Below are positions 1-64,000 of a stretch of DNA of 64,000 nt, piece by piece. The notes beneath the pieces were generated by a model that searched no databases, was not told where the DNA came from, and saw nothing but the letters and a program-made list of their open reading frames with translations. The number at the start of each line of letters is the position of its first letter. Within the stretch, counting starts at the first letter, position 1. This stretch comes from Haemophilus haemolyticus (lineage in GTDB: Bacteria; Pseudomonadota; Gammaproteobacteria; Enterobacterales; Pasteurellaceae). The DNA lies in contig NZ_CP031243.1 of the NCBI RefSeq assembly GCF_003352385.1, positions 1,652,501 through 1,716,500 of the forward strand, written 5' to 3'. Made by a program: the position numbers and the translations under genes.

Positions 1-2
1 TT

Positions 3-1103
<1,101 letters not shown>

Positions 1104-1117
1104 TTTAGAACAAAAAT

Positions 1118-1149
1118 AAAAAGTGCGGTTAAAAATGACCGCACTTTTC
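1118..1149 (+). terminator. Inverted uptake-signal hairpin after mreB
   Basis: AAGTGCGGT at 1121-1129 and ACCGCACTT at 1138-1146 form a perfect stem extended by A/T pairs and followed by T residues. It lies between mreB and mreC, so it is probably a partial terminator that lowers mreCD expression relative to mreB. Confidence 0.75.
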
Positions 1150-1183
1150 CTTTTAATCTTTTTATCTCAACGTAGGACGCTTA

Positions 1184-2238
1184 ATGAAGCCTATTTTCGG
1201 TAAAGCCCCCCGCTTGGCATTCGGTTATTATTAGCTGTAGCAGCTTCCCTTTCTTTAATCTTAGCTGATGGTCAAACTAATTCAATGACTAAAGCTCGCA
1301 GCGCCATGGAAACTGCAGTGGGTGGGCTCTATTATCTTGCCAATAGCCCTCGTACCGTATTAGATGGGGTATCAGATAATTTAGTGGATACAAGTAAATT
1401 ACAAATCGAAAATAAAGTATTACGCGAACAATTACGTGAAAAAAATGCAGATTTACTCTTACTAGATCAACTCAAAGTCGAGAATCAGCGTTTACGTTTA
1501 TTGTTAAACTCCCCTTTACGCACAGATGAATACAAAAAGATTGCGGAAATTTTAACTGCAGAAACTGATATTTATCGTCAACAAATTGTTATTAACCAAG
1601 GCGAAAAAGACGGTGCATATGTAGGCCAACCTGTAATTGATGAAAAAGGCGTCATTGGTCAAATTATTTCTGTGGGTGAGAATACCAGCCGAGTATTACT
1701 CTTAACTGATGTCACTCATTCTATTCCAGTACAAGTTCTACGTAACGATGTTCGCGTCATTGCAAGTGGAACTGGGCATACTGATGAGCTAACTCTTGAT
1801 AATGTACCTCGTTCTGTGGATATTGAGAAAGGCGACTTACTTGTAACGTCTGGTCTTGGTGGCCGTTTCCTTGAAGGCTATCCAGTAGCGGTTGTACAAA
1901 GTGTTTCACGAGATGGTTCCAATTACTTTGCGACTGTCAAAGCTAAACCTCTCGCCGCCCTTGAACGCTTGCGCTATGTATTACTTCTTTGGCCAAGCAA
2001 TTTAGATATGTCTAAAGTAAAATCGATGTCTCCAGAAGAAGTGCGTAATTTAGTGCAAAAACGTTTAGAAAGCCAAGCAAATGAAGCTGATTACAAAGTA
2101 AAAAAAGCCCCATTAACAGACGATAATCTTCAAGAAAATAAGGATAAATCAACGGTTGAACCTGAAATTCCAACCGATGCACCACAAAATGAAGAAGCTG
2201 TACCGTCAGAACAACAAGAACATAGGGAAGAAGACTAA
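1184..2238 (+). pseudogene. mreC: Rod shape-determining protein MreC, frameshifted near the 5' end
   Basis: MreC is an inner-membrane protein with a periplasmic coiled coil and two beta domains that links MreB to the wall elongation machinery. The natural start is the ATG at 1184 behind AGGACGC. In that frame translation stops at the TAG at 1232. One extra base in the C run at 1206-1211 (six C) would join the start to the long downstream frame and give 351 residues, the length I remember for H. influenzae MreC. The lost piece includes the membrane anchor (LLLAVAASLSLIL). As written, the first ATG in the long frame is 1285, giving 317 residues with the coiled coil (about VLREQLREKNADLLLLDQL) and beta domain but no anchor. 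It is either a sequencing or assembly error or a true mutation. The next gene, mreD, is intact. Confidence 0.85.
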
Positions 2239-2726
2239 TGCAAACTCGCTTTATTCTACAATGGCTCACAATTTTAAGCTTCTTTGTCGTGGCATTAGTG
2301 CTAGAACTCGCACCCTGGCCACTTGGTTTTCAGGCATTTAAGCCTGCTTGGTTAGTTCTCGTTTTACTTTACTGGGTTCTGGCTATTCCAAATAAAGTCA
2401 GTATTGGATGGGCATTTTTATTGGGTCTGGTATGGGATTTAATCCTAGGTTCCACATTGGGTATTCATGCCCTAGTCCTTTCTGTGACAATTTATTTGGT
2501 GGCAAAAAACTATCTGGTACTAAGAAATTTATCGCTTTGGTTTCAAAGCCTTTTAGTGATTGCGTTTATATTTATTGTTAGATTAGCTATTTTCTTAGTC
2601 GAATTCTCCCTGCATACCGCATTTTTTAACTGGCAAGAAATCTTTGGGGCTTTAGCGTCAGGAATATTATGGCCATGGGTATTTTTATTAATGCGTAAAA
2701 TACGCCGAAAAGTTAAATTACATTAA
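2238..2726 (+). CDS. mreD: Rod shape-determining protein MreD
   Basis: Small integral membrane partner of MreC in the elongasome. The 162 residues are almost all hydrophobic, with about five membrane segments, and the family length is about 162. The ATG overlaps the mreC stop by one base (TAATG), so translation is probably coupled. It is the last gene of mreBCD and is followed directly by a strong terminator. Confidence 0.95.
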   Translation: MQTRFILQWLTILSFFVVALVLELAPWPLGFQAFKPAWLVLVLLYWVLAIPNKVSIGWAFLLGLVWDLILGSTLGIHALVLSVTIYLVAKNYLVLRNLSLWFQSLLVIAFIFIVRLAIFLVEFSLHTAFFNWQEIFGALASGILWPWVFLLMRKIRRKVKLH

Positions 2727-2756
2727 AAAAAGAGAGATAAATATCTCTCTTTTTTT
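2725..2756 (+). terminator. Rho-independent terminator of mreBCD
   Basis: AGAGAGAT at 2731-2738 pairs with ATCTCTCT at 2743-2750. The stem is flanked by A and T runs, so it can also stop the convergent DUF695 gene. Confidence 0.85.
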
Positions 2757-2779
2757 ATGACTTACGAGTATCTAAAAAA

Positions 2780-3556
2780 CTAATTCAACTGCTTATTAGA
2801 ATCCATCAAAGAATCACATTCCCAGCCGATATACTCTCCCGCAAATTGTCCAGCCAGTTTTTCAAACCGTTCTACTTGTTCAAAAATTTCACCATTATCT
2901 AATGAAATTTCTTGCTCTAATTTCACCAAGAAATAAGGTTCATCATCTTCATTAAACTGAATAGCTTGTGCGGAATATTGTAATGTCGTGAAAGAATAAT
3001 CCCCTAAACTAAGTTCATCCATAAAAGGAAACATTTTTTCTTCTTCATCAAAATGAAAACTATGCTCTACCAGATATGTATCACTTAAATCACGACCTTT
3101 ATTTTTCAATAAATCAAGTAACTCTTCCGTTGCATTTAACTTAATCTCTAATGGTGAAGCGAGCAAAAAGTCAAAATAAGTATCCCAACTTAAATCCTTT
3201 TGTACATTAATATCTTTAACAAAATCAATTTGTTGTAAAGTTTCTACAACAAGATTTTCATGCTCACAGTAAAAATGCATTTTCGCTTGGGAATTACAAA
3301 TAAAATGTCCTGCAAAAAATACATTCGGAAGTGCGGTTAATTGCGCCAGAATTTTAAATACACGATTAATTAACTTATCGTACTCAACTTCTGAAGGCAA
3401 ACCGGTTTCATCATCTGCTTTATAAGCGATAGTGAATTGCACTATTTTATCGAGATCTTTACCGTGATATTTTTCAACATCTTCAATATTTGCGGTAAAC
3501 ACGGCAGGCATACCATTCACGGTAGAACGATAATTCTGCCAATTTGCCATATCCAT
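2780..3556 (-). CDS. Conserved hypothetical protein, DUF695 type (HI0040-like)
   Basis: A 258-residue cytoplasmic protein with no signal peptide or membrane segment. It is acidic and resembles the DUF695 family, including the N-terminal [15 protein letters not shown] region and repeated Phe/Tyr-rich segments. I know of no biochemical function. It starts 9 bases after the xthA stop, behind AGGAAAG, so it is almost certainly cotranscribed with xthA. That placement hints at, but does not show, a link to DNA repair. The ATG at 3550 is an alternative start two codons later. Confidence 0.8.
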
Positions 3557-3565
3557 TTCGCTTTC

Positions 3566-4369
3566 CTATTTAAATTCAGCCCAAATCGGTGCATGATCAG
3601 AAGGTTTTTCCATAGCTCGAATATCCAATGCTATGCCCACATCGACACAGCGTTCAGCTAATTTTTGACTTACTAAAATATGATCAATTCGTAAACCTCG
3701 ATTATCATCAAAACCTTTAGAACGGTAATCAAACCACGAGAATTTATCATTTGCTGTTGGGTTTAGCTTACGGAAACTATCTTCTAATCCGTAATCATAT
3801 AAACGTTGATACCACGCTCGTTCTTCAGGTAAGAAAGAACATTTCCCCGTGCGTAACCAACGTTTACGATTTTCATCTCCGATACCAATATCTAAATCAC
3901 TTGGGCTAATATTCATATCGCCCATAATTAAAATAGGATTCGATTTGTCGTGTTCTGTTTCTAAATATTTTTGAAGATCTGCATAAAATTTCTCTTTAGC
4001 TGGAAATTTAGTCTCGTGCGCACGGCTTTCCCCTTGAGGGAAATAGCCATTAATGACAGTCAACAAACCAAATTCAGTTTCAAGATCAGCCATAATAATG
4101 CGTTTTTGCGCATCTTCATTGTCAGTTGAAAAACCACGACGAACCGCTTTAGGTTCTTGTTTAGTCAATAATGCTACGCCATAGTGACCTTTCTGTCCGT
4201 GATGAAATACGTGATAACCTAAGTTTTCTGTAATTTCATAAGGAAAAGCCTCATCAGCGACTTTAATTTCTTGCAAGCCGATTACATCTGGCTGATATCT
4301 TTCAATAATGGCTTCAAGTTGATGTGGGCGAGCACGTAAACCATTTATATTAAAAGAGATAAATTTCAT
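3566..4369 (-). CDS. xthA: Exodeoxyribonuclease III
   Basis: Class II AP endonuclease and 3'-5' exonuclease of base excision repair. The 267 residues match E. coli XthA (268). Motifs of the exonuclease-endonuclease-phosphatase fold are present: NINGLRARP near residue 8, LQEIKV near 33 (metal-binding Glu), NGYFPQGES near 107, [11 protein letters not shown] near 149 (catalytic Asp/Asn) and SDHAPIW near the C-terminus (catalytic His). It heads a two-gene operon with the DUF695 gene. Confidence 0.96.
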
Positions 4370-4416
4370 TTTTGTTCCTATTAAAGAGTAAAATTGTCTT
4401 TATTATACAGAGATTT

Positions 4417-5091
4417 CTATTTTGATAAAAACGGCTTTGCCAGATAAGCCTTAATTTGCTCAAACACACTGGATTTAATCCAAAATTGACCTTGAGAGGG
4501 TAAACAAGTTACCGAAATAAAATCATTCAAATAATCAAATTCCAATTGAGCAGCATGCAAATAAGTGCGGTCAATTTTTTCAGTGTTTTTACCATAAAGC
4601 CCATCGCCTAAAATCGGACTACCTAAACTTTTCATCGCAACACGTAATTGATGCGTTTTCCCCGTTTGTGGTTTTAAAATAAATAAACGTAAATTAGGCT
4701 CACAGCTTACACTTGCAAAACGCGTAATTGCGGGATTATCTTTTGTTTGGCAAAGTTTCCATGCGCCATCTCGGGCTTTCTTCATATCCCCAATGATCAA
4801 TCCTTGTTTCTTTTTAGGCTTTTGGTTACTTAATGCCAGATACGTTTTATGAATTTTATGTTCAGAAAAAAGTCGTGAAAATTCAGCCGCACTTTCAGCA
4901 TTCAGCGCCAAAATTAATAGCCCCGACGTCACTTTATCCAAGCGATGAACTAACCATACTTGAGGCACATTCAATTGTTTTGCAACAAGTTCTGTTAAGC
5001 CTTGTTCTTCTTGATCTTTATGAACACTAATACCTTCAGGCTTGTTGATAATAATAAAATCGCTATGTTGATAAACAACCTCGATTTCCAT
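4417..5091 (-). CDS. RluA-family RNA pseudouridine synthase
   Basis: Predicted to isomerise uridine to pseudouridine in rRNA or tRNA. At 224 residues it is short for RluA/C/D and lacks an S4 domain. HRLDKVTSGLL near residue 49 contains the catalytic Asp. QTGKTHQLRVAMKSLGSPILGD near 142 is the second conserved family block, and INKPEGISVHKD near 15 is the first. The target RNA cannot be read from sequence. Its ATG shares one base with the stop of the upstream DUF697 gene, so translation is coupled. Confidence 0.88.
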   Translation of the reverse strand: MEIEVVYQHSDFIIINKPEGISVHKDQEEQGLTELVAKQLNVPQVWLVHRLDKVTSGLLILALNAESAAEFSRLFSEHKIHKTYLALSNQKPKKKQGLIIGDMKKARDGAWKLCQTKDNPAITRFASVSCEPNLRLFILKPQTGKTHQLRVAMKSLGSPILGDGLYGKNTEKIDRTYLHAAQLEFDYLNDFISVTCLPSQGQFWIKSSVFEQIKAYLAKPFLSK

Positions 5092-6155
5092 CAGATTTGC
5101 TCCTTTTTGTAAATTTTGTTTTTACCGAGAACAATATCTTTCACCGAGCTAAGTAATTCCTGTTGAATATGTGAGAGCTTTGGTTTTTCATTTAATTGAA
5201 ATGCTAATGGGCGACAAAGCTCCATTGCTTTCACGCCTAATCTAGCAGTGAGCAATCCCACGCCGATTCCTTGAGCTATACGCGCAGAAAGTTTTGCTGT
5301 CACATCTTGAGAAAGCCAATCCATTCCAATATCTTGTGCTACTTCGGTTGCCCCAGTAAAAGCGATATTGACCAATACCATTCTTAACAATCGAATACGC
5401 GAAAAATACCCTAATTCAATTCCATAAATTTCAGCAATCTTATTCATTAATCGAAGATTTCTCCACGCAATAAAAAACATATCTACTACAGCAAGTGGAC
5501 TAATCGCGACAATCACAGCTGATTCAGCAGCCATTTTACTAATCAATTTTTTAGCTTGTGCATCAAAAGAAGACAAAACATGACGACTGAATAAATGCGT
5601 AATTTCTTGCGCTGAATAAGCTTCATTTAATTGGTGTTGCCATTGAATTACTGCTGGAGAATCATTTTCCAAACGTAGAGATTTTGCAATATCTAAGCAA
5701 AGAATTTTACTTTTTTCTGCGTTATGAACGGAAAAAACATCACCATTTTTTACCGCACTTTCCAACCAGATCTGCTGACTTTGTTGTTGCAATTGCTCAC
5801 GTTTTTTTAAACAAACTAAACGTCGCCACTCACCAATAATCTCTTTAATACCCAATAAAATGACAATTAAACTGACTAAAGCAAAAGCAAGATAAATCCA
5901 TTGATGTTGTTGATAGCTATCCCAAATCCACTGCACGGATTGCGCAACTGTCGCTGCACCAAATAAAAGTGCGGTAAATTTTAATAAAGTTTTTCTAAAA
6001 CTGGATTTTGGTTTCAATGCTTGTTCAAGTTGAGCATCAAGTAACTCTCCGTCCAACGCTTCATCTAGCTTTGCTTCCATATTATGGAATTCTTGCTTGG
6101 GCTGATAGTGTTCTTCCTCTACATTAACTGAATGTTCAAAAATTTGTTTTTCCAT
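5091..6155 (-). CDS. YcjF-like inner-membrane protein, DUF697/UPF0283
   Basis: A 354-residue protein with an acidic N-terminal region (about 1-60). Two hydrophobic helices follow at about residues 65-120 (LLKFTALLFGAATVAQSV and IYLAFALVSLIVILLGI). The C-terminal DUF697-like part contains further hydrophobic stretches (VIVAISPLAVVDMFFIAWR). This matches E. coli YcjF in layout and size, but the ycjX partner is not adjacent here. Molecular role unknown. It is translationally coupled to the pseudouridine synthase downstream. Confidence 0.82.
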   Translation of the reverse strand: MEKQIFEHSVNVEEEHYQPKQEFHNMEAKLDEALDGELLDAQLEQALKPKSSFRKTLLKFTALLFGAATVAQSVQWIWDSYQQHQWIYLAFALVSLIVILLGIKEIIGEWRRLVCLKKREQLQQQSQQIWLESAVKNGDVFSVHNAEKSKILCLDIAKSLRLENDSPAVIQWQHQLNEAYSAQEITHLFSRHVLSSFDAQAKKLISKMAAESAVIVAISPLAVVDMFFIAWRNLRLMNKIAEIYGIELGYFSRIRLLRMVLVNIAFTGATEVAQDIGMDWLSQDVTAKLSARIAQGIGVGLLTARLGVKAMELCRPLAFQLNEKPKLSHIQQELLSSVKDIVLGKNKIYKKEQI

Positions 6156-6163
6156 TGCCTATT

Positions 6164-6194
6164 CCAAAAAAATAACCCCACTGAAAAGTGGGGT
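6164..6194 (-). terminator. Terminator after the yccA-type gene
   Basis: ACCCCAC at 6175-6181 pairs with GTGGGGT at 6188-6194. Read on the minus strand, the stem is followed by TTATTTTTTT, a good U tail. It separates the Bax-inhibitor-type gene from the DUF697 gene. Confidence 0.8.
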
Positions 6195-6215
6195 CACAAC
6201 GTCAAAATTCAATCA

Positions 6216-6878
6216 TTATTCATCGCTTGAGAAGATAGAAAGTAATCTTAATAAACTCAAGAATAAATTGTAGATTGAAACATAAATATTCACGGTTGCG
6301 CGAATGTAATTCGTTTCACCACCATGGATGATATTACTGGTTTCATACAAAATAGTCATTGTAGAGAACACAACAAATAATGCACTAATTGCGACTGATA
6401 ACGCAGGAATTTGGAAGAAGAAACTTGCCACCATACCAAGTAATAACACAATAAATAATGCGAACATTGCGCTTGATAAAAATGACATATCTTTTTTCGT
6501 AGTCAATACATAAGCGGAACACGCGAAAAATACGATAGCAGTTCCTGCGAATGCAAGCATAATCAAATCTTCCATTCCACGTGCCACATACATATTTAAA
6601 ATTGGCCCGATGGTATATCCCATAAATCCGGTGAAAGCAAAGGCCGCCAAAATACCAGCAGGGCGATCAGCTAATTTATTTGTTAAGAAAAGTAAGCCAT
6701 AAAAACCTACTAGTAACACAATAATATTTGGATATGGCAAGTTTAGGCTCATTGAAATAAATGCAACAACCGCTGAAAATGCCATGGTTAATCCCAATAA
6801 AAAATACGTGTTACGCAACACTTTATGTGTGCTGAGTAGCGATTCCTGCTGAGCATCCACAATAAGACGTGATTGCAT
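6216..6878 (-). CDS. Bax inhibitor-1/YccA family membrane protein
   Basis: A 220-residue protein with seven predicted membrane helices and the typical short N-terminal tail. The [12 protein letters not shown] start and the C-terminal [18 protein letters not shown] block match the YccA/YbhL group of the TMBIM family. In E. coli YccA modulates FtsH proteolysis and YbhL is uncharacterised. I cannot tell which it functionally matches. It is monocistronic, with its own terminator. Confidence 0.9.
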
Positions 6879-7015
6879 AAAAGCTCCTTGTAAAATAAGT
6901 AAAAAGTCTTCTGTAAAGTAAGGGCTAGGGGTAAAAAAGTCAATGGTATTGATAGAATTAATTTCATCAAAATGAATAAATTATCATCACCTAAACTTAA
7001 ATCATGAGATTTCTG

Positions 7016-7043
7016 TTTACATCAATAAAATATTCATTATACT
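7016..7043 (+). promoter_or_regulatory. Promoter of tRNA-Ser
   Basis: A TTTACA -35 element (7016-7021) and TATACT -10 element (7038-7043) are separated by 16 bases. A GC-rich discriminator (ACGCCC) follows, as expected for stringently controlled stable RNA genes. Confidence 0.6.
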
Positions 7044-7058
7044 ACGCCCATCAATCAC

Positions 7059-7148
7059 GGAGGAATGGTCGAGTGGTTGAAGGCACCGGTCTTGAAAACC
7101 GGCGAGGGTTTACGCCCTCCTAGGGTTCGAATCCCTATTCCTCCGCCA
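7059..7148 (+). tRNA. tRNA-Ser(TGA)
   Basis: A 90-base tRNA with the long variable arm of class II tRNAs. The acceptor stem GGAGGAA pairs with TTCCTCC, the anticodon loop is CTTGAAA (anticodon TGA, reading UCA/UCG), the T arm is GGTTCGAATCC, and CCA is encoded. A terminator follows directly. Confidence 0.97.
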
Positions 7149-7156
7149 TCAGAATT

Positions 7157-7192
7157 AAAAAATCCCTAAGTCGAAAGGCTTAGGGATTTTTA
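7157..7192 (+). terminator. Terminator after tRNA-Ser, bidirectional
   Basis: AATCCCTAAG at 7161-7170 pairs with CTTAGGGATT at 7179-7188, with A and T runs outside. It serves the tRNA and the convergent ytfJ-type gene. Confidence 0.88.
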
Positions 7193-7204
7193 CTTTTTAT
7201 TACA

Positions 7205-7759
7205 TTATTTGGTTAATCCATTCACCAGTGAAATAACAGCCTGAATATCGCTATCAGACAATTTTCCTTCTTTCACAAATTTTACTTTTCCCATTTTGTC
7301 TAACACAATAATTGCACTATCTTTAGGATTTAATCCCCAAGCATTTTTCACCGCACTTTTATCATCTAATACAACCTGGCTATGTGGATTTTCCTGTTTT
7401 CCTTTTTGTGCACTATTTTTTACAAACATACCAGTACCAACAATCGCATCATCAGCATTAATAATAGTCGTTGTTTGGTATTTTACAGGATTAAAATGAG
7501 ATGCTTTTATCGCATCAATCATTGGCTGATTTTTCTCTTTTGCTGCAGTTCTACCAGCCAAATGATGGACTACACGCACTTTACCCGCTAATCCCGCAGA
7601 ACCCCAAGGTTGAAACTCGATATCTTTTCCAGAAAGTACAATTTCACCGTACTCACTCACTTTTACCGATGGTAAAGATTGCTCTAATTGCAAATTGTGT
7701 GCCCAAGTCGAACTACTAAACATCACGCCACAAACTAAGGCAAGAATTTGTTTTTTCAT
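7205..7759 (-). CDS. YtfJ-family periplasmic protein
   Basis: A 184-residue protein with a signal peptide (lysine start, hydrophobic core [15 protein letters not shown], likely cut after AWA or AHN-type residues near position 20). The rest resembles YtfJ, a thioredoxin-like-fold family, with [19 protein letters not shown] and a C-terminal [15 protein letters not shown] segment. No CxxC is present, so it is unlikely to be a classical thiol oxidoreductase. Function unknown. It is convergent with tRNA-Ser. Confidence 0.85.
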
Positions 7760-7862
7760 ACATTTTCCTCAAAAATTCATCAAAAACTTTCACGCTTTGG
7801 CGAAAGATATCTTTTTTGCTATACTCGCGCGCCTATTATATGTAATCAAGAAGGAAAACCCA

Positions 7863-8189
7863 ATGGATCAAATGCCTAATTGCCCAAAATGTCAAAGTGA
7901 ATACGTTTACCACGATTCAATTAATTTTGTTTGCCCTGATTGCGGTAATGAATGGGACAATAATGAAATTCAAGAATCAGATGACGATCAACTCATCGTA
8001 AAAGACAGCAATGGGAATTTGCTTGCGGATGGTGATGATGTACTTTTGATTAAAGATTTAAAATTAAAAGGTTCATCAGAAGTATTGAAAAAAGGTACAA
8101 AATTCAAAAACATCCGCTTAGTAAATGGCGATCATAACGTCGATTGCGGCAAAATCATGTTGAAATCCGAATTTTTGAAAAAAGCTTAA
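7863..8189 (+). CDS. PhnA/YjdM-family zinc-ribbon protein
   Basis: A 108-residue protein with an N-terminal zinc ribbon (CPKCQ ... CPDCG, residues 6-30). The C-terminal SH3-like domain ([25 protein letters not shown]) is characteristic of YjdM, formerly PhnA. Despite the old name, no phosphonate pathway is present here and the function is unknown. The open frame extends upstream, but AGAAGGAAAAC places the start at 7863, where similarity begins. Confidence 0.9.
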
Positions 8190-8192
8190 TCA

Positions 8193-8222
8193 AAAAATGC
8201 GGTCTAAATAGACCGCACTTTG
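8193..8222 (+). terminator. Uptake-signal hairpin between the yjdM-type gene and eda
   Basis: AATGCGGTC pairs with GACCGCACTT. The right arm (8212-8220) is a perfect uptake core, while the left arm (8196 onward) has one change from it. It lies between convergent genes and probably terminates both. Confidence 0.7.
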
Positions 8223-8240
8223 CTCTTTAAAGAAATAAAT

Positions 8241-8879
8241 TTATTTAATAATATCAATTACTTCCCTGATCAATCGTCCAATTTCATCCCAATTTTTAGA
8301 TTGAATCAATTTTTTCTCCACAAACCAAGAGCCTCCACAAGCAACAATATTAGGAATAGCGAGATAATCCCTTATGTTATGAAGCCCTATACCACCAGTC
8401 GGCATGATCTGTAACTGAGCATAAGGACCGAGCAATGCTTTAATCATTTTCACTCCGCCTGAAGCCTCCGCAGGGAAAAATTTTACCGCCGAAATTCCCA
8501 TTTCTAATGCAGTTTCAATTGCCATAGGATTATTCACCCCCGGTGTTATTGGAAAATTCAAATCTTGACATAATTTCACAATTTTTGGATTTAACCCAGG
8601 AGTAACCACAAAATCTGCTCCGCTACTTTTAGCTAAAACTACTTGTTCCGCAGTTAAAACTGTGCCTGCAGCAATCAAAAAATCGGGTCGATGAGTACGC
8701 AGTAAATGAATTGCATCTGCCGCAGCTTCAGAACGGAAAGTAATCTCCGCCACAGGTAAACCATTTTTAGCCAACGTATCTGCTAGCGGCAAAATATCTT
8801 CTGCATTATCCAACGCAATTACAGGCACAATCTTGAGTTCACGAAGTTTTTCAATAATTTGTTGAGTTGTGTATGACAT
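8241..8879 (-). CDS. eda: 2-dehydro-3-deoxy-phosphogluconate (KDPG) aldolase
   Basis: Class I aldolase that splits KDPG into pyruvate and glyceraldehyde 3-phosphate, the last step of the hexonate route in this island. At 212 residues it matches E. coli Eda (213). The Schiff-base lysine is in AVKFFPAEASGG near residue 130, the catalytic glutamate in VAEITFRS near 43, and a phosphate-binding PTGGIGLHN near 159. It is the last gene of the minus-strand run SDR-kdgK-TRAP-dehydrogenase. Confidence 0.96.
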   Translation of the reverse strand: MSYTTQQIIEKLRELKIVPVIALDNAEDILPLADTLAKNGLPVAEITFRSEAAADAIHLLRTHRPDFLIAAGTVLTAEQVVLAKSSGADFVVTPGLNPKIVKLCQDLNFPITPGVNNPMAIETALEMGISAVKFFPAEASGGVKMIKALLGPYAQLQIMPTGGIGLHNIRDYLAIPNIVACGGSWFVEKKLIQSKNWDEIGRLIREVIDIIK

Positions 8880-8894
8880 TTTAATTTTCTCCTA

Positions 8895-9740
8895 TTAGAC
8901 TCCACTATACGCTGAAAAACCACCATCAACAGGTAAAACTACCCCATTGACAAAAGCAGAATAATGCTCATCTATTAAGAAAAGTAATGCACCGAGCAAT
9001 TCTTCTGGCTCACCAAAACGTCCCATTGGTGTATTAGTTAGGATTTTATTTGCGCGAGCGGTTGGATGACCTTCTGCATCAAATAATAAAGCGCGATTTT
9101 GATTACTAACTAAAAATCCTGGTGCTATAGCATTACAACGAATACCAACTTTTGAGAAATATACAGCAAGCCATTGAGTAAAATTACTGATTGCAGCTTT
9201 TGCACCAGAGTAAGCAGGTATCTTTGTGAGTGGCGTAAAGGCATTCATACTGGAAATATTAATAATATTTGCCCCTTGTTTACCAAGCATATCTTTTGCA
9301 AAAACTTGGGTTGGTAATAATGAACCTAAGTAATTGAGATTAAATACAAATTCTATACCAGATTTATCTAAATCAAAGAATGTTCTTGTCGTTTCATTTA
9401 AATCAAATTGATGGAACTCATTATCTGTTGTCGCTTTTGGATTATTCCCACCAGCACCATTAATTAAAATATCACAAGTGCCAAAATCAATAGCTATTTG
9501 ATCACGCACTTCTTTAATATTTTCAAGTTCTAACACATTAGTTTTATAAGCTTTTGCTTTTCCACCTGATTGGTTAATTTCCTTTGCTACTTTGTCTGCT
9601 GCCTCGAAATTCAAATCTAACAGGGCAATATTAGCTTTAGTATATGCTAACTGCTTGGCTAGAAATGAACATAACACTCCACCAGCCCCCGTGATTACAA
9701 TTAGCTTATTTTCTAAGTTATGGTTTGCTGCAATATTCAT
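8895..9740 (-). CDS. SDR-family oxidoreductase, probable D-fructuronate reductase / D-mannonate oxidoreductase
   Basis: Predicted to interconvert D-fructuronate and D-mannonate, a role filled in E. coli by the unrelated UxuB. The assignment rests on the pathway around it. SDR features are clear: nucleotide-binding TGAGGVLCSFLAKQL near residue 17, NGAGG near 96, catalytic Ser in NISSMNAF, and YSGAKAA (Tyr and Lys). The C-terminal VLPVDGGFSAYSGV is typical. An ATG at 9752 overlaps the kdgK stop, but 9740 is preferred because GGAG lies just before it. That gives 281 residues. Confidence 0.8.
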   Translation of the reverse strand: MNIAANHNLENKLIVITGAGGVLCSFLAKQLAYTKANIALLDLNFEAADKVAKEINQSGGKAKAYKTNVLELENIKEVRDQIAIDFGTCDILINGAGGNNPKATTDNEFHQFDLNETTRTFFDLDKSGIEFVFNLNYLGSLLPTQVFAKDMLGKQGANIINISSMNAFTPLTKIPAYSGAKAAISNFTQWLAVYFSKVGIRCNAIAPGFLVSNQNRALLFDAEGHPTARANKILTNTPMGRFGEPEELLGALLFLIDEHYSAFVNGVVLPVDGGFSAYSGV

Positions 9741-9751
9741 AGTAAACTCCA

Positions 9752-10696
9752 TTAATTAAATTCAGATTGAAGATGAGACGTTGCGACTTTATCTATAATC
9801 GCACCTTTATGCTGAATGACGATGCCAGCAATACGATTGCCTTGCTGACAACAAATTTCGAGAGATTTATTTCGTAAATAACCGTTCAGAAATCCAGCAT
9901 TAAAAGAATCACCAGCAGAGGTTGTATCCACTACATTTAAAATAGGTTCAGGCATCACTTGCCCATATTGAGATAAATACCTATCTGAAAAAATAGCACC
10001 ATTCTTACCGCACTTCACAATCACTTTTGGTATACCAATTTTATGTAATCGTTCTAAAGTATCCCTAGATGTTTTATCTTTCCATAATGCTTGTTCATCA
10101 TCAAAAGTCACCAAAGCTATATTGACACTAGGTAAAAGCTGCAAATAACAATCTTGAGCTTCTTCTAATGAACCCCAAAGTGCAGGGCGATAATTACTAT
10201 CAAAAACAATTTCTGTGCCTTTTTTAGCTAAAGAAGATAATTGCTCAATTAAAAAAGTGCGGTCATTTTTCGGTAAGATTGCTAATGAAATACCACTTAA
10301 ATAAATCACATCAACTTGCTGAAGTTCTGCAATAACCTTAGCAAAATCAGGATGTTGAACCATATAATGTGCTGCAGATTGATTACGCCAATAAAGGAAC
10401 GTGCGTTCTCCTTGAGCGTCTAATTGGATTAAATAAAGACCTGGTTGATGCTGTTCATCCTGTAAAACCCAATTTGTTTGGATGCCATCAGCTTGCCAAT
10501 ATTTAAGCATTTGTTTACTTAAATTATCAGTTCCTAATGCAGAGACATAATGAACTTGAATCTCTTTTGATGAACTTACTCGGCTAAGATAAGTTGCAGA
10601 ATTTAAGGTATCACCACCATAACTTTGCCACATTTCCGCAAAGGGTTTCCCATTGAGCTCAATCATACACTCGCCGATAAATGCTATTTTTTTCAT
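9752..10696 (-). CDS. kdgK: 2-keto-3-deoxygluconate (KDG) kinase
   Basis: PfkB-family sugar kinase that phosphorylates KDG to KDPG. It has 314 residues. YGGDTLNSATYLSR near residue 27 is the substrate-binding block. The family signature NVVDTTSAGDSFNAGFLNGYL near 247 contains the catalytic Asp and the anion hole. It sits between UxuA, which makes KDG, and Eda, which uses KDPG. Its stop overlaps an in-frame alternative start of the SDR gene. Confidence 0.94.
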   Translation of the reverse strand: MKKIAFIGECMIELNGKPFAEMWQSYGGDTLNSATYLSRVSSSKEIQVHYVSALGTDNLSKQMLKYWQADGIQTNWVLQDEQHQPGLYLIQLDAQGERTFLYWRNQSAAHYMVQHPDFAKVIAELQQVDVIYLSGISLAILPKNDRTFLIEQLSSLAKKGTEIVFDSNYRPALWGSLEEAQDCYLQLLPSVNIALVTFDDEQALWKDKTSRDTLERLHKIGIPKVIVKCGKNGAIFSDRYLSQYGQVMPEPILNVVDTTSAGDSFNAGFLNGYLRNKSLEICCQQGNRIAGIVIQHKGAIIDKVATSHLQSEFN

Positions 10697-10715
10697 GATG
10701 TAACTTCCTAATAAA

Positions 10716-11987
10716 TCAAGATAACCAATTCATTGGAACAATTACAATTTCAGGAAAAAATACGATCAACATCATAATAATTGCGTAAACAAATAAGAAT
10801 GGAGCAATTCCTTTGGATAATGCACCTATCCCTAATTTTGATATCCCTGAGCCTACATACAAAACTGTTCCCACGGGCGGTGTTATTAATCCTATAGATA
10901 AATTAATCACCATCATGATTCCGAAATACGCAATATCAATATTATATGCTCTTAACACTGGTAATAAGACTGGAACAAAGATTAATACCGCAGGAATTAA
11001 ATCCATTACACATCCAACAAGTAATAAAAATAGCATTATAATAAACATTAAAATTGTCGGACTATCAGTTAATCCTTTAATCGTTTGGACTAATTCTGTT
11101 GGAATTTGAGCAACTGTAATCGCAAAAGCAGATATCATTGCTGATGCAGCAACAAACATTACCATTGATGTTGTTTTGATGGTACCAATGAAGACGTCTT
11201 TCAATTTAGAAAATGTTAAGCCTTTATAAGCAATACTTACTATGCCAGCATAAATTGCAGCAACAACTCCAGCTTCTGTTGGAGTAAAAATTCCTCCTCT
11301 TAATCCCACAATAATAATGATAGGTAATAATAAAGGCCAAAATGCTTTTTTAAAAGCAACCCATCTTTCTTTGCCAGTTTGTTTTCTTTCTAGACTTGTA
11401 TCATTATTTCTATACAAAATTTTCCAAGTAACCCATAATCCAACGACCATTAATAAGCCTGGTACAGTTCCCCCCATAAATAATTTAGTGATAGATGCCC
11501 CAGCAGTAATACCATAAATGATCATAGGAATGCTTGGAGGAATAACAACTGAAATAATACCTGCAGCACAAATTAATCCTGTGGAACGAGCACCATCATA
11601 TTTTTTAGAAATCATCATAGGAATTAGTATTGCACCTAATGCGGCCGTATCCGCTACCGCAGAACCAGATAACCCTGCAAATATCAACCCAGAGATGATT
11701 GCAACATAACCTAAACCACCTTTAATATGACCAACCATACTTGTTGCAAAATTAATGATTCGTTCAGAAATTCCTCCATGCTTCATTATTTCTCCAGTAA
11801 GCATAAAGAAAGGAATAGCCATCAAAGGAAAATTATTCGTTCCCATCACAAAGTTTTCTGTAATTAATTGCGTATCAAACATATCAAGATGATATAGCAT
11901 AATACTCGCACTCAACAGCATTGATAGTGCTACAGGTACACCAAGAAATAACAATAAGAATAAACTACACAAAAATAATAGTAACAT
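10716..11987 (-). CDS. TRAP transporter large membrane subunit (DctM type)
   Basis: A 423-residue protein with about 12 membrane helices, the ion-coupled channel subunit of a tripartite ATP-independent periplasmic transporter. DctM features include LLFLGVPVALSM at the N-terminus, AGLSGSAVADTAALGAILIPMM near 105 and NLSIGLITPPVGTVLYV near 350. It works with the small subunit and binding protein encoded just upstream. From context the substrate is a sugar acid. Confidence 0.94.
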   Translation of the reverse strand: MLLLFLCSLFLLLFLGVPVALSMLLSASIMLYHLDMFDTQLITENFVMGTNNFPLMAIPFFMLTGEIMKHGGISERIINFATSMVGHIKGGLGYVAIISGLIFAGLSGSAVADTAALGAILIPMMISKKYDGARSTGLICAAGIISVVIPPSIPMIIYGITAGASITKLFMGGTVPGLLMVVGLWVTWKILYRNNDTSLERKQTGKERWVAFKKAFWPLLLPIIIIVGLRGGIFTPTEAGVVAAIYAGIVSIAYKGLTFSKLKDVFIGTIKTTSMVMFVAASAMISAFAITVAQIPTELVQTIKGLTDSPTILMFIIMLFLLLVGCVMDLIPAVLIFVPVLLPVLRAYNIDIAYFGIMMVINLSIGLITPPVGTVLYVGSGISKLGIGALSKGIAPFLFVYAIIMMLIVFFPEIVIVPMNWLS

Positions 11988-11996
11988 TATAAGCTC

Positions 11997-12467
11997 CTAT
12001 TTATCAGAGGATTCTTTATAATCTTTAATCATGCTAAACATGACGATAAAAAAGTAAGATACGGAAGATATAACAGCAGCTAAATATAAAAAAGATGAAG
12101 ATATACCTGTAGCTGGCATTTGTTGAGTATAGGTCAAAGACATCAGTTGTAATGCACCATAAGCTATAAAAATCATTGCAATTAGGACACATATATTTGC
12201 AACTATTAAGACTATTTTTCTATACTTTTCAGGCAACGAAGAAATAATAATATCAACAGTAAGATGAGCTTTATCCTTGGCAACAAGGATAATCCCAAAG
12301 AAAATCATATATACAAAACAAATCCTAGAAAACTCTTCAGAAAATGCAATTCCAGAATCGAAGAAGTACCTCAAGACAGAATTAAAAAACACGAGAGAAA
12401 TCATAATAACTAATGCTAAGATAGAAAGATATTCTAATGCTTTGTCTAAATACTTTGCTATTTTCAT
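11997..12467 (-). CDS. TRAP transporter small membrane subunit (DctQ type)
   Basis: About 156 residues with four membrane helices and the typical DctQ core FFNSVLRYFFDSGIAFSEEFSR near residue 25, whose acidic EE pair is conserved. The frame is open to 12500, but AAGGAGC seven bases before the ATG at 12467 and the usual family N-terminus make 12467 the better start. It lies between the binding protein and the large subunit. Confidence 0.92.
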   Translation of the reverse strand: MKIAKYLDKALEYLSILALVIMISLVFFNSVLRYFFDSGIAFSEEFSRICFVYMIFFGIILVAKDKAHLTVDIIISSLPEKYRKIVLIVANICVLIAMIFIAYGALQLMSLTYTQQMPATGISSSFLYLAAVISSVSYFFIVMFSMIKDYKESSDK

Positions 12468-12532
12468 AAAACAAGCTCCTTCTTTATCCCCCATGAGCAA
12501 TTTATAAAATTGAACATAGGGGATCTTATTAA

Positions 12533-13519
12533 TTATTTAGCTTCATTAATTTTTTGAACTACATCCTTAGCCCAATCATATTTTTTATAAAAACTATCAT
12601 AAAGCACCTTAGATGCATTCACCATATCATTTTTAAATACTTCACTTGGTACGATAATTTCATTTCCATGTTTAGCTAGATAATCTTTAACTTCTAATTC
12701 TGTTTTAATTGCTAATTCCCACTCTTTCTCTTGATACAATTTAGCCGCTTTTTCAAAAATAATTTGATCTTCTTTTGGAATTTTATTCCAAGTTTTTAAG
12801 CTAATTTGCAATAATCCTGGAGAGAAAATATGGTTACTTTGGATAATATATTTTTGTACTTCATATAACCCAGAGTCTTTAATTAACATATACGGATTTT
12901 CTTGACCATCAATTACCTTTTGTTCTAATGCAGTAAAAACTTCACTGAGCGGCATGCTTTGTGGATTTATATTCATTGCTTTAGCCCAATCAACAAAAAG
13001 TGAATTCAGCGGAACTCTTAAACGTAAACCTTTAAAATCGTCAAATTTCTCTAATTTTTTATTAGATGAAATAACACGAAATCCATTTATACCATAGGCA
13101 AGTAATTTAATTCCATACTTCTCCATTTTTTGGCCAATTTTATTTGCGATTGGAGATTCCAATACTTTTTTAGCCTCTTGATTATCCTTAAATAAATAAG
13201 GCCATTCCCAAACTCCAAAAATAGGATCTACATTTTGCAATAATAAACCTGTAATACCTGCTTCTATAGTGCCATTACGTAATCCATTTACAATTTGATC
13301 TTCACCGCCAAGTTGATTATTAGGATAAAGTCTAATCTCATATCTATGATTTGTTTCATTTTCAATTGTTTTCTTAAAATATTCCTGTAATGCAATATGT
13401 GATGGATGCATATCAGAATTATAATGTCCTAACTTAATAATTGTTTTTGCAAATGCACTGCTACTAAACAATATACTTGAAGCAAGTAATAATTTACCTA
13501 AGCCTTTAATTGACTTCAT
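12533..13519 (-). CDS. TRAP transporter periplasmic substrate-binding protein (DctP type)
   Basis: A 328-residue secreted protein. The signal peptide ends near SSSAFA (about residue 24). The DctP fold shows KLGHYNSDMHPSHIALQ, LYPNNQLGGEDQIVNGLRNGTIEAGITG near 65, and the conserved carboxylate-binding Arg region GLRLRVPLNSLFVDWAKAMN near 150. I recall that a close H. influenzae protein was crystallised with L-gulonate, which fits the neighbouring dehydrogenase. Treat that as a recollection rather than something seen here. Confidence 0.94.
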   Translation of the reverse strand: MKSIKGLGKLLLASSILFSSSAFAKTIIKLGHYNSDMHPSHIALQEYFKKTIENETNHRYEIRLYPNNQLGGEDQIVNGLRNGTIEAGITGLLLQNVDPIFGVWEWPYLFKDNQEAKKVLESPIANKIGQKMEKYGIKLLAYGINGFRVISSNKKLEKFDDFKGLRLRVPLNSLFVDWAKAMNINPQSMPLSEVFTALEQKVIDGQENPYMLIKDSGLYEVQKYIIQSNHIFSPGLLQISLKTWNKIPKEDQIIFEKAAKLYQEKEWELAIKTELEVKDYLAKHGNEIIVPSEVFKNDMVNASKVLYDSFYKKYDWAKDVVQKINEAK

Positions 13520-13545
13520 AACCTTCTCCTTATTGATTATGTTTT

Positions 13546-14574
13546 TTAGAAAACTGCATTAATTTTTAAATAATTTTCTGGATGATCAGATAAATCAGAA
13601 ATAAAACTAGGAATTTCTTCAAATTTGATACACTTAGTAATGATATGAGATGCATTAATTTTATTAGTAGCAAGCATATCCAATGCCTCCTCAAATTCCC
13701 CCTTGCTTGTTCTAGAACCATAAATATTCAATTCTTTAAAGGTAATTAAATTTGTTGGTAATGGAGTTTCTGTTTTTGGCCATCCTGTTAAAGCAATTCT
13801 TCCTGCAAAGGAGGCATAATGCAGAGTATTTTTGATAGAAATATTAGCTCCAGATGCCTCCATAACAACTTCAGCCATACGACCACTTGTAATTTCCTTA
13901 ATTCTTTTAATGTCATCCTCCTTATGCGGATTTACAATATGTTCAATTCCCAAGGATTTCGCATACTCAAGACGTTGATCTAAAATATCAACTAAAATTG
14001 GGATCGCTCCATATTGAACCGCTGCTAATGCAGCCATTAACCCAATCGCACCAGCTCCAACAATTACTATGTGTTCTCCTGATTTTAGAGTTGTTCTATG
14101 TAAAGCGTGTAAAGCTATTGTTAAAGGTTCAGCTAAAGGTAATTGATGAATCGGTAGGTTATCTGGGACTTTAGTTAAAAGATGAGCGGGATGTCTAATT
14201 ACCTCTTGCATACCTCCATCAATATGAACACCAATTACCTTTAATGATTCACAACAATTGGTTCTACCAATTGAACAAGGATAGCATTGACCACAAAAAA
14301 CATAAGGATCAACAATTACTCGGTCTCCAACCCCCACCCCACCTGGCATACCAATTCCACTTTCAATTACTCTCCCTACAATTTCATGCCCAAGTATTCT
14401 TGGATAAGTTACTAATGGATTAGTTCCTCTATATGCACCAATATCAGAACCACAAATCCCCATTGATTCTACCTGGATAAGTACATCATTATCACTTTTT
14501 TCGGGATAAGGCACTTCTTTAACAACTACATTGTTTGGTTTTTCTAAGCATATTGCTTTGATTTGCTCCGCCAT
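13546..14574 (-). CDS. Zinc-dependent alcohol dehydrogenase, probable L-gulonate 5-dehydrogenase
   Basis: A 342-residue medium-chain dehydrogenase. Catalytic zinc ligands are in GICGSDIGA near residue 40 and GHEIVGR near 64. The structural zinc site is CGQCYPCSIGRTNCC near 97-111, and the Rossmann motif is VGAGAIGLMAALAA near 172. The pathway needs an enzyme feeding D-fructuronate. RspB-type enzymes oxidise L-gulonate at C5 to that product, so this is the likely role, with L-galactonate or another hexonate as alternatives. It is divergent from the regulator gene across a shared control region. Confidence 0.82.
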   Translation of the reverse strand: MAEQIKAICLEKPNNVVVKEVPYPEKSDNDVLIQVESMGICGSDIGAYRGTNPLVTYPRILGHEIVGRVIESGIGMPGGVGVGDRVIVDPYVFCGQCYPCSIGRTNCCESLKVIGVHIDGGMQEVIRHPAHLLTKVPDNLPIHQLPLAEPLTIALHALHRTTLKSGEHIVIVGAGAIGLMAALAAVQYGAIPILVDILDQRLEYAKSLGIEHIVNPHKEDDIKRIKEITSGRMAEVVMEASGANISIKNTLHYASFAGRIALTGWPKTETPLPTNLITFKELNIYGSRTSKGEFEEALDMLATNKINASHIITKCIKFEEIPSFISDLSDHPENYLKINAVF

Positions 14575-14660
14575 GTTTAGACTCCTTATATGCCATTGAC
14601 AGAATAAAATTACTTGTTATGTTTAACTATGATATGATTATGAAACATAAAAACTCTTTT

Positions 14661-14670
14661 TGGAATACCA
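14661..14670 (+). promoter_or_regulatory. Candidate UxuR-type operator 1
   Basis: TGGAATACCA, within TTTTTGGAATACCAAAT, is a palindrome close to the ExuR/UxuR operator type TTGGTATACCAA. It sits between the divergent dehydrogenase and regulator genes. An identical copy lies 50 bases away, and a CRP site is centred exactly between the two. Confidence 0.65.
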
Positions 14671-14682
14671 AATATCTATTTT

Positions 14683-14698
14683 TGTGAACTACATCACA
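14683..14698 (+). promoter_or_regulatory. CRP-binding site in the sugar-acid control region
   Basis: TGTGA-ACTACA-TCACA is a perfect CRP core palindrome. Its centre (14690.5) is 25 bases from the centre of each flanking operator, consistent with catabolite activation of both divergent transcripts. Confidence 0.75.
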
Positions 14699-14710
14699 AA
14701 AATAAAAAAT

Positions 14711-14720
14711 TGGAATACCA
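14711..14720 (+). promoter_or_regulatory. Candidate UxuR-type operator 2
   Basis: A second TGGAATACCA, within AAATTGGAATACCAATTT. It lies 14 bases before the regulator start codon, so a bound repressor could also block the regulator's own expression. Confidence 0.65.
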
Positions 14721-14734
14721 ATTTAAGGAAAAAT

Positions 14735-15484
14735 ATGGAAAATATAGTAAATAGAACATATACCCGAATCGGTCAATTGCTAAAACAAGATATTTCTCAA
14801 GGAATTTATAGCATTGGAGACAAACTCCCTACAGAACGAGAAATTTCTGAAAAATTTGGTGTAAGTAGAACTATTGTTAGAGAAGCAATGGTTATGTTAG
14901 AAGTAGAAAAGTTAGTAGAGGTAAAAAAAGGCTCAGGCGTTTATGTAGTAAGAACCCCCGAATCAATACATATGGAACATTCAGATTTACCAGATGTAGG
15001 TCCATTTGAACTTTTACAAGCTAGACAACTATTAGAAAGTAGTATTGCTGAATTTGCAGCGTTACAAGCGACTAAAAAAGATATTTTAAATTTAAAACAA
15101 ATACTGAATCGAGAGAAAGAATTACTTACTCAGAATCAAGATGACTATAGTGCAGACAAAGATTTTCATTTGGCACTTGCAGAAATTACACAAAATGATG
15201 TGTTAGTCAAATTACAAGAACAATTGTGGCAATATCGCTTTAATAGTGCGATGTGGGCACAATTACATTCTCGTATTTTACAAAATGATTATCATCATTT
15301 ATGGATAGAAGATCATCAAACAATTTTATCTGCTATTCAAAAGAAAAATGCTAATGAAGCTAGAAAAGCTATGTGGCAACACTTAGAAAATGTAAAAGTA
15401 AAATTATTTGAATTATCTGATGTAGAAGATCCACATTTTGATGGATACCTATTCAATACAAATCCAGTTGTTGTAGGTATCTAA
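14735..15484 (+). CDS. uxuR: GntR/FadR-family transcriptional regulator of the sugar-acid genes (UxuR-like)
   Basis: A DNA-binding repressor with 249 residues from the chosen start. The N-terminal winged helix contains IGDKLPTEREISEKFGVSRTIVREAM (about 30-55), the GntR signature. The C-terminal FCD domain carries ligand- and metal-binding positions, including DKDFHLALAEIT (Asp, His) and later histidines in EDHQTIL. The frame is open upstream to 14660, but that start would lie inside operator 1. AAGGA sits 5 bases before the ATG at 14735. A sugar-acid intermediate is the likely inducer. Divergent from the dehydrogenase-TRAP-kdgK-eda run and cotranscribed with uxuA. Confidence 0.88.
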   Translation: MENIVNRTYTRIGQLLKQDISQGIYSIGDKLPTEREISEKFGVSRTIVREAMVMLEVEKLVEVKKGSGVYVVRTPESIHMEHSDLPDVGPFELLQARQLLESSIAEFAALQATKKDILNLKQILNREKELLTQNQDDYSADKDFHLALAEITQNDVLVKLQEQLWQYRFNSAMWAQLHSRILQNDYHHLWIEDHQTILSAIQKKNANEARKAMWQHLENVKVKLFELSDVEDPHFDGYLFNTNPVVVGI

Positions 15485-15511
15485 ATACTTGTAATAACAT
15501 AGGAGTTAAAA

Positions 15512-16696
15512 ATGGAACAAGCATGGCGTTGGTATGGACCAAAAGATCCTGTTTCTTTATCTGATATTCGTCAAGCAGGCGCAACTGGTATAGTCACTGC
15601 ACTTCACCATATTCCTAACGGTGAAATATGGAGTATTGAAGAAATTAAAAAACGCAAAACTGAAATAGAGAATGCTGGTTTAAGCTGGTCAGTAGTGGAA
15701 AGTGTACCAGTTCATGAAGAGATTAAAACTCAGACTGGAAATTATCAAAAATGGATTAATAACTACAAACAAACTCTTCGCAATCTTGCTCAATGCAGAA
15801 TTGACACTGTTTGTTACAATTTTATGCCAGTTTTAGACTGGACTCGTACCGATCTTGCTTATGAATTACCAGATGGTTCTAAAGCATTACGCTTTGATCA
15901 TATCGCTTTTGCCGCATTTGAACTTCATATTCTAAAACGTCCTGATGCAGAAAAAACCTATAATCAAGAAGAACAAATTGCTGCCAGAACCTATTATGAC
16001 AAGATGTCAGAGCAAGATATAGCGCAATTAACTCGCAATATTATTGCAGGCTTACCTGGGGCAGAAGAAGGTTACACTCTTGATGAATTTCAAACTCAAT
16101 TAGATCGCTATAAAGATATTTCACCCGAAAAATTCCGTACGCATTTGGCTTATTTTTTAAATGAGATCGTACCTGTTGCCCAAGAAGTAGGAATCAAAAT
16201 GGCGATTCATCCAGACGATCCTCCGCGCCCAATCTTAGGCTTACCACGCATAGTTTCAACTATTGAAGATATGCAATGGTTTGTAGAAACTCAACCATTA
16301 CCAGCAAATGGTTTTACAATGTGTACTGGTTCTTATGGCGTACGTTCCGATAATGATCTCGTAAAAATGACAGAACAATTTGCAGATCGTATTTACTTCG
16401 CTCATTTACGTTCTACTCAACGTGAAGATAATCCACTAACCTTCCATGAAGCAGCTCATCTAGAGGGAGACGTAGATATGTTTAATGTAGTAAAAGCTTT
16501 ATTAAACGAAGAATATCGTCGATTAAGCCAAGGAGAAACACGTTTAATCCCAATGCGCCCAGATCATGGGCATCAAATGTTGGATGATTTACGTAAAAAA
16601 ACCAATCCTGGCTACTCTGCCATTGGTCGGTTAAAAGGTCTAGCTGAATTTCGCGGTTTAGAGATGGCATTAAAAAAAGTGTATTTCAATAAGTAA
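15512..16696 (+). CDS. uxuA: D-mannonate dehydratase
   Basis: Metal-dependent enzyme that dehydrates D-mannonate to 2-keto-3-deoxygluconate. The 394 residues match E. coli UxuA. Recognisable blocks are [28 protein letters not shown] at the N-terminus, [18 protein letters not shown] near 100, [18 protein letters not shown] near 230, and [11 protein letters not shown] near 350 (metal-binding histidines). An AGGAG sequence precedes the start. It lies just downstream of uxuR in one transcription unit, while the downstream pathway enzymes are on the other strand. Confidence 0.97.
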
Positions 16697-16702
16697 AAGA
16701 AA

Positions 16703-16744
16703 AAGTGCGGTCATAACAAAACATTATTTTTATCGACCGCACTT
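16703..16744 (+). terminator. Inverted uptake-signal pair between uxuA and terC
   Basis: AAGTGCGGT at 16703-16711 and ACCGCACTT at 16736-16744 can pair around a loop of about 24 bases. They sit between convergent genes. The large loop makes it a weaker terminator than other pairs in the window. Confidence 0.55.
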
Positions 16745-16749
16745 CTAAT

Positions 16750-17463
16750 TTATTTCATCAATCTTCTCATTCTAATATTTATCATTTCGACTACAACAGA
16801 GAATCCCATTGCAAAATAGATATAACCTTTCGGGATGTGAATATCTAAACTTTCTGCAATTAAGCTAATTCCTACTAAAACTAAGAAAGCTAAAGCTAGA
16901 ATTTTCAACGTTGGGTGTGTATCCACAAAATCGCCGATTGGTTTTGCAGCAAACATCATCACGCCAACGGCAATAATAATCGCCAAAATCATCACAGGAA
17001 GATGGCTTGCCATACCTACTGCTGTAATCACGGAATCTAAAGAAAATACAATATCTAGCACTGCAATTTGAATTAATACGCCAAGATAACTCACTTTATT
17101 TTTTCTTTCCGATTCATGATGGTCTTGATGATTGATTGCTTCTTTAATTTCGCCAGAACTTTTTATAATCAGGAATAAACCACCGATTAATAAAATCAAA
17201 TCACGCCCAGAAATTTCTTGATTAAACACAGTAAATAACGGTGCAGTAAGTTTCATCATCCACGCTAGTGACATTAAAAGTAAAATTCTTGTCAGCATTG
17301 CCAAACCAAGTCCAACAATACGACCAGACTGGCGTTGACTTTCAGGTAAACGCCCAACTAGGATACTAATAAAAATAATATTATCGACCCCTAAAACGAT
17401 CTCCAAAGCAGCAAGTGTCGCAAGTGATATCCACGCTTCAGGATCAGTAATCCATTCAAACAT
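16750..17463 (-). CDS. TerC-family membrane protein
   Basis: A 237-residue protein with about seven membrane helices. LEIVLGVDNIIFISILVGRLP near residue 20 and IAVLDIVFSLDSVITAVGMA near 132 are the paired TerC signatures with membrane-embedded acidic residues. It matches the YgdQ-like subgroup. TerC proteins are linked to metal-ion export, including manganese exoenzyme loading, but the substrate here is unknown. A histidine-rich loop (NHQDHHESERKN, about 112-123) could bind metal. Confidence 0.88.
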   Translation of the reverse strand: MFEWITDPEAWISLATLAALEIVLGVDNIIFISILVGRLPESQRQSGRIVGLGLAMLTRILLLMSLAWMMKLTAPLFTVFNQEISGRDLILLIGGLFLIIKSSGEIKEAINHQDHHESERKNKVSYLGVLIQIAVLDIVFSLDSVITAVGMASHLPVMILAIIIAVGVMMFAAKPIGDFVDTHPTLKILALAFLVLVGISLIAESLDIHIPKGYIYFAMGFSVVVEMINIRMRRLMK

Positions 17464-17560
17464 AATTTTTCCTATAATAGAGTTAAATAAATCCGAAAGT
17501 GCGGATCATAATGGCTTTATAATGAAAAGCAATCGTTATTTATATTTGAGAAATGATTGA

Positions 17561-19390
17561 TTAGTCGTTTTTAAGGGTTTCAAAAATCCTTTCAGCAAGT
17601 TTAGGGGAAATCCCTGGCACTGAAGCAATTTCATCTAATGTCGCCTTTTTCACACCTTGTAAACCACCAAGATATTTAAGTAAAGCCTGACGACGTTTAG
17701 CACCCACTCCTTCAATGGTTTCTAAACCACTTTGTGTAAAGGCTTTTTGACGTTTTTTACGGTGTCCGCTTATTGCGTGATTATGGCTTTCATCACGGAT
17801 GTGTTGAATCAAATGCAATGCCAAACTATCATCAGGCAAATGAATTTCGCGGTCTTGTTTGCTGATGATCAGCACTTCCTGCCCTGCTCGACGATCCACA
17901 CCTTTTGCTACGCCAATTAAGTGCGGTCTATTTTTATCCCATTTTACTTGAATATGTTGGAATACTTTCATCGCACGATTTAATTGCCCTTTTCCACCAT
18001 CAATAAAAATAATATCGGGAATTTTATCTTCTTCTAAATCACGCTCATAACGTTTCTGCAACGCTTGTTCCATTGCTGCATAATCATCCCCACCAGTAAT
18101 GCCTTCAATATTAAAACGACGATAATCAGATTTCAGTGGGCCTTCTTGATTAAAGACAACACAAGATGCTACTGTTTGATTTCCCATCGTATGGCTTATA
18201 TCGAAACATTCCATACGCTTAATTTCAGGAAGATTTAACAACTCACATAACGCTTGATAACGTTCTGACATTCGTGAAGATTGTTTAAGTTGTACATTTA
18301 AAGCCGCTTTAGCATTAACTTGTGCGAGCTGTAAGTATTTACTCTTATCACCTTTTACGCTTTCTTGAATCATCACTTTTCTGCCCGCTTGCTCCGTAAG
18401 AAGTTGTTCAAGCTCTGATTTTTCAGCTAATTGACGATCGACAATAATGCTATTCGGGATACTTCGTCCTTGATGACCTTGTAAATAAAATTGCCCCACA
18501 AAAGTTTCGGTAAGTTCCGATAAATCCGTATTAGCCGGTACTTTTGGGAAATAACTGCGGTTGCCTAGCACTTTTCCTTGACGAATAAACATCACTTGTA
18601 CGCAGGCTAAACCGTGTTGATAAGCGATGGACATAATATCCATATCATCTAAACGCTCATTGGATACAAATTGTTTTTCTATAACTGAACGCACCGCCTG
18701 AATTTGATCGCGATAACGAGCCGCCTGTTCAAAATCTAAATTTCTGCTTGCCTGCTCCATTTTACCGATTAAATAATCTAACACCTGTTGATCTTTGCCT
18801 TGTAAAAATAAGCGCGCTAATTCAACTTGCTGATTATATTCTTCATCAGAAACATATCCCTGTACACAAGGTGCGGAACAACGCCCAATTTGATATTGCA
18901 AACAAGGACGAGAGCGGTTGGAATAAACGGAATTTTCACATTGGCGAACAGGGAAAAGTTTTTGCAAAAGCGATAACGTTTCACGCACGGCTCCCGCGTG
19001 AGGATAAGGCCCGAAATATTCACCTGCAAATTTTTTAGAACCACGATAAGAAGTAATTCTTGGGTGGCGTTCTTTGGTTAATAAAATAAATGGATAGGAT
19101 TTATCATCACGCAATAATACGTTATAGCGAGGCTGATAAAGCTTGATGAAATTATGCTCTAGCAGTAAAGCTTCCGTTTCAGATGAAGTTAGCGTGGTGT
19201 CAATATGATGAATTGACGCCACCAACGCTTCTGTTTTTTTACTGCTCAGATTTTTACGAAAATAGCTTGAAAGACGTTTTTTTAAATCCTTTGCTTTCCC
19301 AACATAAATAACCTGATCTTTATCGTCATACATACGATAAACACCAGGTTCGTGAGAGACATCAGCGAGGAATTTTTTGTAATTGTACAT
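17561..19390 (-). CDS. uvrC: Excinuclease ABC subunit C
   Basis: Dual-incision nuclease of nucleotide excision repair. The chosen start gives 609 residues (E. coli 610). The frame extends to 19459, but residues 1-23 of that frame are unlike UvrC. Domains in order: GIY-YIG nuclease ([21 protein letters not shown] near 15), cysteine cluster ([17 protein letters not shown] near 155), UVR motif near 205-235, RNase H-like nuclease ([10 protein letters not shown] near 400) and C-terminal helix-hairpin-helix repeats ([20 protein letters not shown]). It lies downstream of kdsB. Confidence 0.96.
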
Positions 19391-19533
19391 AGAATATTTT
19401 ACCAATAACAAAAGACATCTTGCCTTCCCTACTTTCTGGGGAAGAAACCTAAAGAGCAAAAGGGGCTTGCGATGTTAAATTTATCCCCCCTTAGCCTTCG
19501 ACAGCTCCCCCGCAAGCAGGGGGAGCCAAGTAT

Positions 19534-20298
19534 TTAATCCTTCGCCAAAATCAACCGCACTTTTTCCAAATCTTCGGTGGTATCCACCCCCACAGCTGGC
19601 ACTTCTTTCGCAAGTTCTACGTGAATACGTTCTCCGTTATATAACACGCGAAGCTGCTCAAGTTTTTCTAGATTTTCAAGTTGAGTCGGTGTCCATTGCA
19701 CATATTGTTTTATGAAACCCGCACGATATGCGTAAATGCCAATATGACGTAAGTAAGCGTCCGCAAGCTGTACTTTCTGCAGATCTTGTAAATTCATAAA
19801 CTGATCACGATCATAAGGAATAACCGAACGGGAAAAATACAGCACATATCCCTCTTTATCTGTTAATACTTTTACTGCATTTGGATTGAATAATTCCTCG
19901 GCATCATGAATTTTGACCGCAAGGCTTGCCATATTTACATTAAATTTTGCTAAATTATCTGCCACTTGTCGCACGATAACGGGAGGAATCAAAGGCTCAT
20001 CGCCTTGAATATTGACAATGATTTCATTGTCGAGAATCGCTAATTTTTCAACAACTTCTGCTAAACGCTCTGTACCAGAATTATGATGAACCGAAGTCAT
20101 GCACACTTCCGCGCCAAAACTTTTGGCAACATCAGCAACATTTTCATTATCGGTGGCAATAATCACTCGGCTCGCCCCAGACTGTAGTGCTTTCTCAAAT
20201 ACATGTTGAATCATTGGCTTACCTACAATATCAGCAAGAGGTTTTCCAGGCAAACGACTTGATGCAAAACGAGCGGGGATAATCACGGTAAATGACAT
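19534..20298 (-). CDS. kdsB: 3-deoxy-manno-octulosonate cytidylyltransferase
   Basis: Activates KDO as CMP-KDO for lipooligosaccharide core synthesis. It has 254 residues (E. coli 248). [18 protein letters not shown] near residue 7 is the nucleotide-binding loop. [11 protein letters not shown] near 96 and [11 protein letters not shown] near 185 are conserved. It follows lpxK and msbA on the same strand, so it belongs to an envelope-synthesis run. Confidence 0.97.
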
Positions 20299-20368
20299 AA
20301 TTTATTCCTTATTCTTTAATATTTCAGCTTTATCGGCAAGCAATCAAAACAACTGGAGATTAATCCTT

Positions 20369-21367
20369 TCAGACATTTCTGTATTGCTCCACAAGTTTGT
20401 CTATTTTGCTCCAAAAGTGCGGTAAATTTTCACTTTGTTTTTCAGCCTCAATAATTTCTGCATCCACAGGGACATACCACCAATTATCTTTGGCAAAAGA
20501 TTGGCATTTTACGGCATCTTTTTCCGTCATAAAGAGCGGTTGATTTTCAGCAAGTTTTTCTAATTGAGACGCTTCAAAATGTTGATGATCTTGAAATGCT
20601 TGAGTTCGCTCTAATTGAATTCCTATCTTTTCTAACATAGTAAAAAAACGCTGTGGATTGCCAATCCCTGCGATGGCAACGCCTGATTGAAATTCATTTA
20701 ATTGGCGTTTTTCATTGGTTTTTAAATTAATCGCGAAATGGGGTACAAGATACATAATCGCATCTGAATACTGATTTTTTCCGCCATTAGTAATCACAAA
20801 ATCTACGGATTTTAATCGGCTAGGTAATTCACGCAATGGACCTGCTGGCAATACAAAACCATTTCCCAACGCACGCTCAGCATCCATTACGACAATTTCT
20901 AAATCACGCTGTAATTGATAATGCTGTAAACCATCATCAGAAATAATAATATCGCACTCTGCTTGGCTTAAGAGTAATTCAATCGCTTGCTGGCGATTCG
21001 GGGAAATCACGACAGGAACATTGGTACGTTTAGCAATCAATACAGGCTCATCGCCACCTTCAATTGGATTCGTATTTTCAGTGATGCATAACGGATACGT
21101 TTTAGATTTACTTCCGTAACCACGAGAAATCACACCTACACGCAAACCTCGTTTTTTTAATTCTTCCACAAGCCAAACAACCACGGGCGTTTTGCCATTT
21201 CCACCCACAGACAAATTCCCCACAATTATCACTGGTTTTGGTGCGCGATAAGAAGACTTCAGCCCTAAAGAGAATAAGGCGCGACGAAGTTGGCTAATCA
21301 ACCAAAACAATAAAGAAAAAGGCGATAAGAGCCAAATAAGTTTGGAGTTGGAATACCAGAAGGGCAT
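20369..21367 (-). CDS. lpxK: Tetraacyldisaccharide 4'-kinase
   Basis: Phosphorylates the lipid A precursor at the 4' position at the inner membrane. It has 332 residues (E. coli 328), an N-terminal hydrophobic anchor ([18 protein letters not shown]), and the Walker A-like [18 protein letters not shown] near residue 50. [21 protein letters not shown] near 140 is the conserved catalytic segment. It lies 72 bases downstream of msbA, the same order as in E. coli. Confidence 0.97.
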
Positions 21368-21439
21368 AGAAAATCCTTTCTAATAAGTGCGGATAAAATA
21401 ACGCGAGTTTTTCAACTCGAGTTTTCGATAATCAATAAA

Positions 21440-23203
21440 TTAGCCAGTAAACTGCATACTGTGTAGCTGTTTATAAGCTCCATTTTGTTCAAGCAATGCT
21501 TTATGGTTGCCGCGCTCACGAATTTCTCCGTGATCAATCACAAGAATTTCATCCGCATTTTCAATAGTTGATAAACGATGGGCGATTACGATAACAGTAC
21601 GATCTTTCTTTAATTCCTCTAATGCAGATTGAATTGCTCGTTCAGATTCCGTATCTAGCGCAGATGTGGCTTCATCTAAAATTAATACTGGCGAATTACG
21701 CAATAAAGCGCGAGCAATCGCTAAACGCTGGCGTTGCCCACCTGATAGGCTCGCGCCATTTTCGCCAATTACCGTATCAAAACCTTGTGGTAATTTTTCG
21801 ATAAACTCTAAAGCATAAGCCACTTTTGCTGCAGCAATAATTTCTTCGCGAGAATACTTATCTTGTGCTGCATAAGCAATATTATTCGCAATGGTATCGT
21901 TAAATAAATGTACTTGTTGAGAAACCACCGCACAGTTTTCACGTAAATTGGATAAACGATAATCTTGAATATTTACACCATCCAGTAAAATTTCGCCTTT
22001 CTCAATATCGTAAAAGCGCGTCACTAAATTAGCAATGGTCGATTTACCCGATCCAGAGCGTCCAACCAAAGCAACAGTTTTTCCTGCAGGCACGCTAAAA
22101 GAAATATTATTTAATGCAAGTTCCTCTTTTCCTTGATATGCAAAACTCACATTCTTAAATTCCAACGCACCTTTCGCGGGTTCAGCTTGGTAAGTGCCAT
22201 TATCTTTTTCTGGTTCCAAATCTAAAATGGAAAATAGCGTTTGACAGGCTGCCATTCCACGCTGGAATTGAGAGTTTACGTTGGTTAAAGATTTTAATGG
22301 ACGCATCATCGCCAACATAGATGAAAAAACTACCGTAAAAGAACCCGCACTTAGGTTATCTTCCGCAATTAATGGCGTGGTGGCTAAAAACAATACAGCA
22401 GCTAAAGCAAGAGATGCAATAATCTGCACAACAGGGTCGGATATGGAATCTGCGGTGACCATTTTCATGCCTTTACGACGCATATCGTTACTCACGATAT
22501 CGAAACGTTCTTCTTCCACTAATTGCCCACCAAAAGAAAGCACCACTTTATGCCCTTTTAGCATTTGTTCCGTTGCAGAGGTTAATTCCCCCATTGAATC
22601 TTGCAAATTCTTACTCAATTTACGGAAAATTTTTGAGACGATGGTGATCAACACCGCAATAATTGGCCCGATCACAAATAAAACAAGGGTTAATTCCCAG
22701 CTTGTGTAAAACATTACGGCCAATAGCGAAATAATATATGCCCCCTCTCGCACAATGGTAATCAAAGATCCTGAAGAAGAACTTGCAATCATCTCAGAAT
22801 CATAAGTAATACGAGAAAGTAATTTACCTGTTGAATTTCTGTCAAAGAAACTCACTGGCATAAACATCAAATGTTTAAACAAGCGGCGACGCATTGTCAT
22901 GACAACTTTGCCTGATACCCAAGCCAAACAATAATTAGAAATAAAGTTGGTAATGCCGCGTAAAATAATCATCCCAACAACGACAAAAGCCATAATTTTC
23001 AAAAATGAATGGTTTGCCTTGCCAAAACCATCGTCCAACAACGGCTTTAACAAATAAATCAAACCTGAATCAGCCAACGCGTTCAAAACTAATGCAATGC
23101 CTGAAACAACAAGCCCCGCTTTAAAAGGTTTAATTGTTGGCCATAAACGCTTAAAAGTTTGTAAGGTTGAAAAATCATTTTCTTGTAATTTTTGCTCTTG
23201 CAT
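21440..23203 (-). CDS. msbA: Lipid A export ATP-binding/permease protein MsbA
   Basis: ABC half-transporter that flips core-lipid A across the inner membrane as a homodimer. The 587 residues comprise a six-helix membrane domain (about 20-320) and a nucleotide-binding domain. Visible motifs: Walker A GRSGSGKS near 380, Q-loop [12 protein letters not shown] signature [15 protein letters not shown] near 483, Walker [13 protein letters not shown], and H-loop IAHRLST. It is followed by lpxK and kdsB and preceded by rec2. Confidence 0.97.
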
Positions 23204-23243
23204 AATCGCTATCTAATGGTAAAAATTGCGCGCATTGTACCTT

Positions 23244-25610
23244 TTATTCCTTCGATAATCCAATTACACGCGCATACCAAGGGGAAAATTCTGTGCGTGC
23301 TTGTTGGATTTCTAATCGATCTTGAAAAAAATTTACCCTCACTTGCCCTGAAACAGCGGTATTTTCTACCGCACTTTTATAGCGTTGAAGCCTTTCCATA
23401 ACCGAATAATGGGGAAATTTCCACGGATTCCAACGTCCGCTAGAAATAATCGCCACATCTGGTCTAACCTGGGAAAGTAAATATTCACTTGTCGATGTTT
23501 TACTTCCGTGATGCCCCACTTGTAACACATCAATTTTTCCTAAAGTGCGGGCAAAAATTTGTTCATTTTTTGCTTCAGCATCGCCAGTCAGCAAAACGCT
23601 ATGCTTTCCATCATCGACTAAAATCACACAAGAATGGGGATTATCAGCTCGTGTCACAATGGTGTGAGGAGAAAGTATTTGAAAATGTAGCCCTTGCCAA
23701 TCCCAATCACGCCCAGCAGTACAAAAAGTGCGGTAATTTTCCCCATAGTTTTTTCGTGAAGGGGTAATAAATTCCACATTGGGATACGCCTTTAAAATTG
23801 TTGAAGCACCACCTGCGTGATCGTTATCGTCATGGCTTAAAATCAATTTTTCCAAAACAATCCCTTCTCTTTGTAAATAAGGCAAAATTTCTAATTCAGC
23901 CATATTTCCTCCTTGCCATGCTGGACCTGTATCATAAAGAATCCCTTTACCATTTTTCACAATCAGCGTTGCCAAGCCCTGCCCCACATCTAAAGTATCT
24001 ACCTGCCAAGTTGGCTTGCTCAATTGTTTAAATAACAAAATCATAAAACAAAGCGACATAATGCCAAAAGAACATCGTAAAACGTTGATTCGTTCATTTT
24101 TTAGCAAGGGTTTACTGAGATTCAATGTAAAAAATTTTGCTCGTTTTATTTGCCAGTTTGATGATGAAACCTCAGGTTCTCGATAAATACGCCAAATAAT
24201 TAACATAAAGATTCCGCTACAAAGTGCGGTTAAAACCAATGCTAAATTAAATGAAACCGTGAGCCAATTTCCTTGAAAAACAGAAATTAACCCAGTAATC
24301 ACTTCAGCCAGCTTGTTTGCAAATTGCCAAGAAAAAAACGCACCGTTGGTAAAAACAGCAAATAAAATCAAAGGAACAAGCAAAAAGCTATAAAGTGGAA
24401 CGGCGATAAGATTGGCTAAAAATCCACTCAGCGATAAGCCATTAAATAGAAAAAGTTGCAAAGGTGTAAAAAAGAGCAATAACCCAAATTGCAAATGAAA
24501 TAAACTAAAAATCCACCGCACTTTTGGAGGAAAAGGGCGATTTTTCCATTGAAAAAGTGAAAAAGGCACATAACGATACCAGAGGATCAAACACCCAACC
24601 GCCCCACAAGAAAGCCAAAAACTGACCGAAAGCGGCATTAATGGATCGCAGAAAATCAAAAAAGCGACAACCACCGTAAAAAGCTGAATGGGCGAATAAT
24701 GTCGCCTTATTATTTGAATGAAGAAAACGAAAACAAGTGCTGAAATGGCACGAAAAGTGGGCACACTAAAACCAGCCAAATACGCATAAATTAAAGCAAA
24801 TAAAACACCAAAAACTAAAGGAAAATAAGGATGAATAAAACGGGTGGATAAAAATACTTGCACAGCACGCGCCAAGTAAAATCCAATTGCCATAGCCAAC
24901 CCAATATGTAAGCCAGAAATGGCAATAAGATGCGCGGTATTGGTTTGTTGGTAAATTGACCAAGTGGTTTTATCTAACCAAGCCCGTTCGCCAAAAGCTA
25001 ACGCGATCAATAAACCTTGTAGTGATAACCCTTCCGTTTGCTTTCTCACTTGTTGCAATTTTTCTGCACGCAATGATAAAACATCAGCAATTTTCACCGC
25101 ACTTTTTACCGTTCCAACAGCAGTAATTCCTTTTGAAAAATACCATTGTTGCCGATCAAATCCGCCAAAATTTAATCGCGCAGAAAGGGGACGTAAGGAA
25201 ATTTCAGCTTGCCAAATTTCCGATAATTGAGGCACCTCTTTCGCTTTCCAATTTAAAAAAATTCGTTGTTCTTGCAAATTATTCGCCAATGTTGCTGTGG
25301 CGATAAGTGTTTGATAATCCTGTTGATGCAAAATTTCTTGGATCTCAAACGTCACCACTTGCTTTTGAGCGGTAATATTTTGAGCTTGTTGTAATAAACT
25401 CAAAGCCGAATAATGAAAATAGCCAAGATAGGCAACAAAAAAAGCAAGGCTAACTAAGAAATGTTTACGCCAAAAAATAAAAAGAAAAATTAGAACAAGC
25501 GCAATAACGAGAGCAACTTGCCAAGGCAATAGCAACAGTTGCGGTAGAAATAACAACGTTAAATCCGCAACAATTAACAAGACAGCTAAAGTTATTAAGT
25601 TTAATTTCAT
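23244..25610 (-). CDS. rec2: Competence DNA-uptake channel protein Rec2/ComEC
   Basis: Polytopic inner-membrane protein that carries single-stranded DNA into the cytoplasm during natural transformation. The 788 residues show hydrophobic helices at the N-terminus, an OB-like region (about 100-200), a ComEC competence domain with many helices (about 205-500; GLLIALAFGERAWLD and HLIAISGLHIGLAMAI are typical), and a C-terminal metallo-beta-lactamase-like domain (LSHDDNDHAGGAS near 590, VGHHGSKTS near 690). A CRP-S site lies about 85 bases upstream, fitting Sxy-dependent competence induction. msbA follows on the same strand. Confidence 0.96.
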   Translation of the reverse strand: MKLNLITLAVLLIVADLTLLFLPQLLLLPWQVALVIALVLIFLFIFWRKHFLVSLAFFVAYLGYFHYSALSLLQQAQNITAQKQVVTFEIQEILHQQDYQTLIATATLANNLQEQRIFLNWKAKEVPQLSEIWQAEISLRPLSARLNFGGFDRQQWYFSKGITAVGTVKSAVKIADVLSLRAEKLQQVRKQTEGLSLQGLLIALAFGERAWLDKTTWSIYQQTNTAHLIAISGLHIGLAMAIGFYLARAVQVFLSTRFIHPYFPLVFGVLFALIYAYLAGFSVPTFRAISALVFVFFIQIIRRHYSPIQLFTVVVAFLIFCDPLMPLSVSFWLSCGAVGCLILWYRYVPFSLFQWKNRPFPPKVRWIFSLFHLQFGLLLFFTPLQLFLFNGLSLSGFLANLIAVPLYSFLLVPLILFAVFTNGAFFSWQFANKLAEVITGLISVFQGNWLTVSFNLALVLTALCSGIFMLIIWRIYREPEVSSSNWQIKRAKFFTLNLSKPLLKNERINVLRCSFGIMSLCFMILLFKQLSKPTWQVDTLDVGQGLATLIVKNGKGILYDTGPAWQGGNMAELEILPYLQREGIVLEKLILSHDDNDHAGGASTILKAYPNVEFITPSRKNYGENYRTFCTAGRDWDWQGLHFQILSPHTIVTRADNPHSCVILVDDGKHSVLLTGDAEAKNEQIFARTLGKIDVLQVGHHGSKTSTSEYLLSQVRPDVAIISSGRWNPWKFPHYSVMERLQRYKSAVENTAVSGQVRVNFFQDRLEIQQARTEFSPWYARVIGLSKE

Positions 25611-25684
25611 TTTTATAAAAGATTAATTCCAGTCTCTCTAAGCCTAGGCTAGTTTTATTTAAATATGCAAACGGTTGCCTCAAA

Positions 25685-25706
25685 TTTTGCGATCCATATC
25701 GTAAAA
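25685..25706 (-). promoter_or_regulatory. CRP-S (competence regulatory element) of rec2
   Basis: A 22-base palindrome with core TGCGA-TCCATA-TCGTA flanked by TTT and AAA. This is the Sxy-dependent CRP-S variant, which has C in place of the usual T at the second core position. It is centred about 85 bases before the rec2 start codon, suggesting it works on rec2 rather than on the divergent dksA. Confidence 0.8.
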
Positions 25707-25869
25707 ATAAATTTTTCAGGAAAATTTACTTGCTAAAACAAACAACTTCTGATATTTATACCGCCCTCAAAAATTGGGTTCCTAAAATAGCAATCAGGAA
25801 CAAACTAAAATAACAAGACAGGAAGTCGTGAAGTCCACGCTTAAATTCTGTATGTATTAGGAGTGAGAG

Positions 25870-26307
25870 ATGTCAAGAGCATCATTGAGCTTGCTAGATT
25901 TAGCAGGCGTTAAGCCTTATCAAATGAAAAAAGATGAAGAATATATGAATGAAGAGCAAATTCTTCATTTCAGAAAAATTCTTAATGCTTGGCACGAGCA
26001 AATCGTGGAAGAAGCTTCTCGCACCGTTGCACATATGCAGGATGAAGTAACCAATTTCCCCGATCCTGCAGACCGAGCAACTCAAGAAGAGGAATTTAGT
26101 CTAGAATTGCGTAATCGTGATCGCGAACGCAAACTAATGAAAAAAATCGAAGCAACCTTGAAAAAACTTGATACCGATGATTTCGGTTACTGCGATTCTT
26201 GTGGCGAGGAAATCGGTATCCGCCGTTTAGAAGCACGCCCAACAGCAGATCTTTGCATTGATTGCAAAACGTTAGCTGAAATCCGCGAAAAACAAGTCGC
26301 TGGTTAA
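25870..26307 (+). CDS. dksA: RNA polymerase-binding transcription factor DksA
   Basis: Binds in the polymerase secondary channel and, with ppGpp, reshapes rRNA, tRNA and amino-acid promoter activity. It has 145 residues. The coiled-coil tip carries the two essential aspartates (NFPDPADRA, about 71 and 74). The zinc finger is [25 protein letters not shown] near 114-138, and the C-terminus is nearly identical to E. coli. GGAGTGAGAG precedes the ATG. Divergent from rec2. Confidence 0.98.
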
Positions 26308-26326
26308 TTCATTCTATTGAAAAATA

Positions 26327-26358
26327 CAAAAGTGCGGTTAAAATTAGCCGCACTTTTT
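26327..26358 (+). terminator. Uptake-signal terminator after dksA
   Basis: AAGTGCGGT at 26330-26338 pairs with GCCGCACTT at 26347-26355 (one end mismatch), followed by seven T residues. This is a canonical terminator shape. Confidence 0.85.
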
Positions 26359-26440
26359 TTGCATTTTAAAATGCGAAAAAATCCCCTTGCCTTTTTCTTT
26401 ACAGAAAAAGAGCCAAGTCATTTATTTCCAACTAAAAAAC

Positions 26441-26453
26441 GGAGTAAATTATT
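26441..26453 (+). promoter_or_regulatory. Ribosome-binding site and AUU start of pcnB
   Basis: GGAG followed by TAAATT and then ATT. Spacing is six bases to the second ATT (26451) and three to the first (26448). No ATG or GTG in frame competes nearby. AUU starts are discriminated against by IF3 and keep expression low. Confidence 0.6.
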
Positions 26454-27914
26454 CTTACTTATATCAAAAATTTGTTTGGCAAGAAGACAAAAAAATCAAA
26501 AGAGGTTGCTAAAACAAGTGCTCATTCTAAACGAGTTGAGCGTTCTAATAGTCAAATGCCAAAAGCGCGGGCAAAAAAATCAGAACAACCACACCGCTAC
26601 GATAAAAATGTGATTAAAGCGGCTCAATTTGGTATTTCACCGCGTGATTTTAGCCGTAATGCACTCACTGTAGTGGAAAAACTGCAACGTCAAGGTTTCG
26701 AGGCTTATATCGTCGGTGGATGTATCCGCGATTTATTGCTCGGTAAAAAACCAAAAGATTTTGATGTTGCAACAAACGCACGTCCTGAGCAAATCCAAAA
26801 TATTTTTCAACGCCAATGTCGTTTAGTGGGTCGCCGTTTCCGATTAGCACATATTATGTTTGGTCGAGATATTATTGAAGTCGCCACTTTCCGTGCTAAT
26901 CACAGTGATGCTCGCAATGAAAATCAAGCGAAACAGAGCAATGAAGGCATGTTACTGCGCGATAATGTTTACGGTACGATCGAACAAGATGCAGTGCGCC
27001 GTGATTTTACGGTCAATGCACTGTATTACAATCCACAAGATAATACGTTACGAGATTATTTCGAAGGCATTAAGGATCTCAAAGCGGGTAAGCTACGCTT
27101 AATTGGCGATCCTGTTACACGTTATCAAGAAGATCCTGTGCGCATGCTACGCTCAATTCGTTTTATGGCAAAACTTGATATGTTCCTTGAAAAACCAAGC
27201 GAACAACCAATTCGTGAACTTGCACCTTTATTAAAAAATATTCCGCCAGCTCGCTTATTTGATGAAAGTTTAAAATTATTGCAGGCGGGACAAGGGGTAA
27301 AAACCTATCGTTTATTACGCCAATATGGTTTATTTGAACAACTTTTCCCTGCATTAAGCGCATATTTTACAGAGAAAGAAGATAGTTTTGCAGAACGCAT
27401 GATCGTCACCGCGCTTACTTCTACGGATGAACGTGTTACGGATAAACTTCGTATTAATCCTGCATTCTTATTTGCAGCATTTTTCTGGTATCCATTACGC
27501 GAAAAAGTGGAAATTTTAAAAAATGAAGGTGGTTTAAATAATCATGATGCTTATGCTTTAGCAGGTAATGAAGTTTTAGATTTATTCTGTCGTGCTTTGG
27601 CTGCACCACGTCGTCATACTGCGGTCATTCGTGATATTTGGTTCTTACAGCTGCAATTATTAAAACGTACTGGCTCAGCACCAATGCGTACCATGGAACA
27701 CCCAAAATTCCGTGCAGGCTTTGATTTACTGGCTATGCGTGCGGAAATTGAAGGTGGCGAAACGATTGAATTAGCGAAATGGTGGCACGAATATCAATTC
27801 AGCAATGGTGAACAGCGCGAACAGTTGGTACACGAGCAACAACGCTTACATCCCAAACCAAAGAAAAAATACTACCGTCCACGCCGTCGTAAAACAACGC
27901 GCTCCGCAGAATAA
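26451..27914 (+). CDS. pcnB: Poly(A) polymerase I, probably starting at AUU
   Basis: Adds 3' poly(A) tails that promote RNA decay. The class II nucleotidyltransferase core is clear: GGCIRDLLLGKKPKDFDVATNA, with catalytic Asp residues in DFDVA. It is followed by CRLVGRRFRLAHIMFG, DAVRRDFTVNALYYN and a basic, Arg/Lys-rich C-terminus. No ATG lies near the expected N-terminus. The frame opens after a stop at 26445. GGAG (26441-26444) stands six bases before ATT at 26451, which would give about 487 residues. TTG at 26472 (480 residues) has no ribosome-binding site. E. coli pcnB is a known AUU-start gene, so ATT 26451 is preferred. folK follows closely. Confidence 0.9.
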   Translation: MLTYIKNLFGKKTKKSKEVAKTSAHSKRVERSNSQMPKARAKKSEQPHRYDKNVIKAAQFGISPRDFSRNALTVVEKLQRQGFEAYIVGGCIRDLLLGKKPKDFDVATNARPEQIQNIFQRQCRLVGRRFRLAHIMFGRDIIEVATFRANHSDARNENQAKQSNEGMLLRDNVYGTIEQDAVRRDFTVNALYYNPQDNTLRDYFEGIKDLKAGKLRLIGDPVTRYQEDPVRMLRSIRFMAKLDMFLEKPSEQPIRELAPLLKNIPPARLFDESLKLLQAGQGVKTYRLLRQYGLFEQLFPALSAYFTEKEDSFAERMIVTALTSTDERVTDKLRINPAFLFAAFFWYPLREKVEILKNEGGLNNHDAYALAGNEVLDLFCRALAAPRRHTAVIRDIWFLQLQLLKRTGSAPMRTMEHPKFRAGFDLLAMRAEIEGGETIELAKWWHEYQFSNGEQREQLVHEQQRLHPKPKKKYYRPRRRKTTRSAE

Positions 27915-27922
27915 GGGAAAAG

Positions 27923-28405
27923 ATGATTACTGTATATATTGCCCTTGGTAGCAATTTAAACACACCAGTGGAACAATTACATGCTGCGCTTAAAGCGATA
28001 AGTCAGTTACCAAACTCGCATTTGGTAACGACGAGCTCTTTTTATAAAAGCAAACCGCTCGGCCCACAAGATCAACCCGATTATGTGAATGCTGTTGCAA
28101 AAATTGAAACCGAGCTCAACCCACTTGCGCTATTAGATGAATTGCAACGCATTGAAAATAAGCAAGGTCGAGTACGTTTACGTCGCTGGGGTGAGCGTAC
28201 ATTAGATTTGGATATTTTGCTTTACGGCAACGAAATCATTCAAAACGAACGCTTAACGATTCCCCATTATGATATGCATAACCGTGAGTTTGTCATTGTG
28301 CCGTTGTTTGAAATTGCATCGAATTTGGTCTTACCTAACACTCAACCACTAGTAGATTTGGTCAAGCAATTCGATGACCATGAAATGGTAAAATTAACTC
28401 CCTAG
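27923..28405 (+). CDS. folK: 2-amino-4-hydroxy-6-hydroxymethyldihydropteridine pyrophosphokinase
   Basis: Transfers pyrophosphate from ATP to hydroxymethyl-dihydropterin in folate synthesis. It has 160 residues (E. coli 159). IALGSNLNTPVEQLHAAL is the N-terminal signature, PLGPQDQPDYVNAVAKIET binds substrate, and RWGERTLDLDILLYG near 90 carries the metal-binding aspartates. It lies eight bases after pcnB, the conserved pcnB-folK pair. Confidence 0.97.
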   Translation: MITVYIALGSNLNTPVEQLHAALKAISQLPNSHLVTTSSFYKSKPLGPQDQPDYVNAVAKIETELNPLALLDELQRIENKQGRVRLRRWGERTLDLDILLYGNEIIQNERLTIPHYDMHNREFVIVPLFEIASNLVLPNTQPLVDLVKQFDDHEMVKLTP

Positions 28406-28412
28406 AAATTTC

Positions 28413-28443
28413 ACCGCACTTTTATGAACCTTAAAAGTGCGGT
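28413..28443 (+). repeat. Inverted pair of DNA uptake signals
   Basis: ACCGCACTT at 28413-28421 and AAGTGCGGT at 28435-28443, with complementary flanks (CTTTTA...TTAAAAG). It lies between folK and tsaE and may terminate the pcnB-folK transcript, although no clear U tail follows. Confidence 0.7.
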
Positions 28444-28480
28444 AGAATCTGCCCACATTTTTCTTCATTAATGACCCGTT

Positions 28481-28957
28481 ATGGAAAGCTTGGCTCAATA
28501 TATCCCTGATGAATTTTCTATGCTCCGCTTCGGCAAAAAATTCGCCGAAATTCTTTTAAAATTGCATACAGAAAAAGCAATTATGGTTTATCTTAACGGT
28601 GATCTTGGGGCAGGAAAAACAACGCTGACACGCGGAATGCTGCAAGGTATCGGTCATCTGGGTAATGTAAAAAGCCCAACTTATACGCTGGTTGAAGAAT
28701 ACAATATTGCTGGCAAAATGATTTATCATTTTGATTTATATCGTTTAGCAGATCCTGAAGAACTCGAATTCATGGGCATTAGAGATTATTTTAATACGGG
28801 TAGCATCTGCTTAATTGAATGGTCTGAAAAAGGCCAAGGCATATTGCCGGAAGCAGATATTTTAGTAAATATTGATTATTACGATGATGCACGAAATATT
28901 GAATTAGTCGCACAAACAAACTTAGGTAAAAATATTATAAAAGCATTCTCTAATTAA
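28481..28957 (+). CDS. tsaE: tRNA threonylcarbamoyladenosine biosynthesis ATPase TsaE
   Basis: P-loop ATPase needed with TsaB and TsaD to make t6A37 in ANN-decoding tRNAs. It has 158 residues (E. coli 153). Walker [16 protein letters not shown] near residue 40, [11 protein letters not shown] near 65 and [22 protein letters not shown] near 84 are family hallmarks, and LIEWSEKG follows. It heads tsaE-amiB-mutL-miaA, the order seen in enterobacteria. Confidence 0.97.
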
Positions 28958-28964
28958 TTTATTT

Positions 28965-30338
28965 ATGAAAACAAAAATTTTATTTTTTCTTTTTTTCTCA
29001 ACGTTTAGCTTCTCTCTTTTTGCAGCCCCAATTACGATTGCGATTGACCCAGGTCATGGGGGAAAAGATCCCGGTGCAATCAGCCGAAATTTGGGCATTT
29101 ATGAAAAAAATGTCACTCTTTCGATTGCAAAAGAGTTAAAAGCCTTACTCGATAAAGATCCAAATTTTCGCGGCGTATTAACGCGCAGCGGCGATTACTA
29201 TATCTCCGTGCCTGAACGTTCAGAAATCGCACGTAAATTTAAAGCGAATTATCTCATTTCCATTCATGCGGATTCATCTGAATCACCTGAACGTCGCGGT
29301 GCATCAGTCTGGGTGTTGTCAAACCGTCGAGCCAATGATGAAATGGGTCAATGGTTAGAAGACGATGAAAAACGCTCTGAACTACTCGGTGGCGCAGGAA
29401 AAGTGCTTTCACACAATAACGATAAATATCTTGACCAAACTGTGCTTGATTTACAATTTGGTCATAGCCAACGTACAGGTTATGAACTTGGCAAACATAT
29501 TTTAAGTCATTTTTCAAAAGTGACGACTTTAAGCCGCAGCGTTCCTCAACACGCAAGCCTTGGCGTTTTACGTTCGCCCGATATTCCTTCCGTATTAGTA
29601 GAGACAGGTTTTCTATCAAATTCTGATGAAGAACAAAAACTTAACTCCCCAGCTTATCGCCGTCGTATCGCCTATATGATTTATGAGGGATTAGTGGTTT
29701 TCCGTGGCGGAAAAGCCAAATCTTTCATAAGTGATGATATTGTTCAGAATAGCAAACAAAGTGATACAAAAAATACTGAAAAAAATGACCGCACTTCCGA
29801 TAAAAATGCCAATGAGAACGCAGTAAAAGATAGCGGTCTTCGCCACACAGTCAAAAATGGGGAAAGTTTAGGAAGCCTAGCTAATAAATACGATGTCAAA
29901 GTGGCAGACATTGTGGCGTTAAATAAATTAAAACGCAAAGCGCTTTGGATTGGAGAAACCATCAAAATTCCAGATAATGGAAAAACTCAGAAAGCACAAG
30001 ATGACAAAACAAATTCATCAAAAAATAAAGAAAGTGCGGTGAAAAAGGCAGAGAAAACGACTGAAAAAACCAACAATCCAAAAATAGAAAAATCAGAAAA
30101 TAAAACGGATAAAAATAAATCCTCAAATAAAATGAAAAAAGAGGAAACCTCATCCACTAAAAAATCGGATGATGAAAAAAAAGAAATTCCGCTTTACCAT
30201 GTCATTCAAAAAGATCAGACAATCTATGCTGTATCGCGAGAATACAATATTTCAGTCAACCAAATTTTAAAGCTGAATCCAAAATTAAAAGATGGTAAAG
30301 CCCTAAGCGGACAAAAAATTAAATTAAGAGAAAAATAA
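28965..30338 (+). CDS. amiB: N-acetylmuramoyl-L-alanine amidase with two LysM domains
   Basis: Periplasmic zinc amidase that cleaves septal peptidoglycan during cell separation. The 457 residues begin with a signal peptide (hydrophobic [16 protein letters not shown], cut near residue 21). The Amidase_3 domain follows, with [13 protein letters not shown] (zinc His), [15 protein letters not shown], and [14 protein letters not shown] (catalytic Glu). Two LysM peptidoglycan-binding repeats come next (about 293-338 and 413-456), separated by a Lys/Ser-rich linker. The chosen ATG lies eight bases after tsaE. Confidence 0.96.
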
Positions 30339-32219
30339 ATGCCAATTAAAATTCTTTCCCCACAACTTGCTAACCAAATTGCTGCTGGTGAAGTAGTAGA
30401 ACGCCCTGCGTCTGTTGTGAAAGAATTAGTGGAAAATAGCCTTGATGCAGGTGCAAATAAAATCCAAATCGATATCGAAAATGGTGGGGCAAATTTAATC
30501 CGCATTCGTGACAACGGCTGTGGCATTCCAAAAGAAGAATTAAGTCTTGCTTTGGCGCGACATGCTACGAGTAAAATAGCTGATCTTGACGATCTAGAAG
30601 CCATTTTAAGTTTAGGTTTTAGAGGCGAGGCGTTGGCAAGTATCAGCTCGGTATCGCGCTTAACGCTCACCTCTCGCACCGAAGCACAAACTGAAGCTTG
30701 GCAAGTTTATGCGCAAGGTCGTGATATGGAAACCACAATCAAACCCGCATCACATCCTGTCGGCACAACAGTTGAAGTTGCCAATCTTTTTTTCAACACG
30801 CCAGCCCGCCGAAAATTTTTGCGCACAGATAAAACAGAATTTGCTCATATTGATGAAGTCATTCGCCGTATTGCTTTAACAAAATTTAACACGGCATTTA
30901 CGCTAACGCATAATGGGAAAATCATCCGTCAATATCGTCCAGCTGAAGAGCTCAATCAGCAACTAAAACGTGTTGCAGCTATTTGTGGAGATGATTTTGT
31001 CAAAAATGCCTTACGAATTGATTGGAAACACGATGATTTACACTTATCGGGCTGGGTAGCCACACCAAATTTTAGCCGAACTCAAAATGATTTAAGTTAT
31101 TGCTATATTAATGGCCGAATGGTTCGAGATAAGGTAATCAGCCATGCTATTCGACAAGCCTATGCACAATATTTACCAACCGATGCTTATCCTGCGTTTG
31201 TGTTGTTTATCGACTTAAACCCGCATGATGTGGATGTCAATGTTCATCCGACCAAGCATGAAGTGCGCTTTCACCAACAACGCCTCATTCATGATTTTAT
31301 TTACGAAGGCATCAGCCATGCGCTAAACAATCAAGAACAGCTTAATTGGCACACAGACCAAAGTGCGGTAGAAAATCACGAAGAAAATACGGTGCGTGAG
31401 CCCCAACCGAATTACAACATTCGTCCTAATCGTGCAGCTGCGGGGCAAAATATCTTTGCGCCACAATATCACGAAAAACCACAGCAAAATCAACCGCACT
31501 TTTCTAACACACCAGTATTGCCAAATCATGTAAGTACTGGTTATCGAGATTACCGTTCTGATGCACCGAGTAAAACCGAGCAACGTTTATATGGTGAATT
31601 GTTACGTACATTACCACCTACAGAGCAAAAAGATATTTCACAACAAAATATTTCAGATACAGCTAAAATCATCTCAACTGAAATAATTGAGTGCTCATCA
31701 CATCTGCGTGCCCTTTCACTTATTGAAAATCGCGCGCTATTATTACAACAGAACCAAGATTTCTTTTTGCTTTCATTGGAAAAATTACAACGCTTGCAAT
31801 GGCAATTGGCTTTACAACAACTACACATCGAACAACAGCCTTTATTGATTCCAATTGTGTTCCGATTAACTGAATCACAATTTCAAACATGGCAACAATA
31901 TTCAGATAACTTCAAAAAAATTGGCTTTGAATTTATCGAAAATCAAGCACAATTACGCTTAACCTTAAATAAAGTGCCAAGTGCATTACGCGCACAAAAT
32001 CTACAAAAATGCGTGATGGCAATGCTGACTAGAGATGAAAATTCATCACCATTTTTAACCGCACTTTGCGCACAATTAGAATGTAAAACCTTTGACGCTT
32101 TAGCGGACGCACTCAATTTATTGAGCGAGACGGAACGTTTACTCACGCAAACGAATCGCACGGTATTCACCCAATTACTCAAACCTGTTAATTGGCAGCC
32201 TTTATTAGACGAAATTTAG
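30339..32219 (+). CDS. mutL: DNA mismatch repair protein MutL
   Basis: GHKL ATPase that links mismatch recognition by MutS to MutH and UvrD. It has 626 residues (E. coli 615). ATPase motifs: [12 protein letters not shown] near residue 28 (catalytic Glu, Asn), IRDNGCGI near 57, and [16 protein letters not shown] near 93. A variable linker (about 330-430) joins the C-terminal dimerisation domain. No DQHA endonuclease motif is present, as expected for a MutH-dependent MutL. The ATG follows the amiB stop directly. Confidence 0.97.
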
Positions 32220-32226
32220 ATTCTTC

Positions 32227-33162
32227 ATGAAACCAACCGCAATTTTTTTAATGGGTCCTACAGCCTCAGGTAAAACAGATTTAGCCATTCAACTACGAAG
32301 CTCACTTCCAGTCGAAGTGATTAGTGTAGATTCAGCGCTCATTTATAAAGGAATGGATATTGGCACAGCGAAACCATCAAAAGAAGAACTTGCTCTTGCG
32401 CCTCACCGTTTGATTGATATTTTAGATCCATCAGAAAGCTATTCCGCAATGAATTTCCGCGATGATGCGCTACGTGAAATGGCGGATATTACCGCACAAG
32501 GCAAAATTCCGTTACTAGTGGGCGGCACGATGTTGTATTACAAAGCCTTAATCGAAGGGCTTTCTCCCTTGCCTTCTGCTGATGAAAATATTCGCGCCGA
32601 GCTTGAACAAAAAGCGGCTCAACAAGGTTGGGCAACATTACACGCAGAACTCGCCAAAATCGATCCCATTTCTGCCGCTCGAATTAATCCGAGTGATTCT
32701 CAACGAATCAATCGTGCTTTAGAGGTTTTTTACATCACAGGAAAATCACTCACAGAGCTGACAGAAGAAAAAGGCGAAGCCTTGCCTTATGATTTTGTGC
32801 AATTTGCAATTGCTCCGCAAGATCGTCATATTTTGCATGACCGCATCGAACAACGCTTTCATAAAATGATTGAACTGGGCTTTCAAGAAGAAGTAGAAAA
32901 ACTTTATACGCGTGGCGATTTAAATATTAATCTACCGTCAATTCGCTGTGTAGGCTATCGTCAAATGTGGGAATATTTACAAGGCGATTACGATCACGAA
33001 GAAATGATTTTCCGTGGTATTTGTGCAACGCGCCAACTTGCAAAACGCCAGCTCACTTGGCTGCGCGGTTGGAAAACACCAATACAATGGCTGGATAGTT
33101 TACAACCTCAACAAGCGAAAGAAACCGTATTACGTCACTTAGATTCTTATCAAAAAGGTTAG
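32227..33162 (+). CDS. miaA: tRNA dimethylallyltransferase
   Basis: Adds a dimethylallyl group to A37 of tRNAs reading UNN codons. It has 311 residues (E. coli 316). The P-loop [14 protein letters not shown] near residue 10, [18 protein letters not shown] near 35, and [19 protein letters not shown] near 98 are conserved, with [14 protein letters not shown] near the C-terminus. It is followed by glnE rather than the hfq gene found at this point in E. coli. Confidence 0.97.
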
Positions 33163-33167
33163 AAAAA

Positions 33168-36113
33168 ATGACCGCACTTTCTGCCCTCATTGAACAAAAA
33201 TTACAATATCTTGGCACAATCCTGTGCCAATCTTTTCCAGAACTTTCCCCAGAAAAAATTCACGAAGCTATTCAACAAAATTCAAATCATCCTGAACTGC
33301 CTGTTTATCAATTAGGCTATGCTATGGCAATGTCTGACTTTGTGGAAAAAGTCTTTCAAAAATACCCGCACTTAGTGAAACAATGGTGGGAAAAATCGCC
33401 CTGTTTTGCAGATTGCTCTGCCTATATTGAACGTTTGAATAGAGAGTTAGCCAATGTACATGACGAAACCTCACTCTATCAAACATTACGCCAATTCCGT
33501 AACATTGAAATGGCAAAATTAAGTTTTTGTCAAAGTTTGAATCTTGCGACCGTTGAGGAAATTTTTGTTCAGCTTTCACAACTTGCAGAAAGTTTAATTA
33601 TCGCTGCCCGCGATTGGCTTTATCATCAAGCCTGTGCGGAGATGGGCACACCAATGGATGAACAAGGCAATCCGCAGCAGCTTTATATCCTAGGAATGGG
33701 GAAATTAGGCGGCTTTGAACTAAATTTTTCCTCGGATATTGATTTAATTTTTACTTATCCATCACAAGGAGAAACGTCCATTGAGAATACGAATGCTCGA
33801 CGTTCTGTGGATAATGGAAAATTTTTTACGCGTTTAGGGCAACGCCTTATTTCTGCCTTAGATGAATTTACCTCTGATGGTTTTGTGTATCGAACCGATA
33901 TGCGCTTGCGCCCATTTGGTGACAGTGGCGCGCTTGTTCTCAGCTTTGCAGCAATGGAACAATATTATCAAGATCAAGGTCGAGATTGGGAACGCTATGC
34001 AATGATTAAAGGACGAGTATTGGGCGCACAAACCAAGGATCCTAACGCATCCAAATTGCAAAAAATGTTACGCCCTTTTGTGTATCGTCGCTATATTGAC
34101 TTTAGTGTGATTCAATCTTTACGCGAAATGAAAGGAAAAATTGAGCGAGAAGTACGCCGTCGTGGTTTGAAAGATAATATTAAACTAGGTGCTGGCGGTA
34201 TTCGTGAAGTCGAATTTATCGTGCAAGTTTTTCAACTCATTCGAGGCGGGCGAGAAATCAATCTGCAACAACATTCACTCTTAAGGATCTTACCTGAAAT
34301 TACCAAACTAGGATTAATTACCGAACAACAATTCCACGATTTACGTGAAAGTTATATTTTTTTACGTCGTGTAGAAAACATTCTACAAGCCATTAACGAT
34401 CAACAAACTCAAACACTACCAACCGATGAAATAGATCAAATTCGTTTAGTAGAGGCATGTAAAACATTCACCTGTTTAAATGAAAATAATCAAACCATTG
34501 AAAAACATTATCCAATAGAAAATTGGGACGATTTTTACCGCACTTTACAACAAAAACAAGAAAAAGTGCGGGCGGTATTTACTCAATTAATTGGTGATGA
34601 ACAAGATGAGCCTTCACAAACTGATAGCCAGTGGCAAGATTTTTTAGAATCAGATTTTGAGGATATTGAACAGACATTATTAGAGAACGGCATATCAGAA
34701 AATAATATTGATGAAGTTTTAGAAAAGCTTGCTCAATTCAAAGACAGCCTAAATCACAGAGTGATTGGTTCGCGTGGGCGTGATGTATTAAGTCATTTAA
34801 TGCCAACGGTATTTGCTCTTATTTTTACTCAAGAAAATTACCGCACTTTGCTCCCCCGAATTCTGAACATTATTGAAAAAATTTCGAGTCGCACGACTTA
34901 TTTAGAATTATTATTGGAAAATCCTCGTGCCCTTCAGCAAGTTATTGAACTTTGTGCACAGTCTCAACTTATTTCAGAACAACTAGCTCGCCATCCTATC
35001 TTATTAGATGAATTGCTTAATACAGAAGCACTACGCCATCCGTTGCCATTTACCCAATATCCTGCAGAGTTACATCAATATTTGCTTCGTTTACCACCTG
35101 ATGATGAAGAACAGCTTATTGATGCTTTGCGTCAATTTAAACAAGCAACCCTATTAAAAGTGGCTGCGGCAGATATTTTAGGGGCATTACCGGTAATGAA
35201 GGTAAGCGATCATTTAACCTATCTTGCCGAAGCGATTATTGAAGTGGTTGTGAATCTAGCTTGGAAACAAATTTCGTCTAGATTTGGCGTGCCTGAACAT
35301 TTGCAAAATAATGAAAAAGGATTTTTAGTGATTGGTTATGGAAAACTGGGAGGGATTGAACTCGGTTATAAATCTGATTTAGACCTCGTATTTTTATACG
35401 ATGCCGTAGAAAGTCAAACAACAGGTGGCAAAAAAGTGATTGATAGCAATCAATTTTACCTGCGTTTGGCACAAAAGATTGTAAGTATTTTCAGCATAAA
35501 TACTTCCGCTGGCGTACTTTATGAGGCAGATATGCGCCTGCGCCCTTCTGGCGATGCTGGCTTAATTGGCTGCTCTCTTTCTGCATTTTCCCATTATCAA
35601 TTAAATGACGCTTGGACATGGGAAAAACAAGCACTTGTGCGCGCTCGTCCAGTATTTGGCGAATCATCTCTTAAAGCTAAATTTGAGCATATCCGCCAAC
35701 AAGTGCTTTCTGCATCACGAGATCTTGAGCAATTAAAGCGAGATGTTGTAGAGATGCGAGAAAAAATGTTCACACATTTGTCCCATTCAAAAGATGCTGA
35801 ATTTAATCTTAAAACAGATCGCGGTGGTATCACTGATATTGAATTTATTGCTCAATATTTAATGCTTGCCAATGCTCCGCAAAACCCACAACTGACAAAA
35901 TGGTCAGACAATGTACGTATTTTCGATGATATGGCAGAGGCTCAAATTATTAGCCAAACAGACTGCGACGCTTTAAAACAAAGTTATGTCGATTTACGCA
36001 ATGCTATTCACCATTTGAATTTGATAGGTAAATCTCCTGTTGTAGATAAAACTGAATTTGTCAAAGAGCGGTCATTTATTCAAGCATTTTGGGATAAGCT
36101 ATTTAGTTCATAA
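33168..36113 (+). CDS. glnE: Bifunctional glutamine synthetase adenylyltransferase/deadenylase
   Basis: Adds AMP to glutamine synthetase and removes it, tuning activity to nitrogen supply. The 981 residues contain two nucleotidyltransferase domains. The N-terminal deadenylase has [21 protein letters not shown] near 170, and the C-terminal adenylyltransferase has [21 protein letters not shown] near 715. Each is followed by an Arg-rich [11 protein letters not shown] or [11 protein letters not shown] block. The start codon lies inside an uptake signal (ATGACCGCACTT), which fixes the first residues as MTAL. Confidence 0.96.
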
Positions 36114-36134
36114 AATAGCAATTAAATCCCATTT

Positions 36135-37811
36135 TTAATGAACTAAATTTAGCATTTCCTGCGCATTGGCTAAGGCTAATTCTGTAATTTCACTTCCGCC
36201 CAAGAGTATTGCCAAGGCTGGTACACGTTCAGCTTGTGAAAGTGCGGTCATTTGTGTTTCAGTTTTATTATCCACAGTAAATTTTTCTACATTGAACTGA
36301 TGGTGGCCATGACAAGCAACCTGTGGCAAGTGAGTGACGCATAATACTTGGCAACGTTCACTTAATTGACGTAAGAGTTTTCCGACAACGCTTGCTGTTT
36401 TTCCGCTAATGCCCACGTCCACTTCATCAAAAATTAAGGTTGGAATAGCCGATTGATCAGAAGTTAAAACTTGAATCGCTAAAGAAATACGAGAAAGTTC
36501 GCCACCAGAAGCAATTTTAGCTAATGGCTGCGGTTGTTGTCCTAAATTACTACGCAAAGTGAAAATCACATTATCCGCACCATTTGCACTCACTTTATCT
36601 AAATCCGTATTCAACTCTACATAAAATTCAGCGTTTTCCATTGCAAGTTGTTTTATCGACTGTGTGACATTTTGCGCTAAGCGGGTTGCAGATTGCTGAC
36701 GACTTGCAGTTAATGCACTAGCCGTTACTTGCATTTGTTCAAATGCGAGTTTTTCTTGCTCAATCAACATCTCTTCACTTTCAGAAAAATCTAAGAGTGC
36801 GGTTAATTCTGCTTTTAATTTTTTGTGATGTTCCACAAGATCTTCAGGTTTAACTTGATGTTTACGAGCAAGTTGTAAAGTCTGACTAATTCTTTGTTCG
36901 ATTTCCTGTAAAAGTTGAGGATCTTGCTCGATATTACTCGATAAATTTCGCACTTCACTGGTTGCTTCTTGCACTTGAATTAACGCATCATTCAGCATAC
37001 TTTGCACTTCAGTATATTGCGGATCAAGTTCAGCTAATTCATCAATATATTGTGTCGCACGATAAAGCAAGCTATCGATATTTACCGTGTCATTTTCACT
37101 TAAAATTTGCAGGACTGATTGAGAAAGTTGAGTTAGCTGTTCGCTGCTAGATAAACGACGTTGTTCATCTTCTAATTCCAAATATTCATTTGGTCGAAGG
37201 TTAAATTCATCTAACTCATCCACTTGATACTGTAAAAGTTGTTTACGTGCTTCATTTTCTGCCACTTTTTGTTGAAAGGTTTTAACTTGATTTTGGAGAT
37301 TTTTCCATGCCTGATAATCTTCACGCATTTTCACAAGTAATTCAGGATGAGCGGCAAAATCATCAACTAACTGAAGCTGATAGTCATTTTTTAACAATAA
37401 TTGAGAAGCGTGCTGCCCATTAATATGAACAAGATATTGACCAATTTCTTTTAATTGAGAAGCTGATACAGGAGTACTATTAATAAAAGCTTTAGAACGT
37501 CCATCAGCATTAATCACACGACGCAAAATACATTCTGTTGGATTATCTGGATCTTGTAATTCTTGCTCACTCAACCAGTGATAAGCAGGATTCTGCGATT
37601 CTAGTTGGAAAGTTGCACAAATTTCGGCACGTTCTTGCCCTTCACGCACCATTGAGGTTTCCACTCTCTGTCCGAAGCATAAACCTAAAGCATCAATGGC
37701 GATAGATTTACCTGCCCCAGTTTCCCCAGTAATTACAGACATTCCTTTCGCCAATTCGATATCAAGCTGGCGAACAATCGCAAAATTATTGATAGTAAGT
37801 TGAGTAAGCAT
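36135..37811 (-). CDS. recN: DNA repair protein RecN
   Basis: SMC-like ATPase of recombinational double-strand break repair. It has 558 residues. Walker A GETGAGKSIAIDALGLCFG near residue 28 and NFAIVRQLDIE lie at the N-terminus. A long coiled coil covers about 150-380. The C-terminal ABC head has SGGELSRISLAIQVL near 430 and Walker B LIFDEVDVGISG. nadK lies upstream on the same strand, and glnE converges from the other side with 21 bases between stops. Confidence 0.96.
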   Translation of the reverse strand: MLTQLTINNFAIVRQLDIELAKGMSVITGETGAGKSIAIDALGLCFGQRVETSMVREGQERAEICATFQLESQNPAYHWLSEQELQDPDNPTECILRRVINADGRSKAFINSTPVSASQLKEIGQYLVHINGQHASQLLLKNDYQLQLVDDFAAHPELLVKMREDYQAWKNLQNQVKTFQQKVAENEARKQLLQYQVDELDEFNLRPNEYLELEDEQRRLSSSEQLTQLSQSVLQILSENDTVNIDSLLYRATQYIDELAELDPQYTEVQSMLNDALIQVQEATSEVRNLSSNIEQDPQLLQEIEQRISQTLQLARKHQVKPEDLVEHHKKLKAELTALLDFSESEEMLIEQEKLAFEQMQVTASALTASRQQSATRLAQNVTQSIKQLAMENAEFYVELNTDLDKVSANGADNVIFTLRSNLGQQPQPLAKIASGGELSRISLAIQVLTSDQSAIPTLIFDEVDVGISGKTASVVGKLLRQLSERCQVLCVTHLPQVACHGHHQFNVEKFTVDNKTETQMTALSQAERVPALAILLGGSEITELALANAQEMLNLVH

Positions 37812-37923
37812 AGCAAAATCCTTTAACTGTATATTTAATATGATACAACTGATTTAATTTACAGTAAAGGATTTTTTTACAGTATTTTGTCAAATCTATT
37901 TCAATCGAAAATTTTTACCATAA

Positions 37924-38814
37924 TCAAAATGATTTTAACCAACCTAATTTGGTACTTAATACATCGTAATAATTATAATTTTTTAGATGAAGCAAGCGGA
38001 GTTTATGCTCACTTTTTTGAATATGAACCACGTCATCTGGAGTAAAAGGTAAGGCTATTTGACTATCACAGCCCACTTCCAATTGAGATGTATTATGCTC
38101 AGCAAAACGAATCGATATTTTACTATCACCATCAATAACAAGAGGACGAGAAGTTAATGTATGTGGAAACATTGGCACTAATGCAATGGCATTAAGGTTT
38201 GGTGTCAAAATCGGGCCACCAGCGGAAAGAGAATAAGCTGTAGAACCTGTCGGAGTAGAAACAATTAATCCATCAGAACGTTGTGAAAATGCAAACTTAT
38301 CATTGATATACACATGAAAATCGATCATATGTGCAATTTTCGCAGGGTGGATAACCGCCTCATTCACTGCATTACCTGTCGATACAATTTCACCTGCACG
38401 CTCAATTTGTGCTTCCAATAAAAAACGTTCTTCCACGAAGAATTCACCGCGTTCTAAACAAGCTTCTAGTTGAGCATAGGCATTTTTCGGGTCAATATCT
38501 GTTAAAAATCCCAAATTACCACGGTTGATACCAATCAATGGAATATCATATTTTGCTAATACACGAGCACGCCCAAGCATATTACCATCCCCACCAATCA
38601 CGATAACCAACTGTGCTTGGCAACCAATTTCATCAAGTGTTGCAAGATTTTCTGCAGGAAGCCCCAATTTTTCTGCAACATCTTTTTCCATTATTACTTG
38701 ATAGCCACGTTCCGTTAACCAGTGAAACAAATTTTTGTGCATTTGTAGGTTAATGTCATTTCTAGGCTTTCCTACAAGCCCAATGGTTTTAAAGGAACGA
38801 TATAAATTATTCAT
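37924..38814 (-). CDS. nadK: NAD kinase
   Basis: Phosphorylates NAD to NADP. The chosen start gives 296 residues (E. coli 292). The [11 protein letters not shown] motif near residue 66, NEAVIHP near 135 and [23 protein letters not shown] near 165 are hallmarks. The frame extends to 38850, but the family N-terminus ([15 protein letters not shown]) begins at 38814, and the extra 12 codons overlap the likely grpE promoter region. Divergent from grpE. Confidence 0.95.
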
Positions 38815-38827
38815 AAAATAAACCGCA

Positions 38828-38856
38828 CTTGAATTTAACATTTTCGTCATTATATA
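38828..38856 (+). promoter_or_regulatory. Possible heat-shock (sigma-32) promoter of grpE
   Basis: CTTGAA at 38828 and a downstream CATTATAT about 14 bases later loosely fit CTTGAAA and CCCCATNT. The second element is a poor match, so this is only a candidate suggested by the gene it precedes. Confidence 0.25.
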
Positions 38857-38914
38857 GTTTTTTGTTAGACTATAGCTAACGACTATAGCGAATTTTGTAT
38901 TTACGGAGAAAAAA

Positions 38915-39511
38915 ATGTCAGAACAAGAACAAAAAGTTGAAAACCCAGAAGTAGAAAAGCAAGAAGAAGTCGTTCTGGAAGAAACACAACAAACAGAGCC
39001 TTCTCGAGAACTTGATCCTTTAGAAGAAGCTATTGCCCGAGTGCAAGAACTTGAAGAGCAGCTAAAAACTCAAATTGAAGAAGCGGCAAACAAAGAACAG
39101 GATATTTTACTTCGCTCTCGTGCTGAAATTGAAAACCTTCGTCGTCGAACTGAACAAGATGTAGAAAAAGCACATAAATTCGCATTGGAAAAATTCTCAA
39201 AAGACATTTTGAATACTATCGATAACCTAGAGAGAGCCCTTGCCACTCCAGCAAATAAAGAAGATGAAAGCGTAAAAGCCTTATTTGACGGCGTAGAACT
39301 GACCTTAAAAGAATTAGTTTCAACCGTTGGTCGTTTTGGCGTGGAAGCTGTGGGAGTTGTCGGTGAAGCATTTAATCCTGACTTACATCAAGCCATTTCA
39401 ATGCAACCTGCTGAAGGCTTTGAAACCAATCAAATTAGCGTCGTATTGCAAAAAGGCTACACCTTAAATGGTCGAGTCATTCGCCCAGCGATGGTAATGG
39501 TGGCAGCTTAA
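38915..39511 (+). CDS. grpE: Nucleotide exchange factor GrpE
   Basis: Releases ADP from DnaK in the Hsp70 cycle. It has 198 residues (E. coli 197). The acidic disordered N-terminus (about 1-45) is followed by a long helix ([31 protein letters not shown]) and the C-terminal beta domain ([39 protein letters not shown]). ACGGAG precedes the ATG. Monocistronic, with a terminator that runs into the neighbouring convergent gene. Confidence 0.97.
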
Positions 39512-39523
39512 TTTACATTTGGT

Positions 39524-39868
39524 CTAAAGAGCGGTCGGTTTTTCGGCCGTTTTTTCTTTTTCCTGAATAACAACATAAACTTTTCGGATAATTTCCCTAA
39601 AATCTTCGCTCGTTGTAGCCCAATCAACAAGATCCACTCGCCACGGTAAATCTGATTCAGAAAAAGCTTCTTTTAATCTGTCACGAGCTAAAAAATCTAA
39701 AGGTTCCTCAGAGATAATCGCAAGGTCAAGATCGGAATATTTTTTTGCCTTTCCCTTTACACGAGAACCGAAAGCCCACACGGTATAATCAGGTACTAAT
39801 TGTTGTAAAATAGTTTTCACAATCGCCAATTCTTCAGATTTTATATCAAGCTGTGCAAAACTAGTCAT
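39524..39868 (-). CDS. Minimal nucleotidyltransferase (MntA/HI0073 type antitoxin)
   Basis: A 114-residue stand-alone nucleotidyltransferase. The GSX10DXD motif is complete (GSRVKGKAKKYSDLDLAI near residue 37), with a third acidic residue in WRVDLVDW near 77. In the described HepT-MntA pair the MntA enzyme adds AMP units to a tyrosine of the HEPN toxin and neutralises it. Its ATG lies eight bases inside the HEPN gene, so the two are translationally coupled. I recall the H. influenzae pair HI0073/HI0074 being studied structurally before its role was known. Confidence 0.88.
   Translation of the reverse strand: MTSFAQLDIKSEELAIVKTILQQLVPDYTVWAFGSRVKGKAKKYSDLDLAIISEEPLDFLARDRLKEAFSESDLPWRVDLVDWATTSEDFREIIRKVYVVIQEKEKTAEKPTAL
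39530..39556 (+). terminator. grpE terminator, overlapping the end of the MNT gene
   Basis: GCGGTCGG pairs with TCGGCCG (G-T wobble allowed), then a T run. It lies inside the last codons of the convergent nucleotidyltransferase gene, encoding part of its AEKPTAL tail on the other strand. Confidence 0.65.
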
Positions 39869-40301
39869 ATTGATTTCTCTGACGTAATTGTTCCAATAGG
39901 AAACGACTTTCTATTAAAAAATCATCAATTTGTGCATAAACAGCCATGGCTTTTTCTTGATCATAAGTATGTGATGTAATATTACGCATATCACGATAAG
40001 CAACCCATTTTGACATATCTTCAATCAAACCAAATCTCAATGCTTCTCGCAAAATATCCTTAAATCCATAAGCCCCAATGTCATCGGTATTAATTGCATC
40101 TTGTTGAAGTTGGCGTTTCATCATTTTTAAACTTAGCTCATAAACAAATTCAAATTTCTGAATTGCACCTGCAATTAAGGTATCTTGTACAATAGAGGAT
40201 TGCATATCAAACCAATTTCTGTCTGAAATTTGTACTACGGTTTGCTCTAACGAATAAAATGCAGCGTCTAATACATTTAAATTTAGCTTATCAGTCATCA
40301 T
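39861..40301 (-). CDS. HEPN-domain protein (HepT/HI0074 type RNase toxin)
   Basis: A 146-residue all-helical HEPN protein. The catalytic RX4HXY motif is intact: RDMRNITSHTYD near residue 105 gives Arg, four residues, His, one residue, Tyr. In characterised HepT toxins this motif cleaves RNA, and the Tyr is the site of AMP addition by the partner. The intact motif and the overlapping antitoxin gene argue for a working pair. Older annotation calls it a nucleotidyltransferase substrate-binding protein. Confidence 0.87.
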   Translation of the reverse strand: MMTDKLNLNVLDAAFYSLEQTVVQISDRNWFDMQSSIVQDTLIAGAIQKFEFVYELSLKMMKRQLQQDAINTDDIGAYGFKDILREALRFGLIEDMSKWVAYRDMRNITSHTYDQEKAMAVYAQIDDFLIESRFLLEQLRQRNQYD

Positions 40302-40379
40302 TTTTACCCTTGTTAAATATTCATTCTATTTTACCATAGACTATTTTTTCTCAAAACCTATAACCCCAAAAGTAAACAT

Positions 40380-40395
40380 TGTGATATTGATCACA
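40380..40395 (+). promoter_or_regulatory. CRP site between hepT and nrdD
   Basis: TGTGA-TATTGA-TCACA is a perfect CRP core. It lies 79 bases before the HEPN start and 189 before nrdD, so it could serve either. TTGAT in the same stretch does not form a correctly spaced FNR site. Confidence 0.65.
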
Positions 40396-40496
40396 AAATC
40401 AAAAAATATTTGAGAAAAGTTCTCAACAACTTAATTTGATATTTTTCTAATAAAATCAATCTTTAACAAAATTCTCTTACAATAAAACTCCTAAAA

Positions 40497-40544
40497 ACAC
40501 TACATATTGTGCGTTGATTATCTTTTTAGATCTATATATAGTGC
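40497..40544 (+). promoter_or_regulatory. Two NrdR boxes upstream of nrdD
   Basis: ACACTACATATTGTGC (40497-40512) and GATCTATATATAGTGC (40529-40544) both resemble the NrdR consensus ACACWATATATWGTGT. They are 32 bases apart centre to centre, about three helical turns, which is the usual spacing for NrdR repression of ribonucleotide reductase genes. Confidence 0.7.
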
Positions 40545-40583
40545 AGTCCGCATTTCAAAAAAACTATATATTGGAGCTATATC

Positions 40584-42707
40584 ATGAGTAACTTTGGGGT
40601 CATCAAGCGCGATGGTTCTCGTGCGGAGTTTGAGATTCAACGTATCATCAATGCCATTAAAAAAGCCGCAAGTGCGGTCAATATTTCCGATGAATTTTAT
40701 TGCCACCAAATTGGGCAAGAAGTAGGAAATGAAATTTTCACCCATCATCAAGGCGAGATTGATATTAATCAGATTCAAAAAATCGTTGAAGATAAATTGA
40801 TGGCAAGTCGTTATCCCGAGGTTGCTCGTGCGTATATCGAATATCGTCATGATCGTGATTTAGCGCGAGAAAAACGTAGCCAGCTAACAAAAGAAATTGA
40901 AGGCTTGATTGAACAAAGCAACGTAGAATTACTTAACGAAAACGCCAATAAAGACGCGAAAGTGATTCCAACACAACGAGATTTGCTTGCTGGAATTGTG
41001 GCAAAACATTATGCCAAGCACCATATTCTTCCACGCGATGTGGTAGAGGCTCACGAAAAAGGTGAAATTCATTATCACGATTTAGATTACGCGCCGTTCT
41101 TCCCGATGTTTAACTGTATGTTAGTGGATTTAGAAGGCATGCTTTCTCATGGCTTCAAAATGGGCAATGCGGAAATCGAACCCCCAAAATCTATCGGCAC
41201 GGCAACAGCAGTGACAGCACAAATTATCGCCCAAGTTGCCAGCCATATTTACGGCGGCACAACCATTAATCGCATTGATGAAGTGCTTTCTCCTTATGTG
41301 CAAATCAGTTACGAAAAACACCTCAAACATGCCCAAGAATGGAATGTACCTGATGTTGAAGGTTACGCTAAAGCATTGATTGAAAAAGAATGTTTCGATG
41401 CCTTCCAATCTTTAGAATATGAAGTTAATACATTGCATACTTCGAATGGACAAACACCATTTGTGACCTTTGGTTTTGGTTTAGGTACAAGCTGGCAATC
41501 CCGTTTAATTCAGCAAGCTATTTTGAAAAATCGTATTCGTGGACTCGGAAAAAATCATAAAACGCCAGTCTTTCCAAAACTTGTTTTCACCATCAAAAAA
41601 GGCTTGAACCAAACTCAAGGCGATCCGAATTACGATATCAAACAGCTCGCATTAGAATGTGCATCAAAACGTATGTATCCAGATATTCTCAATTACGATC
41701 AAGTTGTCAAAGTCACAGGCTCTTTTAAAGCCCCTATGGGATGTCGTAGCTTTTTAGGTGCATACGAAGAAGACGGCCATGAAATTCACGATGGGCGTAA
41801 TAATCTTGGCGTGGTGAGTTTGAATTTACCGCGTATCGCGTTGGAGTCTAAAAACGAAGAAGATTTCTACCGCACTTTAGATGAGCGTTTAGCTATTGCG
41901 AAAAAAGCATTAATGACGCGCATTGCCCGCCTTGAGAATACCAAAGCTCGCGTTGCTCCCATTCTTTATATGGAAGGCGCATGCGGAGTGCGGTTAAAAG
42001 CGGATGAAAATGTGGCACAAATTTTCAAAAATGGACGCGCTTCTATTTCGCTCGGCTATATCGGTATTCACGAAACCATTAATGCGCTATATAACAAAGG
42101 GCATATTTTTGATGATGAACAATTACGCGAAAAAGGCATTGCGATTGTTCGCCACCTTAGCGAGGCAGTTAAACGTTGGCAAAAAGAAACAGGCTATGCC
42201 TTCAGCCTTTACTCCACGCCAAGCGAAAACTTATGCGACCGATTCTGCCGTCTAGACACCAAAAAATTTGGCGTGATTGAAGGTGTCACGGATAAGGGAT
42301 ACTACACGAACAGTTACCACTTAGATGTAGAAAAGAAAGTGAATCCTTACGATAAACTAGATTTCGAAATGGCATATCCCCCACTCGCTAGCGGCGGTTT
42401 TATTTGCTACGGAGAATATCCAAATATTCAACACAACTTAAAAGCATTGGAAGATGTGTGGGATTATAGCTACGATCGCGTGCCTTACTACGGCACAAAT
42501 ACACCGATTGATGAATGTTATGAATGTGGTTTCACCGGCGAATTTGAATGTACCAGTAAAGGTTTTGTTTGCCCTAAATGTGGCAATCACGATAGCACAA
42601 AAGTGTCTGTCACTCGCCGCGTATGTGGCTATCTAGGCAGCCCTGATGCCCGCCCATTTAATGCGGGAAAACAGGAAGAAGTGAAGAGAAGAGTTAAACA
42701 CCTTTGA
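40584..42707 (+). CDS. nrdD: Anaerobic ribonucleoside-triphosphate reductase
   Basis: Makes deoxyribonucleotides without oxygen using a glycyl radical generated by NrdG, which is not in this window. It has 707 residues (E. coli 712). The N-terminal ATP-cone (FGVIKRDGSRAEFEIQRI) binds the allosteric nucleotide. The C-terminus has two CxxC pairs (CYEC, CPKC) binding zinc and RVCGYLG with the radical glycine. GGAG precedes the ATG by seven bases. Confidence 0.97.
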   Translation: MSNFGVIKRDGSRAEFEIQRIINAIKKAASAVNISDEFYCHQIGQEVGNEIFTHHQGEIDINQIQKIVEDKLMASRYPEVARAYIEYRHDRDLAREKRSQLTKEIEGLIEQSNVELLNENANKDAKVIPTQRDLLAGIVAKHYAKHHILPRDVVEAHEKGEIHYHDLDYAPFFPMFNCMLVDLEGMLSHGFKMGNAEIEPPKSIGTATAVTAQIIAQVASHIYGGTTINRIDEVLSPYVQISYEKHLKHAQEWNVPDVEGYAKALIEKECFDAFQSLEYEVNTLHTSNGQTPFVTFGFGLGTSWQSRLIQQAILKNRIRGLGKNHKTPVFPKLVFTIKKGLNQTQGDPNYDIKQLALECASKRMYPDILNYDQVVKVTGSFKAPMGCRSFLGAYEEDGHEIHDGRNNLGVVSLNLPRIALESKNEEDFYRTLDERLAIAKKALMTRIARLENTKARVAPILYMEGACGVRLKADENVAQIFKNGRASISLGYIGIHETINALYNKGHIFDDEQLREKGIAIVRHLSEAVKRWQKETGYAFSLYSTPSENLCDRFCRLDTKKFGVIEGVTDKGYYTNSYHLDVEKKVNPYDKLDFEMAYPPLASGGFICYGEYPNIQHNLKALEDVWDYSYDRVPYYGTNTPIDECYECGFTGEFECTSKGFVCPKCGNHDSTKVSVTRRVCGYLGSPDARPFNAGKQEEVKRRVKHL

Positions 42708-42720
42708 TTAACACGATAGC

Positions 42721-42750
42721 AAAAGCACGCATTTTTTAATGCGTGCTTTT
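42721..42750 (+). terminator. Terminator of nrdD
   Basis: AAAAGCACGCATT and AATGCGTGCTTTT form a perfect 13-base stem with a TTTT loop and a following T run. Confidence 0.9.
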
Positions 42751-42825
42751 TATTTCCAACTTTGGCATTCCCCAAAATCTCCGCTAAAATAACCGCACTT
42801 TTATCGTCTCTTCAAGGAAAGCAAT

Positions 42826-43686
42826 ATGTCAGATATTCTCAATAACCTCATTCATCTTCTTAAACTTGAAAAAATTGATGATTTAATCTTTCGTGGTGAA
42901 AGCCAAGATTTAGGTTTTCGTCAAGTATTTGGTGGGCAAGTTGTGGCTCAAGCATTATCAGCAGCAATGCAGGTGGCACCAGAAGATCGCATTTTACATT
43001 CTTGTCATGCCTATTTTCTTGCCCCTGGAGACAGCCAATATTCGATTATTTACGATGTGGAAACCTTGCGTGAAGGGCGTAACTTTTCTGCATTACGCGT
43101 GAAAGCCATTCAACATAAAAATACTATTTGTCATGTAACCGCTTCTTTCCAAGTGCCAGAAAAAGGTTTTGAACATCAAAATGCAATGTCAAATGTTGGC
43201 GCGCCTGAAGACTTTACGGATGAAAATGTAATGCTACAAAAAGTGGCTCAAACCTTGCCAGAACCACTCAATGAAAAATTTGCCGCAGAGCGTCCATTTG
43301 AGGTGCGTACTAAATATTTAAACAATCCATTCAACGGAACAAAATTGCCAGCCGAGCAATATTCGTGGTTTAAAACCAATGGTGAAACGCCGCTTGATAT
43401 AAAAATTCAGCAATGTTTATTGGCTTATTTTTCCGATTTTCACTGTATTTTGACCGCACTTCATCCGCACGAAAAAGGCTTTTTACAAAAAGGAATGAAA
43501 GTCGCAACCATTGATCATAGTATTTGGTTCCATCGTCCGTTTGATTTAAATCACTGGCATTTGCACGCAATTGAAAGCAATAATGCCTTTGGAGGCCGTG
43601 GTTTGGCGCGTGGGCAGATTTTCTCGCAAGATGGTCAATTAATCGCAACAACACAACAAGAAGGTTTGATCCGTTTTAACGAATAA
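42826..43686 (+). CDS. tesB: Acyl-CoA thioesterase II
   Basis: Hydrolyses medium- and long-chain acyl-CoA. The 286 residues match E. coli TesB (286) and form a double hot-dog fold. FRQVFGGQVVAQALSAA near residue 31, a catalytic Asp in TIDHSIWFHRPFD near 225, and GRGLARGQIFSQDGQLIATTQQEGLIR at the C-terminus are conserved. The next gene starts 10 bases later. Confidence 0.97.
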   Translation: MSDILNNLIHLLKLEKIDDLIFRGESQDLGFRQVFGGQVVAQALSAAMQVAPEDRILHSCHAYFLAPGDSQYSIIYDVETLREGRNFSALRVKAIQHKNTICHVTASFQVPEKGFEHQNAMSNVGAPEDFTDENVMLQKVAQTLPEPLNEKFAAERPFEVRTKYLNNPFNGTKLPAEQYSWFKTNGETPLDIKIQQCLLAYFSDFHCILTALHPHEKGFLQKGMKVATIDHSIWFHRPFDLNHWHLHAIESNNAFGGRGLARGQIFSQDGQLIATTQQEGLIRFNE

Positions 43687-43696
43687 GAGAGAAAAA

Positions 43697-44563
43697 ATGA
43701 CCGCACTTATTACACAATTTTGGCAACAGGTTGAAACCGCACTAAAAACAGCGAATCCACAAGAAAAATGTCGTTTAGTTAATGATCTCTACGATAATCT
43801 TCTGCCACAAATTAAGTTGATTAAATTAGAAGATTTTCCTGAAGTCGTGCCGCAAGATAATATTGCCGCTTTTCCTGAAAAACCGCTCTTAGTTGCACCG
43901 AAAGATGTGCCTAAACGTTCTTTCGCCACAGAAGAAGGCTATGCAGCCACATTGCACGCTATCGCACATATTGAGTTTAATGCGATTAATTTAGGCTTAG
44001 ATGCGGCTTGGCGATTCGGGCGTAATGCACAAGAAGAACTTGGCGAAGGTTTGGCTTTTGTGAAAGATTGGTTACGTGTCGCTCGTGAAGAAAGCACGCA
44101 CTTTTCCTTAGTCAATGAACATTTGAAAACATTGGGTTATCAATATGGTGATTTTGAAGCTCATGCTGGATTATGGGAAATGGCGCAAGCCACCGCGCAC
44201 GATATTTGGGAACGAATGGCGTTAGTTCCTCGTGTATTAGAAGCACGCGGCCTCGATGCAACACCTGTTCTGCAAGAGAAAATCGCACAACGTAAAGATT
44301 TTGCCGCAGTGAACATTTTGGATATTATTTTGCGCGATGAAATTGGCCATGTGTATATCGGCAATCATTGGTATCACGCACTTTCTAAAAAACGGGGTTT
44401 GGATGCAATGAAGTGCTTTACTGAGTTGCTACACAAATATCGTATTGTAATTTTTAAAGGTGTCATTAATACCGATGCTCGTATTCAAGCGGGTTTCACG
44501 CAGCATGAATTAGATTGGATTTATGAAGTGGAACAAACATTAAAATCCTATATTAAGAAATGA
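43697..44563 (+). CDS. Ferritin-like DUF455 protein
   Basis: A 288-residue protein of the DUF455 family, predicted to form a ferritin-like four-helix bundle. Candidate metal ligands are in AHIEFNAINLGLDAAWRF near residue 95 (Glu/His), VAREESTHFSLV near 135 (ExxH) and LRDEIGHVYIGNHW near 215 (ExxH), a di-iron-like pattern. No activity is assigned. The start codon lies within an uptake signal (ATGACCGCACTT), as for glnE. Cotranscribed with tesB. Confidence 0.82.
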   Translation: MTALITQFWQQVETALKTANPQEKCRLVNDLYDNLLPQIKLIKLEDFPEVVPQDNIAAFPEKPLLVAPKDVPKRSFATEEGYAATLHAIAHIEFNAINLGLDAAWRFGRNAQEELGEGLAFVKDWLRVAREESTHFSLVNEHLKTLGYQYGDFEAHAGLWEMAQATAHDIWERMALVPRVLEARGLDATPVLQEKIAQRKDFAAVNILDIILRDEIGHVYIGNHWYHALSKKRGLDAMKCFTELLHKYRIVIFKGVINTDARIQAGFTQHELDWIYEVEQTLKSYIKK

Positions 44564-44572
44564 TGAAAAAAT

Positions 44573-44613
44573 AAAAAGACTAAGTTCTATTACGTTCTGA
44601 ACTTAGTCTTTTT
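44573..44613 (+). terminator. Bidirectional terminator between the DUF455 gene and cysS
   Basis: AAAAGACTAAGTTC and GAACTTAGTCTTTT form a long perfect stem between convergent genes, with A and T runs outside. Confidence 0.88.
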
Positions 44614-44638
44614 AATGAAATTAATTTAACATTTGAAT

Positions 44639-46018
44639 TTATTGCTTACGCCAAGTTGTTCCATTCGGCCCATCTTCTAATACGATACCCATAGCGGTAA
44701 GCTCATTACGCGCTGCATCTGCGGCAGACCAATCTTTAGCAGCGCGGGCCTCATTGCGTTGTTTAATCAGCGCTTCAATTTTTGCCACTTCATCATCGTC
44801 AGAACCTGCTTGTAAGAATTTCTCCGGTTCTTGTTGAAGTAATCCTAAAATCTCACCCAATTCACGCAAACGCGCGGCAAGCCCATTGGCTTTCTCAACA
44901 TCTTCTGTTTTTAATTTGTTAATTTCACGCGCCATTTCGAATAAAACAGAAAGTGCATTTGGCGTATTAAAATCATCGTCCATTGCTTCACGGAAGGCTT
45001 CCACAAAATTTTCACCGCCAAAAGCGACCGCACTTTGATCAGTGCCACGTAAAGCGGTGTACAAACGTTCCAATGCACCTTGTGCTAAATTCAGGTTTTC
45101 TTCACTATAATTGAGTTGGCTACGATATTGTGCCGTTAGTAAGAAATAACGTACCGCTTCTGCATTGTAGTGGTTTAATACATCACGAATTGTGAAGAAA
45201 TTGCCGAGGGATTTCGACATTTTTTCTTTATCTACCATGATCATGCCGGAATGGATCCAATAATTCACATATTGTCCACCATGCGCACAGCAAGATTGCG
45301 CGATTTCATTTTCGTGGTGAGGGAACATTAAATCAGAGCCACCACCGTGAATATCAAAATGCTCGCCAAGCTGTTTGCAGTTCATTGCAGAACATTCAAT
45401 ATGCCAGCCAGGACGACCTGCACCCCAAGGGGAAGCCCAACTTGGTTCGTTTTCTTTCGACATTTTCCAAAGCACGAAATCCATTGGATTTTTCTTGATT
45501 TCATTGATTTCAATACGTGCACCAGCTTGTAATTGCTCAAGATCTTGACGAGATAATTTGCCGTATTCTTTAAAACTTTCCACATCAAACATCACATCGC
45601 CATTATCCGCAACATAAGCATGTCCGCGTTTAATCAATTTTTCCACAATTTCAATAATTTCTGGAATATGATGGGTCGCACGAGGTTCAAAATCAGGGCG
45701 TAATACATTAAGTGCATCAAAATCTTTATACATTTCTTGCACCATACGATCCACAAGTTGATCGCAGGTTTCTTTGTTTTCTAACGCACGTTTAATAATT
45801 TTGTCATCTACGTCCGTAATATTGCGCACATAAGTTAAATCGTAACCCAAAGAACGTAAATAACGGGCAATCACATCAAAACACACAAAAGTGCGTCCAT
45901 GACCGATATGGCACAAATCATAAACAGTGACGCCACAAACATACATTCCCACTTTATTTTCGTGGATAGGTTTAAAGATTTCTTTTTCTCTCGTTAAGGT
46001 ATTGAAAATTTTTAGCAT
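44639..46018 (-). CDS. cysS: Cysteinyl-tRNA synthetase
   Basis: Charges tRNA-Cys. The chosen start gives 459 residues (E. coli 461). The zinc ligands begin with Cys in [11 protein letters not shown] near residue 28 and continue in WHIECSAM and [18 protein letters not shown] near 36 is the HIGH motif and KMSKSLGNF near 268 the KMSKS motif. The frame extends to 46048, but [13 protein letters not shown] at 46018 is the family N-terminus. Confidence 0.97.
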
Positions 46019-46120
46019 TTTTAAGCTCGTAAAATGAAATAAAAACAAACCGCACTTTTATAGCACTTTTACCTCGATTGTGGAATAATACGACCCTTAA
46101 TTTTTCAGAAGGAAAACAAA

Positions 46121-46630
46121 ATGGTTACGTTACACACAAACTTTGGCGACATTAAAATTAAATTGGATTTTGATAAAGCTCCAGTTACAGCAGAAAACTT
46201 CTTAAATTACTGCAAAGACGGTTTTTATAATAACACAATTTTTCACCGTGTTATTGATGGCTTTATGATTCAAGGTGGTGGTATGGAAAGCGGTATGCGT
46301 GAAAAAGCAACCAACGCACCAATCCAAAATGAAGCGAACAATCGTTTAAGTAACAAACGTGGAACCATTGCAATGGCTCGCACTTCAGATCCACATTCAG
46401 CGACAGCACAATTTTTCATTAACGTGGCAGACAATGATTTCTTAAATTATCGTTCAAAAGAAATGTTTGGTCGCGAAGTCGTTCAAGAATGGGGCTATGC
46501 AGTATTTGGCGAAGTGGTTGAAGGGATGGATGTTGTTGATAAAATCAAAAAAGTGAAAACAGGCAACAAAGGCTTTCATCAAGATGTTCCAACTGAAGAT
46601 GTAGTGATTACATCGGTTTCAGTAGAATAA
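46121..46630 (+). CDS. ppiB: Peptidyl-prolyl cis-trans isomerase B (cyclophilin)
   Basis: Cytoplasmic cyclophilin that speeds proline isomerisation. It has 169 residues (E. coli 164) with no signal peptide. [14 protein letters not shown] near residue 44 contains the catalytic Arg, and [27 protein letters not shown] near 84 is the substrate pocket. AGAAGGAAAAC precedes the ATG. Divergent from cysS. Confidence 0.97.
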
Positions 46631-46635
46631 TTATG

Positions 46636-46662
46636 AATGGCGGATGAATTCCGCCATTTTTT
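46636..46662 (+). terminator. Terminator of ppiB
   Basis: AATGGCGG (46636-46643) pairs with CCGCCATT (46651-46658), followed by a T run. The downstream gene starts 23 bases later and must have its own initiation or rely on read-through. Confidence 0.85.
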
Positions 46663-46684
46663 ATCGACCTAAAGGAAAATGCTC

Positions 46685-47473
46685 ATGCCTTTCTTCGACA
46701 CTCACACGCATCTCGATTATCTCCAACAATTTACGGGGGAGCCTTTGTCACAGCTTATTGATAATGCTAAGCAAGCCGATGTGCAAAAAATACTGATTGT
46801 GGCAGTGAAAGAAGCTGATTTTAAAATAATCCAAAATATGACCGCACTTTTTCCTGATAATTTATGCTATGGGCTTGGGTTACATCCTCTTTATATTAAA
46901 GAACACGCCGAAAATGATTTGATGCTGTTAGAACAAGCCTTAAAAAATCGTGATGCAAATTGCACGGCAGTGGCAGAAATTGGTTTAGAACGCGCGATTC
47001 CTGATTTGCTCACCGATGAACTTTGGGCAAAGCAATGTCATTTTTTTGAAAGCCAACTTTATTTGGCAAAGCAATTCAATTTACCCATCAATATTCACAG
47101 TCGAAAAACCCATGATCAAATTTTTACTTTTTTAAAACGTATTCCATTATCTAAACTTGGCGTGGTACACGGTTTTTCAGGAAGCTACGATCAAGCTAAA
47201 CGCTTTGTTGATTTAGGTTATAAAATCGGGGTTGGCGGCACTATTACTTATGAACGCGCCAATAAAACTCGTCAAGCGATTGCAAAACTACCACTTGATG
47301 CCTTAGTGTTGGAAACAGACAGTCCAGATATGCCTGTATTTGGTTTTCAAGGCCAGCCTAATCGACCAGAGCGTATTGTGGAAAGTTTTAAAGCCCTTTG
47401 CGCCTTAAGAAATGAACCTGCTAAATTGATTAAAAAAGTCACATGGGAAAATGCTTGCCAGATTTTTTCTTGA
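46685..47473 (+). CDS. TatD-family metal-dependent hydrolase
   Basis: A TIM-barrel hydrolase, probably a 3'-5' exonuclease/deoxyribonuclease like TatD, YcfH or YjjV. It has 262 residues. Metal ligands: DTHTHLD at the N-terminus, VAEIGLE near 92, HSRKTHDQ near 133, and VLETDSPDMP near 206. GFSGS near 157 is also typical. The ATG at 46679 is too close to AAAGGA, so 46685 is the better start. It is close to E. coli YjjV in size. Confidence 0.88.
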   Translation: MPFFDTHTHLDYLQQFTGEPLSQLIDNAKQADVQKILIVAVKEADFKIIQNMTALFPDNLCYGLGLHPLYIKEHAENDLMLLEQALKNRDANCTAVAEIGLERAIPDLLTDELWAKQCHFFESQLYLAKQFNLPINIHSRKTHDQIFTFLKRIPLSKLGVVHGFSGSYDQAKRFVDLGYKIGVGGTITYERANKTRQAIAKLPLDALVLETDSPDMPVFGFQGQPNRPERIVESFKALCALRNEPAKLIKKVTWENACQIFS

Positions 47474-47584
47474 TCCACGTCACATTACTGAAATTATTTT
47501 GAATTAAATACTAGAAAAAAGAAACTGAGCATAATAATATCCGCCTCGTAGAAAGTTTTTCTCAACACACAATAAGGATATATT

Positions 47585-48712
47585 ATGTCGCAAATCTATA
47601 CTCAGGTGAGAAAGTTAGCGGAACGGTTTATTGAGCCTTACGCCGACGAACTCGATCAAAAAAAAGAATTTCCTGTTCAGGCATTTAAGGAATTAGGTAA
47701 AGCTGGTTGGTTTTCACTTTTAATTCCAAAAGAATACGGCGGAATGGGATTAACCCTAAAAGAACACGCTGAAGTCTGTATGGCGTTAGCTGAAAGTTCA
47801 GCCTCTGCTGGTCTCTGTTACATGATGAGTAACGTTGCAGTGAATTGTTTAAATCTATTCGGCAGCGATCAACTCAAACAAAAAATCTTTTCTGATATTG
47901 TTCAAAATCAAACCTTTGCCGCACTCGCCTATAGTGAATTAGGAACTGGGACTCACTTCTATATTACCGATGCAAACGCACAATTTAATGCTGAACATGC
48001 AGTATTCAATGGCTTAAAATCCATGGTGACATCGGGCAATTATGCCTCTTATTATTTAGCGCTTTTGCCTTCTGAAAATGGCGAAACTATTGATAATTGG
48101 GTGCTTCCACTTGGTACTCAAGGCTTAACTTTTGAAGCCGATAGCTGGAATGGATTAGGTATGCGTAGCAATGTCTCTTGCTTTATGCGAATGACCGATA
48201 TGCCATTAGATCGTGACTGGCGCATTGGCGAAGTTGGCGCAGGCGCAGAACAAGTATTTGGTGGCATTGCACCAGCCTTTATTTGTGGCTTGGCTGCTGT
48301 CTATAGCGGCGTATGCAAAGCCGTGCTTACTGAGGCAATTAAACATTCAACACACCGTAAATACACATCTGGCACTGCATTAGCTGAAATCGAAACCGTG
48401 CAAATTCATTTAGCTAAAATCTATGCAAATACAAACGCTGCTGTATGTGCTACGAGAGATGCTGCTCGTGCAGCCACAGAAGGTGATACAGATGCATTGG
48501 ATAAATTATTAGCCGCCCGTATTCTTGCGAGCGAAAATGCTATTACCCTTGCACAAATTGGTATGCGTATTGGCGGTGGTAAGGCCTATAACAAAATGGG
48601 GCCAATGGAACGCTATTTACGCGATGCATTAGCAAGTCAAGTGATGGCGCCAAGTGTCGATGTGCTAAATATTTGGTTAGGTAAAGCCATTACAGGTCAA
48701 CAAATTCCATAA
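47585..48712 (+). CDS. Acyl-CoA-dehydrogenase-fold flavoprotein, probable monooxygenase-type
   Basis: A 375-residue protein with the full acyl-CoA dehydrogenase fold: N-terminal helices with LIPKEYGGMGLTLKEHAEVCMALAESSASAGLC (about 42-75), a middle beta domain (SELGTGTHFYITDANAQF), and a C-terminal bundle (QIGMRIGGGKAYNKMGPMERYLRDA). At the place where dehydrogenases carry the catalytic glutamate (the YEGT region) it reads VMAPSVDVLNIW, with no Glu. That points away from fatty-acid oxidation and towards the flavin monooxygenases of this fold (DszC/SfnB type). AAGGA precedes the ATG. It is first of four tightly spaced genes; substrate unknown. Confidence 0.75.
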   Translation: MSQIYTQVRKLAERFIEPYADELDQKKEFPVQAFKELGKAGWFSLLIPKEYGGMGLTLKEHAEVCMALAESSASAGLCYMMSNVAVNCLNLFGSDQLKQKIFSDIVQNQTFAALAYSELGTGTHFYITDANAQFNAEHAVFNGLKSMVTSGNYASYYLALLPSENGETIDNWVLPLGTQGLTFEADSWNGLGMRSNVSCFMRMTDMPLDRDWRIGEVGAGAEQVFGGIAPAFICGLAAVYSGVCKAVLTEAIKHSTHRKYTSGTALAEIETVQIHLAKIYANTNAAVCATRDAARAATEGDTDALDKLLAARILASENAITLAQIGMRIGGGKAYNKMGPMERYLRDALASQVMAPSVDVLNIWLGKAITGQQIP

Positions 48713-48725
48713 AGTGCGGTGAAAA

Positions 48726-49532
48726 ATGAGTGAGAAATTAAAAATTGGGGCGGTCATCTACGCCCCACAAGTGACAGTGATTTGGGGAATTATTGCAGAC
48801 TTTTTCGAAAAAGAAGGCTTCCCTATTGAACCCGTGTATTTCAAAGACTACAAAGGGCAAGTTGATGCGTTACTCAATACTGAAATTGATGTAGCGTGGA
48901 ACTCTCCCCTAGCTTGGTTAGACGGTTACTTGCGGAGTGGTGGAAAAACCTTAAATGGTGCCATGCGTGATACCGACCAAGATCGTCAAAGCTATTTAGT
49001 TGTTAATGATCCAACGATCCAATCCATTGAAGATTTAAAAAATAAAACTATTGCTTTTGGTGCAATTGATTCCCCACAAGCGCGGTTAATTCCAATCGAG
49101 TTTTTACATCAACATGGCCTGGAATTTGGTCAAGATTATGTAGAAAAACGCTTTGATGTGGGTGTTGGTTTACACGGCGATCATGTAGGCGGTGAATTAG
49201 ATGCAGCAAATGCATTAAAAGATCGCCAAGTCGCGGCAACATGGATGTTAGATTTCAACTTTGAACGTTGGACAAAAGATGGCACACTCGATCCAGCAAC
49301 AGTTCGAGTACTTGCAAAAACACCATCATTTGACCATTGTATTTTTAGTGGGCGCGTGGGATTAGATGAAACCAAATTCAATGCATTCACCGAAACCTTG
49401 TTCAAAATGGATTACAACAATCCAGAACATAAAGAAATGATGGATTTGGAAGGATTAAAACGTTGGGTTGCGGGCAGAACAAAAGGTTTTGCTCAATTAC
49501 AAGCTGCCAATGAATATTTAAAATTCTTTTAA
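48726..49532 (+). CDS. Cytoplasmic periplasmic-binding-protein-like protein (PhnD-like)
   Basis: A 268-residue protein resembling PhnD/ThiY-type solute-binding proteins: IGAVIYAPQVTVIWGIIADFFEKEG, DVAWNSPLAWLDGY near residue 57, SYLVVNDPTIQSIEDLKNKTIAFGAIDSPQARLIP near 88. It has no signal peptide or lipobox and no adjacent ABC permease or ATPase, so it probably acts in the cytoplasm as a ligand-binding protein or enzyme. A GLHGDHVGGE segment near 148 supplies two histidines and acidic residues. It starts 13 bases after the flavoprotein gene, behind an uptake signal. Confidence 0.72.
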   Translation: MSEKLKIGAVIYAPQVTVIWGIIADFFEKEGFPIEPVYFKDYKGQVDALLNTEIDVAWNSPLAWLDGYLRSGGKTLNGAMRDTDQDRQSYLVVNDPTIQSIEDLKNKTIAFGAIDSPQARLIPIEFLHQHGLEFGQDYVEKRFDVGVGLHGDHVGGELDAANALKDRQVAATWMLDFNFERWTKDGTLDPATVRVLAKTPSFDHCIFSGRVGLDETKFNAFTETLFKMDYNNPEHKEMMDLEGLKRWVAGRTKGFAQLQAANEYLKFF

Positions 49533-49544
49533 GATCAATATGTC

Positions 49545-49573
49545 ATGATGGGCGTGTAATAAACGCCCATCAT
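49545..49573 (+). other. Perfect hairpin between the PhnD-like and MetE-like genes
   Basis: ATGATGGGCGT (49545-49555) and ACGCCCATCAT (49563-49573) form an 11-base stem with a GTAATAA loop, 12 bases before the next start. No U run follows, so it is more likely to block decay or modulate translation than to terminate. Confidence 0.7.
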
Positions 49574-49585
49574 TGTGGATTTTCT

Positions 49586-50755
49586 ATGAAACCTTTCACT
49601 ACTTCCCTTTTAGGCTCAATGCCTCGTAGCCAAGTACTTTTGATGGCGCGTAAAAAGCACACACTAGGCAAAATAACCACAGCAGAGCTTGAGCAAATCG
49701 TTGTTCAAGAAACGAAACAAATTGTCGAACTTCAACAACGAACTGGCATTGATATCATCACTAGCGGTGAATTACTTCGCGACAATTACCTTTCATTTAT
49801 TGCACAAAAAATTCAAGGCGCGACCTTAATGAGCATGAGTGAAATGCTCGATCACATTAAAGAAAAGCAAATTTTTGAGTCAATGCTAGAAACCTTGGAT
49901 GTTCCCGCACTTTCCATAAAAAATGCTATTTGCGTGGGAAAAATCAGCTACAAACAATCTTTAGTAGCAGATGAAATGCTACTACTAAAAAATCTAATCA
50001 AGCAACCAATTAAAGCAACCTTGCCAGGGCCTTACTTAATGGCTCGCTCCATGTGGCTTTCGCCTGTGTCAGGGCAACATTATTCATCAAAAGAAGAAAT
50101 GGCAAAAGATGTTGTTGCTATCTTAAAGCAAGAAATTGATCATTTGTGTGAGCTAGGCGTAAACGTAGTTCAATTTGATGAGCCTGTTTTGACAGAAGTT
50201 ATTTTTAGCCATCATCAAACACGTTCATTTATGTGTGCGGCGTTAAGCGAAAAACAAGATTTTGCTGCGGAACTACAATTTGCAAAAAGTTTAATTACTC
50301 AAATCTTTGAGTATGCAAGAAATAAAAATATCAAAACCGCACTACATGTATGTCGTGGCAACTGGAGCAAAGATGAAAGTGTATTATTGCGCGGGCCTTA
50401 TACATCATTAGTGGATTTATTTGAATCGGCATTACCTGATATTTTAATGCTCGAATTTTCTACGCCAAGAGCGGGAGAATTAAGTTCGTTATTAGAAAGT
50501 AAAATCTTAAGACAAAAATGTATTTTAGGCTTAGGCGTCATCAATCCTCGTTCTGATGAAGTGGAAAGCGTAGAGCAGATTGTTCAACGAGCAGAAAAAG
50601 CCTTAAATTACCTTCCACCAGAGCAAATTTGGCTAAATCCAGATTGTGGATTTGCCACTTTTTCTAACCGCCCTTTAAATGGTTTTGACATTATTGAAGC
50701 CAAACTTAAGGTATTAAATGAGGCAAAATCAATATTGAGAGAACGTTATGTATAA
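49586..50755 (+). CDS. Stand-alone MetE catalytic-domain protein (core-MetE, methionine synthase-like)
   Basis: A 389-residue TIM barrel matching only the C-terminal half of MetE. TTSLLGSMPRSQ is the N-terminal signature, and GVNVVQFDEPVLTEV near 190 is conserved. The zinc ligands are all present: His and Cys in ALHVCRGNW near 253, Glu in LMLEFSTPRAGE near 288, Cys in WLNPDCGFATF near 350. The domain that binds methyl-tetrahydrofolate polyglutamate in MetE is absent. Core-MetE proteins described in other organisms use folate-independent methyl donors, so it may transfer methyl to homocysteine or another thiol. The donor is unknown, and the next gene overlaps it by eight bases. Confidence 0.8.
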   Translation: MKPFTTSLLGSMPRSQVLLMARKKHTLGKITTAELEQIVVQETKQIVELQQRTGIDIITSGELLRDNYLSFIAQKIQGATLMSMSEMLDHIKEKQIFESMLETLDVPALSIKNAICVGKISYKQSLVADEMLLLKNLIKQPIKATLPGPYLMARSMWLSPVSGQHYSSKEEMAKDVVAILKQEIDHLCELGVNVVQFDEPVLTEVIFSHHQTRSFMCAALSEKQDFAAELQFAKSLITQIFEYARNKNIKTALHVCRGNWSKDESVLLRGPYTSLVDLFESALPDILMLEFSTPRAGELSSLLESKILRQKCILGLGVINPRSDEVESVEQIVQRAEKALNYLPPEQIWLNPDCGFATFSNRPLNGFDIIEAKLKVLNEAKSILRERYV

Positions 50756-51212
50756 CGTACCTGAAAGTGAATGTTTTACCGCTAAATATCGAGCCGTATT
50801 ACGCGGAGAAGAAATTAAATTATTCACCCCGAATGACAGCATTTCGCTCTATTCACAAGTCAATTTTGATAACCAATCGTTACAAAAAAGTGCGGTAGAT
50901 TATTTTGCTGTTTCTATTTTAGGTGGCATTTTGAGCAGTGTAAAAGCACATTTTGCTCAACAACGTGCCGATATTGTAGAAATGGAAGGAAAAATTTGGC
51001 TCAACCTCGACAATCCTTTAACCTTACTGGGCGTTCGCGGCTATAGTGAGCAACCTGTCATTAATGACGGAAAAATTAAAATTTTTATTTCATCAGATTT
51101 AACCGATGACATCTTCACACAACTCACGCAAAACTCATTAAGCTGTTGTTTTATTTACAACACGATAACCAAAGCCTTTCCTTTAAATATAGAATTTGAG
51201 CAAGTGCTTTGA
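50748..51212 (+). CDS. OsmC-like protein with a single candidate cysteine
   Basis: A 154-residue protein resembling the OsmC/Ohr fold: beta-rich N-terminus, central helix SAVDYFAVSILGGILSSVKAHF (about 45-66), and a second helix containing SCCFIYNTI near 135, similar to the CPxxNT block of the family. The first catalytic cysteine expected in the central helix is missing (Ile/Leu there), so a standard peroxidase cycle is unlikely. The ATG overlaps the MetE-like stop (ATGTATAA), indicating coupled translation and probably a shared pathway, perhaps thiol or sulfur handling. Confidence 0.65.
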   Translation: MYNVPESECFTAKYRAVLRGEEIKLFTPNDSISLYSQVNFDNQSLQKSAVDYFAVSILGGILSSVKAHFAQQRADIVEMEGKIWLNLDNPLTLLGVRGYSEQPVINDGKIKIFISSDLTDDIFTQLTQNSLSCCFIYNTITKAFPLNIEFEQVL

Positions 51213-51250
51213 TTCTCATCAGGTCGTTCATCAAAATTTTAGACAAAAAA

Positions 51251-51271
51251 ATTGCCCCATTAAGGGGCAAT
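51251..51271 (+). terminator. Bidirectional terminator between the OsmC-like gene and trxA
   Basis: ATTGCCCC and GGGGCAAT with an ATTAA loop, preceded by an A run that serves as the U tail for trxA on the minus strand. Confidence 0.82.
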
Positions 51272-51312
51272 CTTATCAATGCTCTAAAGTTACTTATAGC
51301 TTTAAGCAACGA

Positions 51313-51636
51313 TTAAATATGTTGGTTAATGAAGTTAGCCAATTGAGTTTTTGGTAATGCACCAACTTGAGTTGCAACAACTTGACCATTTTTAATCAAT
51401 AATAATGTTGGGATACTACGAACACCAAATTGTGCTGGGGTTGCTTGATTGTCATCCACATTCATTTTCACGATTTTAACTTTACCTGCAAATTCAGGAG
51501 CAAGTTCATCTAACACTGGTGCAATCATTTTGCAAGGGCCACACCATGGTGCCCAAAAGTCTAATAAAACGGGGATATCTGAATTAACTACAACACCTTC
51601 AAAATCTGCGTCATTAATGTGTAATACTTCGCTCAT
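51313..51636 (-). CDS. trxA: Thioredoxin
   Basis: Cytoplasmic disulfide reductant. It has 107 residues with the active site [19 protein letters not shown] near residue 27-45 and the cis-proline in [15 protein letters not shown] near 70, the classical TrxA layout. GGAAAAC precedes the ATG. It converges on the OsmC-like gene. Confidence 0.97.
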
Positions 51637-51755
51637 TTTGTTTTCCTTATTTTGTGAATGGAATCCCTATATAAGGGCTTTTTTTAAACTTACAAGTGCG
51701 GTGCAGAATAACACCGTTTTAAAAAATGTAAACTAATCGTTTTAATTGCCAAAAG

Positions 51756-52751
51756 CTAAGACGGCAAAACAATATTTTCACACACTTTGCCCGATTTCAA
51801 TTTATAAACATTTGATAAAGTCACATCCGCAATATTGGTTAGTGCCTCTTCGGTTAAAAATGCTTGATGGCCTGTCAGCAATACATTATGGCAAGAAGAT
51901 AAACGGCGGAAAATATCATCTTGAATCACTTCGTTAGACTTATCTTCAAAGAACAAATCTCGCTCATTCTCATACACATCCATACCTAACGCCCCGATTT
52001 TGCGCTGTTTTAACGCATCAATTGCAGCTTGGGTATCAATCAAAGAGCCGCGACTCGTATTAACGATCATCACGCCATCTTTCATTTTTGCAAAAGCTTC
52101 GCGATTTAATAAATGATAGTTTTCTGGCGTTGCTGGGCAATGGAGCGTAATCACATGAGATTTAGCATAAAGCTCATCTAATTCAACGTATTGTCCACCA
52201 AGATCTTCCACCACTGGATTTTTGAAAGGATCGTATGCCAAAATATTCATGCCAAAACCTTTCAAAATTCGCATCACCGCAATCCCAATTTTACCCGTTC
52301 CGATTACGCCAACCGTGCGTCCGTGCATATTGAAACCAATTAATCCCTCAAGAGAGAAATTCGCTTCTCGGGTACGCTGATAAGCACGATGAATTCGACG
52401 GTTCAGCGTCATCATCAAACCAATGGTATGTTCTGCCACTGCTTCAGGCGAATAAGCGGGAACGCGTACAACTTGAATGCCCAATTCTTGAGCGGCTTTT
52501 AAATCAACATTATTGAAACCCGCACAGCGCAAAGCCACGATTTTCACACCAAGTGCGGCTAATTTTTCTAATACTTTTCGGCTACCATTATCATTCACGA
52601 AAATGCATACTACTTCGCAATGCTCTGCCAAACGTGCGGTGCTCTCGTTCAGCATAAAATCAAAAAATTCTAAATCGAAATTATATTTCGCGTTAATGAG
52701 TTCAATATATTTTCGGTCATAGCTTTTAGTGCTATAGATTGCAATTTTCAT
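51756..52751 (-). CDS. ldhA: Fermentative D-lactate dehydrogenase
   Basis: NADH-dependent reduction of pyruvate to D-lactate. The chosen start gives 331 residues (E. coli LdhA 329). The Rossmann motif VGVIGTGKIGIAVMRIL lies near 146. The D-2-hydroxyacid dehydrogenase residues are Arg in VNTSRGSLIDT near 232, Glu in DVYENE near 261, and His in LLTGHQAF near 293. A TTG four codons earlier is possible, but GGAG sits correctly for the ATG at 52751. metB lies 12 bases upstream. Confidence 0.95.
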   Translation of the reverse strand: MKIAIYSTKSYDRKYIELINAKYNFDLEFFDFMLNESTARLAEHCEVVCIFVNDNGSRKVLEKLAALGVKIVALRCAGFNNVDLKAAQELGIQVVRVPAYSPEAVAEHTIGLMMTLNRRIHRAYQRTREANFSLEGLIGFNMHGRTVGVIGTGKIGIAVMRILKGFGMNILAYDPFKNPVVEDLGGQYVELDELYAKSHVITLHCPATPENYHLLNREAFAKMKDGVMIVNTSRGSLIDTQAAIDALKQRKIGALGMDVYENERDLFFEDKSNEVIQDDIFRRLSSCHNVLLTGHQAFLTEEALTNIADVTLSNVYKLKSGKVCENIVLPS

Positions 52752-52763
52752 GGTTTGCTCCAA

Positions 52764-53873
52764 TTATTTTAAGTTTGCAAAAGCCTGTAATAAGTCCGCT
52801 TTAATATCTTCTACATCTTCAATACCGACTGAAAAACGCAACAAGGTGTTAGTAATCCCACGAGCTACACGCTCGGATTCTGGAATATCCATATGAGTTT
52901 GAGTGGCAGGATAAGTAATAAAACTTTCTGTGCCGCCTAGACTTTCTGCAAAAGTAATCAATTTGATGGATTTTAAGAACGTATTAACCCAAGCTTCATC
53001 TTGCAAACGGAAAGACAACATCCCACCTTTATTTGGATAAAGCACCGATTCCACTTGTGGTTGATCTTTTAAAAATTCCGCAATAGCTTGTGCATTTTCT
53101 TGATGGCGTTTCATACGCAAAGAAAGGGTCTTCATACCGCGAATAGTCAGCCAAGAATCAAAAGGTGAAAGTACTGCACCCGCACCATTTTGAATATAAG
53201 CAATGCGATCACAAAGTTCTTGCCCTTTTGCAACAATCAGCCCTACAAGTGCATCATTATGACCAGCAATATATTTAGTTCCGCTGTGAATTACCACATC
53301 CGCACCTAAATCTAACGGACGAGAAAGCACAGGCGTTAAAAACGTATTATCCACGATCAACATCAAATTATATTTTTTCGCAAGTTTTGCAATTTCAACT
53401 ACATCACATTCTTCCATTAAGGGATTTGATGGGGTTTCAATAAAAATCGCTTTCGTATTTGGGTTAATTGCCGCCTCAATTTCAGAAACAGATGCTGTAT
53501 TAACATAAACAGGTTTTACACTATTGTTATTTTTATAAGAAAAATCTAATAATCGATAAGTACCACCATACACATCGCTAGAAACGATCCATTCATCTGG
53601 GGCAGTGAAAAGCGTCATCAAAACTTGAATGGCAGCCATACCAGAAGAAAAGGCAAAACCACGATCTCCATTCTCTAATTTAGCCATCGTTTCTTCTAAT
53701 ACTGTACGAGTTGGGTTTTTGGTACGTGTGTAATCAAATCCCGTACTTTCACCGATACCATAATGACCATAAGCCGTAGAAAGAAAAATTGGTGTAGAAA
53801 CTGCGCCAGTACGCTCATCACTGCGATTACCTGCTTGAGCTAATAAAGTATCGATAGCATATTGTTGTGTCAT
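52764..53873 (-). CDS. metB: Cystathionine gamma-synthase
   Basis: PLP enzyme that joins activated homoserine and cysteine to cystathionine in methionine synthesis. It has 369 residues. FDYTRTKNPTRTVLEETMAKLENG near residue 45, VYGGTYRLL near 100, and the PLP lysine in DVVIHSGTKYIAGHNDALVG near 190 are typical. A cystathionine beta- or gamma-lyase is hard to exclude by eye. A pairing with ldhA downstream is likely cotranscription rather than shared pathway. Confidence 0.88.
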   Translation of the reverse strand: MTQQYAIDTLLAQAGNRSDERTGAVSTPIFLSTAYGHYGIGESTGFDYTRTKNPTRTVLEETMAKLENGDRGFAFSSGMAAIQVLMTLFTAPDEWIVSSDVYGGTYRLLDFSYKNNNSVKPVYVNTASVSEIEAAINPNTKAIFIETPSNPLMEECDVVEIAKLAKKYNLMLIVDNTFLTPVLSRPLDLGADVVIHSGTKYIAGHNDALVGLIVAKGQELCDRIAYIQNGAGAVLSPFDSWLTIRGMKTLSLRMKRHQENAQAIAEFLKDQPQVESVLYPNKGGMLSFRLQDEAWVNTFLKSIKLITFAESLGGTESFITYPATQTHMDIPESERVARGITNTLLRFSVGIEDVEDIKADLLQAFANLK

Positions 53874-54070
53874 AACATCCTCTAAAATAATGAAAAAATC
53901 AATCGCACTTTACGTGCTAAAAAACGTTTAGCATTTTGGCACAAAGGAAAAAGTGATAAAAGTAGAAATTAGAAAATTACATAAAATTCCATTTTTCCAT
54001 CATTTTCTGTGATTTATTTGAACAAAATGAACTTTTTTTAAACGGTTAGATAATTTTTTTAAATCTGTAA

Positions 54071-54098
54071 TTGACACTTATCTGAATTTCCGTAAAAT
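54071..54098 (+). promoter_or_regulatory. Promoter of the tRNA-Gly-Cys-Leu-Lys cluster
   Basis: A perfect TTGACA (54071-54076) and TAAAAT (54093-54098) are separated by 16 bases. A GC-rich discriminator (GCGCACC) follows, typical of stringently controlled tRNA operons. Confidence 0.78.
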
Positions 54099-54118
54099 GC
54101 GCACCACTAACAGCGAAT

Positions 54119-54194
<76 letters not shown>

Positions 54195-54200
54195 ATTCGT

Positions 54201-54274
54201 GGCGTGTTAGCAAAGCGGTTATGCACTGGATTGCAAATCCATGTAGCTCGGTTCGACTCCGGGACACGCCTCCA
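54201..54274 (+). tRNA. tRNA-Cys(GCA)
   Basis: 74 bases. The acceptor GGCGTGT pairs with ACACGCC, the anticodon loop is TTGCAAA (GCA), and TCCA ends the gene. It lies six bases after tRNA-Gly. Confidence 0.97.
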
Positions 54275-54301
54275 TAATACGCAAATGTTAGTTGTCTATA
54301 T

Positions 54302-54388
54302 GCCCGAGTGGTGGAATCGGTAGACACAAGGGATTTAAAATCCCTCGCCTTTCGAGGCGTGCCAGTTCAAGTCTGGCTTCGGGCACCA
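54302..54388 (+). tRNA. tRNA-Leu(TAA)
   Basis: 87 bases with a class II long variable arm (TCGCCTTTCGAGGCGT). The acceptor GCCCGAG pairs with CTTCGGGC-type bases, the anticodon loop is TTTAAAA (TAA), and CCA is encoded. Confidence 0.97.
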
Positions 54389-54438
54389 TTTAAACACCAA
54401 TTCAAAGATTTTAAAATTTACTTTAAAATCATCTAATT

Positions 54439-54514
54439 GGGTCGTTAGCTCAGTCGGTAGAGCAGCGGACTTTTAATCCGTTGGTCGAAGGTTCGAATCC
54501 TTCACGACCCACCA
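54439..54514 (+). tRNA. tRNA-Lys(TTT)
   Basis: 76 bases. The acceptor GGGTCGT pairs with ACGACCC, the anticodon loop is CTTTTAA (TTT), the T arm is AGGTTCGAATCCT, and CCA is encoded. Last gene of the cluster. Confidence 0.97.
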
Positions 54515-54531
54515 CTTAAAAATAAAGCAAG

Positions 54532-54550
54532 CACCGAGAGGTGTTTTTTT
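54532..54550 (+). terminator. Terminator of the tRNA cluster
   Basis: CACC-GAGA-GGTG hairpin followed by seven T residues. Confidence 0.75.
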
Positions 54551-54580
54551 ATTATCTAAATTTCTGAAACTCATATAAAA

Positions 54581-54611
54581 AATCCCCGGTTCAAAGAATC
54601 AGGGACTTTTA
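54581..54611 (-). terminator. Terminator of ppa
   Basis: On the minus strand GTCCCTGATTC pairs with GAACCGGGGAT (two wobbles and one mismatch), followed by a T run. Confidence 0.75.
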
Positions 54612-54632
54612 CAATCAAACGTCTTTAATTAA

Positions 54633-55163
54633 TTAACGATCATTCCAACGTTTAATAGACTCACGAATCACTTCTTTCGCTTCTTCTACATCGCCCCAAT
54701 GAGTTACTTTCGTTGAGCCTGGTTTCTTAAGCGCTTTATAGTTATTGAAATGGAATTCAATTTGTTTAATTAAGTTTGCCGGTAAATCTGCTAATGAATT
54801 GTACGCATTGCCTGTATCACGATCATCTGCAGGAACACAAACGATTTTGTCATCAACTTCGCCATCATCAACAAATTTCATGACACCAATTACTTTAGCT
54901 TCAAGGAATACACCTGTTGCTAATGGTTGGCGAGTGATTAATAACACATCTAACTCATCGCCATCTTCATCTAAAGTTTGTGGAATGAAACCATAGTTAG
55001 TTGGTTTTGCAAAAATTGCTGGCTCAACACGATCTAACTGGAATGCCGCAACTTTACGGTTCCATTCGATTTTATGGCAGCTACCTTCTGGAATTTCATT
55101 TACTACATTGATAATGCCAGCATCTACATCGCCTGGCGTTAAAATTTGATTAAAATCAGCCAT
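54633..55163 (-). CDS. ppa: Inorganic pyrophosphatase
   Basis: Hydrolyses pyrophosphate and so pulls biosynthetic reactions forward. It has 176 residues (E. coli 175). The metal-binding signature DEDGDELDVLL near residue 65 and KIVCVPADDRD near 106 are intact. A family I soluble enzyme. Convergent with the tRNA cluster and divergent from the purine permease. Confidence 0.97.
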   Translation of the reverse strand: MADFNQILTPGDVDAGIINVVNEIPEGSCHKIEWNRKVAAFQLDRVEPAIFAKPTNYGFIPQTLDEDGDELDVLLITRQPLATGVFLEAKVIGVMKFVDDGEVDDKIVCVPADDRDTGNAYNSLADLPANLIKQIEFHFNNYKALKKPGSTKVTHWGDVEEAKEVIRESIKRWNDR

Positions 55164-55312
55164 TTTGTTTCCTTCATTTTATCAAGTTAAAAAACGCGAC
55201 AAGTATAGCAGTTTTTCTGCTGACTCGCAGTCTCATTTGTAGAGAAAATCAGCAAATAGATTATTTCATAACTATTCATAATTTTGACCGCACTTTATCC
55301 TAAACAAAACTC

Positions 55313-55328
55313 GCGCAAACGTTTACTT
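55313..55328 (+). promoter_or_regulatory. PurR operator of the purine permease gene
   Basis: GCGCAAACGTTTACTT matches the PurR consensus ACGCAAACGTTTGCGT at 13 of 16 positions by eye. It overlaps the likely -35 element. Confidence 0.75.
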
Positions 55329-55349
55329 ATCATTTTTATGATGTAAAAT
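55322..55349 (+). promoter_or_regulatory. Promoter of the purine permease gene
   Basis: TTTACT (55322-55327) and TAAAAT (55344-55349) with a 16-base spacer. The -35 hexamer is covered by the PurR box, a clear repression geometry. Confidence 0.6.
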
Positions 55350-55396
55350 AGCGCACCTTATTTACTTCAATTTTTCACTCAACTTTAAGGAACACT

Positions 55397-56713
55397 ATGC
55401 CAACTTTAGAAAAAACATTTGAGCTCAAACAACGTGGTTCAACTGTTCGTCAAGAAATTATCGCGGGTTTAACCACTTTCTTAGCAATGGTTTATTCTGT
55501 AATCGTGGTACCCAATATGCTAGGTGCTGCAGGTTTTCCTACGGAATCTGTTTTTATTGCCACCTGTTTAGTTGCAGGATTAGGCTCTATCTTAATCGGC
55601 TTATGGGCAAATGCACCAATGGCAATTGGTTGTGCCATTTCTCTTACTGCTTTTACAGCATTTAGCTTAGTGATTGGTCAAAAGGTCGCCATTCCCGTTG
55701 CGCTAGGCGCAGTATTCTTAATGGGGGTTGTGTTTACCTTAATTTCTGCCACTGGTATCCGTGCATGGATCTTGCGTAATTTACCATCCAGTATCGCTCA
55801 CGGAGCGGGCATTGGTATCGGACTCTTTTTACTTTTAATTGCCGCAAATGGCGTTGGTTTAGTCGTCAGCAACCAAGCTGGCTTACCAGTAAAATTAGGC
55901 GATTTCACCTCATTCCCAGTCATGATGTCCTTAATTGGTTTGGCGCTCATTATCGGCCTTGAAAAAATGAAAATTAAAGGCGGTATTTTATGGGTAATTA
56001 TCGCTATTACTATCGTAGGTTTAATTTTTGATCCAAATGTAAAATTTGGCGGAGAGATTTTCAAAATGCCAACCTTTGGTGAAAATTCTCTTTTCTTACA
56101 ATTAGACTTTATGGGCGCACTACAACCCGCAATCTTACCTGTCGTATTTGCTTTGGTGATGACCGCCGTATTTGATGCAACGGGTACAATTCGCGCAGTT
56201 GCAGGTCAAGCAGACTTACTTGATAAGGATGGCCAAATTATCAATGGCGGTAAAGCTTTAACTTCAGACTCAATCAGTAGCTTATTCTCTGGCTTATTCG
56301 GTACAGCTCCAGCTGCCGTTTATATTGAGTCAGCAGCAGGGACAGCAGCAGGCGGTAAAACAGGCATTACTGCTATCGTTGTTGGTGTGTTATTCCTATT
56401 AATGCTTTTCTTCCAACCATTAGCTTTCTTAGTGCCAGGATACGCAACTGCCCCAGCATTAATGTATGTTGGTTTATTAATGTTAAGCAATGTAAGCAAA
56501 TTAGATTTCGATGATTTCGTTGGCGCGATGAGCGGATTAATCTGCGCAGTATTTATCGTACTTACCGCTAACATCGTAACAGGTATTATGTTAGGTTTTG
56601 CGGCATTAGTGATTGGAAGAATCGTGAGCGGCGATATTAAACGCTTAAATGTAGGTACTGTGATTATTGCAATCGTACTCGTTGCATTCTATGCAGGCGG
56701 CTGGGCAATTTAA
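55397..56713 (+). CDS. NCS2-family purine permease (PurP/YjcD group)
   Basis: Proton-coupled nucleobase importer of the AzgA-like subgroup. The 438 residues form about 13 membrane helices. [25 protein letters not shown] near residue 18, [19 protein letters not shown] near 72, and [19 protein letters not shown] near 255 carry the conserved Asp/Glu and NBAT-like region. Adenine or hypoxanthine/guanine are likely substrates, but I cannot choose between them. The PurR box upstream supports a purine role. Confidence 0.9.
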
Positions 56714-56728
56714 TAACAGAAATAAAAA

Positions 56729-56749
56729 AGGGGAAAATCCATCCCCTTA
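56729..56749 (+). terminator. First hairpin after the purine permease gene
   Basis: AAGGGGA and TCCCCTT flank a short loop. A second, uptake-signal hairpin follows at once. Confidence 0.6.
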
Positions 56750-56759
56750 ATTGTAATCA

Positions 56760-56793
56760 CAAAAGTGCGGTGAAATTTCACCGCACTTTTTTT
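56760..56793 (+). terminator. Uptake-signal terminator between the permease gene and afuC
   Basis: AAGTGCGGT (56763-56771) and ACCGCACTT (56780-56788) with complementary GAAATTTC centre and a T run. Symmetrical, so it serves both convergent genes. Confidence 0.88.
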
Positions 56794-56803
56794 ATACGCT
56801 GTA

Positions 56804-57853
56804 CTACTCTTTCTTCAATAAGAAAATACCGTGATCAGATAAATTGACATAAGCTTGTTTTAAATCGGCATTAAAATCTTCTGGTTTACAATTCACCAAT
56901 AAATCTTTTCCTGCCCAATTTGCGACCACTTCCCAATGATTGCCCATATAAACCGCACTTTTAATCTCGCAACGTTGTGCATCACTGCCCTCTGCAGCAA
57001 GATAAATTGCTTCTGGGCGAATACCCACTAAACATTCACCATCGGGTAAATTAAACTGTGCAGCGTCTTTTAAAGGTACATGATAGCCATTAATATCCAC
57101 CATGCCATTTTCTAATTTTCCATCGAAAATACTGGATTCGCCCATAAAGTTTGCCAAGAACAAAGAATTTGGTCGTAAATAAAGCTCTTTCGCTGGCGCT
57201 TTTTGCATAATTTTACCTTTATGCATAACGATAACTTCATCAGATACAGCGAATGCCTCTGTTTGGTCGTGAGTCACATAAAGCGAAGTAATGCCTAAAC
57301 GTTGTTGCAATTCACGGATTTTTTCACGCATTGAACGACGTAAGTTTGCATCCAAATTACTTAATGGTTCATCAAACAATAGAACTTTTGGCTTTAATAC
57401 TAAAGCACGAGCCAATGCGACACGTTGTTGTTGCCCACCAGAAATTTGATCCACAAAACGCTCTTCAAAGCCCGCTAAATCCACTAATTCTAAAGCCTCT
57501 TTTACACGTTGAGCACGTTCTTCTTTGCCAATGCCTTGCATTTTTAAGCCGTAGCCCACGTTATCGCCAATGCTCATATGCGGGAAAAGCGCGTAAGATT
57601 GGAAGACAATACAAATATCTCGATTCTGAATAGAGGATTTTGTTACATCTTCGCCATCAATAAAAATTTGACCTGATGTTGGATTTTCTAATCCTGCCAC
57701 TAAACGCAATACGGTGGTTTTGCCGCAACCTGACGGCCCTAACAATGTTACCATCGTGCCACGTTTGATCGTTAAATCTAAATTATCAATGACGACCGCT
57801 TTACCAAATGCTTTGGTGATATTTTTTAATACTAAGAAATCATTATTACTCAT
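56804..57853 (-). CDS. afuC: ABC transporter ATP-binding protein (AfuC type)
   Basis: ATPase of a binding-protein-dependent importer. The 349 residues carry Walker [10 protein letters not shown] near 37, Q-loop [10 protein letters not shown], signature [15 protein letters not shown] near 135, Walker [13 protein letters not shown], and a C-terminal TOBE domain (about 240-349). It ends the operon afuA-afuA-afuB-afuC. Often annotated as ferric-ion transport, but AfuABC of Actinobacillus was shown to carry sugar phosphates. Confidence 0.93.
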
Positions 57854-57877
57854 AATATTTACCTACAACTTAACGAG

Positions 57878-59935
57878 TTAATTCATTTTTTTCGCTTTAG
57901 AACGAGAGATACGTGTATCACCTACAATCCAGTCGAAGAATAAAATAATTGCCATCATGACAACAATTAGGATTGAACCGTATGCAATAGCAACACCGTA
58001 TTCACCATCTTCAACACGATTTAGGATATAAGCTGTTGCAACTCGAGTATCTGCAGTCACTAAGAATATAATTGCACTTACCGTCGTCATTGCACGAACG
58101 AAACTAGTCACTAAAGCAGAAAGCAACGCAGGTTTTAATAATGGTAATACGATAAAGCACAATGTTTTCCACGAACTCCCTTTTAAAGAAAGCGATGCTT
58201 CATCAAGAGATTTATCAAGCTGTCCTAACCCAGCAATCGCTGCTCGCATACCAATTGGTAAGTCACGCATAACCATTGAAATAATCACGATAATGCCAGT
58301 ACCCGTAATATAAAGCGGTGCATTGTTGAAGGCTAAAATGTAAGATACCCCCGCCACGGTACCCGGCACGGCAAAACAAAGCATAGTTAAGAACTCAAGG
58401 GATTTTTTACCTTGGAAATCTTTACGCACCACAATGTACGCAATCAATAATCCAAAGAATGCGGTTAATGGTGCGGCAATACCTGCATAGATTAAGGTAT
58501 TGATTAGTGACGGCCACGCTCCATCGCTCAGTCCTTGTCCGAATAACATGGCATAGTTTTTCAAGGTTAAAGTGTAATCTACGCCCCAGTTTACAGTGAA
58601 GCTTCCGTAGAAAATACTTCCGTAAAGCGCCATGTTAAAGATTACCCAGAATCCAAGCATGCCGATGATGGTATATTTCAAACCAGTTGGAAGATCTTGC
58701 ACATCACCACGATAAGATTTACCTGAAACGGTGACATAAGAGCGGTTACCAATCCAAATGTATTGAATGATAAAAATCGCCAACGAGAAAATTAACAACA
58801 TAGAACCTAAAGTACTAGCTGAAGCATAATCAAGTTGTGAACCCGCAATATAGAAATAAATTTGTGTCGCAATTACATCAAAACTTCCACCCAGCACTAA
58901 CGGATTACTAAAGTCCGCCAATGATTGAATAAACACAATTAAGAAAGAATTTGCTAATGCTGGACGCAGTAACGGAAAAATAATCTGATAGAACGTTTGA
59001 TAACGATTAGCGCGCAACGTATAAGAGGCTTCTTCAATAGACGGGTGTACCGATTTCAATGCTCCATCTAGAATCATAAAAGAAATCGGAGCAAATGCGA
59101 GAATTTGAGCAATCGCAATCCCATTAAAACCATACAGCCAGTTATGATTGGTGAAACCAAAATTCGTACTTAAAAATTCGGTTACATAACCAGAACGGCC
59201 AAGCATTAAAGTTACCCCTAATCCCACAACAAATGGTGGTGTAACAATTGGCAAAATAGAGAAAATTTTTCCGATAAATGCCGTTCTACGAGCGATACGC
59301 GTAGTATAAAGCGCAAAGGCTAAACCAAATACAGTAGAAACGATGCCCACAAAGCCCGATAAGAAAAGAGAATTCGTAATCACGCGAACAATATAGCTCT
59401 GCGTTAAAATACGCATCACTTGTTGTGGTGCAAAGGTATCGCCGTCATAAAACATTGAAACAAAAATCGCCAATGTTGGATAAACGATAAAAAAGAAAAT
59501 CAACAAAATAATGCAAAGTAAAGAAGCGATAATAAACTTATCCCCTTGCATTACTTTAAGTTTGGCCAATGAAAGTGTCGCCAATGCGGTATATCCCACA
59601 AGTAACACAATCACAGAATAGCCCATACTGATTTTGTACACCGTCGCACTGATAAACATAAACAGTACAGAAAGTGCGGTCAAAAATAGCTCTGTTTTTG
59701 CTTGGGTTTGCTGTGGCAATCTAAATAACGGCAAAGCACCATACACAATAACAGGCAGGAACCAAGCCCAAGTTAAATTGAAAGAAGCCCAGCCCATTGC
59801 CTCTAAATATTCATCTGAAGTACTTTCAAACAAACCGTAATCAAGTGCATTGGAAGGCAGAAGTGCAAACGCCAACAAGGATAAAATAATCCAAAAATAA
59901 GCAGAATGCATTATGGAAAGTTTTTTTGCGTTCAT
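57878..59935 (-). CDS. afuB: ABC transporter permease, two fused domains (AfuB type)
   Basis: Inner-membrane channel with about 685 residues from the preferred start. Two permease halves are fused, each with an EAA-type loop: EASYTLRANRYQTFYQIIFPLLRP (first) and EASLSLKGSSWKTLCFIVLPLLKP (second). The frame extends to 59977, but that ATG lies within a terminator-like hairpin. MNAKKLS at 59935 has AGG before it. Pairs with AfuC and the binding proteins. Confidence 0.92.
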   Translation of the reverse strand: MNAKKLSIMHSAYFWIILSLLAFALLPSNALDYGLFESTSDEYLEAMGWASFNLTWAWFLPVIVYGALPLFRLPQQTQAKTELFLTALSVLFMFISATVYKISMGYSVIVLLVGYTALATLSLAKLKVMQGDKFIIASLLCIILLIFFFIVYPTLAIFVSMFYDGDTFAPQQVMRILTQSYIVRVITNSLFLSGFVGIVSTVFGLAFALYTTRIARRTAFIGKIFSILPIVTPPFVVGLGVTLMLGRSGYVTEFLSTNFGFTNHNWLYGFNGIAIAQILAFAPISFMILDGALKSVHPSIEEASYTLRANRYQTFYQIIFPLLRPALANSFLIVFIQSLADFSNPLVLGGSFDVIATQIYFYIAGSQLDYASASTLGSMLLIFSLAIFIIQYIWIGNRSYVTVSGKSYRGDVQDLPTGLKYTIIGMLGFWVIFNMALYGSIFYGSFTVNWGVDYTLTLKNYAMLFGQGLSDGAWPSLINTLIYAGIAAPLTAFFGLLIAYIVVRKDFQGKKSLEFLTMLCFAVPGTVAGVSYILAFNNAPLYITGTGIIVIISMVMRDLPIGMRAAIAGLGQLDKSLDEASLSLKGSSWKTLCFIVLPLLKPALLSALVTSFVRAMTTVSAIIFLVTADTRVATAYILNRVEDGEYGVAIAYGSILIVVMMAIILFFDWIVGDTRISRSKAKKMN

Positions 59936-59950
59936 ACAACCTCGCATAAG

Positions 59951-59990
59951 GTAAAAAAACGAAGCGATATGCGACATATCACTTCGTTAG
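59951..59990 (-). terminator. Attenuating terminator between afuA and afuB
   Basis: AACGAAG.GATATG pairs with CATATC.CTTCGTT around a CGA loop, with one internal mismatch. On the minus strand seven T residues follow. It lies right after the binding-protein stop and would reduce transcription into afuB, a usual way to make binding protein in excess. Confidence 0.78.
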
Positions 59991-59998
59991 TGACATCA

Positions 59999-61033
59999 TT
60001 ATTTGGCTAATTTTACTTCATCAACCCATTTTGTGATTAAGCGTTTACGTAAATCAGTCGCACCGTATTTATCAAAATCATAGTTAATTAAATTAATAGA
60101 TTTAAAATCTAACGCATAAGGCGATTGTTGCGCAGTGGTGTTCGTTAAAATGGAATACGCCTCACCTTTTTGCCAAGTTAATTCTTGTGCCTCTTTGGAT
60201 AACGCCCAATCAACAAAAAGTTTCGCATTATCTAAATTACGAGCACCTTTAATGACACTCACACCGCCAATTTCATAGCCAGTACCTTCACAAGGTACAA
60301 CTAATTCGACTGGCGCGCCTTTCGCTTTTTCTAAAGAATATTCATGTAAGAAACCAATGCCAATTGCCGTTTCTCCACGCGCTGTATTACGTGTTGCCGT
60401 ATTACCAGATTTGGTATATTGCGATACGTTTTTATTCAACTCTTTTAAGAATTTAAACGCCTCGTCTTCTCCCCAAAGTTGCATATAAGTGGCTAGCTGA
60501 GTGTAACCCGTACCAGAACTTTGTGGATCTGCGGCTTGAATTTCATTTTTGTAAATTGGGTTAGCTAAATCCTTCCAGCATTTTGGAATAGGTAAATTCA
60601 ATTTTTTCAACCGTTCTGGATTTACCCCAAAACCTAACACGCCTAAATAAATTGCTGAAGAATAATTCCCTTTCATTTTGGCTGGATCACGGAATTTTTC
60701 TACTATCTGAGGAAGATTGGATGATTTATAAGGCTCCAGTAAGCCCATTTCCCCTGCTTGAGAATGAGGATCCATCGTCCCACCATACCAAACATCACCT
60801 TGCGGATTATCTTTTTCAGCATCAATTTTCGCTAAAATGGTTCCCGTGCCACCACGAATAAAACTTGTTTTAACATCAAATTTTTTCTCAAATGCCATCG
60901 CTTCTTGCTCGCACATCGTATTTTGTGCACTGCAATAAATGACTAGACGTCCTTTTGCAAAAGATGGATTACTTAACACTAATCCACTTAACATCACACC
61001 CGACAGGGTTACTGCGATTTTTGATAGTTTCAT
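59999..61033 (-). CDS. afuA: ABC transporter periplasmic binding protein, AfuA-type, second copy
   Basis: A 344-residue secreted protein with a signal peptide ending near NPSFA (residue 26). KGRLVIYCSAQN follows, then DVWYGGTMDPHSQAGEMGLLEPYKS near 80, KCWKDLANPIYKNEIQAADPQSSGTGYT near 150, and a C-terminal NYDFDKYGATDLRKRL. It lacks the adjacent Tyr-Tyr pair used for iron by FbpA/HitA proteins, fitting the sugar-phosphate-binding AfuA group. The upstream neighbour is a clear paralogue, similar along its whole length. Confidence 0.9.
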   Translation of the reverse strand: MKLSKIAVTLSGVMLSGLVLSNPSFAKGRLVIYCSAQNTMCEQEAMAFEKKFDVKTSFIRGGTGTILAKIDAEKDNPQGDVWYGGTMDPHSQAGEMGLLEPYKSSNLPQIVEKFRDPAKMKGNYSSAIYLGVLGFGVNPERLKKLNLPIPKCWKDLANPIYKNEIQAADPQSSGTGYTQLATYMQLWGEDEAFKFLKELNKNVSQYTKSGNTATRNTARGETAIGIGFLHEYSLEKAKGAPVELVVPCEGTGYEIGGVSVIKGARNLDNAKLFVDWALSKEAQELTWQKGEAYSILTNTTAQQSPYALDFKSINLINYDFDKYGATDLRKRLITKWVDEVKLAK

Positions 61034-61109
61034 CTGATTATAACTCCCTTATAAATGAAGGTTTTGCAATCTCTTAGAGGGAAAACGAAATCACATTAAA
61101 AATACGAAA

Positions 61110-61147
61110 AAGTGCGGTCAAAAACTTCAGTATTTTTTGCCGCACTT
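61110..61147 (-). terminator. Imperfect uptake-signal pair between the two afuA copies
   Basis: AAGTGCGGT (61110-61118) and GCCGCACTT (61139-61147, one end mismatch) with a 20-base loop, followed on the minus strand by TTTTT and A/T sequence. A possible weak terminator within the operon. Confidence 0.5.
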
Positions 61148-61155
61148 ATTCAGCG

Positions 61156-62196
61156 CTATTTCGCTAATTTAACTTCTTGTACCCATTTTTCAATTAAGGC
61201 TTTACGTTGTTCTGTTGCACCGTATTTTTCAAAGTCATAATTGATTAATTTGAGTTTATTTGGATCAAATGCAGTTGGTGATTGTTCTGCGGTCGTGTTA
61301 GTTAAGATTTGTAAAGAATCCCCTTGTTTCCAAGCTAATTCTTGGCCTTCTTTTGATAAAGCCCAATCGACGAATAATTTTGCATTATCAATATTACGCG
61401 CACCTTTTAAGATACTCACGCCACCTAACTCATAACCTGTTCCTTCACAAGGCACGACTAATTCTAACGGTGCGCCATTGCGTTTTTCTAATGCATAATC
61501 ATGTAAGAAACCTACCCCAATTGTCGCTTCGCCACGCGCAGAGTTACGTGATGGCGTGATACCCGATTTGGTATATTGAGAAACATTAGGATGTAAGGCT
61601 TTTAAGTATTCAAACGCCTCTTTTTCACCCCATAATTGGACGAAAGTTGCCAATGCTGTGTAGGCTGTACCCGCACTTTGAGGGTCTGCAATTTGAACTT
61701 CGCCTTTTAAACGTGGATCTGTTAGGTCTTTCCAGCATTTCGGCACTTCTTTAATGCCTAATTTTGCCAAACGTTCAGTATTCACACCAAAACCTAAGAT
61801 CCCCATATAAATTGAGGAAACATAATGACCTTTCGTTTTCGCTGGATCACGGAAACGTTCCACAATTTCATCAATGTGTTTAGATTTATAAGGCTCAATT
61901 AACCCTAATTCTGCAGCTTGAGCTTGAGGGTCAAAAGTACCGCCGAACCAAACATCCGCTTGAGGGTTATTTTTTTCAGCTTCAACTTTAGCAAAAGTAC
62001 TGCCTGAACCATTACGAATAAAGGATGTTTTCACATCATATTTTTCGCCAAATGCTTTTGTGGTGGTTTCGCACAAAATATTGGTTGCACTACAGTACAC
62101 AACTAAACGACCTTTAGCGTTAGCAGAACCAGAAATAGCCAAGCCTGCAGCTAAAAGTGCGGCAGAAACAGAAAGAGAAATTTTGTTGAACTTCAT
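61156..62196 (-). CDS. afuA: ABC transporter periplasmic binding protein, AfuA-type, first copy
   Basis: A 346-residue secreted protein. The signal peptide ends near SGSANA (residue 27), then KGRLVVYCSATN. It aligns with the second copy end to end (for example DVWFGGTFDPQAQAAELGLIEPYKS and LVVPCEGTGYELGGVS), with many substitutions rather than near-identity. It also lacks a Tyr-Tyr iron pair. It is promoter-proximal and so probably the most highly expressed. Divergent from udk. Confidence 0.9.
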   Translation of the reverse strand: MKFNKISLSVSAALLAAGLAISGSANAKGRLVVYCSATNILCETTTKAFGEKYDVKTSFIRNGSGSTFAKVEAEKNNPQADVWFGGTFDPQAQAAELGLIEPYKSKHIDEIVERFRDPAKTKGHYVSSIYMGILGFGVNTERLAKLGIKEVPKCWKDLTDPRLKGEVQIADPQSAGTAYTALATFVQLWGEKEAFEYLKALHPNVSQYTKSGITPSRNSARGEATIGVGFLHDYALEKRNGAPLELVVPCEGTGYELGGVSILKGARNIDNAKLFVDWALSKEGQELAWKQGDSLQILTNTTAEQSPTAFDPNKLKLINYDFEKYGATEQRKALIEKWVQEVKLAK

Positions 62197-62362
62197 AATA
62201 AATACTCCTTATTGGATAGAATGGTACGAATCCTACGTGAAAAAGGCGAATAATACCGTGATGAAGCTCACACTTTTTAAAATTCAAGTAAAAAAATAAA
62301 CGTGAAATTCACCGCACTTTTACTTATAATTGCCGAAATTTCCCTTACATCAAAATACGATT

Positions 62363-63001
62363 ATGTCAGATTCTTGTATCATCATCGCCATCACTGGCGC
62401 GTCCGCATCAGGCAAAAGTTCTATCGCGTCTACCGTTCACAAAGAACTCTGTAATGAATTAGGCTGCCAAGAAATTGGGATTATTGCCGAAGACAGTTAC
62501 TACAAAGATCAAAGCCATTTAGAAATGAGCGAACGCATAAAAACAAATTACGACCATCCAAGCTCAATGGATCGCGATTTGCTCATTCAACATTTAAAAG
62601 ATTTAAAGTCAGGAAAAACGGTTGATGTACCTGTTTATAGCTATGTTGAGCATACTCGTACGGGTGAAACCACAACATTTACACCAAAACGTATTGTGAT
62701 TTTAGAAGGGATTTTACTGCTTACTGATGAACGTGTTCGTCAACTTGCGGATATTTCCGTATTCGTGGACACGCCATTAGACATTTGTTTTATTCGTCGT
62801 TTACAACGCGATATGGAAGAACGTGGTCGTTCCCTACAATCAGTTATTGATCAATATCGTGCAACCGTGCGTCCAATGTTCTTACAATTTATTGAGCCAT
62901 CTAAACAATATGCGGATATTGTTATTCCTCGTGGTGGTAAAAACCGCATTGCAATCAATATGTTAAAAGCTCAAATCCTTCATTTATTGAATCAAAAATA
63001 G
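62363..63001 (+). CDS. udk: Uridine kinase
   Basis: Phosphorylates uridine and cytidine in pyrimidine salvage. The chosen ATG gives 212 residues (E. coli 213). The P-loop [14 protein letters not shown] near residue 9, [11 protein letters not shown] near 40, [12 protein letters not shown] near 60, and [13 protein letters not shown] near 150 are conserved. An open frame from 62330 has no support. dcd follows after eight bases. Confidence 0.96.
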
Positions 63002-63009
63002 GAAATCTT

Positions 63010-63597
63010 ATGCGTCTTTGCGATACTGATATTGAACGCTATCTCGATGATGGCATTATTTCTTTAACTCCTCGTCCAAATAATGACAAAATCAACGGTG
63101 CGACGATTGATGTTCGCTTAGGTAATTCTTTCCGCGTATTTCGTGAGCATTCGGCGCCTTTCATTGATTTAAGCGGACCGAAAGAAGAAGTCTCCGCCCA
63201 GCTTGAATCGGTAATGAGCGATGAAATTATTGTGCCTGAAGGCGAAGCATTTTTCTTGCATCCTGGTACTTTAGCGTTAGCAACCACACTTGAATCCGTG
63301 AAATTGCCCGCCAATATTATCGGTTGGTTAGATGGCCGCTCTTCTTTAGCGCGTTTAGGCTTAATGGTGCACGTCACAGCACACCGAATTGATCCAGGTT
63401 GGGAAGGAAAAATCGTGTTGGAATTTTATAATTCAGGGAAATTACCATTAGCATTACGCCCCAATATGGTGATTGGTGCATTAAGCTTTGAAATATTAAG
63501 TGGCGAAGCGAAGCGACCATACAGTAGCCGCAAAGATGCAAAATATAAAAATCAACAAAGTGCGGTTGCGAGTCGTATTGACGAAGACAAGGAATAA
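63010..63597 (+). CDS. dcd: dCTP deaminase
   Basis: Deaminates dCTP to dUTP, the main route to dTMP in enteric-type bacteria. It has 195 residues (E. coli 193). [16 protein letters not shown] near residue 28, [35 protein letters not shown] near 107 (catalytic Glu region) and [13 protein letters not shown] are conserved. Cotranscribed with udk, a nucleotide-metabolism pair. Confidence 0.97.
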
Positions 63598-63600
63598 TCG

Positions 63601-64000
63601 ATGAAAAAGTTCGCGCTTGGCGTAGGGATCGTCGCTTTGGCGATCTTTTCTTTTTTGTATATCCAACTTTATCGAGTACAAAGTGCCATCGGTGAACAAC
63701 TAGCACAACAAAATATTGCGGTTCAATCAGTCAATTTATCTCTATTTCCACCCGCACTTTCTCTTAAAAATATAAAAACTACGCAATTTTCAGCTCAAAA
63801 ATTTGAAGCCAAACTTAGTTTTTTGCCTCTTTTGTATGGCAACACAGCACTTCATTCACTGAATATTCAACAGCTCAAATTAACTCAAAACACACAAAAT
63901 CCTGCCAATGTATCGATAGAGGTTTCGCCTTTTTCTTTAAAACAGCTTTTATCAAAAAAAGTAATATTGAATGGCGAAAACCATATTCACATTGAATTTA
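63601..64000 (+). CDS. AsmA-like protein, partial at the window edge
   Basis: The ATG at 63601 lies three bases after the dcd stop and the frame stays open to the end of the window (133 codons). It begins MKKFALGVGIVALAIFSFLYIQ, one N-terminal membrane anchor, then a stretch like AsmA/YhjG-type proteins (LSLFPPALSLKNIKTTQFSA, LSFLPLLYGNTALHSLNIQQL). AsmA-like proteins are thought to bridge the envelope in lipid transport. The C-terminus is outside the window. Confidence 0.7.
   Translation, partial: MKKFALGVGIVALAIFSFLYIQLYRVQSAIGEQLAQQNIAVQSVNLSLFPPALSLKNIKTTQFSAQKFEAKLSFLPLLYGNTALHSLNIQQLKLTQNTQNPANVSIEVSPFSLKQLLSKKVILNGENHIHIEF

What the first reader, a model, noticed from the sequence alone, without database searches (positions are those of the whole stretch)
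47585..51212. Four-gene flavoprotein / cytoplasmic binding protein / core-MetE / OsmC-like cluster: candidate undescribed sulfur or methyl-transfer pathway
Four same-strand genes are packed with gaps of 13 and 53 bases and one 8-base overlap. I do not recognise this combination as a named system. A dehydrogenase-fold protein lacking the dehydrogenase glutamate, a binding-protein fold with no export signal, a zinc methyltransferase core without its folate domain, and a one-cysteine OsmC-like protein each look repurposed. A consistent reading is oxidative release of a methyl or thiol group from a sulfur or methylated small molecule, bound by the PhnD-like protein, with methyl passed to a thiol acceptor by the MetE core. 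trxA and metB lie next door on the other strand.
Basis: partly seen in the sequence, partly recalled or inferred. Interest (0 to 1): 0.8.

Follow-up and report, generated by a model that had tools for sequence, protein, structure and literature searches.

The report
Conserved four-gene methyl or thio-sugar module
Four neighbouring Haemophilus genes turn out to be an unstudied gene set kept together in many distantly related bacteria, probably handling a sulfur-containing by-product of methionine use and passing a methyl group to or from homocysteine.

Summary
The four genes are there as described and form a real unit. Of 80 relatives of the PhnD-like gene taken from species genomes, 63 had at least 3 kb on both sides, and 62 of those 63 carry all four genes together, in several gene orders, in Firmicutes, Pasteurellaceae, Campylobacterota, Planctomycetota, Verrucomicrobiota and others. 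My searches listed no paper describing the set.

The core MetE keeps the zinc and homocysteine-site residues. The flavoprotein lacks both known positions of the catalytic glutamate, and the host shows no ETF. The PhnD-like protein has the phosphate/phosphonate-binding fold and no export signal.

A new clue comes from Actinomycetota, where the flavoprotein/PhnD-like pair occurs mostly without MetE. A methylthioadenosine (MTA) phosphorylase lies near the pair in 6 of 11 loci inspected, with methylthio-sugar-type genes in two.

My reading is that the pair processes an MTA-derived thio-pentose and core MetE moves its methyl or alkyl group on homocysteine. This is inferred, not shown: no phosphorylase lies beside any of the 80 window-type loci, and seven of 39 carrier genomes show no clear homocysteine source.

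The parts
47585..48712 (+). Acyl-CoA-dehydrogenase-fold flavoprotein (ACAD) without catalytic glutamate; first gene of the module
   Evidence: the MCAD/SCAD-type Glu position is A355 and the IVD-type position is A231 in the PDB alignments; best NCBIfam Rv1679_FadE16, 210 bits, cut-off 600
48726..49532 (+). Cytoplasmic PhnD-like protein of substrate-binding-protein fold (SBP); constant partner of the ACAD
   Evidence: model pLDDT 93.6, PhnD/PtxB/HtxB fold; conserved WNSPLA, DSPQA, GDHxGGE and DHC motifs
49545..49573 (+). Terminator-like hairpin (perfect 11-bp stem) between SBP and MetE core
   Evidence: folds the same way in 5 of 5 other Haemophilus loci
49586..50755 (+). Core MetE (zinc methyltransferase domain alone)
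   Evidence: Zn residues H254, C256, E290, C354 and homocysteine-site S11, E62, D198 in 95% or more of 69 sequences
50748..51212 (+). OsmC-fold protein without a generally conserved cysteine
   Evidence: model pLDDT 81.6, 48 of the top 50 PDB rows name an OsmC/Ohr-type protein
48712..48720 (+). Haemophilus-type DNA uptake core sequence between ACAD and SBP (motif recalled); another at 50888
   Evidence: 53 in the window

Best explanation
The four genes encode one metabolic module. The ACAD-fold flavoprotein and the cytoplasmic PhnD-fold protein act as a pair on a small, probably phosphorylated, 5-thio-pentose derived from S-adenosylmethionine use (methylthioribose or a close analogue, the product of MTA cleavage). 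The zinc core MetE then moves the methyl (or S-alkyl) group between that compound and homocysteine, giving a folate- and cobalamin-independent methionine (or homocysteine) salvage. The OsmC-fold protein, without a generally conserved cysteine, is a binding or assembly partner. Shown: the genes are a conserved unit, the MetE site is intact, the dehydrogenase base is missing, ETF is not found in the host, and the pair is linked to MTA phosphorylase in Actinomycetota. Inferred: that the window-type set uses the same kind of substrate, the direction of transfer, and the order of steps.
For: All four genes together in 62 of 63 loci with 3 kb or more on both sides, in several different orders, which argues for a functional unit and not inherited order. 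Pairwise distances of the four proteins correlate at 0.66-0.85, not corrected for shared ancestry. MetE zinc and homocysteine-site residues conserved in 95% or more of 69 sequences. 11 of 39 carrier genomes have neither the MetE folate domain, nor MetH, nor MTHFR, so folate-borne methyl is unlikely there. ACAD adjacent to SBP in 14 of 14 Actinomycetota loci, core MetE beside it in only 2 of 14 within the 1.5-kb flanks held, so ACAD+SBP is the constant pair. MTA phosphorylase near the pair in 6 of 11 Actinomycetota loci, in about four arrangements, against about 0.09 expected from span lengths; five of the six pass curated cut-offs. In G470 and G421 the neighbourhood also holds a GalE-like epimerase, a GT2 and a DUF2064 gene, resembling the M. 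tuberculosis methylthioxylose genes (MtxS Rv0539, MtxT Rv0541c: legend in PMC8780516; the rest recalled). One genome, G498, carries MTAP-like, GT2 and DUF2064 together with ACAD-SBP-MetE-OsmC. SBP has the phosphate/phosphonate-binding fold. MmuM and MmuP-like genes lie upstream of the set in 2 lactobacilli. MtnA of the classical salvage is over its cut-off in only 9 of 39 carriers and has no hit in 25, the window's genome among these.
Against: No MTAP-like ORF in any of the 80 loci, nor relatives there of the GT2, DUF2064, epimerase or radical SAM genes of G470/G498 at E 1e-12; the link to MTA rests on Actinomycetota, where the pair mostly lacks MetE, and the MTAP test was chosen after seeing the first cases. 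In 5 of the 11 Actinomycetota loci no MTAP was found in the stretches held. In 7 of 39 carriers no clear homocysteine source was found. No methionine-type riboswitch, T-box or MetJ-like box at the operon. A thioether is a poor methyl donor without activation, and no activating step is shown. MTAN and MTR kinase were not looked for in the carriers. L080 is an ACAD-SBP pair with 10 kb downstream and no MetE or OsmC.
Confidence: 0.35

Rival explanations
1. A fifth kind of folate-independent methionine synthase: ACAD and SBP (with the OsmC-fold protein) draw a methyl group from a common metabolite and hand it to core MetE, playing the part MesX plays for MesD, with no tie to MTA.
For: MetE site intact; 16 of 39 carriers have neither the MetE folate domain nor a MetH hit of full strength (one of the 16, G149, has a partial MetH hit just over the cut-off), 11 of them also no MTHFR; precedent of MesD with MesX (PMC7857596, Results and discussion read).
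Against: MesX/MesD needs oxygen (same paper), whereas this set is common in genera recalled as strict anaerobes; no methionine-type regulation found; ACAD+SBP occur without adjacent MetE in 12 of 14 Actinomycetota loci, where MTAP is often nearby.
Confidence: 0.25
2. The set runs in the cleaving direction: ACAD and SBP act on the ribosyl part and core MetE holds the homocysteine part of S-ribosylhomocysteine or another S-alkyl-homocysteine, releasing homocysteine by a redox-neutral elimination, an alternative to LuxS or SAH hydrolase.
For: 13 of 39 carriers have neither LuxS nor SAH hydrolase; no ETF in 21 of 39, as expected if no electrons leave; ACAD relatives include a desulfinase model (NF042439, 104 bits, cut-off 600; its redox-neutral chemistry recalled).
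Against: 26 of 39 carriers, the three Haemophilus genomes among them, do have LuxS or SAH hydrolase; MTAP in Actinomycetota points to MTA and not to SAH.
Confidence: 0.12
3. The set handles organo-arsenic or organo-selenium compounds (5-deoxy-5-arsinoyl or seleno sugars), with MetE core taking methyl groups off the hetero-atom.
For: DUF2064/GT2 relatives match models named 'arsenosugar biosynthesis glycosyltransferase'; selB-selA-selD in the same stretch as the pair in Miltoncostaea, on the other strand; ArsM/UbiE-like methyltransferase, selenium-type LysR and a radical SAM gene in G498; SBP matches arsenate/arsenite-binding ArrX and AioX folds.
Against: The NCBIfam matches named here are all below their curated cut-offs; the ArrX/AioX match is shared by the whole PhnD fold group; the flanking genes of window-type loci that were annotated include no arsenic or selenium gene, but most flanking genes were not annotated.
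Confidence: 0.08
4. The genes are merely neighbours with unrelated jobs.
For: Host already has full MetE, MetH and MTHFR, so none of the four looks essential; 3 of the 8 same-genus genomes listed lack the SBP.
Against: 62 of 63 loci keep all four together across several phyla and in several orders.
Confidence: 0.02

Closest known systems
Core methionine synthases MesA-MesD (with MesX/DUF1852)
   Same: Stand-alone MetE catalytic domain with conserved zinc and homocysteine-site residues; MesD likewise works with a dedicated, uncharacterised partner
   Different: No MesX or corrinoid protein among the four genes; partners are an ACAD-fold flavoprotein, a PhnD-fold protein and an OsmC-fold protein; found in genera recalled as strict anaerobes; below the cut-off of every NCBIfam methionine synthase model it matches
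Rv1679-Rv1680-Rv1681 set of Actinomycetota (NCBIfam NF049984, NF049985, NF049973)
   Same: Adjacent ACAD and SBP of the same two families
   Different: Third gene is a radical SAM protein instead of MetE core + OsmC; window proteins score 210 and 189 bits against cut-offs of 600 and 400; my searches listed no paper on the function of that set (judged by listings)
PhnD / PtxB / HtxB substrate-binding proteins
   Different: No export signal, no transporter gene in the cluster, much stronger conservation than I would expect of a transport receptor
Methylthioxylose (MTX) pathway of mycobacterial lipoarabinomannan
   Same: Genes of that type lie with ACAD-SBP in G470 and 11.6 kb away in G421
   Different: No MTAP and no relatives of the G470/G498 epimerase, GT2 or DUF2064 genes at E 1e-12 in 80 window-type loci; MetE and OsmC stand there instead
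OsmC/Ohr peroxiredoxins
   Same: Fold
   Different: No generally conserved cysteine; commonest Cys column 32 of 60

Membership tests
Core methionine synthase (any Mes family) | Four zinc ligands (His, Cys, Glu, Cys) | tested here: met
   H254, C256, E290, C354 in 95% or more of 69 sequences; matched to E. coli positions by motif by eye, positions from PMC7857596
Core methionine synthase (any Mes family) | Homocysteine-site Ser, Glu, Asp | tested here: met
   S11, E62, D198 in 95% or more of 69 sequences, matched by motif by eye
Core methionine synthase (any Mes family) | Makes methionine from homocysteine | not testable with these tools
   Needs assay; 7 of 39 carriers show no clear homocysteine source
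MesD | Encoded next to MesX (DUF1852) | tested here: not met
   No DUF1852 among the Pfam matches of the four genes and two neighbours; the wider search gave none, the own genome included, but its controls did not ring
MesD | Needs oxygen / only in aerobes | tested here: inconclusive
   Carriers include Finegoldia, Anaerococcus, Parvimonas, Veillonella; their anaerobic lifestyle is recalled
MesA/B/C | Corrinoid protein as methyl donor | not tested
   None among the four genes; genomes not searched for corrinoid proteins
Full MetE | N-terminal folate-binding domain | tested here: not met
   Only a 64-residue sub-threshold match to PF08267
Acyl-CoA dehydrogenase (dehydrogenase proper) | Catalytic glutamate | tested here: not met
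   A355 and A231 at the two known positions (alignments; the positions themselves recalled)
Acyl-CoA dehydrogenase (dehydrogenase proper) | ETF as electron acceptor | tested here: not met
   No PF01012 match in the host, nor in 20 other carriers of 39; 18 of 39 have ETF
NCBIfam Rv1679/Rv1680 families | Curated score cut-off | tested here: not met
   210 vs 600 and 189 vs 400 bits
PhnD-type transport receptor | Export signal and ABC partners | tested here: not met
   Strand 1 at residue 5; no ABC genes in the cluster
OsmC/Ohr peroxiredoxin | Two conserved catalytic cysteines (recalled) | tested here: not met
   No general cysteine column in 60 sequences; commonest is column 127 with 32 of 60
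OsmC/Ohr peroxiredoxin | OsmC fold | tested here: met
   48 of the top 50 PDB rows name an OsmC/Ohr-type protein, the other two carry no name; TM 0.43-0.61 to the query
Methylthioxylose / MTA-sugar pathway | MTA phosphorylase in the gene neighbourhood | tested here: not met
   0 of 80 loci; met in 6 of 11 Actinomycetota loci

The most novel reading that the evidence does not exclude
A previously undescribed salvage pathway for the methylthio-sugar left over from S-adenosylmethionine use: a redox-neutral flavoprotein plus a substrate-binding-protein-fold enzyme work on the thio-pentose, and a zinc core MetE returns its methyl or alkyl group to or from homocysteine, without folate, cobalamin or oxygen. 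It occurs in human mucosal bacteria and soil bacteria of several phyla, and Haemophilus obtained it from other mouth or airway bacteria.
Probability: 0.3. Interest if true: 0.85.

Novelty: new variant of a known kind. Interest (0 to 1): 0.7.

Why it matters
Carriers of this gene set include human mucosal bacteria (several recalled as strict anaerobes) whose genomes show no MetE folate domain, MetH or MTHFR, so it may be their only MetE-type enzyme. [quoted passage not shown] coli. If the substrate is an MTA-derived sugar, it would also suggest a task for the unexplained Rv1679-Rv1681 genes of Actinomycetota.

Tried and rejected
Riboswitch or T-box control: Rfam at gathering thresholds over 21 loci gave nothing at the operon, only a c-di-GMP-I site and a T-box kilobases away, plus tRNAs, glmS and an sRNA; the window stretch at E up to 1 gave one hit below its family's cut-off. 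MetJ-like boxes: none near 47.5 kb, and fewer than expected in the window (6 against a mean of 10.8). Chromosomal neighbours as clues (trxA, ldhA-like, metB): not conserved across the 5 Haemophilus loci. Flanking genes of the 80 loci: no family beyond the four recurs in a fixed place; ABC-type ATPases (15 loci) and other broad families recur somewhere within 10 kb, NhaC-like and MmuP/MmuM genes in lactobacilli, one NAD-epimerase-like gene upstream in Cohnella L060; most flanking genes were not annotated. My first terminator counter was too strict and found 2 of 25 gaps; energy z-scores of the best 50-base window found strong hairpins (z -3 or lower) in 21 of 23 SBP-MetE gaps but also in 10 of 18 ACAD-SBP gaps, so mid-operon hairpins are common and not specific. 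MesX as a remote relative of the SBP: not tested, since no MesX sequence was obtained. LuxS/SAH-hydrolase replacement as the sole role: rejected because 26 of 39 carriers have one of them. VIA-align rows below rank 30 (mostly transferrins and lactoferrins) reflect the common fold only. Plasmids: one record, Miltoncostaea. In one search the identity row of G421 is empty because the script picked a wrong-strand ORF; that row was dropped.

Counting limits: the 80 loci are the best 80 of 253 matches, so close relatives and congeners are over-represented; 17 of 80 were left out of the count for having under 3 kb on one side. Of those 17, 12 show all four genes and 5 do not (L036, L038, L056, L071, L080); four of the five end close to the missing side, but L080 has 10 kb downstream without MetE or OsmC. 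The HMMs used for counting were built from the same loci. An earlier count gave 54 of 55 because long overlapping frames hid some SBP genes; one search replaces it. PF01053: all 39 carriers have a match over the Pfam cut-off; I counted as weak the 8 whose best match is a partial one of at most 46 bits. The paper listings were capped at 20 of 2,199 and 20 of 34.

Full report
What is there. The window (G000, contig C1, 1652501-1716500, genome 1,973,061 bases) carries four same-strand ORFs at the stated places. Pfam names them ACAD fold, Phosphonate-bd, Meth_synt_2 and, just under its cut-off, OsmC. A perfect 11-bp hairpin followed by a T-rich stretch lies in the 53-nt gap between SBP and MetE and folds the same way in 5 of 5 other Haemophilus loci.

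Is it a unit? I aligned 25 SBP sequences and scanned species genomes: 253 matches, best 80 kept. With HMMs made from these loci, 63 of 80 have 3 kb or more on each side, and 62 of those 63 hold all four genes. Order ACAD-SBP-MetE-OsmC in 43; OsmC-SBP-MetE-ACAD in 6; OsmC-ACAD-SBP-MetE in 5; ACAD-OsmC-SBP-MetE in 2; two or three ACAD copies in 3; three single variants; one exception (L091: SBP with ACAD on the other strand). Changed order with unchanged company is strong evidence of shared work. The carriers span Bacillota, Pseudomonadota, Campylobacterota, Synergistota, Actinomycetota, Planctomycetota, Verrucomicrobiota, Armatimonadota, Acidobacteriota and Nitrospinota. In a quick tree of ACAD+SBP+MetE (64 rows), Haemophilus sits in a 15-row group with Gemella, Veillonella, Parvimonas, Oribacterium, a Tissierellia strain and Campylobacter (support 97), away from the other Pseudomonadota row, which suggests lateral transfer among mucosal bacteria but does not prove it. 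Within Pasteurellaceae, close SBP relatives (98-99%) occur in 5 of the 8 same-genus genomes listed (own included) and in one other of 121 genomes searched; 8 more have only weak hits of 23-27% identity.

The parts. Core MetE: zinc ligands and homocysteine-site residues conserved in 95% or more of 69 sequences (sequences below a score or length limit were left out). ACAD: no glutamate at either known position (A355, A231), and no ETF match in the host or in 21 of 39 carriers in all. SBP: PhnD/PtxB/HtxB fold, no room for a signal peptide, and unusually strong conservation with motifs WNSPLA, DSPQA, GDHxGGE and DHC, more like an enzyme than a transport receptor; a Parvimonas relative also matches NMT1/THI5, a family of this fold that includes an enzyme (recalled). 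OsmC-like: OsmC fold, conserved R15, D41, E80, P90, V96 and G98, no generally conserved cysteine (commonest column 32 of 60).

Metabolic background of 39 carriers (G000 and the genomes of 38 chosen loci). Full MetE folate domain in 19, strong MetH hits in 14 (a 15th, G149, just over the cut-off and partial), neither in 16 counting G149, of which 11 also lack MTHFR. LuxS in 19, SAH hydrolase in 8 (one genome has both), neither in 13. PF01053 is over its cut-off in 39 of 39, but in 8 the best match is partial and at most 46 bits, which I read as other aminotransferase-like proteins; 7 of those 8 also lack LuxS and SAH hydrolase. MtnA over its cut-off in 9, below it in 5, none in 25. So in a good part of the carriers the core MetE is the only candidate methionine synthase of the MetE/MetH types, yet for 7 the thiol acceptor is unclear.

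The Actinomycetota clue. In 14 of 396 Actinomycetota genomes the SBP is found at E 1e-25 or better. ACAD is adjacent in 14 of 14, core MetE in 2 of 14 (1.5-kb flanks). NCBIfam holds the pair and a radical SAM protein as Rv1679, Rv1680 and Rv1681 families. I took larger stretches around 11 of the 14. An MTA phosphorylase lies near the pair in 6 of 11: adjacent and divergent in G470, 4.5 kb upstream on the same strand in G498, 2.7-4.7 kb away in G395, G438 and G524 (these three are related, SBP 78-82% identical) and 11.6 kb away in G421; in G313, G550, G460, G363 and G371 none was found in the stretches held. From the lengths inspected about 0.09 cases would be expected by chance (spans entered by hand, and the question was asked after seeing the first two cases). 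Five of the six pass curated MTAP cut-offs; that of G498 does not (129 vs 275 bits). G470 and G421 also hold a GalE-like epimerase, GT2 and DUF2064 genes, as in the M. tuberculosis methylthioxylose region (MtxS Rv0539 and MtxT Rv0541c in a legend of PMC8780516; Rv0535, Rv0536 and Rv0540 recalled). G498 joins both worlds: MTAP-like, methyltransferase, radical SAM, GT2, DUF2064-like, ACAD, SBP, core MetE, OsmC. In the 80 loci no MTAP-like ORF was found. In two Companilactobacillus loci a homocysteine S-methyltransferase (409 and 419 bits, cut-off 215) and an S-methylmethionine-permease-like gene (656 and 662 bits, cut-off 716) lie upstream.

How it may work. The constant pair is ACAD+SBP. Its neighbours in Actinomycetota suggest a substrate made from MTA, that is a 5-methylthio-pentose phosphate, which would suit a phosphate-binding fold kept in the cytoplasm. 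Without the catalytic base and without ETF, a redox-neutral step (oxidise, eliminate or rearrange, reduce) is plausible. In window-type sets, core MetE with its homocysteine site would then move the methyl or alkyl group. This chain is inference beyond the gene linkage.

Against it. The MTA link is not seen in window-type loci; no methionine control signal was found; homocysteine is uncertain in 7 carriers; activation of a thioether methyl is unexplained. A MesX-like source of methyl from central metabolism, or the reverse cleaving reaction, remain possible.

What is known. Core methionine synthases MesA-MesD are described in PMC7857596 (outline and the Results and discussion section read) and core-MetE in PMC7005905 (passages); recent papers on marine methionine synthases (PMC12478193, PMC12366255; passages) show no such gene set in the passages seen. 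Passages on methylthioxylose were seen in PMC8081860, PMC8780516 and PMC10503756; the original methylthioxylose paper (Angala 2017) was not seen. Searches for the combination returned nothing; searches for core MetE and for the Rv1679-Rv1681 genes listed no paper on this set, judged by titles, abstract starts and term counts of capped lists; subscription journals are mostly not held.

Verdict. Membership in MesD, full MetE, true acyl-CoA dehydrogenases, PhnD receptors and OsmC peroxidases each fails at least one tested defining feature, while the module may still work like a core methionine synthase with its own methyl supply.

Noticed in passing
L028 7562-9984, L046 6575-9982, L082 7322-9934, L084 7303-9934: Two or three tandem copies of the ACAD gene stand before SBP in Gemella sanguinis, Finegoldia and Aedoeadaptatus, which may mean several substrates or a mixed complex.
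   Followed up: partly
L080 276-3762: Gemella bergeri has a second ACAD-SBP pair on a separate contig, followed by an NhaC-type transporter and without MetE; a transporter of the same cluster precedes the full set in three Companilactobacillus loci.
   Followed up: partly
Bacillales loci, gap between SBP and MetE (for example L048 10898, L063 4476): A hairpin with arms AGAGAAG...CTTCTCT occurs once per locus, in this gap, in 11 of 17 Bacillales loci; the shared arm sequence is more than I would expect of a plain terminator.
   Followed up: partly
P0160, P0155 (proteins): Shortened 99-aa OsmC copies that look frameshifted (P0160 in 38 contigs, organism not shown), so the last gene appears to decay in places.
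   Followed up: no
L018 versus L019/L020/L021/L030: In H. parainfluenzae L018 the genes upstream of the set differ from those of the other four Haemophilus loci, while downstream it shares genes with L020 only; the set seems to sit in more than one place.
   Followed up: no
L098 521-14844: Miltoncostaea oceani plasmid: ACAD-SBP with two radical SAM genes, DoxX, an AhpD-like gene, a GT2 with a long N-terminal part and DUF2064, in the same stretch as selB-selA-selD.
   Followed up: partly
L024 downstream of the set: A gene of the same sequence cluster as the Haemophilus trxA follows the set in Gemella bergeri too.
   Followed up: no
L069 10820-12005: The MetE gene of Companilactobacillus versmoldensis is split into two reading frames, either a broken gene or an assembly error.
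   Followed up: no
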